Source: Alcanivorax sp. DG881
Lineage (GTDB): Bacteria; Pseudomonadota; Gammaproteobacteria; Pseudomonadales; Alcanivoracaceae
Direction of reading: 5' to 3'
Length of the DNA stretch: 44,093 nt
Assembly (NCBI RefSeq): GCF_000155615.1
Contig: NZ_DS989915.1
Location: forward strand, 975,695 to 1,019,787
Shown here: positions 1-44,093 of the stretch, one piece after another
How the letters are laid out: every line of letters starts with the position of its first letter
Position numbering within the stretch: position 1 is the stretch's first letter
Position numbers and translations under genes: made by a program
Notes under the pieces: model-generated
Told to the model about the DNA's origin: nothing
Databases searched by the model: none
What the model saw: the letters and a program-made list of their open reading frames with translations, nothing else

Positions 1-335
1 GCATGCAACAAGGTGAAATGCCCGGGCAGGAAATGGTGGAAGGCATGATGCTGCTGCTCGGCGGCGCCCTGCTGATCACCCCCGGCTTTATTACCGACAC
101 CGTGGGCTTTGCCCTGCTACTGCCCGGCTCACGCCGCTGGATGGCCAACAAAGTCATCCAGAAAGGCTCATTGCAAAGCTTCACCACCGTGCAAGGAGCC
201 GGGTTTGCTTACACCCGCTCCAGCTACCCTGGCGGAGACACCAACCCGTTCCAGCAGCGGCCGGGCAGCAACGATGACCGGCCCCCCCTCAACGGTGACA
301 CCATTGAGGGTGAATCACACCGCACGGACCGTTAA
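1..335 (+). CDS. fxsA: FxsA family membrane protein, C-terminal part
   Basis: The gene starts before the window; only about the last 110 residues are present, ending at TAA 333-335. The segment rich in Leu, Gly and Pro with 'GGALLITPGFITDTVG' followed by 'LLLPGSRR' is typical of FxsA, a small inner-membrane protein named for relieving F-plasmid exclusion of phage T7. The C-terminal tail is polar and Pro/Asn rich, as usual in the family. The protein is predicted cytoplasmic-membrane. Its cellular role is poorly understood. In many gammaproteobacteria fxsA lies just upstream of groES/groEL, but here a TonB receptor follows. Family assignment is secure from the motif; function is not. Confidence 0.85.
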   Translation, partial: MQQGEMPGQEMVEGMMLLLGGALLITPGFITDTVGFALLLPGSRRWMANKVIQKGSLQSFTTVQGAGFAYTRSSYPGGDTNPFQQRPGSNDDRPPLNGDTIEGESHRTDR

Positions 336-341
336 ATCGTT

Positions 342-357
342 AGGGGCGTTCGCCCCT
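342..357 (+). terminator. GC-rich hairpin after fxsA
   Basis: Seven-base inverted repeat AGGGGCG / CGCCCCT separated by TT (effectively a GTTC-type tight loop), 7 bases after the fxsA stop. Only two T residues follow, so it is a weak intrinsic terminator candidate. Confidence 0.4.
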
Positions 358-393
358 TCCGGCCTCATTTCACAGCCCGCCAGCATGACCACA

Positions 394-422
394 TTGTTAC
401 CGCAGTCACTTACGCGAATAAT
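394..422 (+). promoter_or_regulatory. Candidate sigma-70 promoter for the TonB receptor
   Basis: TTGTTA at 394-399 and AATAAT at 417-422 are separated by exactly 17 bases, giving a predicted start near 429 and a short leader before the GGGGG ribosome-binding site and ATG at 449. No convincing Fur or Zur box was recognised around it. Confidence 0.5.
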
Positions 423-448
423 GGCCCTCAGGATGAAATGGGGGTTTC

Positions 449-2668
449 ATGCAACGTCTTATTATCGGCAGCTTGCTGCTGGCCAGCGTTACCGCACACG
501 CCAATGAACTGGATACCATCTCGGTCACCGGGAACAAGCCCGCCCTGGAAAGCCAGCCCGTCGCACTCAACACCCATATCACGGCCTCCGAGCTCGCGAC
601 AATCAACACCGCCGACAGCGAAGACGTAATCAAATACCAACCCAATCTGGTGGTCCGTAAACGTTTTATCGGCGACCAGAATGGACTGCTCACCTTTCGC
701 GACATGCATACCTTCCAGACCCCCCGCGCGCTGGTCTACAGCGACGGGCTTCTGCTGAGCAACTTTCTCGGCGCCAATTTCGCCACCGCGCCACGCTGGG
801 ATGCCATCCAGCCCCGGGAAATTGACAGTGTCGACATCCTCTATGGCCCCTACTCGGCCCGCTACAGCGGCAACAGCCTGGGGGGCGTTGTCGCTTTTAC
901 CACGCGTATGCCGGACCAGTTCGAAGCACACTTGAGTGCCAGCGCCTTCCTGCAAGCTTTCGATGCTTACGGCACAGAGGACGACTATCCCGGCAACCGC
1001 CTCAATGCCATGGTCGGCAACCACAGCGGGAAATGGCGCGTCCTGATGGCGGCCAGCCAGTTGCGCAACAAGGCCCAGCCCCAAACCTATGGCATCACCG
1101 GCTCCCCCCAGGGAAGCAACTCCGGCACGCCCGTCACCGGCGCGGCCCCCTATTCCCCTGGCGGTTACGTGTACAACGCCGGCCCCTCAGAAGACATTAC
1201 CGAACAGAATCTCAAACTGAAGTTTGGCTACGATCTAACAGAGTCCCTGCAAGCCCGCCTTACCCTCGCCTACCTGAACCGGCGCAGCGATTCACTGGAC
1301 CCTGAATCTTACCTGCACGACAACCAGGGCAACCCGGTGTACGACGGCACCGTTAACATTGACGGTGCCGACTACACGGTTTTCGGGCAGCGCATGAACA
1401 CCACCGATAGACAAGACCTGCTGGTCGGGCTGGAGCTGGAAGGCGACCTCGGCCAGGGGTGGGATATTCAAACAGCTATCTCGACCTACAACCTGCTGGA
1501 CGAGGATATCCGCATCTCCGCCAATAATTACCAATTGGCCACCAGGGGCGGTCCTGGCGCCCAGATCGAAGACCTCGGTACCGGCTGGCAAACCCTGGAT
1601 CTAAACCTGGGGCACCGGCATAACCACCGCTGGCTGGGCCAGCGGCTGGCGTTCGGCTATCACTTTGACCGTTACCAGTTGGATCTGGCCAGTTATGCCA
1701 CCAGCGCCTGGCGCACCGCCCTGAATCCCACCCTGACCAGCCGCTCCCGGGGCCAAACCCAAACCCAGGCCCTGTTCATCGAGAACGAGTGGGCGCTGAC
1801 GCAAAAACTGGCACTGACACTGGGCGGTCGCCAGGAATGGTGGCATGCCAGCCAGGGCAGCCTGACCCTGCCCGGGTTAATGGCCGACTACCCGGAGCGG
1901 CATGAAACCCGTTTCTCACCCAAGGCCAGCCTGAGCTACCGTTTCAACCCATCATGGCTGTCTACGCTGTCAGTGGGCCAGGCATACCGTTTCGCCACCG
2001 TTGGCGAGCTGTATCAGGGCAACCTGGATAACACCGGTAACTTCAACGCCGCCTTTGATCCGAACCTGAAAACCGAAGACGGCCTGAGCAAAAACCTGAT
2101 GCTAAAGCGTTTCTTTCCTGAGGCGACGATCACCATAAACCTGTGGGAAAACGACGTGGATAACACCATTTTCCGCCAGACCAATGCCTTCACCGGCATC
2201 ACCAATTATCAGAACATCGATCGGGTGCTCTCCCGGGGCATCGAATTTATCGGCCACTGGCCCCGCTTGCTGCTCAACGACCTCACCGTTGATTTCAATC
2301 TGTCTTACACCCAGGCCACCATCAAGAACAACGCCACTCTGCCGTCCTCCAGAGGCAAACAGTTCCCCGGCGTACCCCGCTGGAGAGCAAACCTGCAGGC
2401 CCTTTATCAAGCCACCCGACAGGTGGCCCTGAGCAGCGGCTTGCGTTATGCCAGCGACGCCTATGACACCCTGGACAACAGCGATGGTGAGGCAGAAGGC
2501 TTTGGTTTCACCGACGACTATCTGGTCCTGGACCTTCGTGGGCGCTACCAGATTGACGAACAATTCAGCCTGGCGCTGGGCGTGGACAACCTGACAGATG
2601 CGCGTTACTACGCCTATTACCCCTACCCGGGGCGCACCCTGTTTGCCGAACTACACTGGAATTATTAA
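449..2668 (+). CDS. TonB-dependent outer-membrane receptor
   Basis: A 739-residue receptor for energised uptake of a scarce ligand across the outer membrane. Residues 1-18 look like a signal peptide ending 'AHA'. A TonB-box-like stretch 'DTISVTG' follows at about 21-27, and a plug domain runs to about residue 150, including 'DILYGPYSARYSGNSLGGVV'. The rest is a long beta-barrel with alternating aromatic strands, ending in a C-terminal Tyr ('LHWNY') as expected for BAM-assembled proteins. The start is supported by a GGGGG site 5 bases upstream. A YuiF-type transporter follows 117 bases downstream on the same strand and might act on a related substrate, but that is speculation. The ligand (siderophore, metal, vitamin) cannot be told from sequence. 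The family call is strong. Confidence 0.9.
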   Translation: MQRLIIGSLLLASVTAHANELDTISVTGNKPALESQPVALNTHITASELATINTADSEDVIKYQPNLVVRKRFIGDQNGLLTFRDMHTFQTPRALVYSDGLLLSNFLGANFATAPRWDAIQPREIDSVDILYGPYSARYSGNSLGGVVAFTTRMPDQFEAHLSASAFLQAFDAYGTEDDYPGNRLNAMVGNHSGKWRVLMAASQLRNKAQPQTYGITGSPQGSNSGTPVTGAAPYSPGGYVYNAGPSEDITEQNLKLKFGYDLTESLQARLTLAYLNRRSDSLDPESYLHDNQGNPVYDGTVNIDGADYTVFGQRMNTTDRQDLLVGLELEGDLGQGWDIQTAISTYNLLDEDIRISANNYQLATRGGPGAQIEDLGTGWQTLDLNLGHRHNHRWLGQRLAFGYHFDRYQLDLASYATSAWRTALNPTLTSRSRGQTQTQALFIENEWALTQKLALTLGGRQEWWHASQGSLTLPGLMADYPERHETRFSPKASLSYRFNPSWLSTLSVGQAYRFATVGELYQGNLDNTGNFNAAFDPNLKTEDGLSKNLMLKRFFPEATITINLWENDVDNTIFRQTNAFTGITNYQNIDRVLSRGIEFIGHWPRLLLNDLTVDFNLSYTQATIKNNATLPSSRGKQFPGVPRWRANLQALYQATRQVALSSGLRYASDAYDTLDNSDGEAEGFGFTDDYLVLDLRGRYQIDEQFSLALGVDNLTDARYYAYYPYPGRTLFAELHWNY

Positions 2669-2785
2669 CACTCCATCCTGGGGTAGCGACGCCAATACGC
2701 CCCATACCCGGTTAGGAAGTGCTCGCCGCCCCTGCTAGACTGCGCCGCCTCGCGGTAGACTCAGAGCACGCCCGGTGGAGGCACC

Positions 2786-4111
2786 ATGAATCCGTTATTC
2801 AATCCCATTGTCTGGTCCGTATTGATTCTGATGGGCCTCAGCCTTGCCCGCATGAATGTGGTGCTGGCGCTACTGTGCGCCGCTCTGGTGGCAGGACTGG
2901 GCAGTGGACTGGAATTGCAAAGCACGCTTTCCGCTTTCACTGACGGGTTAGGCGACGGTGCCAACATTGCCCTCAGCTATGCCTTGCTGGGGGCTTTTGC
3001 CGTGGCCATCGCCCGCTCCGGTATCACCGAATGGCTGGCCGGGCGCATTATCGAAAAACTTGGCCGCTCGCCGGCGCCGAGCCAGCTTCGCCGCATTCGC
3101 ACCCTGCTGCTCACCGTGCTGTTGGCAGCCGCGATCATGAGCCAGAACCTGGTGCCCATTCATATCGCCTTCATCCCGATTCTGGTGCCCCCCTTGCTGG
3201 AAGTGATGCACCAGCTGCGCCTGGATCGCCGGCTGGCCGCCTGCATCCTGACCTTTGGCCTGATCACGCCTTATATGGTGTTACCAGTGGGCTTCGGCAG
3301 TATTTTCCTGCATACCCAACTGGGCCCCAGCCTGGCCAAGGCCGGCCTTGAGTTACCCAACGACACCCTGCCGCTGGCCATGCTACTGCCCGCTGCGGGC
3401 ATGGTGGTTGGCCTGTTGCTTGCCATCATCCGTTACCGCAAACCCCGCGACTACCGGCCCGTACAGCTACCCGGTGAAGAACAGCACGCCCCTCTCTCGG
3501 TACGCAACGTGATCGTCGCCGCCCTGGCATTGGCGTCGGCGCTGGCCCTGCAGCTTTACAGCGACTCGATTATTCTCGGCGCACTGGTGGGTTTTCTGGT
3601 CTTTACAGCGGGCGGCGTGGTGCCCTGGCGGGATTCCCAGGATGCCTTCACTCAGGGGGTCAAAATGATGTCCCTGATCGGCTTCATCATGATCGCCGCT
3701 AACGGTTACGCCTCTGTGGTGAATGCCAGCGGCCAGGTTCCCGTATTGGTGGAAGCGGTAACCAGTGGCTTGCAAAGCCCGCCTATCGCTGCCGCGCTGC
3801 TGCTGTTGCTTGGCCTGTTCGTGACTCTGGGCATTGGTTCGTCCTTTTCCACCATTCCCATCATCACCACCCTGTATGTGCCGCTCTGCCTGGCACTGGG
3901 CTTTTCTCCCCTGGCCACGGCAGCGCTGGTAGGCAGCGCCGCTGCCCTCGGTGATGCCGGCTCACCGGCATCAGATTCCACTCTCGGCCCCACCGCCGGC
4001 CTCAATGCAGACGGCCAACACGACCATATTCGCGACACGGTTATCCCTACCTTCCTGCACTACAACTTGCCGCTGATTGCCGCCGGGTGGCTGGCGGCCA
4101 TGGTGCTTTAA
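2786..4111 (+). CDS. YuiF/NhaC-superfamily transporter (Na+/H+ antiporter family)
   Basis: A 441-residue polytopic inner-membrane protein with roughly ten to twelve hydrophobic segments. It resembles the COG2056/YuiF group, which databases label 'Na+/H+ antiporter family' or predicted histidine/amino-acid transporter. Typical motifs are 'LSYALLGAFAVAIARSG', 'MSQNLVPIHIAFIPI' and the C-terminal 'LGDAGSPASDSTLGPT', a conserved Gly/Asp/Ser-rich segment that probably lines the transport path. The start ATG has a good ribosome-binding site (GGTGGAGG). The gene ends just before a strong terminator and stands alone or with the receptor upstream. The substrate is unknown: amino acid/H+ or Na+ exchange is an inference from the family. 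Confidence 0.82.
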   Translation: MNPLFNPIVWSVLILMGLSLARMNVVLALLCAALVAGLGSGLELQSTLSAFTDGLGDGANIALSYALLGAFAVAIARSGITEWLAGRIIEKLGRSPAPSQLRRIRTLLLTVLLAAAIMSQNLVPIHIAFIPILVPPLLEVMHQLRLDRRLAACILTFGLITPYMVLPVGFGSIFLHTQLGPSLAKAGLELPNDTLPLAMLLPAAGMVVGLLLAIIRYRKPRDYRPVQLPGEEQHAPLSVRNVIVAALALASALALQLYSDSIILGALVGFLVFTAGGVVPWRDSQDAFTQGVKMMSLIGFIMIAANGYASVVNASGQVPVLVEAVTSGLQSPPIAAALLLLLGLFVTLGIGSSFSTIPIITTLYVPLCLALGFSPLATAALVGSAAALGDAGSPASDSTLGPTAGLNADGQHDHIRDTVIPTFLHYNLPLIAAGWLAAMVL

Positions 4112-4140
4112 ACAGGCGGCGGCCAAGCGATAGCGCAATA

Positions 4141-4165
4141 AAAAAGGCGCCATTGGCGCCTTTTT
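4141..4165. terminator. Bidirectional Rho-independent terminator
   Basis: An 11-base perfect inverted repeat, AAAAAGGCGCC / GGCGCCTTTTT, with a 3-base loop ATT and A/T tracts on both sides. It lies between the convergent transporter and AraC-type genes and can end transcripts from both strands. Confidence 0.92.
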
Positions 4166-4191
4166 TATTTCACTAAAGCCTGACTACTACC

Positions 4192-5205
4192 TTAGCCCAG
4201 CGCGTCCTCTTCCGCTTTCAACTTGCGGTATTCAATGGGGGTCATCCCCACCCAGCGTTTGAATGCACGGTAAAAGGTGGAAGGCTCGGAAAAGCCGGTG
4301 AGATAGACAATTTCATCAATGGATTCATCGGTACCGGCCAGCAAGCGTTTGGCCAGACGGCAACGGTAGTCGGCCACCAGCTGGTTGAAGTTGGTGCCGG
4401 CATCTGCCAGCCGCGTGCGCAACTGGCGCGCCTTGATCCCCAACCGTTCCGCCACCTCTTCCAGGTTGGCGTGGCCGGACTCCAGTAATTCACCAATCAG
4501 CCGGTTCACCTGAGCGACCAAATCCTGTTTTTCCAGCCGGGCGACCTGTTCACTGGCGAGCTGTTCGTGCAGGTGCAACAGCTCCGGTTCGTGATGGGCG
4601 GATGGCAGAGTCATGACCTTGGCATCGAAATACATGCCCACACTGGGCATATCGAATTTCACCGGGCAATCGAACAGGCGCTCGTATTCCAGCTGATCCG
4701 CATGGCGGGCGTGGCCAAAATGCACCTCCACCGGCTCAAACGCATCATCGGTAACGAAACGGAAAAACTTGATCACGCCCATCATCATGCATTCATTGAG
4801 ATGACTGAGACGGTTACTCCAGATCATCTGCTTGAGGAAAACCCGATCGCCTTCCTCAAACAATTCCCCCTGGGCGGCATCGGACAGCAAGCGCTGATAA
4901 TCCAGCGCCCGCTTCAGGCCTTCACCAAAGGTCGGACTGGACAGGAACAGGTACTCCAGCACCTGGCCTTTATAGACGGGAATATGTTCACCCAGATGCA
5001 ACCCGATATGTTCATCGCCAGACACTTTTTCCAGAGCCTGCCAGAACCATTCCTGGGCATCATGAGGGGTACGCAGGTCAGGGACCTGCAAAATGGACTT
5101 GTCGAGCCCAACCTCCGCCAACACGGCATCGGCATCAATACCGGCTTTTACCATGGCCTTGTAGGCCATCCGTAACAGCACACCGGAATCCGTCATTTCT
5201 GCCAT
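4192..5205 (-). CDS. AraC-family transcriptional regulator
   Basis: A 337-residue DNA-binding regulator. The N-terminal ~200 residues match the 'arabinose-binding-like' domain of AraC regulators in lipid-metabolising bacteria. The C-terminal ~90 residues hold two helix-turn-helix motifs: 'NLEEVAERLGIKARQLRTRL', then 'SIDEIVYLTGFSEPSTFYRAFKRW' with 'GMTPIEYR'. A longer frame opens at 5262, but its first 19 codons overlap the terminator of the upstream desaturase gene. The ATG at 5205 has an AAGG site at good spacing and is preferred; ATG 5196 is an alternative. The gene follows the desCB operon on the same strand but is separated by that terminator. Target genes are unknown. Fatty-acid or hydrocarbon metabolism is a guess from the family and location. 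Confidence 0.88.
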   Translation of the reverse strand: MAEMTDSGVLLRMAYKAMVKAGIDADAVLAEVGLDKSILQVPDLRTPHDAQEWFWQALEKVSGDEHIGLHLGEHIPVYKGQVLEYLFLSSPTFGEGLKRALDYQRLLSDAAQGELFEEGDRVFLKQMIWSNRLSHLNECMMMGVIKFFRFVTDDAFEPVEVHFGHARHADQLEYERLFDCPVKFDMPSVGMYFDAKVMTLPSAHHEPELLHLHEQLASEQVARLEKQDLVAQVNRLIGELLESGHANLEEVAERLGIKARQLRTRLADAGTNFNQLVADYRCRLAKRLLAGTDESIDEIVYLTGFSEPSTFYRAFKRWVGMTPIEYRKLKAEEDALG

Positions 5206-5226
5206 GCGTTGCCTTGTCCCCAATAC

Positions 5227-5260
5227 AAAAAAAGCTACTCTCAGAATCACTGAGAGTAGC
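5227..5260 (-). terminator. Rho-independent terminator of the desCB operon
   Basis: Reading the minus strand, an 11-base perfect stem GCTACTCTCAG / CTGAGAGTAGC with a 5-base loop is followed by a run of seven T. It lies 80 bases after the desaturase stop and within the apparent N-terminal extension of the AraC reading frame, which argues for the shorter AraC start. Confidence 0.9.
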
Positions 5261-5339
5261 ATAAGGATGGCAGGGCCGGAACCAGCGCAGCACCGGCCCG
5301 AACCAGGAGATCAAACCGCCTAGCAGGCTGCTGGGGCGA

Positions 5340-6497
5340 TCAGGCAGCCTTGCGGTTTTCTGACTGCGGTTCACGGGTAAGGGACACCACTTTGGCTCGC
5401 AGACCATTGAGCGGGCCTTTCTTGCTGTCGCCTTCCGTTTTGCTGGGCAGGGACAGTTTGAAGATCCGTTTCCAGACGCTCAGGGATTGCCGCATGAACG
5501 ACCCGGTGTTGTAAGGCAGGCCGTGTTTTTCACAAATAGCGCGTACTTCCGGGGCGATTCTCGCGTAACGATGCGCCGGCATGTCCGGGAACAGGTGGTG
5601 CTCGATCTGGAAGCTCAGGTTGCCGCTCATCACGTGCATAAGACGGCTGCCTTCAAAGTTGGCAGAGCCCAGCAGCTGGCGTACATACCACTGGCCACGG
5701 GTCTCGTTCTCAATCACGGACTCCGGGAACTGTTCCACCTCTTCCGGGAAGTGACCGTTATAAATCACCTGGGAAGACCACAGGTTACGCGCCACATTGG
5801 CCGTCAGGTTACCGGCGAACACGAAGGGGGCGAACGGACCCGCCAGGGCCGGGAACAACAGATAGTCCTTGACCAATTGCTTGCGCATCTTCTTCCAGGT
5901 CGGCTTGAATTCGGCCTTCACCTCTTCCTTGGTCTTGGTCTTGTAGATCAGGTAGTCCTCCAGCTTGAGGCTCTGAATCGCCACAAAGTGCTGGAAGAAG
6001 GTAGCCAGGATGCCTGCCAGGATCGGGTTGAACAGGAAGCGGGGCTCCCATTCCTGGTCTTCCGACATGCGCAGGATGCCGTAACCAATGTCATGGTCCT
6101 TGTCGAGCACGTTGGTGAAGGTGTGGTGCTCGAAATTGTGGGTCTGCTTCCAGGCCGTGTTGGTGCAGGTGTTGTCCCAGTCAAAAACCTTGGAGTTAAT
6201 GGCCGGATCACCCATCCAGTCGTACTGGCCGTGCATCACGTTATGGCCGATTTCCATGTTGTCCAGGATCTTGGAGGCAGACAGACAAGCTACACCGGCC
6301 AGCCATGCCGGCGGCAGGAAACCCGCCATCAACAGGCCGCGCCCGGCAATCTCCAGACGACGCTGACGCTTGATCAGGGTGCGAATATAGGTGGCATCTT
6401 CTTCGCCCAGGTCCGCCATTTCACGATTACGAATGGCGTCCAGTTCCTGGCCAATGGTCTCGAATTGTTCGGCGCTCAAGTTACTGAAAATACTCAT
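5340..6497 (-). CDS. desB: Fatty acyl desaturase, DesB-like
   Basis: A 385-residue membrane di-iron desaturase that introduces a cis double bond into long-chain acyl groups using O2 and electrons from the neighbouring reductase. The three His boxes are complete: HNVMH (85-89), HNFEHH (120-125) and QIEHH (297-301). Hydrophobic segments lie around 52-76 and 150-235. It follows desC by 64 bases, and an AAGGAG site precedes the ATG. The order desT / desC-desB matches the Pseudomonas aeruginosa PA4890-PA4888 locus, where DesB acts on saturated acyl-CoA. The C-terminal ~35 residues are basic and polar. Substrate and double-bond position here are inferred from that parallel. An acyl-lipid (DesA-like) role cannot be excluded from sequence alone. 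Confidence 0.88.
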   Translation of the reverse strand: MSIFSNLSAEQFETIGQELDAIRNREMADLGEEDATYIRTLIKRQRRLEIAGRGLLMAGFLPPAWLAGVACLSASKILDNMEIGHNVMHGQYDWMGDPAINSKVFDWDNTCTNTAWKQTHNFEHHTFTNVLDKDHDIGYGILRMSEDQEWEPRFLFNPILAGILATFFQHFVAIQSLKLEDYLIYKTKTKEEVKAEFKPTWKKMRKQLVKDYLLFPALAGPFAPFVFAGNLTANVARNLWSSQVIYNGHFPEEVEQFPESVIENETRGQWYVRQLLGSANFEGSRLMHVMSGNLSFQIEHHLFPDMPAHRYARIAPEVRAICEKHGLPYNTGSFMRQSLSVWKRIFKLSLPSKTEGDSKKGPLNGLRAKVVSLTREPQSENRKAA

Positions 6498-6561
6498 GTG
6501 CTTTCTCCTTAAACCCGGTTTGAAGATTCGTCTCGGGACGCTTCGGTTGGGGTAATTCCGT

Positions 6562-7680
6562 TTAGATGTCTAGCGTCACCGTGCCCACCGGCACGCTGAT
6601 GCAAATTTGAATGTCTTCTTCACCACTGGTGATCTCACCGGTGCGGATATCGCGGACTTCACCAGCCGTCTTACGGCAGGTACAGGCGTGGCAGATACCC
6701 ATGCGGCAACCGGATTCCGGGGTCAGCCCGGCGGACTCGGCCTGCTCCAGCAGGGTAGCGCCATTATTGATGGCCATTTTCTCGCTCTGTACGAAGCGCA
6801 CTTCGCCTTCAGCGCTGTCGCTTTCGATCTGCGGCGCCGCCAGGGTGAACTGCTCCTTGTGCAGCCGTTCTGCCAAGCCGTCTTCTTCCCAGACTTTCTC
6901 CACCGCGGCCATCATCGGCGGCGGGCCACACAGAAAAGTGGTTGCCTGTGCAAATTCTGGCGCAGCGGTAAACAGATGTTCACGGCAAAACAGGCCCGAC
7001 AGCTCGCCCTGTTCACCGTCATTGTTGAAGCAGCGCACCAGGGTCACGTTGTCGTGGGTCCGCGCGATCTCGTCCAGCTCGCTGGCGTAGATCATGTCGG
7101 CGGCGCTATTGGCGTAATGCAGAAAGGTAATCGGGCCAGCAAAGCCTTCATCACACAGGGTGCGCAGCATGGACATCACCGGGGTGATACCGCTGCCACC
7201 ACTGATCAACAGCACCTGCTCCGGACGTTCTTCCGGCAGGGCAAACTCGCCATCCGCCTGGGACAGGATTACCACATCGCCAACACTCAGCTGTTCACGC
7301 AGATGACGGGAAACAAAGCCGTTAGCGTGCACTTTGGCGGTCAATTCGATGCAGCCATCGGTACGGTGCAGGGAATTGGCCGGGGAATAGCAGCGCGTCT
7401 GACGCTTGCCATCAATGGTCACGGAAAGCTGGACAAACTGACCCGGAATAAAGCCTTCCCAGTTGTGGTTGGGACGCAGGGTCAGGGTCACGCTGTCATT
7501 GGTCAGGTAGCGTACGGCTTCTACCCTGGCGCGCACTTCGTTAACAGACCACAGCGGATTGAACACTTCCAGATAACGGTCAACGCCGTGGGGATAAGAC
7601 AGAATTTCCGCCACACGGGATTGCAGCAGGCGGTTAACACCTTGCTGAAAACGGTTGGATGTCAGTGTCATCGAGTTCAT
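6562..7680 (-). CDS. desC: Ferredoxin/flavin NAD(P)H reductase, DesC-like
   Basis: About 372 residues from ATG 7680. The domain order is an FAD-binding barrel with 'RCYSPAN', an NAD(P)-binding domain with 'LLISGGSGITPVMSM' and 'FLCGPPPMM', and a C-terminal plant-type [2Fe-2S] ferredoxin domain with Cys 325, 330, 333 and 360. It should pass electrons from NAD(P)H through FAD and the cluster to the desaturase encoded next. The frame continues to GTG 7722, which has an AAAGGG site. However, that start lies over a well-formed -10 box and before the predicted transcription start near 7707, so ATG 7680 (or 7671) is preferred although its ribosome-binding site is weak. Control by DesT is suggested by two operator-like sites just upstream. 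Confidence 0.87.
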   Translation of the reverse strand: MNSMTLTSNRFQQGVNRLLQSRVAEILSYPHGVDRYLEVFNPLWSVNEVRARVEAVRYLTNDSVTLTLRPNHNWEGFIPGQFVQLSVTIDGKRQTRCYSPANSLHRTDGCIELTAKVHANGFVSRHLREQLSVGDVVILSQADGEFALPEERPEQVLLISGGSGITPVMSMLRTLCDEGFAGPITFLHYANSAADMIYASELDEIARTHDNVTLVRCFNNDGEQGELSGLFCREHLFTAAPEFAQATTFLCGPPPMMAAVEKVWEEDGLAERLHKEQFTLAAPQIESDSAEGEVRFVQSEKMAINNGATLLEQAESAGLTPESGCRMGICHACTCRKTAGEVRDIRTGEITSGEEDIQICISVPVGTVTLDI

Positions 7681-7696
7681 GGGGTCAGGCCCTATA

Positions 7697-7713
7697 AGTG
7701 AACAGTTGTACGC
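7697..7713. promoter_or_regulatory. DesT-like operator, promoter-proximal site
   Basis: AGTGAACAGTTGTACGC shares the AGTGAAC half and a degenerate second half with the known DesT palindrome type. It covers the predicted +1 region of desC. Confidence 0.55.
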
Positions 7714-7742
7714 ATTATTCACAACACACCCTTTCCCGTCAA
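7714..7742 (-). promoter_or_regulatory. Candidate desC-desB promoter
   Basis: On the minus strand, TTGACG (7742-7737) and AATAAT (7719-7714) are separated by exactly 17 bases, predicting a start near 7707. One operator-like palindrome overlaps the -35 box and another lies directly after the -10 box, an arrangement suited to repression. Confidence 0.65.
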
Positions 7743-7754
7743 CACATGTTCACT
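7738..7754. promoter_or_regulatory. DesT-like operator, -35 site
   Basis: Read on the minus strand, AGTGAACATGTGTTGAC is a near-palindrome closely resembling the DesT operator known from Pseudomonas (AGTGAAC-N4-GTTGACT, recalled from knowledge of the family). It overlaps the -35 box of the desC promoter and faces the divergent desT gene. Confidence 0.65.
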
Positions 7755-7865
7755 AAAAAAATAAAGTCTTTGCCTATCATGGTGTTACAAAGGCTCAAGG
7801 GGAATTGGTTGCATCACCAGCCCGCACAGAAGAGAATAAGCAGCTGATTTTGGAGGCAAAAACCA

Positions 7866-8516
7866 ATGACGACGGAAAGCACCAGCAGATCTCGCAAGCC
7901 CAAACGGGGCCAGACCCGTGAAGCCCTGATGTCGGCCGCGCTGGAGCTGGTGGTTAAAAAGGCGCCCTTTTCCGCCCTTAGTCTGCGGGAAGTCACCAAG
8001 AAAGCGGGCGTGGTGCCCACAGCCTTCTATCGTCATTTCCCGGACATGAGCGCCCTGGGCCTCACGCTGCTGGACGAGTCGTTCCGTACCCTGCGTCAAA
8101 TGATGCGCCAGGTGCGTCAGCAGGAACTGCCCAACGAGCGCATGCTGCGTGGCTCCGTGGAGACCTACTTCACCTATGTGCGCAACAACCGGGCGCACTT
8201 TCTGTTCGTCTCCAAGGAACTGGCCAGCGGCACGCCCACCATGCGCAATGCCATCCGCCGTGAAATCCGCATGTTCACCAACGAACTGGCCATGGACATG
8301 GCGCGCTTCCCCTTCCTCAATCACATTAATGCTGAAGACCTGCAAATGATGGCCGGGCTGGTCGTCAACAACGTCACCGCGCTGACACAGGAAATGCTGG
8401 AACTGGAAGAAATTGATGAGACCGGCCAGCAAGAAGTGCTGATCACCGCGGAGAAACAACTGCGCCTGATTTACTTCGGCGTAGGCATGTGGCGCTCGGA
8501 CAAGAGCCATTCCTGA
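7866..8516 (+). CDS. desT: TetR-family regulator, DesT-like
   Basis: A 216-residue TetR repressor. The N-terminal helix-turn-helix (about residues 18-62) includes 'SLREVTKKAGVVPTAFYRHFPD'; the remainder is the ligand-binding helical domain with 'YFTYVRNNRAHFLFVSKEL'. It is divergent from desC, as PA4890 desT is in P. aeruginosa. There DesT senses the ratio of unsaturated to saturated acyl-CoA and represses the desaturase operon. The start ATG has GGAGG at good spacing, and the gene carries a basic N-terminal arm. FabR is a related alternative, but the neighbourhood favours DesT. The function is strongly suggested by context plus operators. Confidence 0.87.
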   Translation: MTTESTSRSRKPKRGQTREALMSAALELVVKKAPFSALSLREVTKKAGVVPTAFYRHFPDMSALGLTLLDESFRTLRQMMRQVRQQELPNERMLRGSVETYFTYVRNNRAHFLFVSKELASGTPTMRNAIRREIRMFTNELAMDMARFPFLNHINAEDLQMMAGLVVNNVTALTQEMLELEEIDETGQQEVLITAEKQLRLIYFGVGMWRSDKSHS

Positions 8517-8676
8517 ACACACTTCACACTTTACGACCTTGCGCCGCGCCCCTGTGCTTAACTCACCAGACCGCCTGTCTATACGGCCAATAGCGACTCG
8601 CCTGCCCTGTTCTATACTCTTTTGCATTGCCACCGTTGCCTACGCTGCAACGCAATCAACGGGAAAGGATTGAGTA

Positions 8677-9546
8677 ATGAGTGAGGTCAAATTCCGCGAA
8701 CTGCGTAATTCACCACCCATGGTGATCAACTTCGCCAAGGCCGTATTGCGCGCCACCGTAAAGCCCGGCAGCAACCCCACCTTGCCGGACGTGGGCCTGC
8801 GACTGAATGACGTCTCCCTCGATGAAAAGCATCTGACTGCTTACCGGAAGGTGTGCGGGTTTGCCGCCGACGGCAAACTGCCCGTGACCTATCCGCACAT
8901 GCACGCTTTCCCGCTGCATATGGCTCTGATTCTTACCGACGGTTTTCCGTTCCCCGCCATGGGCCTGGTACATGTACGCAACAGCATCACCCAGTACCGC
9001 CCCATTGCAGAACGCGAGCAACTGAACGTGAAGTGCTTTCTGGGCAACCTGCAGAAAGTCGACAAGGGTTACGAATTTTCCATCTTCACCAGCGTCAGCA
9101 CCGGTGGCGAGCGAGTCTGGGAAAGTGAGTCCGTGAATTTCTTCCGCAGCGGCGGCGGTAGCAGCAGCAAGAAGAAAGACGCACCCAAGCCGCAACCGGC
9201 CACCGACACGGTGGAGTGGAAAGTGCCGGGGGATATCGGCCGCCGCTACGGCGCCGTCTCCGGTGACCGCAACCCGATTCATCTATACCCGCTGTCCGCC
9301 AAGCTGTTCGGCTTCAAACGCCAGATCGCCCACGGCATGTGGTCCAAGGCCCGCTGCCTGGCCGAACTGCAGAACCAGCTGCCGGAAGACGCGTTCACCG
9401 TGGACGTGCAGTTCAAATTGCCCATGTTCGTGCCCGCCACCGTGAAGTTCGAGAACAAGCCGGCCGACGGCGGCAGCGATTTCCGTCTGCTCGCCAAGGA
9501 CGGGATCAAACCCCACCTGGCCGGCCAGATCCGTCCGGCGGAGTAA
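8677..9546 (+). CDS. MaoC-family double-hotdog hydratase/dehydratase
   Basis: A 289-residue protein with two hotdog-fold halves joined by a low-complexity Gly/Ser/Lys/Pro linker at about 158-177. The second half carries the hydratase signature, with 'YGAVSGDRNPIHL' containing Asp197 and His202 and then 'IAHGMW'. This is the catalytic pair that hydrates trans-2-enoyl thioesters. The first half lacks an obvious second active site. It probably acts on acyl-CoA or acyl-ACP intermediates in beta-oxidation or fatty-acid/PHA metabolism. It lies 160 bases after desT on the same strand, and a GGAAAGGA-like site precedes the ATG. A -10-like TATACT lies at 8613-8618 but without a good -35. The exact substrate is unknown. 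Confidence 0.85.
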   Translation: MSEVKFRELRNSPPMVINFAKAVLRATVKPGSNPTLPDVGLRLNDVSLDEKHLTAYRKVCGFAADGKLPVTYPHMHAFPLHMALILTDGFPFPAMGLVHVRNSITQYRPIAEREQLNVKCFLGNLQKVDKGYEFSIFTSVSTGGERVWESESVNFFRSGGGSSSKKKDAPKPQPATDTVEWKVPGDIGRRYGAVSGDRNPIHLYPLSAKLFGFKRQIAHGMWSKARCLAELQNQLPEDAFTVDVQFKLPMFVPATVKFENKPADGGSDFRLLAKDGIKPHLAGQIRPAE

Positions 9547-9560
9547 TAGCAGCCGCAACA

Positions 9561-9710
9561 GGCATCACGCTGCACGCAACAACACGTCCGGCTTTCGAGC
9601 AGGACGAAACGTCAGAGGCCGCGCCCACAGTCTGGTCGCGGCCTCTGACGTTTCAGGCTTTCCAGCGTCGGCCCGTGTTGTTGCGTGCTGCCTGTAGCGT
9701 GCTGCATGCC
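9561..9710. repeat. Nested inverted-repeat element upstream of selU
   Basis: The space between the MaoC gene and selU is almost entirely one nested palindrome. The inner arms of 18 perfect bases are 9606-9623 and 9637-9654 with a 13-base loop. The outer arms of 15 perfect bases are 9572-9586 and 9674-9688. Still further out, GGCATCACGCT (9561-9571) pairs imperfectly with 9695-9710. Related pieces occur at 20512-20577 and 32071-32250. There is no T-tract, so it is more likely a dispersed mobile palindrome than a simple terminator. Confidence 0.85.
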
Positions 9711-9731
9711 ACTGCACTAAACTCGCTCCCC

Positions 9732-10820
9732 ATGCGAGACGATACCCGTGATTACCTTTCCCTGTTTCTGAATGACACGCCCCTGCTGGACGTGCGCGCC
9801 CCCGTGGAATTCGCCAAGGGCGCCTTTCCCGGTGCGGCCAATATTTCCCTGATCAACGATGACGAACGTCACCAGATTGGCATCTGCTACAAGCAGCAGG
9901 GCCAGCAGGCGGCAATTGATCTGGGCAACAAGCTGGTCAGCGGCGAGGAACGGGAACAGCGTATGCGGGCCTGGCAGCAGTGGTGGCAGGCCAACCCCAA
10001 CGGCTACCTGTATTGCTTCCGTGGCGGGCTGCGCAGCCAGACCACCCAGGCCTGGCTACGCGAAGCAGGCATCGATGCACCACTGATCACTGGTGGTTAC
10101 AAGGCGCTGCGCCGATTTCTGATTGATGAAATGGAAGCCTGTATCGCCAGCCTGCCACTGGAAGTGCTATGCGGCCGTACCGGCTGTGCAAAAACACGCG
10201 TGATTGAACAACAGGCCAACGCCATCGATCTGGAAGGGCTGGCCCACCACCGCGGCTCCTCCTTCGGCCGACGCCCCGGCGGCCAACCCGGCCAAATTGA
10301 TTTTGAAAACAGCCTGGCCATCGCCCTGATAAAACAACGTGCCGCCCAGCCTGCCCGCATTCTGGTGGAAGACGAAAGCAAGCTGATCGGGCGCTGCCAT
10401 CTGCCTTTTTCCCTGCAAGACCAGATCAAGGCACAGCCACGCATCGTCATTGAGGAATCCCTGGACGCCCGCGTACAGGTCACCCTGGAAGATTACGTGA
10501 TCGGGCCGTTACAGGAATATGCCCGCTACTTCGGTGAGCAGAATGCCCTCAAGCAGCTTGGCGATGAACTGCTGGCAGCCATGGATCGCATTCGCCGCCG
10601 CCTGGGTGGCATTCGCCATCAACAGCTTCGCCAGCAACTCCAGGAAGCCCTGGCCGTACAAACCGCCTGCGGCGATACCGAGTTGCATCGCGAATGGATT
10701 CACAGCCTGCTCGCCGATTATTACGACCCCATGTACGACTACATGCTGTCGCGCCGCGAAGGCACCATTGTCTTCCAGGGCACCCGCGCCGAAGTCAGCG
10801 ATTTCCTCAACAACCGCTAA
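9732..10820 (+). CDS. selU: tRNA 2-selenouridine synthase (YbbB)
   Basis: A 362-residue enzyme that uses selenophosphate to convert (geranylated) 2-thiouridine at the wobble position of certain tRNAs to 2-selenouridine. The N-terminal rhodanese domain has catalytic Cys95 in 'YLYCFRGGLRS'. A P-loop domain follows with 'GRTGCAKT' at 148-155, where the usual second Gly is replaced by Ala. The start at 9732 gives an N-terminus that aligns with E. coli YbbB, although no Shine-Dalgarno is evident. The open frame continues upstream to 9339 through the palindromic repeat and the MaoC gene, but that is a shadow. It is the first gene of a block with a selenium-type ABC transporter and selD. Assignment is secure. 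Confidence 0.95.
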   Translation: MRDDTRDYLSLFLNDTPLLDVRAPVEFAKGAFPGAANISLINDDERHQIGICYKQQGQQAAIDLGNKLVSGEEREQRMRAWQQWWQANPNGYLYCFRGGLRSQTTQAWLREAGIDAPLITGGYKALRRFLIDEMEACIASLPLEVLCGRTGCAKTRVIEQQANAIDLEGLAHHRGSSFGRRPGGQPGQIDFENSLAIALIKQRAAQPARILVEDESKLIGRCHLPFSLQDQIKAQPRIVIEESLDARVQVTLEDYVIGPLQEYARYFGEQNALKQLGDELLAAMDRIRRRLGGIRHQQLRQQLQEALAVQTACGDTELHREWIHSLLADYYDPMYDYMLSRREGTIVFQGTRAEVSDFLNNR

Positions 10821-10941
10821 CGCAAAACCCCTCGCAAGCCGTTATACTGCTGCCACGACTGCGTATGGCCGAACCCGCAATCGTATCCGTGCGTTTTCCC
10901 GCATAAAGTTCGGTAAGCCTCCCTATTGAACGGAGACAACA

Positions 10942-11808
10942 ATGCGTTTGAAATTTCTGGCTGCACTGGCTGCTGCCCTGCTGCTCTCTGCCTGTAATGA
11001 CCCCAAAACCGATACCTTCACCTTTACGGCGATTCCGGATCAGGATGAATCCCAGCTGGTAAAACGGTTCGGTACCATCGCCGCTTACCTGGAAGAACAG
11101 TTGGGCGTGCCCGTGCAATACGTGCCGGTGAAATCCTACGCTGCCGCAGTGACTGCCTTCCGCAACGATGAAGTGCAAATGGCCTGGTTCGGCGGTCTGT
11201 CCGGCGTACAGGCGCGACGTCTTGTTCCCGGTTCCCAGGCCATCGCCCAGGGCCAGGAAGACACCGCGTTCAAATCCTATTTCATTGCCAACAGCAGCAC
11301 CGGGCTTGAGCCCGTCGACACGCTGGGCGACGACTTCATTGCACAGCCGTCATTCACCTTCGGCTCCAAAGGCAGCACCTCCGGCCGCCTGATGCCGGAA
11401 TTCTATCTGCGCGATACCTTCAACAAGTCGCCGGAAGACCTGTTCGAGAAAGTCGGTTTCTCCGGCGACCACAGCCGCACCATCGCCCTGGTACAAAGCG
11501 GTGCCTACGCCACTGGCGCGGTAAATTTCAAAGTCTGGGAGCGCGAGCTGTCGGAAGGCAAAATCGACACCAGCAAGGTCAGCGTGATCTGGGAAACCCC
11601 CACCTATCCAGACTACCACTGGACCGTGCGCGGCGATCTGGATGAGCGCTTCGGCGAAGGCTTCAGCCAGCGCGTTACCGAAACCCTGCTGTCCATCGAC
11701 GATCCGGCACTGCTGCAGGCTTTCCCCCGGGAAAAATTTATCCCGGCCTCCAATGCGGACTATGCCCCCATCGAGGACACCGCCAGCGCCATCGGCCTGT
11801 TGGACTAA
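10942..11808 (+). CDS. PhnD-like substrate-binding lipoprotein, putative selenate/selenite ABC transporter
   Basis: A 288-residue periplasmic binding protein. The signal peptide ends with lipobox 'LLSAC' (Cys18), so it should be lipid-anchored. The body matches the PhnD/phosphonate-binding superfamily: 'LVKRFGTIAAYLEEQLGVPVQ', 'MAWFGGLSGVQARR', and 'FGSKGSTSGRLMPEFYL'. Databases hold a subfamily of such proteins labelled 'putative selenate ABC transporter' because it occurs beside selD and selU, exactly as here. A good GGAG site precedes the ATG, and the ATPase gene starts 21 bases after its stop. The bound ligand (selenate, selenite or another oxyanion) is an inference from context; phosphonate or phosphite remains possible. 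Confidence 0.85.
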   Translation: MRLKFLAALAAALLLSACNDPKTDTFTFTAIPDQDESQLVKRFGTIAAYLEEQLGVPVQYVPVKSYAAAVTAFRNDEVQMAWFGGLSGVQARRLVPGSQAIAQGQEDTAFKSYFIANSSTGLEPVDTLGDDFIAQPSFTFGSKGSTSGRLMPEFYLRDTFNKSPEDLFEKVGFSGDHSRTIALVQSGAYATGAVNFKVWERELSEGKIDTSKVSVIWETPTYPDYHWTVRGDLDERFGEGFSQRVTETLLSIDDPALLQAFPREKFIPASNADYAPIEDTASAIGLLD

Positions 11809-11829
11809 CGGCCACAGGCAAGTTCCGGC

Positions 11830-12486
11830 GTGTTCCATTTCCAGCAGGCCCGGTTGGGGCATGGCGATCAGGTTGTCTTCGACAGCCTGACGCTGACCAT
11901 TGAGCAGGGCGAAAAAGTCGCCCTGCTCGGCCCCTCCGGCGCCGGCAAGTCCACCCTTCTCAATGCCCTGCGCAGCCAGCAGGAAAGCGTCTGTGCCTGG
12001 TGCCCCCAGGCGGGCGCCCTGGTGCCCATGCTAAGCGTGTTCCACAACATCTACATGGGCGCCCTGTCGCGCAACCGCACCGTCACCAATCTGCGCAACC
12101 TGCTTGCTCCCAGTCGACACGAGCGCGAACAGGTGGGCGCTTTGGCGGCCGACCTGTCGCTTCACGACAAGCTGTTCACCAGCGTCGATCAGCTCTCCGG
12201 CGGCCAGGCGCAACGCACCGCACTGGGCCGGGCCCTTTACACGCAACGCCCGGTTCTGCTCGCCGACGAACCCGTTTCCAGTCTGGACGAACACCAGGGC
12301 CTTGCCTTGCTCACCCTGTCACTGGCTCGCCACCACAGTGCCGTGATTGCCCTGCATGATCAGGCGTTGGCACTGGCCTGCAGCGACCGGATCATCGGCC
12401 TGAACCAGGGCCAAATCGTCCTCGACGCCGCCACCCGGTCGCTGTCCCTCAGCGATCTGGATACCTTGTATCAGGACGATGCGTAG
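11830..12486 (+). CDS. ABC transporter ATPase, PhnC-like (putative selenium importer)
   Basis: A 218-residue nucleotide-binding subunit starting at GTG 11830. All motifs are visible: Walker A GPSGAGKST (34-42), signature LSGGQ (122-126), Walker B LLADE (143-147), D-loop SSLD, and the switch His in 'ALHD'. It powers import by the binding protein and permease encoded on either side. Its stop codon overlaps the permease start by 8 bases, indicating translational coupling. It is somewhat shorter than typical PhnC ATPases, mainly between Walker A and the signature motif. Assignment to selenium-oxyanion uptake rests on neighbourhood. Confidence 0.88.
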   Translation: MFHFQQARLGHGDQVVFDSLTLTIEQGEKVALLGPSGAGKSTLLNALRSQQESVCAWCPQAGALVPMLSVFHNIYMGALSRNRTVTNLRNLLAPSRHEREQVGALAADLSLHDKLFTSVDQLSGGQAQRTALGRALYTQRPVLLADEPVSSLDEHQGLALLTLSLARHHSAVIALHDQALALACSDRIIGLNQGQIVLDAATRSLSLSDLDTLYQDDA

Positions 12487-14023
12487 CAGTGAACGCCCTA
12501 CCATGCCTCCCGCCAGCCCACCGCTGAACACCACAGCCAGTCGCTGGCGGCGCACCACCGGCGGCCTCGCCCTGGCCGGCCTGGTGGCACTGTTGCTGGC
12601 CGACATGGAGATCGCCCGCTCCAGTCCTGGCCAGGAACTGCTGCGCATGGCCAAGGGGTTTATGACCCCGGATTTTTTCGCCACCGAGCAGCTGGGCCAG
12701 GCGCTGGCCAATACCCTGGCCTTTGCCTGGCAAGGCACCGCGCTGGCTGCCCTGTTCGGTTTTTTGATGGCAGTCTGCTGGTCGTCGCGGGCGGTACGCA
12801 GTTTTGCCGCCAGCATCCGTGCCGTCCACGAGCTGTTCTGGGGCCTGCTGCTACTACAGGTTGCCGGCCTGAGCACGCTTACAGGGGTACTGGCCATCGC
12901 CATTCCCTATGCGGGTATCTTTGCCAAGGTATTCGGCGAATTTCTGGAGGAATCGGACCCAGCCCCCGCTCATTCCCTGCCCGCCAGCACCTCCGCCGTC
13001 AGCCGCTTTTTCTTCGCCCGGCTGCCACTGGTCTGGCAGGCGTTCAAGGCCTACGGCAGTTACCGGCTGGAATGCGCCTTGCGCGCCTCCGCCATTCTCG
13101 GCTTTATCGGTTTGCCTACCCTGGGCTTCCATCTGGAAACCGCCTTTCGTGAAGGGGTCTACGATCAGGGAGCGGCTTTGCTGTACCTGTTTTTCGCGCT
13201 GATTTTCACCCTGCGCTGGTGGCTGCGCCCGGCGCTGATTCCCCTGTATTTGATCGCCGCCGTGGTGTGGGCGCCCCCGGTCTTCACCGGCAACCTGTCC
13301 ACCCTGGTGCGTTTTGTCACCGTGGATCTGGTGCCTGCCCCCCTGCGTCACGGCGGTGGCCTGCTGGAACTGTGGCAGTGGTTTGCCATGCTCTGGCAGC
13401 AACAACTGTGGCCCGGCCTGTGGCAGACCAGCGTATTGGGCCTGGCCGCGCTACTGCTCACCGGCATTCTGGCGCTGGTATTGTTTCCCCTTACCTCACC
13501 GTTATTCGGTAACCGGGTCAGCCGTATGCTGGGCCATGGCCTGCTGGTGGTGCTGCGCACCACACCGGAGTTTTTTCTCGCCTTCTTTTTCCTGATCCTG
13601 CTCGGCCCCTCCATGTTGCCCGGCATTTTTGCGCTTGCCCTGCATACCGGCGCCATCGTCGCCCACCTGACGGGCCGTTTCAGTGAAACCCTGCGCCTGC
13701 GGGCGGACGCGCCGACCGGGATCAACCGCTACGCCTGGGAGGTCTTGCCACGCATCAGCCCGAACCTGCTCGCTTTCCTGCTCTATCGCTGGGAGGTGAT
13801 CATGCGCGAAACGGCGGTACTGGGGATTCTTGGCATTCACACCCTGGGTTTCTATATTGATTCCAGCGTGGCGGAATTCCGCTTTGACCGAACCGCCCTG
13901 TTGATCCTGGCCACGGTGTTGCTCAATCTGGGAGTGGATGCCCTGTCACGCACGCTAAGACAGCGCCTGAGGCTGCAACCGGGCCACGGTGTTTCAGCAA
14001 GCAAGGCCCCGGCAAGCGGTTGA
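12479..14023 (+). CDS. Fused two-domain ABC permease, PhnE-like (putative selenium importer)
   Basis: A 514-residue membrane protein with about ten to twelve hydrophobic segments. It consists of two PhnE-type permease halves in tandem. Half one (about 45-250) contains 'SYRLECALRASAILGFIGLPTLGF' and half two (about 310-495) contains the matching 'YRWEVIMRETAVLGILGIHTLGF'. Each carries the EAA-like loop that docks on the ATPase. A single polypeptide would therefore supply both membrane halves that phosphonate-type importers usually get from a homodimer or two subunits. The first ~35 residues are polar, and an internal ATG (residue 9) could be the true start. The gene overlaps the ATPase gene and precedes the phzF-like gene by 37 bases. 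Confidence 0.88.
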   Translation: MRSSERPTMPPASPPLNTTASRWRRTTGGLALAGLVALLLADMEIARSSPGQELLRMAKGFMTPDFFATEQLGQALANTLAFAWQGTALAALFGFLMAVCWSSRAVRSFAASIRAVHELFWGLLLLQVAGLSTLTGVLAIAIPYAGIFAKVFGEFLEESDPAPAHSLPASTSAVSRFFFARLPLVWQAFKAYGSYRLECALRASAILGFIGLPTLGFHLETAFREGVYDQGAALLYLFFALIFTLRWWLRPALIPLYLIAAVVWAPPVFTGNLSTLVRFVTVDLVPAPLRHGGGLLELWQWFAMLWQQQLWPGLWQTSVLGLAALLLTGILALVLFPLTSPLFGNRVSRMLGHGLLVVLRTTPEFFLAFFFLILLGPSMLPGIFALALHTGAIVAHLTGRFSETLRLRADAPTGINRYAWEVLPRISPNLLAFLLYRWEVIMRETAVLGILGIHTLGFYIDSSVAEFRFDRTALLILATVLLNLGVDALSRTLRQRLRLQPGHGVSASKAPASG

Positions 14024-14060
14024 CCGACACCGCCAGAAGAACGCAAACACGAGTCGCACT

Positions 14061-14834
14061 ATGAAACTGTACCAAGTGGACGCCTTTACCGACGCCCTGT
14101 TTGCCGGCAACCCGGCCGCGGTGGTGCCGCTGACACACTGGCTGGATGACGCCCTGCTGCAGAACATCGCACTGGAAAACAATCTCTCGGAAACCGCTTT
14201 TCTGGTCCCCGACGATCAAGGCTACGCGTTGCGCTGGTTTACCCCTCAGGTGGAAGTCGACCTGTGCGGCCACGCCACCCTGGCCACCGCCTGGGTGGTG
14301 TTCAATGCGCTGGGCTTTCCCGGTGAGCGAGTGCGTTTTTCCACCGCCTCCGGTCCCTTGTTCGTGACTTGCAGCGGGCAGACATTAAGCCTGGATTTTC
14401 CGTCACGGCCGGCCCACGCGCTCACTGACATCACCCCGTTTTCCCGGGCGCTGGATTTGCCCATTCGCGAGGTGCTACAAGCCCGGGACACCCTGATCAT
14501 CGTGGACAGCGCCGATCAGGTGCGCAATTTTCAACCCGACTTCACCGCCATCGCGGCGCTGGATACCTTCGCGGTAATGATTTCCGCGCCCGGCGACGAC
14601 TGTGATTTTGTCAGCCGCTTTTTTGCCCCGGCCAAAGGCGTTCCGGAAGACCCGGTCACCGGCTCGGCCCATTGCACCCTGGTGCCTTACTGGGCGGACA
14701 AACTCGGCAAAAACACGCTCCATGCCCGCCAGCTCTCTGCCCGTGGCGGTGAACTGCACTGCCAGCTGAAAGGCGACCGCGTCACCCTCAGCGGCACCGC
14801 CCGCTGCTATCTGCAAGGTGACCTGCAACTGTGA
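14061..14834 (+). CDS. PhzF/YddE-family isomerase-like protein
   Basis: A 257-residue protein with the two-lobed PhzF fold. Diagnostic motifs are present: 'YQVDAFTDALFAGNPAAVV' at the N-terminus, 'ENNLSETAFL' with the conserved catalytic Glu, 'VDLCGHATLATAW', and 'GVPEDPVTGSAHC'. PhzF itself isomerises a phenazine precursor, but most relatives act elsewhere and are uncharacterised. The ATG at 14061 gives the conserved start; the frame opens earlier at 13989 without support. It lies between the transporter and selD, and its stop TGA overlaps the selD start GTG. The operon therefore ties it to selenium metabolism rather than phenazines. The actual reaction is unknown. Confidence 0.88.
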   Translation: MKLYQVDAFTDALFAGNPAAVVPLTHWLDDALLQNIALENNLSETAFLVPDDQGYALRWFTPQVEVDLCGHATLATAWVVFNALGFPGERVRFSTASGPLFVTCSGQTLSLDFPSRPAHALTDITPFSRALDLPIREVLQARDTLIIVDSADQVRNFQPDFTAIAALDTFAVMISAPGDDCDFVSRFFAPAKGVPEDPVTGSAHCTLVPYWADKLGKNTLHARQLSARGGELHCQLKGDRVTLSGTARCYLQGDLQL

Positions 14835-17047
14835 TAAGCCCTTCCGCTCAATACGACCTGGTCTTTGTCGGCGCCGGCCACAGCCATGCGCTGGCCCTGC
14901 GCATGCTGGCCATGAAACCGATTCCCGGCGTACGCCTGACCCTGGTGTCCCCGGACAGCCTGAGCGCCTATTCCGGCATGTTGCCGGGGCTGATCGCCGG
15001 CCACTACACGCTGGATGACACCCATGTGGATGTGTACCGGTTGTGCCAGGCCAGCGGCTGCCGGTTTGTTCAGGCCAGCGTCACACAGCTTGATCCACAG
15101 AAACGGCAATTACAGCTCAGCGATGGCAGCCAGCTGGCCTACGACTGGCTGAGCCTGGACGTGGGCGCCACGCCGGATCTCTCGCCCATCGGCAACGATC
15201 ACGACAGCGTTGTGCCGGTCAAACCGGTGGCCAGCTTTTATACCCGCTGGCAACAACTCTGCCGCGACGCCGGCGGGCAAACGCCCTCACTGGCGGTGGT
15301 CGGCGCCGGTGCCGGCGGTACCGAAATGGCACTGGCCATGGCCCACCATTTTCAGAACCGCCAGCAACCGGCAGAGATTCAACTGATCACCGGAGGGGAA
15401 TTGCTGCCCGGCTTTCCCGCCAGCGTGCGCGAGAAGATGCGCAAGCGGCTGCAAGCCCATAACGTCGCCCTGCATACCCACAATCGCGTTCACTGTGATG
15501 CACAACAGCAACTGCAGATGGGAGATCAGCCGCTAACCGCCCAATGGGTGCTCTGGTGCACGGGGGTGCGCGGCCTGCCGATACTGGAAGACAGCGGGCT
15601 GGAGTGCGACCAGCGCGGTTTTGTACGCGTCACGGAAAGCCTGCAGACGCTCTCCGATGCACGCATTTTTGCCACCGGTGACTGCGCCGCCTTTCCCACA
15701 TCCCTGCCCAAGGCCGGGGTCTACGCGGTTCGTCAGGCGCGCACACTGGCCGACAACCTGCGCGCGGCCATTCAAGGGCAACCGCTGGTTGCCTATCGCC
15801 CGCAATCCCGATTCCTGTCGCTGCTATCCGCCGGCGGCAAAGATGCCATTGCCAGTCGTGGCGGCAGCCTGTCTGTGGCCGGGCACTGGGTATGGCGCTG
15901 GAAGGATCATATCGACCGGGCCTTCATGGCCAAGTTCGATCAACACCTGCCCGCCATGCCCACCGCCCCCGCGGACCCCGACGCCCTGCACTGCGCCGGC
16001 TGCGGCGCCAAGGTCGGCAGCGACGCCCTCCATGAAGCACTGGCAGGCCTTCAGCCAGTCATTAATCCGGGGATTGAAGCCGGTGTAGACGCCGCCGATG
16101 ATGCCGCCATCATCGATTGGCCCGCCGGGCAGCGGCTGGTCCAGAGCCTGGATTTCTTTCCCGCCTTTATCGATGAGCCCTACCTGTTCGGGCGCATTGC
16201 CGCCCTGCACAGCCTCAGCGACCTGTACGCCATGAACGCCCGGCCCCACTCAGCCCTGGCCAACATTACCCTGCCCTGGCACCACCCGCGCCTGCAGGGC
16301 CGTGACCTGCAACGGATGATGGCCGGAGCCGTCCGGGAACTGAACGCAGCCGGCTGCACCCTGGTCGGTGGCCACACCATCGAAGGCCCACAGATGGCCG
16401 CGGGTTTCACCGTCAACGGCCAGGCGGATCCGGCACAGCTCTGGCACAAACGCGGCGCCCGCGACGGCGACCGGCTGATCCTCACCAAGCCATTGGGTAG
16501 CGGCGTGCAATTGGCGGCCCTGATGCAGGCGAACAGCAGCAATGGTGCCGCATTCCACGGCCCCTGGCTGGACACAACGCTGCGCCACCTGCTGACCAGC
16601 AACCATATGGCGCAACGGGCCCTGCAGGATGTCCCCGTGAATGCCTGCACCGATATCACCGGCTTCGGGCTGCTCGGCCATCTCTACGAAATCAGCCAGC
16701 AAAGTGGCGTTACCCTGTCGGTGGATTGCCACAAGGTACCGCTGCTGCCTGGCACGCTGTCGCTGATTCAACAAGGTGTGGCCAGCACCCTCAGCGATGC
16801 CAACCGACAGATACTGGTGCATTGCCAACAGCCGCAGCCCGTGGACGACGCCCTGCTTACCGCCCTGTGCGACCCGCAAACCGCCGGGGGGCTAGTGTTC
16901 TGTCTGCCCGCCGACTATGCCGGGCAGGCACTGCAACATCTTGATCGTGAAGGCATTGCTGCCACCGACATCGGTAAAGTCCTTGTAAAAGATCGCCCGG
17001 ATCACGCAGCGATCCTGTTGAATAGCGGTCACACTGGTAGCGTATAA
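14831..17047 (+). CDS. selD: FAD/NAD(P) oxidoreductase fused to selenophosphate synthetase
   Basis: A 738-residue fusion starting at GTG 14831, which overlaps the upstream stop by 4 bases. Residues 1 to about 375 form a pyridine-nucleotide-disulfide-type oxidoreductase: 'DLVFVGAGHSHA' for FAD, 'LAVVGAGAGGTEMA' for NAD(P), and 'IFATGDCA'. Residues about 385-738 are SelD, making selenophosphate from ATP and selenide. 'CAGCGAK' contains Cys391 and Lys394, matching E. coli Cys17 and Lys20, while the position of E. coli Cys19 is Ala. Other conserved SelD parts are 'DAADDAAI', 'LVGGHTIEGP', 'DITGFGLLGH' and 'DPQTAGGLV'. This fused form is known in several bacteria. The N-terminal domain may supply reduced selenium, which is inference. 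Confidence 0.94.
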   Translation: MISPSAQYDLVFVGAGHSHALALRMLAMKPIPGVRLTLVSPDSLSAYSGMLPGLIAGHYTLDDTHVDVYRLCQASGCRFVQASVTQLDPQKRQLQLSDGSQLAYDWLSLDVGATPDLSPIGNDHDSVVPVKPVASFYTRWQQLCRDAGGQTPSLAVVGAGAGGTEMALAMAHHFQNRQQPAEIQLITGGELLPGFPASVREKMRKRLQAHNVALHTHNRVHCDAQQQLQMGDQPLTAQWVLWCTGVRGLPILEDSGLECDQRGFVRVTESLQTLSDARIFATGDCAAFPTSLPKAGVYAVRQARTLADNLRAAIQGQPLVAYRPQSRFLSLLSAGGKDAIASRGGSLSVAGHWVWRWKDHIDRAFMAKFDQHLPAMPTAPADPDALHCAGCGAKVGSDALHEALAGLQPVINPGIEAGVDAADDAAIIDWPAGQRLVQSLDFFPAFIDEPYLFGRIAALHSLSDLYAMNARPHSALANITLPWHHPRLQGRDLQRMMAGAVRELNAAGCTLVGGHTIEGPQMAAGFTVNGQADPAQLWHKRGARDGDRLILTKPLGSGVQLAALMQANSSNGAAFHGPWLDTTLRHLLTSNHMAQRALQDVPVNACTDITGFGLLGHLYEISQQSGVTLSVDCHKVPLLPGTLSLIQQGVASTLSDANRQILVHCQQPQPVDDALLTALCDPQTAGGLVFCLPADYAGQALQHLDREGIAATDIGKVLVKDRPDHAAILLNSGHTGSV

Positions 17048-17074
17048 CCCTTCAAGAACACAGGAGAATGGTTC

Positions 17075-17470
17075 ATGACCACGTCAAAACGCGTTACCGG
17101 TATTTTCAGTGCCTTTGTATTGCTGTTTATGCAAGTGCTGATGGTTCCCGCCGCACAAGCCGCCATGATTGGTAATGACACCGTGATTCAGCAACAGGAT
17201 CGCGCGGCCATGAAGCAGCAAGTCATGCAGCTGATGGATCATAAAGTGGCCGCTCAGGCGCTAAGCGAATACGGCGTAAACCAGGAGCAGGTCAGTCAGC
17301 GACTGGACCGCCTCACCGATGCCGAGCTGCAGCAGCTGGCTCAGAAATCCGAAGAGCTGCCAGCCGGTCAGGGCGTACTGGGCGTGGTACTGGCTATCAT
17401 CCTGGTACTGGTGATTCTGGATCTGCTCGGCGCTACCGATGTCTTCCCGGTGATTGACCCGGTCAATTAA
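17075..17470 (+). CDS. PA2779-family small exported membrane protein
   Basis: A 131-residue protein with an N-terminal signal peptide ending 'AAQAA', a polar helical middle rich in Gln ('AAMKQQVMQLMDHKVAAQAL', then 'LTDAELQQLAQ'), and a C-terminal hydrophobic segment 'GVLGVVLAIILVLVILDLLG'. That pattern matches the small family typified by P. aeruginosa PA2779, regularly encoded beside a PA2778-type C39-like peptidase, which follows here with a TAATG stop/start overlap. AGGAGA provides a good ribosome-binding site. The pair is probably co-translated and works together at the membrane. The function is unknown; a substrate or partner of the peptidase is a reasonable guess. Confidence 0.82.
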   Translation: MTTSKRVTGIFSAFVLLFMQVLMVPAAQAAMIGNDTVIQQQDRAAMKQQVMQLMDHKVAAQALSEYGVNQEQVSQRLDRLTDAELQQLAQKSEELPAGQGVLGVVLAIILVLVILDLLGATDVFPVIDPVN

Positions 17471-18483
17471 TGGTGACGGCATTGCGCGGCATGTTTTCCG
17501 GAAAACCGGTTGCCGCCCTACTGGCAACCGCACTGCTAACGCTGGGCGGTTGCCAGAGTTTTCCCCCACCGCAAAGCGCCAGCGTGCACACCGATCAACA
17601 GGTGGTGGTGCCCTTTGTCCCCCAGGACGCTTATCAATGCGGCCCAGCCGCCCTGGCGATGATGCTGCAGTGGGCAGGCAAGGAAGTCAGCGCCGACGCA
17701 CTGGTGGACGAAGTCTGGTTGCCGGAGCGCAAAGGGTCGCTGGGCATTGAGCTGCGGGCCGCAGCCCGCAGCCGCGGCTTGATGGCCTATCCGGTGGAAT
17801 CCGCCGAGGCGTTGTTTCAGGAATTACAGGCCAACCGCCCAGTGCTGGTGATGCAGAACCTGGCGTTGCCAAGCTGGCCAAAGTGGCACTTCGCCGTGGT
17901 AACCGGTTATCGGGATGAGGGCGATACCGTGGTGTTGCACAGCGGCACCACCCAGAGCGATAGCAGCCACTGGAATCGCTTTATTCGCACCTGGGCCAGG
18001 GCCGATCAGTGGGGATTCACGCTGGTGGAAGCCGGCCAGTTGCCCGCCAGCGCCGAGCCTGATGCGCTGTTCCGGGCCATCTCGCCGCTGCCCAATAGCG
18101 CCGCCTTCTGGCCCGCTGCCGTGGACGCCTTCCCGCAAAGCGGGCAGCTGTGGTTTGGCTATGGCAATGCCTTGTGGGCGCAGGGCAAGCAGCAAGAAGC
18201 GCGGGCTGCGTTTGAACAAGCCGTGCGCCATGAGCCGGAACTGGCCGCCGCCTGGAACAACCTGGCCTATGCCCAAAAGGCAGCGGGTGACAGCAAACAG
18301 GCCCGGCAGAGTATTTGCCAGGCCTTGTCGGTGGCACCGGATGATAGCGAGATTCAGGACAGCGCCCGCGAACTGGGCGCTCAGTACTGCGACGTATCGC
18401 CGGCGCCTTCCGCATCCTCAGCGCCCTCTGCTCCGGCTTCCTCCTCTTCAGCCGCAAGCTCAGGGTGCTGCGCCACCAACTGA
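17470..18483 (+). CDS. PA2778-family C39-like cysteine peptidase with TPR repeats
   Basis: A 337-residue predicted lipoprotein with lipobox 'LTLGGC' (Cys28). A C39-like papain-fold domain covers about 45-190, with catalytic Cys57 in 'YQCGPAAL' and His140 in 'KWHFAVVTGY'. Two TPR-like helical repeats follow at about 225-300 ('LWFGYGNALWAQGKQQEARAAF' region and 'AWNNLAYAQKAAGD'). It starts by a TAATG overlap with the PA2779-type gene. The last ~30 residues are a Ser/Ala/Pro low-complexity tail that overlaps, by 103 bases, the end of a convergent minus-strand gene. C39 domains in exporters cut double-Gly leaders; here the target is unknown and a tethered periplasmic protease role is inferred. 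Confidence 0.85.
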   Translation: MVTALRGMFSGKPVAALLATALLTLGGCQSFPPPQSASVHTDQQVVVPFVPQDAYQCGPAALAMMLQWAGKEVSADALVDEVWLPERKGSLGIELRAAARSRGLMAYPVESAEALFQELQANRPVLVMQNLALPSWPKWHFAVVTGYRDEGDTVVLHSGTTQSDSSHWNRFIRTWARADQWGFTLVEAGQLPASAEPDALFRAISPLPNSAAFWPAAVDAFPQSGQLWFGYGNALWAQGKQQEARAAFEQAVRHEPELAAAWNNLAYAQKAAGDSKQARQSICQALSVAPDDSEIQDSARELGAQYCDVSPAPSASSAPSAPASSSSAASSGCCATN

Positions 18484-19100
18484 TCGCGCTGCTCACGCAG
18501 CTTGTCCAGTTTGGCGATCCCTTCTTGCAGCTGTTCAGGGGCGATGCCGAATTCCTTGCCCCTGGCGATCAGCCCTTCCAGCTCCACCATTTTGCGATTC
18601 GCTGCCGCTACGAAAGACGCACGAACCGCCTGATTCTGTCTCGCTTCGTACTGCTGATACTGCGCTGGGTCGGCCAGTTCCGCCGCGCTGGGCGGTTCAC
18701 GTAAATCCGTATTGCGAACCAGCGGCGGCGTACGCGGGTCGCCGTTTCGCATACTTTCACGCAGGGCCGCTACCGCCTGGGGTGAAGGCGTCGGCACCAC
18801 GGACGGGGCGTTATCCGCCCGCTTCTTCGGCATAGGCAGAGAACGTTCCGCCACCGTATCGATCATCGGCAGGGCTGCCGGCGGCGCTGCGGCTTCCACT
18901 TTGGGGCCGGCATCAGGGCTCGAATCCGCAGTAGCTTCCGCCGCCATATTGCCTGCCGATGCCGCCGGCGCCGGGGGCAACAGCCAATAGGCACTGGCGC
19001 TTGCGGCTATCAACAACCCGGCCAGCAACCCAGGCCGCAACCGCCCCTGTTGGCGCTGATAGCTCCCGGTCTGGCCTGGCCGGCACTCACCCACCGCCAT
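18381..19100 (-). CDS. Membrane-anchored protein with C-terminal coiled coil, unknown function
   Basis: A 239-residue protein. It has a short basic N-terminus, one hydrophobic segment (about 26-44, 'LLAGLLIAASASAYWLL'), a long Ala/Pro-rich disordered stretch, and then a charged helical region ('MVELEGLIARGKEFGIAP', 'QLQEGIAKLDKLREQRDQL') likely to form a coiled coil. It ends in an acidic Glu/Ala/Gly tail. The ATG at 19100 overlaps the stop of the PpiC-like gene (TGATG), so the two are translationally coupled; a GTG one codon upstream is also possible. The topology suggests a periplasmic helper of the isomerase. I do not recognise the family. Its 3' end overlaps the convergent peptidase gene. 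Confidence 0.7.
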   Translation of the reverse strand: MAVGECRPGQTGSYQRQQGRLRPGLLAGLLIAASASAYWLLPPAPAASAGNMAAEATADSSPDAGPKVEAAAPPAALPMIDTVAERSLPMPKKRADNAPSVVPTPSPQAVAALRESMRNGDPRTPPLVRNTDLREPPSAAELADPAQYQQYEARQNQAVRASFVAAANRKMVELEGLIARGKEFGIAPEQLQEGIAKLDKLREQRDQLVAQHPELAAEEEEAGAEGAEDAEGAGDTSQY

Positions 19101-20485
19101 CACAACACCTCGTGGTTGACCCGCAACGTCGCCGCCTCGGTGGCATCAGCCAGCAAGGTCTGAAAACGCTGCTGCATCTGCTCCCGGGCGATGGCCTGGG
19201 CCGCCCGGTAACGCACCGATTCGCTGTCCACACTCTGGTAGCCCATTTCTTTCTGGTCTACCCAGAGTAGCTCCCAGTAAGGCGCGCTGTCTGTGGCCGG
19301 GCTACGGAACGGCGGTGACACTCGCTGCACCGGCTGCACAAACGCCAGCGCCTGGGTCCAGTGGTCCTCTCGGCTATCACGGTCGATCCAGCCCAGCGCC
19401 CCGCCCTGCTCACGGTCATCGGCAACGGAATAACGCGCGACTGCGTCAGCAAACGCGATGGCCGGGTCCCCACTATCCGCTTTCTGGGCTTTCTGCGCTT
19501 TCTGGACATCCAGCAGCTCGGCATAAATCCGGTCGGCTTCGGCCTGACTGTTGACCCGCAAGTGGTAAGCGTGAACACGCTCCACACGGGTAAATTCGTC
19601 CTGGTGCTGTTGGTAATACGCGGCGATCTGGTCCTGGCTCACTTCAGCCGCCAAAGCCCGTAACTGCGGGTTATCGTCATGGATATCGTGCATCAGCCCC
19701 AGGTCATGGAGCAGCTCATCGCGGCTCATGGCGTCATCAATACAGTCATCCACTGCCGCAATGGCCCGGGCCGACAAACCGGAGTGTTGATCAAACCAGT
19801 AGAACACATACTCCATGGTGAGCTGCTGCTTGATCGCCTCACGGATAAAGCCGGTATTGAGGTTGTGCATCTGCACTTTCAGCTGGATGTTCTGCCGGCG
19901 ATACAGATCCCACAGCGTCAGCGTCTGCTCTGGCTGATCCTCCGCAAAACGGTAACGGGCAATCACCAGCTGGCTGGCCGCCTGCTGCTGGGCCTCAGTC
20001 ATGGTGGCGTACAACGCCTGATCCAGCGACAGCAACGGAGCCAACACATCCTCAGACAGCAACAACGGCTCAGTCAGATAATCCAGACTGTCAGTCGTGC
20101 CGCTTTCTTCCACCGCTACCCGCAGGTCATCGGCAAAAGCCGTACGAATCAGTTTGAAGCGTTGTTGTTCCTGGCGAGTCTGCGCATCGTAGCCCACCCG
20201 ACTGGTGTCGGCATGCCCGTGGGCGGCCACGTCGTCATGTTCATGGGCCAGGGCCGCCAACAACCGGTTTTCCACCAGCCCCTTGAGCACAGCTTCACGG
20301 CTGACCTGCGGTTCGCTGCGCTGTGCGGCAGCCACAAACACATTCAGGGTCGCCGCCGGAATCACGCTGCCATCCACGCTTGCTGCCACGTTATCGGGCA
20401 ACGGTCCCCAACGCTGCCAGCTGGCATAGCCGGCCAACGCAACAGCTGCGAACCCAATGGCCAACATCCATCGATGCAATCCCAT
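19100..20485 (-). CDS. PpiC/parvulin-type peptidyl-prolyl isomerase, membrane-anchored
   Basis: A 461-residue protein with an N-terminal hydrophobic anchor (residues 7-22). A SurA-N-like helical region ('LNVFVAAAQ', 'REAVLKGLVENRLLAALAHEHD') follows, then a long helical middle. A PpiC-like rotamase domain lies at about 290-420: 'ERVHAYHLRVNSQAEADRIYAEL' through 'DREQGGALGWIDRDS'. Such proteins assist folding or export in the periplasm. A dedicated client is plausible, and the phospholipase-like gene 102 bases upstream on the same strand is an obvious candidate. The catalytic domain is divergent, so it could be a chaperone rather than an active isomerase. A palindromic repeat separates it from the upstream gene. 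Confidence 0.8.
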   Translation of the reverse strand: MGLHRWMLAIGFAAVALAGYASWQRWGPLPDNVAASVDGSVIPAATLNVFVAAAQRSEPQVSREAVLKGLVENRLLAALAHEHDDVAAHGHADTSRVGYDAQTRQEQQRFKLIRTAFADDLRVAVEESGTTDSLDYLTEPLLLSEDVLAPLLSLDQALYATMTEAQQQAASQLVIARYRFAEDQPEQTLTLWDLYRRQNIQLKVQMHNLNTGFIREAIKQQLTMEYVFYWFDQHSGLSARAIAAVDDCIDDAMSRDELLHDLGLMHDIHDDNPQLRALAAEVSQDQIAAYYQQHQDEFTRVERVHAYHLRVNSQAEADRIYAELLDVQKAQKAQKADSGDPAIAFADAVARYSVADDREQGGALGWIDRDSREDHWTQALAFVQPVQRVSPPFRSPATDSAPYWELLWVDQKEMGYQSVDSESVRYRAAQAIAREQMQQRFQTLLADATEAATLRVNHEVL

Positions 20486-20511
20486 GGCCGTTTTCCTCTA
20501 TCTTGTTATTG

Positions 20512-20577
20512 GTGCAACGCGGGCACGCATCTCCCTGCACGTGCTTTTACGTGTAGCGTGATGCATGCCGCTTGTTG
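20512..20577. repeat. Palindromic intergenic element related to the one upstream of selU
   Basis: The space between the PpiC-like and phospholipase-like genes contains an imperfect inverted repeat: GCAACGCGGGCACGCAT pairs roughly with ATGCATGCCGCTTGTTGC, and an inner CACGT / ACGTG stem lies between. The block TGTAGCGTGATGCATGCC is nearly identical to 9693-9710 (one base differs), showing shared descent. Confidence 0.7.
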
Positions 20578-20587
20578 CGTTTTCTTA

Positions 20588-21619
20588 TCAGGGATTAACC
20601 TTCACAGCGGCATGATTCAGCACATGCACCACCATGGCGATGGCATGGGGAATCACCACCTGTGCCACCTGTACCCGGTCCGAGTGGTCGGTGCTGGACA
20701 GCACGATCCCGCCGTTGCTGTAAGCCATGGCACCGCCTTGAGTCAGCAAGGGGCGAATGTCATTGCTGGCGGTAGCAAGCGGAGTGAAATCCGTCAGAGC
20801 CTGATCGACCAAAGCGGTGTTGTTCAGGTTCTCGCTGTCGTAGTAATCCGCCACCCAGGATTCCCAGCCACTGTGGTTCAGTGCCGAGGTAGTCCACACA
20901 TGGTGCGGTTGCAGCAGGTCAGTGGTGTGCATCACGAAACCCAGGGTCTGGGCCGTGGGGTTGGCGAGGAACTGGCTGTACCAGTACTGGCCCAGGTTAT
21001 CGATGGGCTGGAACGGCATTTCCTCGAAGTCATCGTACATGGACTTGCTGGACGTACTGCCCTGACGATAGTTGGCTTCGGTCACACCGTAGGTGTTGTA
21101 CTCAGTGTCATCGGCGCAGCTCCAGAAGCACCAGCCGGTCATGCCCCCGTTACCATCGTCCATGTAGTCACCCACCAGCCAGGTCGCCGCGATGTTATCG
21201 ATATCGCCCCAAACGGTGAGCAGGTCGTAGTTATAACCGCCCAGGTCGTTGCCGTGAACATCAGAGCCACGGGTATGGTTCTGGAAATGCCAGTAGGAAG
21301 TGTAGTTCACCAGGGAGGCCCCGGCATTGAAGACCGGCGCATACACGCAGTCCCCGGTGACCGCGCCACACAGGTAGGTATCCTGGAAATCGTCCACGTC
21401 GTAGGCACCCTGCCCAATCACTTCCGCAAACTGGTCCATGCTGTAGCCGGCCGCGTTGACCCAACTCTTCAGGCGGTTGTACTCCGTGGTCGTCGGGTGC
21501 GCCTTCATGTAGTTAACCGCATCAATGGCAATGCGTTTGTGGGTGATTTGCTGAAACGCCTGGGCAGGCGATGACAGAACAGCTGCGGCCAGCAGGCCGG
21601 TGAGTGCGAGCTTCTTCAT
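20588..21619 (-). CDS. Secreted phospholipase C / S1-P1-nuclease-like metal-dependent hydrolase
   Basis: A 343-residue protein with a clear signal peptide ('LLAAAVLSSPAQA'). Probable zinc ligands are spread as in the zinc-dependent phospholipase C / S1-P1 nuclease fold: His27 in 'ITHKRIA', His111 and His115 in 'YWHFQNH', and the characteristic 'MHTTDLLQPHH' with His231, Asp234 and His239 or His240. Several Cys (84, 91, 164, 168) could form disulfides. It should act outside the cytoplasm on phospholipids or another phosphodiester; the substrate is not determinable here. A good GGGAGGGG site precedes the ATG, and a perfect palindrome sits in the promoter region. The C-terminus ('VVIPHAIAMVVHVLNHAAV') is hydrophobic. 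PlcB-type bacterial phospholipases are the closest group I recall. Confidence 0.68.
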   Translation of the reverse strand: MKKLALTGLLAAAVLSSPAQAFQQITHKRIAIDAVNYMKAHPTTTEYNRLKSWVNAAGYSMDQFAEVIGQGAYDVDDFQDTYLCGAVTGDCVYAPVFNAGASLVNYTSYWHFQNHTRGSDVHGNDLGGYNYDLLTVWGDIDNIAATWLVGDYMDDGNGGMTGWCFWSCADDTEYNTYGVTEANYRQGSTSSKSMYDDFEEMPFQPIDNLGQYWYSQFLANPTAQTLGFVMHTTDLLQPHHVWTTSALNHSGWESWVADYYDSENLNNTALVDQALTDFTPLATASNDIRPLLTQGGAMAYSNGGIVLSSTDHSDRVQVAQVVIPHAIAMVVHVLNHAAVKVNP

Positions 21620-21658
21620 GGGGGTCCCCTCCCGTTATTGTGGTTATGTAACTTTTTG

Positions 21659-21682
21659 TGTTTATTGATCAAACAATAAACA
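21659..21682. promoter_or_regulatory. Perfect palindrome in the phospholipase promoter region
   Basis: TGTTTATTG / CAATAAACA with a 6-base spacer, 40 bases upstream of the phospholipase-like gene. On the minus strand a possible -35 (TTGATC, 21672-21667) lies inside it, and a possible -10 (ACATAA, 21649-21644) follows at 17 bases. This suggests an operator for an unidentified regulator. Confidence 0.5.
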
Positions 21683-21836
21683 ACCCGGCATACCAACCCA
21701 AGGGCTCAGACGGACAAAACATGGACATTTCCTGACAGGCCGCGCCCTGCTCGCCTTCCCTTTTCGGCTCCTCTCCATGCCCGCCCCTCGTATAGAATGG
21801 GCACCTGCACACCCTGCCATGAAGAAGTGACAATAC

Positions 21837-22499
21837 ATGGACATCGTTTTTGTTCTGGTGGAACCCGCCCGCGGGGAAAACATCGGCGCCGCTGCCCGCG
21901 CCATAAAAACCATGGGTTTCAAAGAGTTGCGACTGGTTAATCCGGGCGACATGCGCGCCGCCCAGTGGGTCGCACACCACAGCAACGACGTGCTGGAGCA
22001 GGCCGTGATCGTGGACACCCTGGATCAGGCGCTGGCCGATGTGGACCTGAGCATTGCCTGTACCGCCCGGCACCGCCTGCAGAAAGACCGTTATGTGGAT
22101 GCGGATCGTTGCGCCGAACTGGTCGCTGGCAAGGGAAACAGCGTGCAGCGGGTCGCCATCGTCTTCGGCCGGGAAGCCAGCGGCCTGACCGGCGACGAAG
22201 TGGCCCGCTGCGACCTGGCCAGCAGCATCCCGCTGGCGCAGGCACAACCGTCACTGAACCTGGGCCAGGCCGTGATGGTCTATGCATGGGAATTGCGCAA
22301 ACGGCCGGCGACAGTGCAGCCCGAAGCGGACCCAACCACCTTCGGCCACACCCGCCAGGCCCTGCATCAACTTCTGGCGGCACTACAGATACAGCCGACC
22401 GAAAACCTCCACCAATGGGTGGACGAACTGCTGCCCCTGGCCAGTGACCGGGAACTGGGACTGGTTCGCCAGCTGCTGCGCCGCATCAAGCGACTGTAA
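21837..22499 (+). CDS. yjtD: SPOUT RNA 2'-O-methyltransferase, YjtD/TrmJ type
   Basis: A 220-residue SpoU-class methyltransferase that uses S-adenosylmethionine to methylate a ribose 2'-OH in tRNA or rRNA. Trefoil-knot motifs are visible: 'VLVEPARGENIGAAARAIKTMG' (motif 1 with conserved Asn and Arg), 'VAIVFGREASGLTGDEVARC' (motif 2) and 'PSLNLGQAVMVYAWEL' (motif 3). Length and sequence fit E. coli YjtD better than the longer TrmJ. The C-terminal ~50 residues are a short helical extension. A -10-like TATAGAAT lies about 40 bases upstream, and an AGAAGTGA site precedes the ATG. The gene appears to be a single unit before the MscK-like gene. The RNA target is not known from sequence. Confidence 0.88.
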   Translation: MDIVFVLVEPARGENIGAAARAIKTMGFKELRLVNPGDMRAAQWVAHHSNDVLEQAVIVDTLDQALADVDLSIACTARHRLQKDRYVDADRCAELVAGKGNSVQRVAIVFGREASGLTGDEVARCDLASSIPLAQAQPSLNLGQAVMVYAWELRKRPATVQPEADPTTFGHTRQALHQLLAALQIQPTENLHQWVDELLPLASDRELGLVRQLLRRIKRL

Positions 22500-22611
22500 C
22501 GCCGCGAATGCCCTGACAAGCCGCTCTTCAACACAGCACACGCCACCGGGAAAGCAATAAACGCAACCCTGTGATACAAAGACAACAACACTTTTCTGGA
22601 GCCTCGTTGTT

Positions 22612-25600
22612 ATGGATCGACGACTGCCTGTCGCACTGCTGATATTGCTACCCGTTCTCGCCATCGCGCAGCCTGGCAGTTTTTCCCTGCCCGGCGTTGG
22701 CGACCTGCAAAAGCAGCTCACGGAAACCAGTGATAAAAAATCTGACGGCACGGACAATCCCGACAAAAAACAGCTCAAGGAGACCCTGAAATTCCGTCAG
22801 GAGATCGACAGCAACCAGGAAAAAATCAAGGAACTGAAAACCTTTTCCCGGCAGGCTGCCAGCCAACGCACACGCCTCAACGCCGAACTCACACGTCTGC
22901 GCCAGGAGCGGGACACCGACTGGGAAAAACACTACGCATCCAAAAATCTGGACGCTCTGGTGAAAGCCCTGGTCAGTGAGCTGGATGCCCTGGAAGCCAA
23001 CCAGGAAGACCTGGCTGACGCCAACAGCGACCTGACCCGTGCCCAGACCCTGCCGGAACAGGCCCAGAACGTGATCAGCAAAGCCATGGACCGGCTGGAC
23101 GTCATTCGCACCCGCCTCAACCAGGGCGTGGATGAAGAAGGCGAAGCCTTGTCCGAATTACAAACGGGCACCTTGAACACGGAGATGAAAGCCCTGGAGT
23201 CGCGCATCGAGCGCTACAACCAGGAGCTGGCCATCGTCGACAAGCAGCAGGACATCGCCCGCCTGAGACAACAAAGCGACAAACAGCATCAGCTCATCAT
23301 CGAAGCAAAACTGGACGCCCTGCAGCCACTCATCAATGAGCGCCGCCTGAATCAGCTGGAGGAAACCGCCAATTCCCCGGAAACCGATCTCCCGCAAAGC
23401 GTGCTGGACCACCCCCAGGTCCAGAAAGCCATGGACAAGAACCGGGCCCTACGTGAACAACTGGCTGGTGCCAGCGAAAGTGTAAACAGCCTGCTGCGTG
23501 AAGCGGTCAACACCAAGACCGAACTGGACAAGGCACGTTCATTATCCTCCACCGTCAACGACCAGATTCGCATGCTCGATGGCAGCTTGCTGCTGTCGCG
23601 CATTCTTTACGAGCAGCAAAAAAGCCTGCCCCAGGATCAGGGCGAACTGAATCTGGACAAGGATATTTCTGACGCGCGCCTCAGCCAGTTCGATATCGAA
23701 CGGGCCATGCAGGATCTGGATGACGCCCCCCTGCCCTCACAGACCCAGGCGGACAAACCCCTGAGCCCGGCACTGGAGCAGGCCTTTTCCATCCTCCGCG
23801 AAGAGCGCCTGGCCATTTACGACCAACTGGACCAGGAACTGAGCCGCCAGCTGGCCATCCTCACTCGTACCCAGCTCAGCCATGAACAGCTGCGCAAAAT
23901 TACCCGCAGCCTGCACAACACCATTTCCGAACAAACCTTCTGGATGCCCAGCAACCAGCCCCTGAGCTTTGAATGGCTTGGCAAACTGCCAAAAGAACTG
24001 ATGGAACAGGTTAAAACCATGCCCTGGGGCGACCTGTGGGAGGGAACCGGCAATCTGTTCAGCCGCAAATGGGTCTGGCTGATCGGACTGCTCATCCCGG
24101 CAGCGCTGCTGATGGTGGTACGCAGCAAGCTCAAAACCCGCATCGACGAAATGAACAAGGATGTAGGGTACCTGCGCCGTGACAGCCAGGCGCACACCCC
24201 CCTGAGCCTGCTGTACACCTTTCTTATTGCGGCACCTGTCCCGCTTTTCCTTGGCCTGCTGGCCGCCGGCTTGTGGGTGCAGCCTGGCACATTCACCAGC
24301 GTCATGGGCGCTGCCGTGGCCCAGATTGCCTTGCTATGGCTGGTATTCGAAGTGCTCTACCGCCTGCTTAAAACCAATGGCATCGCCCAGCGCCATTTCC
24401 GCTGGAGCATGGAATACAACCATCAAATGCGGCGACGCCTGCTGGTAACCGGCCTGGCGCTCATCCCCCTTACCTTCCTGGTGGCGTTTGGTGACCAGTG
24501 GCCAGCACAGCTCAGTAATGACCGGCTCGGACTGGTAATCATGATGGCATCCATGATCACCATCATGGTGAGCCTGCCCTGGGTGGCGCAGTCCTACCCC
24601 GGCCGTCATTACAGCCGCACCATGAGGACCCTGGCCACCGGCCTGTGCATTCTTGCCCCGCTCACCCTGATCGTGCTCACCGGCGTGGGTTACTACTACA
24701 CCTCGGTACGCCTCACCGGGCACATGATCTACAGCCTCTACCTGATCGCACTGTGGATCGTTCTGGATGCCACCGCCGTGCGCGGCCTCGCCGTGGCAGC
24801 CCAGCGGCTTTCCTACAAACGGGCCGTGGCACAGCGCGAAGCCGAACAGAAAGAAGACACCAGCAGCGCCGAAGCCGTGGAAGTGGAAGAACCGCAACTG
24901 GACCTGAAACAGGTCAACCAGCAGTCCCTGCGCCTGATCCGCCTGGCGCTGGTGGCCGCAATCGGCCTGCTGGTGTATTGGGTCTGGGCAGACGTACTGC
25001 ATGCCTTCGCCTATACCGACAACATCGTGCTGTGGGAAACCGCCGAAGGGGCCGGCCAGGCCGCCACCACCTCCCCCATCAGCCTTGGCGACGTGATTGC
25101 CTCGCTGGTCATCGGTGCCGTGACCTTCCTGTTGGCCAGCAACCTGCCGGGCCTGCTGGAAGTGCTGGTGCTGTCACGCATGGATCTGCGCCAGGGCACC
25201 AGCTACGCCACCACCACCTTGCTCTCCTACGTGATTGTCGCCAGCGGTATCATGCTGACGCTTGGCGCGCTGGGCCTGAGCTGGGACAAGATGCAATGGC
25301 TGGTGGCGGCACTGGGCGTCGGGCTGGGTTTCGGCCTGCAGGAAATCTTTGCCAACTTTATCTCCGGTATCATCCTGCTGTTCGAGCGCCCGATTCGCAT
25401 CGGTGACGTGATTACCATCAACAACCTGGATGGCACCGTCAGCCGCATTCGCATCCGTGCCACCACCTTGATTGATTTCGACCGCAAGGAAATCCTGGTC
25501 CCCAACAAGGTGTTCGTCACCGAACGGCTGATCAACTGGTCCCTCTCCGACACCGTAACCCGGATCATCCTCAAGGTGGGCTTTGCCTACGGCTCCGATT

Positions 25601-25971
25601 TGCAGAAATGCCGCGACATTCTGCTGCAGGCCGCAAAAGAGAACCGCCGCGTACTACGTGACCCGGAACCTGTCGTACTGTTTATGGGCTTTGGTGCCAG
25701 TACCCTGGACCATGAACTGCGCGTCCACGTGGATGACATCAACGACCGCCTGGCCGCCACCGACGAGCTGAACCGCCACATCGACGCCCTCTGCCATGAG
25801 CACAACGTGGAAATCGCCTTCAGCCAACTGGACATCCATATCCGCAATGGCAACGGCGACCAGCTGAATCTGGAAACACATTCGGCAGAAGAGGAAGGTA
25901 ATGGGGACGACAACACTCGACCGCCAGAAGCCAACGACGGCGAGTCCAACGAAAGCAGCGATCCGCGCTAA
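22612..25971 (+). CDS. mscK: Large mechanosensitive channel, MscK/KefA-like
   Basis: A 1,119-residue inner-membrane channel that opens on hypo-osmotic shock. A signal peptide (to about 'AIAQPG') is followed by a ~450-residue periplasmic coiled-coil region, then about eleven transmembrane segments from residue ~485. The pore and conserved MscS core lie near residues 870-960: 'ALGVGLGFGLQEIFANFISG' and 'LLFERPIRIGDVI'. The beta domain ('LVPNKVFVTERLINWSL') and an alpha/beta C-terminus follow. The architecture fits MscK (and its paralogue MscM/YjeP), whose lengths are about 1,100. The acidic C-terminal tail is probably disordered. A GGAG site precedes the ATG. MscK versus MscM cannot be settled here. 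Confidence 0.88.
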   Translation: MDRRLPVALLILLPVLAIAQPGSFSLPGVGDLQKQLTETSDKKSDGTDNPDKKQLKETLKFRQEIDSNQEKIKELKTFSRQAASQRTRLNAELTRLRQERDTDWEKHYASKNLDALVKALVSELDALEANQEDLADANSDLTRAQTLPEQAQNVISKAMDRLDVIRTRLNQGVDEEGEALSELQTGTLNTEMKALESRIERYNQELAIVDKQQDIARLRQQSDKQHQLIIEAKLDALQPLINERRLNQLEETANSPETDLPQSVLDHPQVQKAMDKNRALREQLAGASESVNSLLREAVNTKTELDKARSLSSTVNDQIRMLDGSLLLSRILYEQQKSLPQDQGELNLDKDISDARLSQFDIERAMQDLDDAPLPSQTQADKPLSPALEQAFSILREERLAIYDQLDQELSRQLAILTRTQLSHEQLRKITRSLHNTISEQTFWMPSNQPLSFEWLGKLPKELMEQVKTMPWGDLWEGTGNLFSRKWVWLIGLLIPAALLMVVRSKLKTRIDEMNKDVGYLRRDSQAHTPLSLLYTFLIAAPVPLFLGLLAAGLWVQPGTFTSVMGAAVAQIALLWLVFEVLYRLLKTNGIAQRHFRWSMEYNHQMRRRLLVTGLALIPLTFLVAFGDQWPAQLSNDRLGLVIMMASMITIMVSLPWVAQSYPGRHYSRTMRTLATGLCILAPLTLIVLTGVGYYYTSVRLTGHMIYSLYLIALWIVLDATAVRGLAVAAQRLSYKRAVAQREAEQKEDTSSAEAVEVEEPQLDLKQVNQQSLRLIRLALVAAIGLLVYWVWADVLHAFAYTDNIVLWETAEGAGQAATTSPISLGDVIASLVIGAVTFLLASNLPGLLEVLVLSRMDLRQGTSYATTTLLSYVIVASGIMLTLGALGLSWDKMQWLVAALGVGLGFGLQEIFANFISGIILLFERPIRIGDVITINNLDGTVSRIRIRATTLIDFDRKEILVPNKVFVTERLINWSLSDTVTRIILKVGFAYGSDLQKCRDILLQAAKENRRVLRDPEPVVLFMGFGASTLDHELRVHVDDINDRLAATDELNRHIDALCHEHNVEIAFSQLDIHIRNGNGDQLNLETHSAEEEGNGDDNTRPPEANDGESNESSDPR

Positions 25972-25977
25972 CCACCG

Positions 25978-26105
25978 CAGGAGCGTCGCTGGCGGCGCGA
26001 TAGAGCAACCGTGACGAGTCGCGGGCAGCGAGTTTCGAAAATCAAAATCTGGACGTTGGGAAAGTCAGGTTTTCGCTTCTCGTTCCTCGTTTCTCGCAAC
26101 TCGAT
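25978..26105. repeat. Intergenic repeat remnants (REP-like and CTCGTTTCTCG-type)
   Basis: The 169 bases between the mscK-like gene and the next gene hold a fragment GGAGCGTCGCTGGCGGCGCG near 25980. They also hold a degenerate tandem of the unit 'CG(C/T)TTCTCGT(T)' at about 26070-26104, of the same type as the array near 30166-30258. No gene is seen. Confidence 0.6.
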
Positions 26106-26140
26106 TGGGTAACCGCAACGCGCCTACGGGGAGCCTGGGC

Positions 26141-26497
26141 TTACAGCACCACCTCAAAACACTCCAGCTGCGGCGGCCCCAGGTAAATATCCTTGCGGGC
26201 GCCGGCATTGGCGTGGGCCTTTCGGAACGCATCCGACCTGGTCCAGCCTTCAAACGCTTCACGGGATTCCCAGGTGGCGTGGGACGAAAACAGCGTGTAC
26301 TCCTCGGTGCTTGCCCCCTGCAGCAGATTGAAACTCTTGAAGCCCGGCACCTCTTGCAGAAAAGTATCCCGGCCTTTCCAGATAGCGATAAAGTCCTGCT
26401 CGCAGCCGGGTTTGATCTTGAAGCGGTTCATTGCAATAAACATCGTCGTCTCGGAGTCATTTTTGGTGTGATCGGTTGTCGCACTGTCTGCGCGCAC
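26141..26497 (-). CDS. Antibiotic-biosynthesis-monooxygenase (ABM/HmoA-like) domain protein
   Basis: 118 residues from GTG 26497. The core 'MFIAMNRFKIKPGCEQDFIAIWKGR', 'VPGFKSFNLLQG' and 'YTLFSSHATWESREAFEGW' is a ferredoxin-like ABM domain as in HmoA-type haem monooxygenases. The GTG start has a near-perfect GGAGG site at 5 bases and lies 1 base after the stop of the preceding gene, implying coupling; the family's usual start corresponds to ATG 26443. A fragment of a second copy of this gene occurs at 28219-28280. It is the third gene of a DCC / DoxX-like / ABM set. Haem degradation or a small-molecule oxidation is possible; the substrate is unknown. Confidence 0.82.
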   Translation of the reverse strand: MRADSATTDHTKNDSETTMFIAMNRFKIKPGCEQDFIAIWKGRDTFLQEVPGFKSFNLLQGASTEEYTLFSSHATWESREAFEGWTRSDAFRKAHANAGARKDIYLGPPQLECFEVVL

Positions 26498-26498
26498 G

Positions 26499-26879
26499 TC
26501 AGCCTCCGGATTCCATCACACGCAGCTCGGCAAGCGCAATGACCGCCAGTGAACAGACCGCGAGATTAACCGTGGTTGAATTAAATGCAGATACGGTAAA
26601 CGCAGGCACCACAAAAAGAGTGAAAGCGAACAGCCCGAACAAGGCCGCAATAGTGATGACATAAGGCCAGCGCTGGCGGTAAAAGACCCACACCATCAAC
26701 CCGAGCACCACTTCCATCCCACCCCCCACATAAGAAAGCAGGTGCGCCTGTGCCTCATTCAGGCCAAGCGCCATATTCATGCGCAGCTCATCCGCATGGG
26801 GCCCCAGCAGCTTCGGTACAATGCCCTGATAAAGCCAGATAAAGGCGATGGAAAAACGGCAGACCTGAAGATTCATCAC
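26499..26879 (-). CDS. DoxX-like four-helix membrane protein
   Basis: A 126-residue protein with four hydrophobic segments ('FSIAFIWLYQGIVPKLLG', 'YVGGGMEVVLGLMVWVFY', 'PYVITIAALFGLFAFTLF', and 'VNLAVCSLAVIALAEL'), typical of the DoxX-like family. Members often sit in redox operons and may take part in thiol or quinone chemistry, but most are uncharacterised. Its start abuts the stop of the DCC-family gene with no gap, and its stop lies 1 base from the ABM start. The three genes are therefore clearly one transcript. Confidence 0.82.
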   Translation of the reverse strand: MMNLQVCRFSIAFIWLYQGIVPKLLGPHADELRMNMALGLNEAQAHLLSYVGGGMEVVLGLMVWVFYRQRWPYVITIAALFGLFAFTLFVVPAFTVSAFNSTTVNLAVCSLAVIALAELRVMESGG

Positions 26880-27317
26880 CTACTTCGCCCCCAGAAAACG
26901 GTCTGCGTGGTCCGGCGAAGGAAGCACGCAGGCATCGTATTTACCAAAAAGACGGTAGCGATTGCGCGCCATACGGTCGTACAGCCAGTCACGTATGCCA
27001 CGCGGGCATATCAGCGCGACCGCCGCCAGTGGCCACGGAAAAGGAAGCCCCCTAAGCACCCGAATAATGGCGGTAGAACGCACATAAAACGCGCCTTTCT
27101 CCACCAGCACCAACGTATCAAATTCCTCAAGCGGCAAACCGCACCAGGCCAGAATCGCACGCCCTTCATCAGACTGCACAGTAGCCAGCTTATATCGGCG
27201 GCGAGCATCAAAACGCACCAGAAACCGTGCCCAGTAGCTGCACAGCACGCAAACACCATCAAACAGGATCACACGATCCGCTTCATTCATACCCGGTGGT
27301 CGTTCGTTGGTGTGCAT
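26880..27317 (-). CDS. Thiol-disulfide oxidoreductase DCC family (YuxK/DUF393)
   Basis: A 145-residue protein with the family-defining 'ILFDGVCVLCSYWARFLVRFD' containing D-x-x-C-x-x-C near residue 20, a thioredoxin-like redox pair, and the later 'STAIIRVLRGL' and 'WLYDRMARNRYRLFGK' motifs. It probably carries out thiol-disulfide exchange in the cytoplasm or at the membrane; partners are unknown. An AGGAG site precedes ATG 27317, and a second Met at residue 10 is an alternative start. It leads the DCC / DoxX-like / ABM operon. Confidence 0.86.
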   Translation of the reverse strand: MHTNERPPGMNEADRVILFDGVCVLCSYWARFLVRFDARRRYKLATVQSDEGRAILAWCGLPLEEFDTLVLVEKGAFYVRSTAIIRVLRGLPFPWPLAAVALICPRGIRDWLYDRMARNRYRLFGKYDACVLPSPDHADRFLGAK

Positions 27318-27530
27318 TGAATTTCTCCTGAACTCAGGCTATCGAGGAAAAGGCCAATCTTCCCATTTCCCTGCTGAAGCCAAGTAACGGGAAACGAGAG
27401 GTTTGACTGCGGATACGCTGCACGGTTATGAGAAGATGTCCACTAAAGGGGGTGGGCTTGGCAGAGCACGCGACGAAAGAAAAGTCTCTCCCCAATGCTT
27501 TCATAAGAAAAACAACCTCGATCAAGAACA

Positions 27531-27932
27531 CTATATTTTCTTTTTAACGGGAACGGTTTTCCCTCCCGATTCAACCCATGCTCCATACCCACCGGAAATG
27601 TGAGCGACATTGTTCAACCCCATCTCTTTTAACGTAGCGGCTGCCAGTGCCGACCGCCAACTGGAGCGGCAAAAAAGGATAAACTTCTTATCTTCAGCAA
27701 AGACAGGCTTAAAATATGGACTATCAGGATCCACCCAAAACTCGAGCATACCGCGCGGGGCATGTATTGCGCCTGGAATAGTACCTTCTTTGTTAAGCTC
27801 TCTGACATCACGAATATCGACGAATTGAACATCTGAATTTCCAACAAGAGCTTTTGTTTCTTCCAAGGACAGCGTTTCTATTTTTTCTGACGCTTCAGAA
27901 ACGAGCTGCTTTGATGATTTTTTCAATGCCAT
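27531..27932 (-). CDS. Rhodanese-like domain protein
   Basis: A 133-residue single-domain rhodanese. The N-terminal ~25 residues are a charged extension; the domain contains 'VQFVDIRDVRELNKEGTIPGA' and the active-site loop 'FILFCRSSWRSALAA' with the catalytic Cys. It probably moves sulfane sulfur to an acceptor such as cyanide or a thiol; the physiological acceptor is unknown. An AGGAG site precedes ATG 27932. Base composition is visibly lower in GC than the surrounding housekeeping genes, suggesting later acquisition. It sits near a 10-base inverted repeat shared with the flank of the next gene. Confidence 0.85.
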   Translation of the reverse strand: MALKKSSKQLVSEASEKIETLSLEETKALVGNSDVQFVDIRDVRELNKEGTIPGAIHAPRGMLEFWVDPDSPYFKPVFAEDKKFILFCRSSWRSALAAATLKEMGLNNVAHISGGYGAWVESGGKTVPVKKKI

Positions 27933-28180
27933 TTCATTACTCCTGGATAGCTTTACCTGGGCTTTTGATGCCTAACGCTCTAAAAATGAAAAAGACAGTT
28001 TACCTACATATTGAGAAACAAAAAAATCCATCCACCCCGATACCCCAAAATGAAACCGCTCCTTACAATCTCTTTGACAATTTTAACAAGCCAGACGGCC
28101 ACAGATAATACCTCGCACAATTACCAGCTCTTGCCTCCTTCCGACCAGCCATTAGGATCAGGCCTTGCCTTTTGCTACTT

Positions 28181-28205
28181 GGGGACCAGGGCAAGATCTG
28201 ACCCC
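28181..28205. repeat. GGGGTCAGATCTTGCCCTGG-type palindromic motif
   Basis: GGGGACCAG and CTGACCCC form an imperfect hairpin around GGCAAGAT. Sequences of the kind 'GGGGTCAGA...TCTGACCCC' are common around REP-associated transposases in proteobacteria. No transposase is present here, so it is at most a remnant. Confidence 0.45.
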
Positions 28206-28218
28206 AAATTCGTCACTC

Positions 28219-28280
28219 AAAACACTCCCGTTACTGCGGCCCCAGGTAAATGTCCTTGCGCGCCTTGCCTGGCGCACCAA
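28219..28280 (-). pseudogene. Remnant of a second ABM-domain gene (3' end)
   Basis: Minus-strand translation gives A-R-K-D-I-Y-L-G-P-Q followed by a stop. This matches the C-terminal part of the ABM protein at 26141-26497, and the next bases GAGTGTTTTGAG also match after a small disruption. About 27 consecutive bases differ from the intact gene at only two or three positions. The rest of the gene is missing, so this is a truncated relic between the hydrolase and rhodanese genes. Confidence 0.75.
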
Positions 28281-28285
28281 TGTCA

Positions 28286-29215
28286 TCACCGGATTTCGCT
28301 TGTTATCTGGTTGTCTCCTAACCATTCTTTAACGGAAGAGACGACTTCGCTTGTGCGGTCCTTTCCAGAAGGATCATGAAACTTGTGATCAAGTCCCTTA
28401 ACCGTGCGAAATTCGACGTTATTCCTGTTTTTCATCAGCATCCTCGCTTGATCATAAGCCAGCTTTGGCGAAACACTCTTATCCAGTTCGGACTGAATAA
28501 TCAACAAAGGGGCGCTGACACTCAGCAACAGTTCAGTCTGATCTGCAGCCAACATACTCTTCCACCAACGAAAACCGTGCCCACTCATCACAAAAGTCAT
28601 ACTCTCGGAACTTTCGATGGCTCCTTTAAATTCCAGAAACCCCTGTGTTGCCTGTTCAAATGCTTCCGGTGGAAGATCAACGCTCATGCTATAAAAAACG
28701 TCATCAACGAAAAATCGGCCTCCGCCATTAAGAGTGATAACCGCACTCACCTTATCACTCCGGGAAGCAACCATTGCTGCAACCAGTGCCCCCTCACTCC
28801 CCCCCAGAAGAATAATGTTGTCATATTCAAGTTGCTCATCTAACCATGACATCACTTGCAGATAGTCGTCCGCCCGCTGTCTCGGAGAATCATGCTCATA
28901 ATACGATGCCGGACACTCCGGACTGTCACCCGAACCGTTCCAGGGAACCGACCGGGTAAGGGCATATTTTTCCACCGTAAGAACATCCGCATCACCGATC
29001 ACAGCGGCAAAGCGGTCATTAATCACCTTGCTGTGTACCACACTATTGCAATCCGATCCCTGCATCAGCACCAGCAGATGCCGACCTCCTTTCTTGTCCA
29101 GATAGAAAGTGATTGTAGACCCATCCGGCCGCATTAAAGGTACTCCCTCTTCTGCAAACCCGTACTGAATGGCAAACAGCAAAAACGCCATGATTATCGC
29201 GAGAGTTCTATACAT
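28286..29215 (-). CDS. Exported alpha/beta-hydrolase family protein
   Basis: A 309-residue protein with a signal peptide ('FLLFAIQYGFA'). The nucleophile elbow is 'LLGGSEGALVAA' (G-x-S-x-G), and the candidate acid and base are in 'IIQSELDKSVSP' (Asp) and 'GLDHKFHDPSG' (His), the expected catalytic triad order. Two Cys ('SDCNS', 'SPECPA') might form a disulfide. It is likely a periplasmic esterase or peptidase-like hydrolase; the substrate is unknown. Base composition is lower in GC than the core genes, and the gene lies between copies of a 10-base inverted repeat, so acquisition is likely. The ribosome-binding site (AGG) is modest. Confidence 0.8.
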   Translation of the reverse strand: MYRTLAIIMAFLLFAIQYGFAEEGVPLMRPDGSTITFYLDKKGGRHLLVLMQGSDCNSVVHSKVINDRFAAVIGDADVLTVEKYALTRSVPWNGSGDSPECPASYYEHDSPRQRADDYLQVMSWLDEQLEYDNIILLGGSEGALVAAMVASRSDKVSAVITLNGGGRFFVDDVFYSMSVDLPPEAFEQATQGFLEFKGAIESSESMTFVMSGHGFRWWKSMLAADQTELLLSVSAPLLIIQSELDKSVSPKLAYDQARMLMKNRNNVEFRTVKGLDHKFHDPSGKDRTSEVVSSVKEWLGDNQITSEIR

Positions 29216-29553
29216 GAGTCATTTACCTGGGAAGCGTTAGGCCAGCTTTTTTATTTTCATCCAGGGCACAAGCACACCCTGAATTTTCTTCCTTCGATTC
29301 CCACAACCTTAGGAAAGTTCAATCAGGAGGCCATCAGACTTGAGTGTGTTATCAACCCTAAAAAGAATAGAAATTCTGAAGAGTAAGGAGCGCCCCTGTT
29401 CAATTCGTGCATTCAGCGTATTGGTATTGCCCGTTCCGGATTATGCGGAACGTTCCGCTGAAAACGAGCGACGCGTGCAACTTTACGATCTTGCGATCAC
29501 GTTAGAGCCTCCTGTGATGTACAATCTTTCCACATTTTTCTGAGCCACTGACC
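29216..29553. other. Gene-free stretch upstream of trmY-like gene
   Basis: No convincing gene. It includes the second arm of the inverted repeat, a perfect 14-base palindrome GCGGAACGTTCCGC at 29445-29458, and a -10-like TACAAT at 29520-29525. A 67-codon TTG-started frame at 29340 has an AGGAGG upstream but no recognisable product. Confidence 0.6.
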
Positions 29554-30156
29554 ATGCGAACCTTCGTTCTCCGGGCCCGCGCGGCCTCCACTAACAGCCA
29601 GACTCTACTCGCCAACGTGGGCGGGGATGCCCATAGCGAGATTCTGGCGCATACGTTGATGAATGCGATTTTTGTGGCCCAGTCGCATCGAGACGATGCG
29701 GTAGTGCATCTGGTGCTGGAAAGCACCCAGGACTATTCCCGCACCATCACCTTTGTGGCGGCGGAGATGCGGGATATTGGCGGATTTCATGAGCAGGCGC
29801 TGCTGGCCAAGGTGGTGCGGGCGCTGGATGCTTCTGCCGGCATGGGCAAGGAACAGATGAAAGCCGTGGAGAGCGGAATTACCGTGCGCACGCAGAGCTT
29901 TGAAAAGCTGGTGAAGGAGCTGGCTGAGGATGGGCATCAGCTGTACATGATGGACCCCAAGGGAGAGAGCATCCGCGAGCTCACCTTTGCCGAGAAACCC
30001 TGTTTTCTGCTCACTGATCACATTCCCATGCCGAAGAAGAGCTTCAACAGCCTGAAGCGACTGGGCACGGAGAAGATCAGCCTGGGACCGACCATGCTGT
30101 TTGCGTCGCAATGCGTGGTGTTGATTAATAATGAGCTCGATTTGGCGGGGGTATAG
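29554..30156 (+). CDS. trmY: TrmY-family SPOUT pseudouridine N1-methyltransferase
   Basis: A 200-residue protein closely following the archaeal TrmY pattern, which methylates N1 of pseudouridine 54 in tRNA. It begins 'MRTFVLRARAAS', and has 'AHTLMNAIFVAQSHRDDAVVH', 'SGITVRTQSFEKLVKEL', 'REL' before 'KPCFLLTDHIPMPKK', then 'LGTEKISLGPTMLFASQCVV' and 'NNELD'. Bacterial members exist (for example in vibrios) but are less common, and their RNA target is not established because bacteria usually carry ribothymidine at position 54. The gene is flanked by lower-GC accessory genes and repeat arrays and seems monocistronic. The ribosome-binding site is weak. The family assignment is firm; the substrate is uncertain. 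Confidence 0.87.
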   Translation: MRTFVLRARAASTNSQTLLANVGGDAHSEILAHTLMNAIFVAQSHRDDAVVHLVLESTQDYSRTITFVAAEMRDIGGFHEQALLAKVVRALDASAGMGKEQMKAVESGITVRTQSFEKLVKELAEDGHQLYMMDPKGESIRELTFAEKPCFLLTDHIPMPKKSFNSLKRLGTEKISLGPTMLFASQCVVLINNELDLAGV

Positions 30157-30165
30157 TACTGGGTT

Positions 30166-30370
30166 GAGAAGCGAGTGACGAGTTTCGAGTTGCGAAAGAC
30201 AAAACAGAACGGGTTTCGGGTTCTGGGGTTCGAAACTCGCTTCTCGTAACTCGAAACGGCTTTTCCTCGCTGTCGCTCGGTTCGCGCCTCAAGATGCGCT
30301 CCTACAGCGGCTACGTCAGGTCGGTTTAGGGTTTAGCTATTAATTATTCATTATTAACTATTAATTAACT
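30166..30370. repeat. Composite intergenic repeat array
   Basis: Three kinds of repeat lie in a row. The first is a palindromic 'GAGAAGCGAGT ... ACTCGCTTCTC' array with further paired 'GTTTCGAGTTGCG / CGTAACTCGAAAC' arms (30166-30258). The second is a REP-like element at 30265-30307, which on the minus strand reads CTGTAGGAGCGC...TTGAGGCGCGAACC. The third is an A/T-rich tandem of TTAATTATT-like units (30340-30370). No gene is seen. Confidence 0.75.
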
Positions 30371-30772
30371 CTCTAACCACACTTCCCGCGCCCATTGCCA
30401 GATGCTGCCCCACACCTCGTCTTCGTTGATGCCGCTACCCGGCTCCCACAGCACCACTTCCCCTTCCTGGGACATGGCGTAGATGCCGTTGCCGGCTTCG
30501 CAAACGGGAATCAAATAGCGAGGCAGGCCCTGGTCCCAGGCGTTGGCGGCCATTTCCGGGAGGAAATTGTGGGCGTAGTCGTCCATCACCGTGGCTGGCT
30601 CCAGGCTGCCACAGACGATGTCGCTGGCGTTAAGCAGGAACTCCTTGTAATCCCCCGGCAGTGAAATCAGCAGCTGCTCTTCAATTTCCACCAACCGGTC
30701 TTCGTCTGGCAGTTCCAGAGCCACCAGACCACCGTCATGGCGCTCACGCAGCATGTCTATCACGTCATCCAT
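30365..30772 (-). CDS. SMI1/KNR4 (SUKH) family protein
   Basis: A 135-residue protein with the SUKH fold signature: 'IEEQLLISLPGDYKEFLLNASD', 'YLIPVCEAGNGIYAMSQEGEVVLWEPG' and 'WQWAREVWLES'. SUKH proteins are often immunity proteins against polymorphic toxins in bacteria, but many are stand-alone. No toxin gene is adjacent, so immunity is only a possibility. The gene follows the sterol-desaturase-family gene by 36 bases and may be co-transcribed with it. Confidence 0.85.
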   Translation of the reverse strand: MDDVIDMLRERHDGGLVALELPDEDRLVEIEEQLLISLPGDYKEFLLNASDIVCGSLEPATVMDDYAHNFLPEMAANAWDQGLPRYLIPVCEAGNGIYAMSQEGEVVLWEPGSGINEDEVWGSIWQWAREVWLES

Positions 30773-30808
30773 AAATTCATCTTTGAGGGTTGCGATGGGA
30801 ATGCATAT

Positions 30809-31927
30809 TCAGCCCCGGCGGAACGGGAACAGGAACTGTTTGACCACCCCTTCCGGCACTTGGGTGCTGGCACGGGTGCCGTACTCGGCGGCCAGGCGAT
30901 CCGGCATGATCAGGGTGCCGAACAGTTTATCGTAGATGGGCAGGAAGGCGGCGTAGTTTTTGTCTACGGCTTCGTCTTCCGAGGAATGGTGCCAGTGATG
31001 AAATTCCGGGGTCGCGATCAGCCAGCGCACGCCCGGGAACCGGAAACGGACATTGGCGTGGATAAAAATGGCGTGGAACGACACGAACACCAGATAGGCA
31101 TACACCGCCGAGGGTGAGAAGCCGAGAATAAAGATCGGCAGATAGCCAATAAAACGGTTGGCGATAATTTCCACCACATGCAGCCGTGAGGAGGCTAACC
31201 AGTCCATCTGGGTGGTGGAATGGTGCACGGCGTGGAATTTCCATAGCCAGGGCACTTCATGGAAGGCCCGGTGAATCCAGTAGCTGCCCAGATCGATCAC
31301 AATCAGAATTTCAATGAACTGCAGCCACAGGGGCTGGCTGGCGATGGCCTGCTGGAAGCCGATATCCACCTTGTCGTGCAGCAACACCTGAATAGGGATG
31401 ATGGTGAAGAAGCTGATCAGCTGCAGGGCCACATGGCTGAACAGGAAGTACTTCATGTCCGTCACCCAGCCACCGCGCAGGGTCTTCTGTTCCCGGTTCT
31501 TCGGGTAGGCGCGCTCCAGCGGAATAAAGACCAGCCCCAGCACCAGCAGTGTCAGGATAAAATAATCCAGGCCGGCATACAGGCTGCGGCCATCCACCGG
31601 TGGCACATCCAGGCGCCCGGAACCGATTAGCGCAGCCATGCAGGCCAGCACCATGCCGATGATGCCGTAACGCCGTTCCTGGTGACGAAACACGCTGAAA
31701 AACCCGCAGGTAAACCCGATACCGATGCCGATAAACAGCAGTAGCCGCAAGATCTCGGCATTATAGAACGCCCTGAATTCAGGCGTGGTAAACAGTTCCG
31801 GATAAAGAAAACAGAAACTTCCCAGCAGCGCCAAAAAACCCAGTCCGATGGAGATCGTCGCCGTGATCTTGCCCTGCCCCGGCGTCAGATCCACCTCTTC
31901 GTAGCGTTCGCGCAGAAATTCCGACAT
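30809..31927 (-). CDS. Sterol desaturase / fatty acid hydroxylase family protein
   Basis: A 372-residue multi-pass membrane protein of the di-iron fatty acid hydroxylase superfamily. The His clusters are complete: HRAFH (219-223), HAVHH (232-236), and 'FHHWHH' (310-314). Three or four hydrophobic segments at about 21-135 precede the catalytic part. Members hydroxylate or desaturate sterols, fatty acids or alkyl-glycerol lipids using O2. The substrate here is unknown; a lipid-modifying role fits the lipid-centred biology suggested by desB, desC and the MaoC gene. It is read toward the SUKH gene. Confidence 0.87.
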   Translation of the reverse strand: MSEFLRERYEEVDLTPGQGKITATISIGLGFLALLGSFCFLYPELFTTPEFRAFYNAEILRLLLFIGIGIGFTCGFFSVFRHQERRYGIIGMVLACMAALIGSGRLDVPPVDGRSLYAGLDYFILTLLVLGLVFIPLERAYPKNREQKTLRGGWVTDMKYFLFSHVALQLISFFTIIPIQVLLHDKVDIGFQQAIASQPLWLQFIEILIVIDLGSYWIHRAFHEVPWLWKFHAVHHSTTQMDWLASSRLHVVEIIANRFIGYLPIFILGFSPSAVYAYLVFVSFHAIFIHANVRFRFPGVRWLIATPEFHHWHHSSEDEAVDKNYAAFLPIYDKLFGTLIMPDRLAAEYGTRASTQVPEGVVKQFLFPFRRG

Positions 31928-32263
31928 TACCCCTCCCTTCCTTGTTCTTTCTTGTCCTGTGGCGGCCCTGCCGCCAGCCTTTCTTTACCAGACCATGCTG
32001 CAGCGGCCTGGCGCCAAGTACCAGTACACGCCCGTAACAAGCTGCTACACTGCGCGTTCAATTAGATAGACGCTGCACGCAACACGCGACCCGCTTCAAC
32101 CGGGACAGGCCGTACTTATCCGGCCCCCATTCTCCCTGCTTAAAGGCCCGGGCGCGAGGCACTGACTCTCACCTCTTGCCATTGTCTCGTTCGCCCGGTG
32201 TTGTTGGGTTTGAAGGCTGAGGGTTGCGTGATGCGCGTTTCATGACGCCTGGATTTATAAAGT
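31928..32263. other. Gene-free stretch before uup
   Basis: No gene seen. Most of it (32071-32250) is a repeat-like region: CGCTGCACGCAACAC at 32071-32085 matches 9569-9580 and its continuation, with GTGTTGTTG near 32198 and GGTTGCGTGATGCGCG near 32222 as possible right arms. It looks like a decayed member of the same palindromic family. Confidence 0.6.
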
Positions 32264-34144
32264 ATGCCACTGATTACCCTTCGCGACATTCAACTCAGCT
32301 ATGGCCAACAACCGCTGCTGGACCACGTCAACCTGTCCATCGACGTGGGTGAGCGCCTGTGTCTGATCGGCCGTAACGGGGCGGGCAAGTCCACCCTGAT
32401 GAAGGTCATCGCCGAAGAAATTCAGGCCGATGACGGTCAGATCGAGAAGACCCAGGGGCTGAGTGTGGCCCGGCTGGAACAGGAAGTGCCCGATGACCAG
32501 GAGCACAGCGTGCACTTCATGGTGGCCGAAGGGCTGGGGGAGCAAGGCGCCCTGCTCAGCGAACACGCCGAGCTGGTACACCATCTGGGCGACGGGGACG
32601 ACAAGATACTGGCCCGCTTCGAAGAGCTGAGCACCGAGATCGAGGCCCGCGGTGCCTGGCAGCTGTCCCAGCGGGTGGACACCGTGCTTTCCAAGCTCAA
32701 TCTGGATGGTGACATGTCTTTCGCCGGCCTTTCCGGCGGCATGAAGCGGCGCGTACTGCTGGCCCGTGCTCTGGTACAGGACCCGGACATCCTGCTGCTG
32801 GACGAGCCCACTAACCACCTGGACATGGAATCCATCCAGTGGCTGGAAGAGTTCCTGAAAAACTTTGGCACTACCCTGGTCTTTATTTCCCACGACAGGG
32901 CCTTCATTCGTTCACTGGCCACCCGCATCATCGAGCTGGATCGCGGCAAGCTGACCAGCTGGCCCGGCAGTTATGAAAAGTACCTGAGTGGCAAACAAGC
33001 GGCGCTGGATGCGGAAGAAAGAGCCAATGCCGAGTTCGACAAGAAACTGAGTCAGGAAGAAAAGTGGATTCGCCAGGGCATCAAGGCACGCCGCACCCGC
33101 AATGAAGGCCGGGTGCGTGCTCTGAAAGCCATGCGCGACGAATTTTCCCAGCGCCGCAGCCGCACCGGCACCGCCAGCCTGACCATCCAGAGCAGCGACA
33201 ACTCCGGCAAGATCGTGGTGGAAGCCGACCAAATCAGCTATGCGGTGGGCGGCAAACAGATTGTCCGCGATTTTTCCGTGGCCCTGATGCGCGGCGACCG
33301 GGTGGGCATTCTGGGCCCGAACGGCTGTGGTAAATCCACCCTGATTCGCCTGCTGCTGGATCGCCTGGCTCCGGACAGCGGCACCGTAAAACAGGGTACC
33401 CAGCTGCAGGTGGCCTATTTCGACCAGCTGCGCGACACCCTGGACGAAGAAAAAAGCGTGATCGACAACGTGGCGGAAGGCTCCGATGTGATCAACCTGA
33501 ATGGCCAGAACAAGCATGTGATCGGCTATCTGCAGGATTTCCTGTTCGACCCCGCCCGGGTTCGCCAGCCGGTGAAATCCCTGTCCGGCGGCGAGCGCAA
33601 CCGTTTGCTGCTGGCCAAGCTGTTCACCAAGCCCTTCAACCTGCTGGTACTCGATGAGCCCACCAACGATCTGGATGCGGAAACCCTGGAACTCCTGGAG
33701 GAACAGCTGATCAACTACCAGGGCACCCTGCTGCTGGTCAGCCACGACCGTGAGTTCATCGACAATGTGGTGACCTCCACGCTGGTCTTCGAGCACGGTG
33801 AATTGAACAGCTATGTGGGCGGCTATCAGGACTGGTTACGCCAGCGTCCGGAACCGAAGCGGGAAAAAGCCGTCAAAGCCGCCAAGCCGGCAGCAGTAGC
33901 GGAAAAGCCTGCTCCTGCCCGCAAGAAGCTGTCATACAAGGATCAACGGGAACTGGAACAATTACCCGCTCGCATCGAACAGCTGGAAGCGGATCTGGAC
34001 GCGGTACAGACACGCATGTCCGACCCGGATTTTTACAAGGGTGAGCCGGCTGATATCAGTGCTGCACAAGCCCGGCAAAGTGAGCTGGAGCAGCAACTGG
34101 AAGTGGCTTTCTCCCGCTGGGATGAGCTGGACCAACAGGGCTAG
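32264..34144 (+). CDS. uup: ABC-F family ATPase Uup
   Basis: A 626-residue soluble protein with two ABC cassettes. The first has Walker A GRNGAGKST and signature LSGGM, the second GPNGCGKST and LSGGE, and each has Walker B (LLLDEPTNHLD, LVLDEPTNDLD). The inter-cassette linker and a C-terminal Lys/Glu-rich coiled coil ('KLSYKDQRELEQLPARIEQLE') that binds DNA or ribosome in Uup are present. Uup acts on the translating ribosome and affects transposon excision and recombination intermediates in E. coli. The ATG at 32264 has a weak ribosome-binding site. It appears monocistronic, with a hairpin at 34149-34166 downstream. Confidence 0.92.
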   Translation: MPLITLRDIQLSYGQQPLLDHVNLSIDVGERLCLIGRNGAGKSTLMKVIAEEIQADDGQIEKTQGLSVARLEQEVPDDQEHSVHFMVAEGLGEQGALLSEHAELVHHLGDGDDKILARFEELSTEIEARGAWQLSQRVDTVLSKLNLDGDMSFAGLSGGMKRRVLLARALVQDPDILLLDEPTNHLDMESIQWLEEFLKNFGTTLVFISHDRAFIRSLATRIIELDRGKLTSWPGSYEKYLSGKQAALDAEERANAEFDKKLSQEEKWIRQGIKARRTRNEGRVRALKAMRDEFSQRRSRTGTASLTIQSSDNSGKIVVEADQISYAVGGKQIVRDFSVALMRGDRVGILGPNGCGKSTLIRLLLDRLAPDSGTVKQGTQLQVAYFDQLRDTLDEEKSVIDNVAEGSDVINLNGQNKHVIGYLQDFLFDPARVRQPVKSLSGGERNRLLLAKLFTKPFNLLVLDEPTNDLDAETLELLEEQLINYQGTLLLVSHDREFIDNVVTSTLVFEHGELNSYVGGYQDWLRQRPEPKREKAVKAAKPAAVAEKPAPARKKLSYKDQRELEQLPARIEQLEADLDAVQTRMSDPDFYKGEPADISAAQARQSELEQQLEVAFSRWDELDQQG

Positions 34145-34148
34145 CGCG

Positions 34149-34166
34149 GGCGCGGTGCGCCGCGCC
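34149..34166 (+). terminator. GC-rich hairpin after uup
   Basis: GGCGCGG / CCGCGCC with loop TGCG, starting 4 bases after the uup stop. It has no T-tract, so intrinsic termination is uncertain. Confidence 0.35.
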
Positions 34167-34200
34167 GGCCGTACGGAAAACGACACGCAAGGAGCCGTTT

Positions 34201-35574
34201 GTGCACAAACGCCTGTCATGGATAACCCTGGGCATCCTGTCATTGCTCACCGCCTTGGCTCAGCCCGTCTGGGCCACCGAAATGGAAGACGAAGAGCGAG
34301 CGCTGGAGCGGCAGCAGGAAACCGACGCTGACACGCCCAACAAGCCTCCTCACCGGGCGGACAGCAACCAGAGTGACGCAGACGAAGCGTCTGGTAACGC
34401 CGAGGCGGAGCCGGAAAAACCCTCCCCCCTGCCACTGCTGGGCCAGACAGTGGAACCCGGCACCTTTGCCACCCTGCACTGGACGCCGGATCAGTCCTTC
34501 GCGTCCATTGCCACGCCGGTGCCGGTACTGGTCGCCCACGGTGACAAACCCGGCCCCAAACTCTGCCTCACCGCCGCCATCCATGGCGATGAACTGAACG
34601 GCATCGAGATGGTCCGCCGCCTGATGTACGAACTGGAACCGGATCAGCTGGCTGGCACGGTGATTGGTGTGCCCATCGTCAACCTGGACGGTTTTCGCAG
34701 TGGTACTCGCTACCTGAGCGATCGCCGTGACCTGAACCGTTATTTCCCCGGCAACAAGGATGGCAGCGCGGCCAGTCGCGTGGCCCATTCCCTGTTTGGC
34801 AATATCGTCAGCCACTGCGACTATCTGGTCGATCTGCACACCGGCTCCCAGAAGCGGGTCAACCTGCCTCAGCTACGCGCGGATCTGGATAACCAGGACG
34901 TGGTCGCCTTCGCCAAGCACTTTGGCGGCATGACAGTGTTGCACAGCCCCGGTGTCAGCGGCATGCTCCGCGATGCGGCGGTTAAAGACGGCATCGTCGC
35001 CGTGACCATGGAAGCCGGTGGCCCCAACCGGCTGGAAACCCAGGCAGTGAACTATGGCGTGCAGGCCATTGAAACCCTGCTGGAAAACCTGGAGATGCGT
35101 AAGGCCAGCCGTTTCTGGAGCGCTCCACAGCCGGTGTTCTTCGAATCAGAATGGATTCGTGCCAGCCAGGGCGGGATTCTGCTCTCCGAGGTGAAACTCA
35201 ACGACAAGGTGAAAAAGGGCCAGATCCTCGGCACCGTCACCGACCCGATCAGCAATACGGGCAGCGCCATTATCGCCCCCTACAACGGGCGAGTGCTGGG
35301 CATGGCGGTTAACCAGGTGGTCCACGCCGGCTTTGCGGCCTTCCGCATCGGTGAAGAGAAGAGCACCGAGGAAGTGGAAGCCCAGGCAGAAAAAGCCAGC
35401 AAGGAAAAAGAAAGCAAAGGAGAGAAAGGCGGGAAAGCGGAAAACCCGGAGGAAAACGGCGAGCCTGTGCCTGTGCCTCCCAAGGCGCCGCGACCTGAAC
35501 GGGACGTGGATCGTGTCGACGACCTCAGTGTTATCGACCATCAGGATGATGAAGACAACGAACCTCACCCCTGA
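34201..35574 (+). CDS. Exported succinylglutamate desuccinylase/aspartoacylase family protein
   Basis: 457 residues from GTG 34201, with AAGGAG upstream. A signal peptide ('LSLLTALAQPVWA') leads into a Glu/Asp-rich stretch (27-75). A zinc carboxypeptidase-like domain follows with His128 and Glu131 in 'AAIHGDELNG', His213 in 'VDLHTGS' and a probable catalytic Glu271 in 'MEAGG'. A barrel-sandwich ('GGILLSEVKLNDKVKKGQIL', 'APYNGRVLGMAV') comes next, then a charged Lys/Glu/Pro C-terminal tail of about 70 residues. It should remove an acyl or amino-acid group from an amide substrate in the periplasm; the substrate is unknown. The low-complexity ends are unusual for the family and look like flexible linkers. 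Confidence 0.86.
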   Translation: MHKRLSWITLGILSLLTALAQPVWATEMEDEERALERQQETDADTPNKPPHRADSNQSDADEASGNAEAEPEKPSPLPLLGQTVEPGTFATLHWTPDQSFASIATPVPVLVAHGDKPGPKLCLTAAIHGDELNGIEMVRRLMYELEPDQLAGTVIGVPIVNLDGFRSGTRYLSDRRDLNRYFPGNKDGSAASRVAHSLFGNIVSHCDYLVDLHTGSQKRVNLPQLRADLDNQDVVAFAKHFGGMTVLHSPGVSGMLRDAAVKDGIVAVTMEAGGPNRLETQAVNYGVQAIETLLENLEMRKASRFWSAPQPVFFESEWIRASQGGILLSEVKLNDKVKKGQILGTVTDPISNTGSAIIAPYNGRVLGMAVNQVVHAGFAAFRIGEEKSTEEVEAQAEKASKEKESKGEKGGKAENPEENGEPVPVPPKAPRPERDVDRVDDLSVIDHQDDEDNEPHP

Positions 35575-35589
35575 TTCTCTCGCTGAATC

Positions 35590-35617
35590 GCTGCGCGGGA
35601 TAGATTTCCCGCGCAGC
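35590..35617. terminator. Strong hairpin between convergent genes
   Basis: An 11-base perfect stem GCTGCGCGGGA / TCCCGCGCAGC with a 6-base loop sits 15 bases after the aspartoacylase-family stop and near the end of the convergent comEA-like gene. It probably ends one or both transcripts, although T-tracts are absent. Confidence 0.6.
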
Positions 35618-35634
35618 AATCAGCCCCTGGCGTG

Positions 35635-35979
35635 CTATTGCACCACGATCTGGTCGCGCATTTTCGCCAGTGTTTTCTCCCCGATACCCTTGATCGCCAG
35701 CAGCTGATCCGGGCTGGTAAAGCCGCCCTGGCTATCCCGAAAATCGATGATCGCCTGGGCCGTTTTCGGGCCAACCCCGTGCAGTGTTTCCAGTTCGGCC
35801 ATATCGGCAGTATTCAAATTGACGGCACGGTTCTCTGCCTTCGCCCCAGCCGCCTTGGCGGGTTCTGCGGCGGCGGTTTTGACAGCGTCTGTGCCAGGGG
35901 CAGGCTGCAGTTCGACGGCAGCGGCGGGCATTACCAGGGCCATCAGCAGAGGCAGAATCGCAACGTAACAGGGTTTCAT
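35635..35979 (-). CDS. ComEA-like helix-hairpin-helix protein
   Basis: A 114-residue exported protein. The signal peptide (1-21, ending 'MPAAA') is followed by a short Ala-rich linker and a C-terminal ComEA-type double helix-hairpin-helix: 'VNLNTADMAELETLHGVGPKTAQAIIDFR' and 'SPDQLLAIKGIGEKTLAKMRDQI'. Such periplasmic proteins bind incoming double-stranded DNA during natural transformation. Many gammaproteobacteria also carry short ComEA-like proteins of unproven role. GGAGA precedes the ATG. No other competence gene is nearby. Confidence 0.88.
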   Translation of the reverse strand: MKPCYVAILPLLMALVMPAAAVELQPAPGTDAVKTAAAEPAKAAGAKAENRAVNLNTADMAELETLHGVGPKTAQAIIDFRDSQGGFTSPDQLLAIKGIGEKTLAKMRDQIVVQ

Positions 35980-36077
35980 ATGAGATCTCCGTATTCTTTA
36001 TTCTGAATGGAAATCTCACTTTAAGGAGGCATAAATACTGCTGTTATCCGCCAGCCACAAACGGTGTTGTAAGCAGA

Positions 36078-36773
<696 letters not shown>

Positions 36774-37132
36774 GGCAGAGATCCTGGGTGATGGTAGGCG
36801 GAGCTATGGTAGGCGCTGGGATAACCGGGTTCAAGAATTGCCATTGGCAAGCGTTAATCGTCCTGCGAGCGGTTTTTGTAGGAGCACCACTTGAGGTGCG
36901 AACCTGAGCGTAGCGAGGCCGAAGGGAGGCCATTCTTTAGAGGCCCGTAGAGCCCGGAAATGCCTGATCGCCCTGCGGTCGATTCCGTGCTTCGCACGGT
37001 TCGTCCCTCAAGCGGAATCCTACAGCCGCTTCGTAGAAATGCCGAGGAAATCAGTGCCTTTAGGCCTATATACCAATCCAATCCAGCCTAGCTTGTCGCT
37101 CACAGCTGATAGCTCATGGCTCACAGCTGCTT
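36774..37132. repeat. Repeat-rich spacer between lapB and pyrF
   Basis: No gene seen. Two REP-like elements face each other: 36877-36925 (TGTAGGAGCACCAC..TTGAGG..GCGAACC) and 36981-37030 (the same type inverted, ending CCTACAG). Also present is a short direct repeat GCTCACAGCT at 37098-37107 and 37119-37128 around GATAGCTCATG. The pattern resembles bacterial interspersed mosaic elements. Confidence 0.75.
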
Positions 37133-38302
37133 CTAGACTTCCTTCACCACCGGCTTGATGGTGCCCCAGCGTTTGCAGCTTGGGCAGCGCCATTGCATCA
37201 ATGGGGTTTCAAAACCACAGCGGCGGCACTTGTAGAGGCTCTTGTCGCTCAGCAGCTTCTCCGACACCTGCTTGAGCATGTCCAGATGCTCACGGGCTTC
37301 ACCCTCGGCGGTGCTGGCCAGGCTCATATCGATGATGCGGTTGAGCCCCCGCACAGACGGGTTGGCCTTCATGTATTCACGGATAAAGTCCGCCGCTTCC
37401 TTGTCGCCATAGCGCTCTTTCAACGTTTCAGAGAGCAACAGAATACGCGTGGTGCTGGGTTTCTCTGCACTGTAATCGGCCAGCATCTGGATGAAATCTT
37501 CTTCCTTTTCCTGATGCTGAAAACACTCTCGCAGGCGCTCCAGCGTTTCATCAAAGAAGTCGCTGTCCTGGTTCCAGACCCGCTGAAAGGCATCAATCGC
37601 GGCGCCCCAGTTGGATTCCTCCATTTCCAGGTCACCTTCCGCCAGGCTGGCGCGCACGCACTGGTTATCGAATGACAACGCCCGGCGCAGCATGCGGCGG
37701 GCCGGATTGGTGTCGCCGTCCCGACGCAGGGTTTCCGCCTGCTCACAGCAGAACTGGGCCAACACCGGCGCCAGGTTCGCACGGTTCTTGAGCAGGCGCT
37801 CACCCATGCTGATAGCGTTGACCCAGTCACGCTCCTGTTCGTACAAGCCCATCAACTGTTCGCACACTTCATCCTTGGCCTGGCAATCCTGGTCCAGCAT
37901 TTCCAGCAGTACCTGTTCGGCCAGATCAAAGATGCCGCTGGCCAGATAATCCTGTGCCAGCTCCAGCTGAATTTCTTCCTGTACCGGCCGACCATAGTCG
38001 CCATGTTCAAGCAGATGAGTATGCAACTGCGCGGCACGGTCAAACTCGCCCCGCTTGCGAAACAGCTTGCCCAAGGCCAGGTGGGTTTCCAGCCCTTCTT
38101 CACTCACGTCCAGGCTGTTGAGCAAGGCCTCAATGCCCTTGTCAGGCTCTTCATTGAGGAAGAAGTTGATACCGGCCACATAGTCCTTGGACAGGGATGC
38201 CATACGGCGGCGCTGGCGACGCTTGCTTTCGCGTCGCCCCATGAAAAAACCGGCAGAAATGGCCACAAAAAACAGCGGAATCAGCCACAACGATTCGCTC
38301 AT
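37133..38302 (-). CDS. lapB: LPS assembly regulator LapB (YciM)
   Basis: A 389-residue inner-membrane-anchored protein, the same length as E. coli LapB. An N-terminal transmembrane helix (about 5-21) is followed by multiple TPR repeats and a C-terminal rubredoxin-like zinc site ('CRRCGF' and 'RCPSC'). LapB recruits the FtsH protease to degrade LpxC and so limits lipid A synthesis. The ATG at 38302 overlaps the lapA stop by 4 bases and begins the conserved 'MSESLWLIPLFFV'; the frame opens 35 codons earlier without support. Confidence 0.94.
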   Translation of the reverse strand: MSESLWLIPLFFVAISAGFFMGRRESKRRQRRRMASLSKDYVAGINFFLNEEPDKGIEALLNSLDVSEEGLETHLALGKLFRKRGEFDRAAQLHTHLLEHGDYGRPVQEEIQLELAQDYLASGIFDLAEQVLLEMLDQDCQAKDEVCEQLMGLYEQERDWVNAISMGERLLKNRANLAPVLAQFCCEQAETLRRDGDTNPARRMLRRALSFDNQCVRASLAEGDLEMEESNWGAAIDAFQRVWNQDSDFFDETLERLRECFQHQEKEEDFIQMLADYSAEKPSTTRILLLSETLKERYGDKEAADFIREYMKANPSVRGLNRIIDMSLASTAEGEAREHLDMLKQVSEKLLSDKSLYKCRRCGFETPLMQWRCPSCKRWGTIKPVVKEV

Positions 38303-38529
38303 GAAAACAGGCCCTTGATGCCACGCAGGCCAACCCCGGCCAGCAGGCCCAGCAGCAAGCCGATGGCCAGCACGGAGACTACCAGCACACCCAGTGAGAC
38401 CTGCCACTGCCAGGCATCTACCAAGAGATCGATCATCACCAGATCACGATTGCTGGTAACAAAGAGGAAGGCGACAAGAAAAATGGCCACAACGGCCAGA
38501 ATTACCAGAATCCGGTAAAGGTTTCGCAT
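38299..38529 (-). CDS. lapA: LapA (YciS) small membrane protein
   Basis: A 76-residue protein with two hydrophobic helices ('YRILVILAVVAIFLVAFLFV' and 'LGVLVVSVLAIGLLLGLLAGV') and a conserved 'NRDLVMIDLL' link, as in the LapA/DUF1049 family encoded just ahead of lapB. It works with LapB at the inner membrane in LPS control. The stop overlaps the lapB start by 4 bases, so translation is coupled. Confidence 0.92.
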   Translation of the reverse strand: MRNLYRILVILAVVAIFLVAFLFVTSNRDLVMIDLLVDAWQWQVSLGVLVVSVLAIGLLLGLLAGVGLRGIKGLFS

Positions 38530-38571
38530 CGGGAACGTCCTTTTCTGGCCAGGCTCGAAAGCCGGGCAACA

Positions 38572-38922
38572 CTAACTGGCGGCAGCTTGATTGCCGTCAC
38601 TGCCGTTATTATCAACATCTTCGCCTGAGTCTGTCAGCGATTCATTGACACGCTCACGGAGCTCTTTGCCAGGTTTGAAGTGAGGAACGTATTTACCGTG
38701 CAGCTCGACGCTGGCACCGGTTTTGGGATTGCGACCCACGCGGGGGGCGCGGAAATGGAGGGAAAAACTGCCGAAGCCGCGAATTTCAATGCGACCACCG
38801 CCGGCCAGGGAATCGGCCATTTGCTCGATCAAGGTCTTGACTGCCAGCTCCACATCCTTGGGGGACAGCTGCGCTTGCCGGTCGGCAATGCGCTCAATCA
38901 GTTCTGACTTGGTTAATGCCAT
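38572..38922 (-). CDS. ihfB: Integration host factor subunit beta
   Basis: A 116-residue DNA-bending protein. The HU/IHF fold is intact with '[26 protein letters not shown]', the beta-arm whose Pro intercalates into DNA, and '[13 protein letters not shown]'. It partners IHF-alpha to bend DNA in recombination, replication and gene control. It is about 20 residues longer than E. coli IhfB: the acidic, Asn/Asp/Gly-rich tail after 'ERVNESL' is an extension and probably disordered. It lies downstream of rpsA, as is standard. Confidence 0.94.
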
Positions 38923-38935
38923 TACAGCTTACTCC

Positions 38936-38976
38936 CTGGGCTCCCAGCCCAGTGGGGCCGGCGCGATGCCGGCCCC
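38936..38976 (-). terminator. Tandem hairpins between rpsA and ihfB
   Basis: On the minus strand, a 9-base GGGGCCGGC / GCCGGCCCC stem (38954-38976, 5-base loop) is followed by a 7-base CTGGGCT / AGCCCAG stem (38936-38952, 3-base loop), just before the ihfB start. No T-tract. It could act as a partial terminator, an RNA stabiliser for rpsA, or a modulator of ihfB translation. Confidence 0.5.
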
Positions 38977-38989
38977 CGGGAGGAGCCGT

Positions 38990-40670
38990 TTATGACTCGT
39001 TGCTGCTTTCCATTTGCTTCTTGATCAAGTCGCCAATGGTCTTCGGAGCGTTAGCGTCTTGCTGCTCCTGATGGCCTTCGACGGCTTCACGCTCATCAGC
39101 CTGATCCTTGGACTTGATGGACAAGCTAAGAACACGGTTCTTGCGATCAACGTTGGTGATTTTGGCTTCCACCTCGTCACCGACCTTGAGAACCTCGGTC
39201 GCATCGTTAACGCGATCACGGCTGATTTCGCTGGCACGCAGGGTACCTTCAACGTTCTCAGCCAGCTCAACAGTGGCCGCTTTCGCGTCGACTGCTTTCA
39301 CTACGCCCTTAACAATTGCGCCCTTATCGTTAGCAGCAACATACTGAGCAAACGGATCATCTGTCAACTGCTTGATACCCAAGGAAATTCTTTCGCGCTC
39401 TGCGTCGATAGAAAGTACCACGGTTTCCAGCTCATCGCCCTTGTTGAAGTTACGCACGGCGTCTTCGCCCTGCTCTTCCCAGGAAATGTCGGACAGGTGC
39501 ACCAGACCATCGATACCGCCTTCCAGGCCGATGAAGATGCCGAAGTCAGTGATGGACTTGATTTTGCCGCTGATGCGCTCGCCTTTCTGGTACTTCTGCT
39601 CGAAGGCATCCCACGGGTTGGACTGACACTGCTTGATACCCAGGGAGATACGACGACGGTCTTCGTCGATGTCCAGGATCATCACTTCCACTTCGTCGCC
39701 AATCTCTACAACCTTGGACGGGTGGATGTTCTTGTTGGTCCAATCCATTTCGGAAACGTGAACCAGGCCTTCCACACCTTCTTCGATTTCGGCAAAGCAG
39801 CCGTAATCGGTCAGGTTGGTTACCTTGGCTTTCACGCGGGTACCTTCCGGGTACTTGCCCACGATATCGTGCCACGGATCTTCGCCCAGCTGCTTGAGAC
39901 CCAGGGAGACACGCATCTTCTCGCGGTCGAACTTGAGTACCTTGACGTCGATTTCCTGGCCAACTTCCACGATCTCGCTCGGGTGCTTGATACGCTTCCA
40001 GGCCATGTCGGTGATGTGCAGCAGGCCGTCGATGCCACCCAGGTCCACGAACGCACCGTAGTCGGTCAGGTTCTTCACGATACCTTTGACTTCCATGCCT
40101 TCCTGCAGGGATTCCAGCAGCTGCTCGCGCTCTGCGCTGTGCTCTGCTTCCATCACCGCACGACGGGAAACCACCACGTTGTTACGCTTGGGATCGAGTT
40201 TGATGACCTTGAAGTCCAGCTCTTTGCCTTCCAGGTGCGCAACATCGCGAACCGGACGGATATCAACCAGAGAGCCGGGCAGGAAGGCGCGGATCGGGCC
40301 GATGTCGACAGTGAAGCCACCCTTCACCTTGCCGGAAATCATACCTTTTACGATCTCGTCTTCGTCGAAAGCTTTTTCCAGCTCGCCCCAAACTTCGGCG
40401 CGCTTGGCTTTTTCACGGGACAGACGGGTGAAGCCCATACCATCATCGATGGCGTCTACAGCAACATCGACTTCGTCGCTTCAACGATTTCCAGCTCGCT
40501 GCCTCGCTGAGGAATTCTTCACGGGCAATAATGCCTTCGGATTTCAGGCCTGCGTTAACGGTTACCCAGTCGCTATCGATGGATACAACGGTACCCTTGA
40601 TAATGGAGCCACGGGCAACGTCCAGGTCCTTTAGGCTTTCTTCAAAGAGATCAGCAAAAGATTCAGTCAT
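38990..40670 (-). CDS. rpsA: 30S ribosomal protein S1, frame broken by two single-base deletions
   Basis: S1 recruits mRNA to the 30S subunit through six S1/OB domains. All are recognisable, for example '[24 protein letters not shown]', '[23 protein letters not shown]' and '[23 protein letters not shown]'. The start at 40670 ('[13 protein letters not shown]') matches E. coli; the ATG at 40679 is less likely. The frame is interrupted near 40499 and 40479, where GGC codons appear as GC. Restoring one G at each gives '[36 protein letters not shown]', split here as two overlapping motifs, and a 560-residue protein. Because rpsA is essential, sequencing or assembly error is the best explanation. 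As written, no full S1 would be made. Confidence 0.92.
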
Positions 40671-40845
40671 GAAATTCACTCAAGTTTTCGCACATGCCAA
40701 CCAGCAGACATGGGTTAGTCAATAGATGAGACCCGCCCTTCCCCAGCTGGCTTACTTTTTCAGGGTTGAGCAGATCGGCCGCTTAACACAGAGTTGCCCC
40801 ACGATGGCGGTCCACCGAAGGGCGCTAACGAAGTGTGTGCTACCG

Positions 40846-41517
40846 TTACGCCAACTGGCGTGCGGCAGCCTCATCAAGAATCCGGTTTACCACGTCATCA
40901 ACCGTCATGGTGGTGGAATCGATCACCACGGCATCGTCTGCCGGGCGCAATGGCGCCACCTCACGGTTCATGTCACGGTCATCCCGGGTGCGGATGTCCT
41001 CGACGAGGGTCGCGAGGGTAGCACCAAAGCCCTTTTCCTTCAACTGCTCAAAGCGCCGTCTGGCGCGCTCTTCAGCGCTGGCAGTGAGGTAAATCTTGAG
41101 GGGAGCGGAGGTAAACACCACAGTGCCCATGTCACGGCCATCCGCCACCAGCCCGGGAGACTCGGCAAAAGCCCGCTGACGGGCCAATAAGGCGTCACGC
41201 ACAGGCTGCAGCACGGCCACCTGGCTGGCCAGCTCGCCGACACTTTCCTGGCGAATGATATTGGACACATCCTCACCAGCAAGAATCACCGCGGTATTGC
41301 CTTGCTGCTCCACAAACCGCACCGGCAAATCCTCCGCGAGAGCGATCAATGCAGGCTCGTCATCCAGCGCAACACCTTGATTTCGTGCATGATATCCAAG
41401 CACACGGTACAAGGCACCGGAATCCAGCAGGTGCCAGCCCAGGCGAATTGCCACCAAGCGGGCCACGGTGCCCTTGCCGGAGGAAACCGGCCCGTCAATC
41501 GTCAAAATAGGGGTCAT
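40846..41517 (-). CDS. cmk: Cytidylate kinase
   Basis: A 223-residue enzyme that phosphorylates CMP and dCMP. The P-loop 'IDGPVSSGKGT' is at the N-terminus, and 'LDSGALYRVLGYHA', 'VADGRDMGTVVF' and the lid region 'RRRFEQLKEKG' followed by 'RDDRDMNREVAPL' are all present. The ATG at 41517 overlaps the aroA stop by 4 bases; the frame opens 25 codons earlier inside aroA. The order tyrA-aroA, cmk, rpsA is that of pseudomonads. Confidence 0.95.
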   Translation of the reverse strand: MTPILTIDGPVSSGKGTVARLVAIRLGWHLLDSGALYRVLGYHARNQGVALDDEPALIALAEDLPVRFVEQQGNTAVILAGEDVSNIIRQESVGELASQVAVLQPVRDALLARQRAFAESPGLVADGRDMGTVVFTSAPLKIYLTASAEERARRRFEQLKEKGFGATLATLVEDIRTRDDRDMNREVAPLRPADDAVVIDSTTMTVDDVVNRILDEAAARQLA

Positions 41518-43772
41518 TTCACCTCCAGCTTCAGGCCTGCATGGGTCGCTAACTGGGCGAACCCGGGGAAGCTGGTGGCCACGTTGGCGCAATCATGAAT
41601 GGTAATGGGGCCAGTGGCGCGCAGGGCGGCCATGGCAAAACTCATGGCGATGCGATGGTCACCATGGGACTGGACCTCACCGCCACCGAACTCACCCCCG
41701 GTGATGCGAATGCCGTCTTCGAACACCTCATGGCTCACGCCCAGCGCGGCCAGGCCATCGGCCATCACCTGGATGCGGTCGGATTCCTTCACGCGCAGCT
41801 CTTCCGCGCCGCGCAGGATTGTCTCGCCTTCGGCGCAGGCCGCAGCGATGAAGATCGCCGGAAACTCGTCGATGGCCAGCGGCACCAGTGCTTCGGGGAT
41901 CTCGATTCCCTTGAGCGGCGCCGCCTTGACGACCAGGTCCGCCACCGGCTCGCCGCCGGCATCTCGCTGATTTTCCAGGCGAATATCCGCCCCCATTAGT
42001 TTGAGAATGTCGATCACGCCGGTGCGTGTGGGGTTGATGCCCACATGCGGCAAGGTCACTTCGCTGTCGGCCGCGATGGACGCCCCCACCAGGAAGAAGG
42101 CGGCGGAGGAAATATCCGCCGGCACTTCCAGCTTGCCGGCAGACAGTGTGCCACCGCCCGTCAGCGCACTGGTGGCGCCGTCACGGCGCACCTCATAGCC
42201 AAAACCGCCCAGCATCCGCTCGGTATGGTCCCGGGTGGGAGCCGGCTCGGTCACCGACGTTTCCCCATCGGCATACAAACCACCCAGCAACACGGCTGAT
42301 TTCACCTGGGCGGACGCCATTGGCAGGTCGTAATGGAAGCCCTTGAGGGGCTGACCGCCACGAATACGCACCGGGGGACGCCCCTGCTCGCCCGTGGTGA
42401 TTTGGGCGCCCATCTCCCGCAGCGGCTTGGCGACACGCTCCATGGGACGTTTGGACAGGGAGGCATCCCCGGTCAGCTCCACATCGAAAGCCTGGCCGGC
42501 CAGCAAGCCAGTCAGCAGGCGCATGGAGGTGCCCGAGTTGCCCATGTACAACGCTTTACCCGGTGCCTTGAGGCCATGCAACCCGACCCCGTGAATCGTC
42601 ACCTGGCCGTTATGGGGGCCTTCAATCACCACCCCCATGTCGCGGAATGCCTGCAAGGTCGCCAGGGCATCCTCCCCTTCCAGGAAGCCTTCTACCTGGG
42701 TCACCCCTTCTGCCAGCGAACCGAGCATGATAGAACGGTGGGACATGGATTTATCGCCGGGCACGCGCAGGCGGCCCTGTAGCTGACCACCCGGTGTTAC
42801 CACAAAAGTGGGATTCTGGGCGGCGTCATTACTGTCTGTCATGGTTACGTCGTCACCTGCACACTGAACATGGTGGGCGCGCGTATAGGAAGTGCGCCCG
42901 TTCATAGCCAAAAAATGGGCCCGGGCGGTGTTCGCCCGAGTCATGATGCCCATCAGGGCATCGGAATCTTCATTTTCCACCGCCTGGCGGAAGCGGCCGA
43001 TGCCATCGCTGAACTGGTCCAGCGCCTGCAGCAAGGCCGCCTTGTTTTCACGAAAGATGTCGTGCCACATCACCGGATCGGAGCTGGCGATGCGGGTGAA
43101 GTCGCGAAAACCGCCGGCAGCATAGCGGAAGATCTCGGTGGAATCTCCCTGCCTGGCCAGCGTGTCCACCAGCGAGAACGCCAGCAGGTGCGGCAAATGG
43201 CTGGTTTCCGCCAGGACCTGGTCGTGGTAATCCGGCGACATCTGCAGCACTTCCGCGCCCATGGCCGTCCAGATGGCCCGCACTTTGGCGGTGGCCGCCG
43301 GGTCGGTGGCATCAGTGGGCGTCAGGATCACCCGGTGATCGCGATACAACTGCGCATCGGCGGCGGTCACACCGCTTTTCTCCTTGCCGGCAATGGGATG
43401 GCCGGGCACAAACCGGGAGAAATGTTCCCCTAACGCTTCACGGGCGGCCGTAACCACGTTGCCCTTCACGCTGCCGCCGTCGGTGACGATGGCCGTGCCG
43501 GACAGGCCCGGTTTCAAAGCCGCCAGCACCTTCCCCATGGCCGACACGGGGGTGGAAACGAACACCAGATCGGCCCCGTCCACGGCCTCGGCAAGATCCT
43601 GACTGCCCTCGTCGACCACGCCCAAAGCGATGCCCTGTTCCAGGGTCCGCTCGGAGCGGGAACCGGCCACGATGGAACGGGCCAGGCCGTTTTCGCGCGC
43701 GGCCGCTGCGAAGGAGCCACCAATCAGCCCCAGGCCAATGACGGCAATGCGATTAAAAATTGGGTCAGACAT
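41514..43772 (-). CDS. tyrA-aroA: Bifunctional prephenate dehydrogenase / EPSP synthase
   Basis: A 752-residue fusion of two aromatic amino acid steps. Residues 1 to ~300 are TyrA with the NAD-binding 'AVIGLGLIGGSFA', 'VPGHPIAGKEKSG' and 'ETSHLPHLLAFSLV'. Residues ~315-752 are AroA with 'VPGDKSMSHRS', 'GNSGTSMRLLTGLLAG', 'DASLSKRPM' and 'GDHRIAMSFA'. The fused form is known from Pseudomonas and relatives. The start ATG 43772 ('MSDPIF') is preferred; the frame continues to 43814 inside the recF-like remnant. It is normally preceded by hisC/pheA in pseudomonads; here a truncated recF-like gene lies directly upstream. Confidence 0.94.
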   Translation of the reverse strand: MSDPIFNRIAVIGLGLIGGSFAAAARENGLARSIVAGSRSERTLEQGIALGVVDEGSQDLAEAVDGADLVFVSTPVSAMGKVLAALKPGLSGTAIVTDGGSVKGNVVTAAREALGEHFSRFVPGHPIAGKEKSGVTAADAQLYRDHRVILTPTDATDPAATAKVRAIWTAMGAEVLQMSPDYHDQVLAETSHLPHLLAFSLVDTLARQGDSTEIFRYAAGGFRDFTRIASSDPVMWHDIFRENKAALLQALDQFSDGIGRFRQAVENEDSDALMGIMTRANTARAHFLAMNGRTSYTRAHHVQCAGDDVTMTDSNDAAQNPTFVVTPGGQLQGRLRVPGDKSMSHRSIMLGSLAEGVTQVEGFLEGEDALATLQAFRDMGVVIEGPHNGQVTIHGVGLHGLKAPGKALYMGNSGTSMRLLTGLLAGQAFDVELTGDASLSKRPMERVAKPLREMGAQITTGEQGRPPVRIRGGQPLKGFHYDLPMASAQVKSAVLLGGLYADGETSVTEPAPTRDHTERMLGGFGYEVRRDGATSALTGGGTLSAGKLEVPADISSAAFFLVGASIAADSEVTLPHVGINPTRTGVIDILKLMGADIRLENQRDAGGEPVADLVVKAAPLKGIEIPEALVPLAIDEFPAIFIAAACAEGETILRGAEELRVKESDRIQVMADGLAALGVSHEVFEDGIRITGGEFGGGEVQSHGDHRIAMSFAMAALRATGPITIHDCANVATSFPGFAQLATHAGLKLEVK

Positions 43773-44060
43773 TCGAGCGCCCACCTTCCTCTGTAGGACT
43801 GCGATCCACCCCAAGCCGGTGCAATTCCTCAGCGGCTAAAACCTCCGCATACAACGTGGCGGCTTCCGCACCATCGCGCACCAGGCGCGACAAACGACCG
43901 CCCCGAAACGAACGACCGCCACTGCCGATAAAGTAAATGGCTTCAAGAACACTGGTCTTGCCGCTGCCATTATCCCCCAGGATCACTTCAGGGACGGGGA
44001 CAAATCCACCTCTGCGCTGCCGTAATTACGGAAATCGCTCAATTGAAGGCGGCTAAGCAT
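43765..44060 (-). pseudogene. recF: Truncated, frameshifted recF-like remnant
   Basis: From ATG 44060 the reading begins 'MLSRLQLSDFRNYGSAEVD' and runs into a stop after 25 codons. Adding one base between 43986 and 43987 restores 'VILGDNGSGKTSVLEAIY' (the RecF Walker A) and 'GGRSFRGGRLSRLVRDGAEA'. The protein then ends at 43765 after about 98 residues, whereas RecF is about 360. The distal part is absent, and the last codons overlap the tyrA start. RecF loads RecA at gaps and is usually encoded near dnaN and gyrB, so this location is odd. Possible causes are a decayed duplicate, a deletion or an assembly junction. Confidence 0.75.
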
Positions 44061-44093
44061 CAGGGGAACAACAGCAAGGGAAAAGGAGAGGGG

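Follow-up and report, generated by a model that had tools for sequence, protein, structure and literature searches.

The closest structurally described relatives of the transporter discussed here come from the ocean's most abundant photosynthetic bacteria. Their binding protein PhnD1 has been crystallised and published as a phosphite/phosphate binder, and the literature describes a paradox about its role. Neither phosphite nor methylphosphonate can be used by two Synechococcus strains, and phosphorus starvation reportedly does not induce phnD1C1E1. The PhnD1CE transporter is reported from each of the 97 picocyanobacterial genomes in one database, with tesA as a conserved neighbour, and a SelD fusion and a selenouridine synthase are reported in Prochlorococcus and Synechococcus; these neighbours and the cyanobacterial selD/mnmH occurrences are taken from published papers. 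Three PhnD1 papers do not use the word stem 'selen' in their main text, and the ligands given in the accessible parts of the PhnD1 papers include no selenium compound. Reviews published in 2022 and 2026 say that a specific transporter with high affinity for selenium has yet to be identified in any prokaryote. An ABC transporter-related ATPase was reported near orphan selD (Peng 2016, PMC5029168); unlike in the locus described below, its binding protein, family and substrate all go unnamed in the portion of that paper available. In the available text of a 2024 study on Methanococcus, none of five transporters tested was singly specific for a selenium species, and PhnD is unmentioned.

The window (the whole 44,093-nucleotide stretch of Alcanivorax sp. 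DG881 DNA that was analysed) contains six genes on one strand that an earlier note, made from the sequence alone, had read as an operon for selenium uptake and selenouridine formation. Profile scans matched all six on the + strand:

9732..10820, + strand: mnmH/selU, tRNA 2-selenouridine synthase, 362 aa (NF008751, 522 bits, cut-off 361; TIGR03167, 344 bits, cut-off 219.75)
10942..11808, + strand: ABC importer substrate-binding protein (SBP) of TIGR04553, 288 aa (388 bits, cut-off 250)
11830..12486, + strand: ABC transporter ATPase, 218 aa, GTG start (PF00005, 81 bits; best NCBIfam match PhnC TIGR02315, 130 bits, below the cut-off of 266)
12479..14023, + strand: fused single-chain permease made of two PhnE-like halves, 514 aa (TIGR01097 in two stretches, 197 bits in total, below the cut-off of 216.7)
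14061..14834, + strand: short PhzF-family protein, accessory (PF02567, 183 bits; TIGR00654, 125 bits, cut-off 76)
14831..17047, + strand: NADH-dehydrogenase-like oxidoreductase fused to SelD, 738 aa, GTG start (TIGR03169, 463 bits, cut-off 310, residues 9-369; TIGR00476, 293 bits, cut-off 125, residues 386-693)

Both overlaps that had been noticed were borne out: phzF and selD share 4 nt, and the ATPase and permease genes share 8 nt with the ATG at 12479 as permease start (starting at a second in-frame ATG, at 12503, leaves no overlap). The remaining gaps are 121, 21 and 37 nt, and the 21 nt between the SBP and ATPase genes agree with the short spacing described for the transporter. The permease was correctly called a fusion: beside the two TIGR01097 stretches, its halves self-align at E 6e-12 as an internal duplication, and the chain had no Pfam match at 0.01. 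The SBP begins with a lipobox-like signal, LLLSAC, and its AlphaFold model has a pLDDT of 91. In the last gene, the SelD domain retains the catalytic Cys and Lys, which align with the corresponding motif in SelD of E. coli (3u0o); the fusion scored 502 bits, below the cut-off of 700, against TIGR04369, which describes an oxidoreductase/SelD-related fusion that is not SelD. Neither an Rfam match for a regulatory RNA nor, with ARAGORN, a tRNA gene of any kind was found within the window, and none of the ten genes profile-scanned at 7866-18480 was named ptxD.

The PhzF-like gene had been counted as an operon member, and it does lie between permease and selD. All eight L001-L009 loci covering the site have it, and L010-L013 lack it, with the SelD fusion directly behind the permease. 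A tblastn search of the longer loci from outside Alcanivoracaceae did not find it either; many loci there are only 3.8 kb and uninformative. PhzF is an Alcanivorax extra and not a conserved part of the operon; despite its position and its overlap with selD, a true PhzF step in the selenium pathway is extremely improbable.

The SBP is an ordinary member of TIGR04553 (388.3 bits), a family that NCBIfam already names a "putative selenate" binding protein, and the selenium reading of the transporter is in that sense not new. Selenium binding and transport by these SBPs is putative; our search of open-licence papers (subscription journals and preprints lie mostly outside it) found neither an experimental test of TIGR04553 nor a link between PhnD1 and selenium. 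The solved structures nearest to the window SBP, 7s6g and 5lq5, are both picocyanobacterial PhnD1. These proteins (7s6g, 5lq5/5lq8) share 41-46% identity with the window SBP, have identical residues at the listed ligand positions, pass the TIGR04553 cut-off themselves (335 and 296 bits) and nest within the family in a tree, as sister to the window's group with 100/98 support. By kinship and pocket, picocyanobacterial PhnD1CE falls into the family of the window transporter. Scans of viral contigs with Synechococcus PhnD1, Prochlorococcus PhnD1 and alignment A1, and a phage tblastn search, returned no relative.

Membership in the PhnD/C/E superfamily could instead mean that the operon encodes a phosphite, phosphate or phosphonate importer that stands beside selenium genes by accident. 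The phosphonate-binding model PhnD TIGR03431 gives the window SBP only 137.9 bits against a cut-off of 261. The phosphite-binding PtxB proteins (5o2j, 5jvb, 5lv1) share its fold, STS motif, His and capping Tyr, and their Foldseek TM-scores to it equal those of PhnD1 or, for the unbound form, slightly exceed them (0.69-0.71 against 0.65-0.68). However, the two PtxB proteins that were scored fall under the TIGR04553 cut-off (166 and 152 bits), PtxB lies on the opposite side of a 100/99 branch from the window SBP, and all three carry Tyr100 and a Gln beside the capping Tyr, where TIGR04553 mostly has Phe with Asp or Asn and the window SBP has Phe and Asp, like PhnD1. Ligand data favour phosphorus. 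In the accessible text of the PhnD1 papers, phosphite is bound at 0.05 uM (Prochlorococcus) to 4.3 uM, methylphosphonate is also mostly bound, and crystals contain phosphite, phosphate and methylphosphonate. The earlier note had held that a preference for phosphite would speak against a selenium role, and this holds in part for a relative, picocyanobacterial PhnD1. When phosphate was depleted, a Pseudomonas putida protein bearing the name phosphonate/selenate SBP likewise rose about threefold, from 0.309 to 0.959% (PstS1 rose eightfold). Against a phosphorus role stand the picocyanobacterial utilisation and induction data given above and the co-occurrence of the SBP with selenium genes.

The latter was assessed in two genome samples. 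Among 114 genomes of the order, both selD and mnmH were present in 53/53 carriers of a TIGR04553 SBP vs 23/61 non-carriers (Fisher 1.5e-14), including 18/18 carriers outside the window's own family. The SBP gene lay within 9 kb of selD or mnmH in 49 of the 53 carriers (14/18 outside the family) and away from them in the other four. In a phylum sample of 299 genomes, selD was found in 22/24 carriers vs 62/275 others (p 1.4e-11). The 13 genomes behind the non-Alcanivorax loci L014-L026, which include SAR324, KSB1, Verrucomicrobiota and Desulfobulbaceae, had selD in 12 and mnmH in nine. As a control, 24 genomes with sub-cut-off paralogues showed no enrichment (18/24 vs 58/90, p 0.47). TIGR04553 membership is associated with SelD-dependent selenium use with three exceptions: G248, which is complete and has an orphan SBP (no ATPase or permease was found beside it) with no selD, mnmH or selA above threshold; G365, 78% complete, with the transporter and without selD; and G412 (locus L025), without selD and mnmH. 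Three annotated Rhodobacterales plasmid copies had no selenium gene within 7 kb, and five genomes of one genus (G025, G029, G036, G038 and G043, genus g3) retain mnmH and the SelD fusion with no TIGR04553 SBP over cut-off. The selenium role, which the earlier note had read from one locus, is therefore supported across genomes, and we consider a phosphorus importer very unlikely.

These data do not tell selenium species apart, and the importer might carry selenate, as the NCBIfam name says, or some selenium species other than selenite. The Synechococcus PhnD1 data lean that way: according to the accessible text, this protein was crystallised with tetrahedral phosphate (7s6g), binds it at 7.4-88 uM and discriminates phosphite from it only about 6- to 52-fold. 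Prochlorococcus PhnD1, in contrast, is reported in the text available to bind phosphate more than 1000-fold (thermophoresis) or about 450-fold (ITC) more weakly than phosphite; three ligand oxygens are in contact with its pocket, space at the fourth position is restricted by a capping tyrosine, and the presence of an Asp implies that the monoanion bound is protonated. Across the TIGR04553 family the Phe/Asp-or-Asn/Tyr set is conserved. Selenate, tetrahedral like phosphate, carries no proton near neutral pH. The PhnD1-type pocket fits a protonated three-oxygen anion, e.g. hydrogen selenite, and we doubt the 'selenate' label. The preference for selenite over selenate is weakened because Synechococcus PhnD1 discriminates against phosphate less than Prochlorococcus PhnD1 does and 7s6g holds phosphate. 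Selenate or another species is on balance unlikely, but less so than a phosphorus substrate.

The operon is thus probably a supply line for tRNA selenouridine that imports selenium as an inorganic oxyanion, with hydrogen selenite the likeliest. The SBP would capture the oxyanion in the periplasm for import by the ATPase and fused permease, the cell would reduce it to selenide, the SelD domain would make selenophosphate, and MnmH would use this to form 2-selenouridine in tRNA. The basis is gene content, family membership, the cross-genome association, identity of the listed pocket residues with PhnD1, and a genome with no selA match and no selB or senB over cut-off. Profile searches of the whole genome gave no match to selA and only sub-cut-off matches to selB (best 186 bits, cut-off 242) and senB (best 32 of 300 bits); the absence of selA and selB from the window was confirmed, and these searches did not find the selA plus selB pair of Sec decoding in the genome. 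A genome-wide check had been proposed for tRNA-Sec as well, and here the tRNA search covered the window. We infer selenium transport itself, selenite rather than selenate as the species, the path of its reduction and the role of the oxidoreductase domain.

The TIGR04553 transporter family is a strong candidate for the high-affinity prokaryotic selenium transporter. The chances seem evenly balanced that PhnD1CE imports selenite in picocyanobacteria, supplying their SelD fusion and selenouridine synthase, and that the pocket of the missing high-affinity bacterial selenium transporter can already be seen in the existing crystal structures. If PhnD1 shares function as it shares sequence with its close kin in the window, a transporter of the ocean's most abundant phototrophs has been assigned to the wrong element. 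The question is answerable with proteins already purified and crystallised.

Two narrower readings were tried and are not claimed: a fused SelD as marker of the transporter, and selenouridine as its sole partner. Carriers made up 44/59 genomes with fused SelD vs 9/18 with stand-alone SelD only (p 0.08). Among selD genomes of the phylum sample, mnmH was present in 21/22 carriers vs 48/62 others (p 0.10), and selA in 13/22 vs 21/62 (p 0.046, marginal).

Selenouridine, proposed earlier as the visible use of selenophosphate, fits this locus, where mnmH is present and selA unmatched. Across genomes the transporter accompanies selenium use of more than one kind and not selenouridine alone: G373 in the phylum sample has selD and selA without mnmH, and the candidate family spans several phyla and selenouridine, selenosugar and selenoneine settings, the latter two in other lineages. 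Unlike the window genome, Marinobacter L014 (416 bits) and L081 (390 bits) have a SenB over the cut-off of 300 beside the SBP. The same transporter family also stands in clusters resembling the SenABC selenoneine pathway, as in L086, which encodes a SenA-like protein, SelD, SBP, ATPase, two permeases, EgtD and SenB.

The window's genome (G000, Alcanivorax-like, 3.80 Mb) encodes the following:

9732-10820, plus strand, mnmH (selU, ybbB), tRNA 2-selenouridine synthase
10942-11808, plus strand, substrate-binding protein (SBP) of an ABC importer
11830-12486, plus strand, ATPase
12479-14023, plus strand, permease with two PhnE-like halves
14061-14834, plus strand, short PhzF protein
14831-17047, plus strand, pyridine-nucleotide oxidoreductase fused to SelD (selenophosphate synthetase)

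These coordinates bear out the six-gene, one-strand operon that an earlier note had read from the sequence. They give an 8-nt overlap of ATPase and permease genes, provided that the first ATG is the permease start, and a 4-nt overlap of phzF and selD. The closest locus with a named source, from Alcanivorax sp. NORP25 (L001), shares 97% SBP identity. Within L001-L009, phzF is present in the 8 loci spanning the site; it is absent from L010-L013, where the SelD fusion directly follows the permease, and PhzF was therefore treated as an accessory gene. NDH-2-like chains and FSP1 are the closest hits to the oxidoreductase domain. Directly 3' of the SelD fusion (17075-18483) are encoded a PA2779-family protein and then a PA2778-family C39 peptidase with TPR repeats. 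A protein that by eye resembles the window's post-SelD gene follows SelD in L094; there and in L095 (genomes G036 and G025 of the window's own family), mnmH adjoins the oxidoreductase-SelD fusion and the transporter is missing. SenB is the selenosugar synthase of selenoneine biosynthesis. A search of the whole window genome gave no selA match and no selB or SenB over cut-off, which agrees with the lack of selA and selB noted from the window; MnmH is the sole use of selenophosphate found in searches that covered selA, selB and SenB.

The selenium assignment is not new as a label, since the name of NCBIfam family TIGR04553 ("putative selenate" SBP, cut-off 250 bits), in which the window SBP scores 388 bits, precedes it. 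We found no mention of this accession in a collection of open-licence papers. In the available portions of two papers, a "selenate ABC transporter" SBP is an exoproteome entry in one and selenite export is guessed from the name in the other, neither with a test of function. An earlier survey, in the sections available, describes at least three organisms in which an ABC ATPase gene lies close to an orphan selD (PMC5029168), and the accessible text of reviews from 2022 and 2026 states that no specific high-affinity selenium transporter is known in prokaryotes.

We examined the co-occurrence of the family with selenium genes in an order-level sample of 114 genomes, with TIGR04553 over cut-off in 53 (carriers), selD in 77 and mnmH in 78. 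Both selD and mnmH were present in 53/53 carriers versus 23/61 non-carriers (Fisher 1.5e-14, genomes uncorrected for relatedness), and in all 18 carriers outside the window's family. The SBP gene lay less than 9 kb from selD or mnmH in 49/53 carriers and in 14/18 outside the window's family (the exceptions being G065, G081, G082 and G092); random placement would achieve this with a chance of about 1% per genome. Genomes with superfamily paralogues below the cut-off were not enriched for selD plus mnmH in the same sample (18/24 vs 58/90, p 0.47). Among 299 genomes sampled across the phylum, 24 were carriers, and selD was found in 22 of them versus 62 of the 275 others; mnmH was present in 21/24 and selA in 13/24. 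Carrier G373 has selD and selA without mnmH; its locus (L075/L080) has two tandem family SBP genes, then one ATPase and permease, with a stand-alone selD adjoining. Neither selD nor mnmH was found in carrier G365 (78% complete), and the complete genome G248 had no selD, mnmH or selA over threshold; beside its SBP gene (L078, G248:C1:22001-42000, at 10001-10792, minus strand) no ATPase/permease was found. Of 26 SBP loci, 13 lie outside Alcanivorax (L014-L026, one per genome); selD occurs in 12 of these 13 genomes, including SAR324, KSB1, Verrucomicrobiota and Desulfobulbaceae, and mnmH in 9. In 4 of the 12, selD has an in-frame TGA. The selD genes at L126, L127, L128 and L129, each with one such codon and from SBP-bearing Verrucomicrobiota, SAR324 and Desulfobulbaceae genomes, probably encode SelD selenoproteins.

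The neighbourhood extends beyond selenouridine. A divergent gene matching SenB directly adjoins the SBP gene in Marinobacter loci L014, L015, L017 and L019 and in G064 and G278 (416 bits at L014 and 390 at L081, cut-off 300; the rest by tblastn). Locus L086 (G304) has the order SenA-like (379 bits, under the cut-off of 420), SelD, SBP, ATPase, two separate permeases, EgtD (341, cut-off 291) and SenB (374, cut-off 300), and in L085 (G131) tblastn matches to EgtD, SenA, SenB and SelD lie within 10 kb of the transporter. The transporter therefore accompanies SelD in selenouridine, selenosugar and selenoneine settings. Co-occurrence and neighbourhood across genomes thus uphold the selenium role that had been drawn from context; this comparative evidence is much stronger than the NCBI label alone, and the window operon counts as an ordinary example of this predicted transporter family.

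The closest solved structures by sequence are picocyanobacterial PhnD1 proteins from Synechococcus (7s6g, E 3e-72) and Prochlorococcus (5lq5, 2e-63), which lead the phosphite-binding protein PtxB (3e-29) by a wide margin. PhnD1 also topped Foldseek by E-value with the AlphaFold model of the window SBP (pLDDT 91), at moderate TM-scores (0.65-0.68) that some unbound PtxB/HtxB chains slightly exceeded (up to 0.74). PhnD1 chain fragments scored 334.7 and 295.8 bits against TIGR04553, above cut-off, and two PtxB chains 166 and 152, below it. A phylogeny built from 55 sequences (the family, PhnD1, three PtxB chains and 12 paralogues) has a 100/99 branch that parts the family plus PhnD1 from the PtxB chains and 11 of the 12 paralogues; the other, long-branch L096, falls inside the family side. 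The sister of the window's group is PhnD1 (100/98), and a selenoneine- and Pseudomonas-type group (93/79) lies outside both. If the root is among the paralogues, selenium-linked lineages bracket PhnD1. A protein from the window's genus (L097, G008:C1:645500-648200) groups with Pseudomonas PtxB (100/97) in a genome that also has a TIGR04553 SBP, so that a single genome can have binding proteins of both the phosphite and the selenium type. The phosphate contacts of 7s6g, in the available text, are Y44, S124, T125, S126, H156, D203 and Y204 (PMC10284923). Across 65 distinct family sequences the first five are invariant, the Asp is kept in 58 (Asn in 7), the capping Tyr in 63 and the Phe that accompanies Asp in PhnD1 in 63, whereas Tyr and Gln take the places of Phe and Asp in the three PtxB chains.

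Some findings count against the selenium reading. PhnD1 binds phosphite. In the accessible part of one study, the share of a P. putida "phosphonate/selenate SBP", a possible TIGR04553 member, in the exoproteome rose from 0.309 to 0.959% when phosphate was depleted. Of 16 plasmid records found, three Rhodobacterales copies were read on the plasmids themselves, with an incomplete gene table, and showed no selenium gene at a distance of up to 7 kb. Records H1-H15 place the SBP, under the annotation putative selenate SBP, on plasmids of Paracoccus and a small number of other genera; the three plasmids examined have TRAP or tripartite carboxylate transporters nearby.

Under the selenium reading, the importer would carry a selenium oxyanion into the cell, where it would be reduced, and the oxidoreductase domain of the SelD fusion may have a role in the pathway. 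Hydrogen selenite combines three oxygens with a lone pair and a proton, and selenate is an unprotonated tetrahedral ion. In the available sections on Prochlorococcus PhnD1, three oxygens of the ligand each form hydrogen bonds, a tyrosine caps the fourth position and makes it suit hydrogen better than larger groups, the Asp points to a protonated monoanion, and binding is 0.051 uM for phosphite and 182 uM for phosphate (PMC5700983). A three-oxygen, protonated-monoanion pocket fits the shape of hydrogen selenite, and we therefore predict, by analogy, that selenite rather than selenate is the likely substrate. Counting against this prediction, Synechococcus PhnD1 prefers phosphite over phosphate by only about 6- to 52-fold from tabulated values, and 7s6g was solved with phosphate bound (PMC10284923, available text). 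Foldseek matches with the same fold include proteins listed with other metalloid oxyanions, AioX with arsenite and ArrX with arsenate.

The PhnD1 link opens a direct test of the selenium role and bears on a published puzzle, namely that PhnD1 is widespread and phosphite or phosphonate use mostly lacking. According to the accessible text, every one of the 97 picocyanobacterial genomes in one database has PhnD1, and most of these strains are unable to use phosphite and phosphonate; neither compound, as the only source of phosphorus, supported growth of the two Synechococcus strains tested, and phnD1C1E1 is described as not induced by phosphorus starvation (PMC10284923). The word stem "selen" is absent from the main text of three PhnD1 papers. 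Prochlorococcus and Synechococcus have ybbB and a SelD with an NADH-dehydrogenase-like extension, according to the available part of an earlier paper (PMC1273633).
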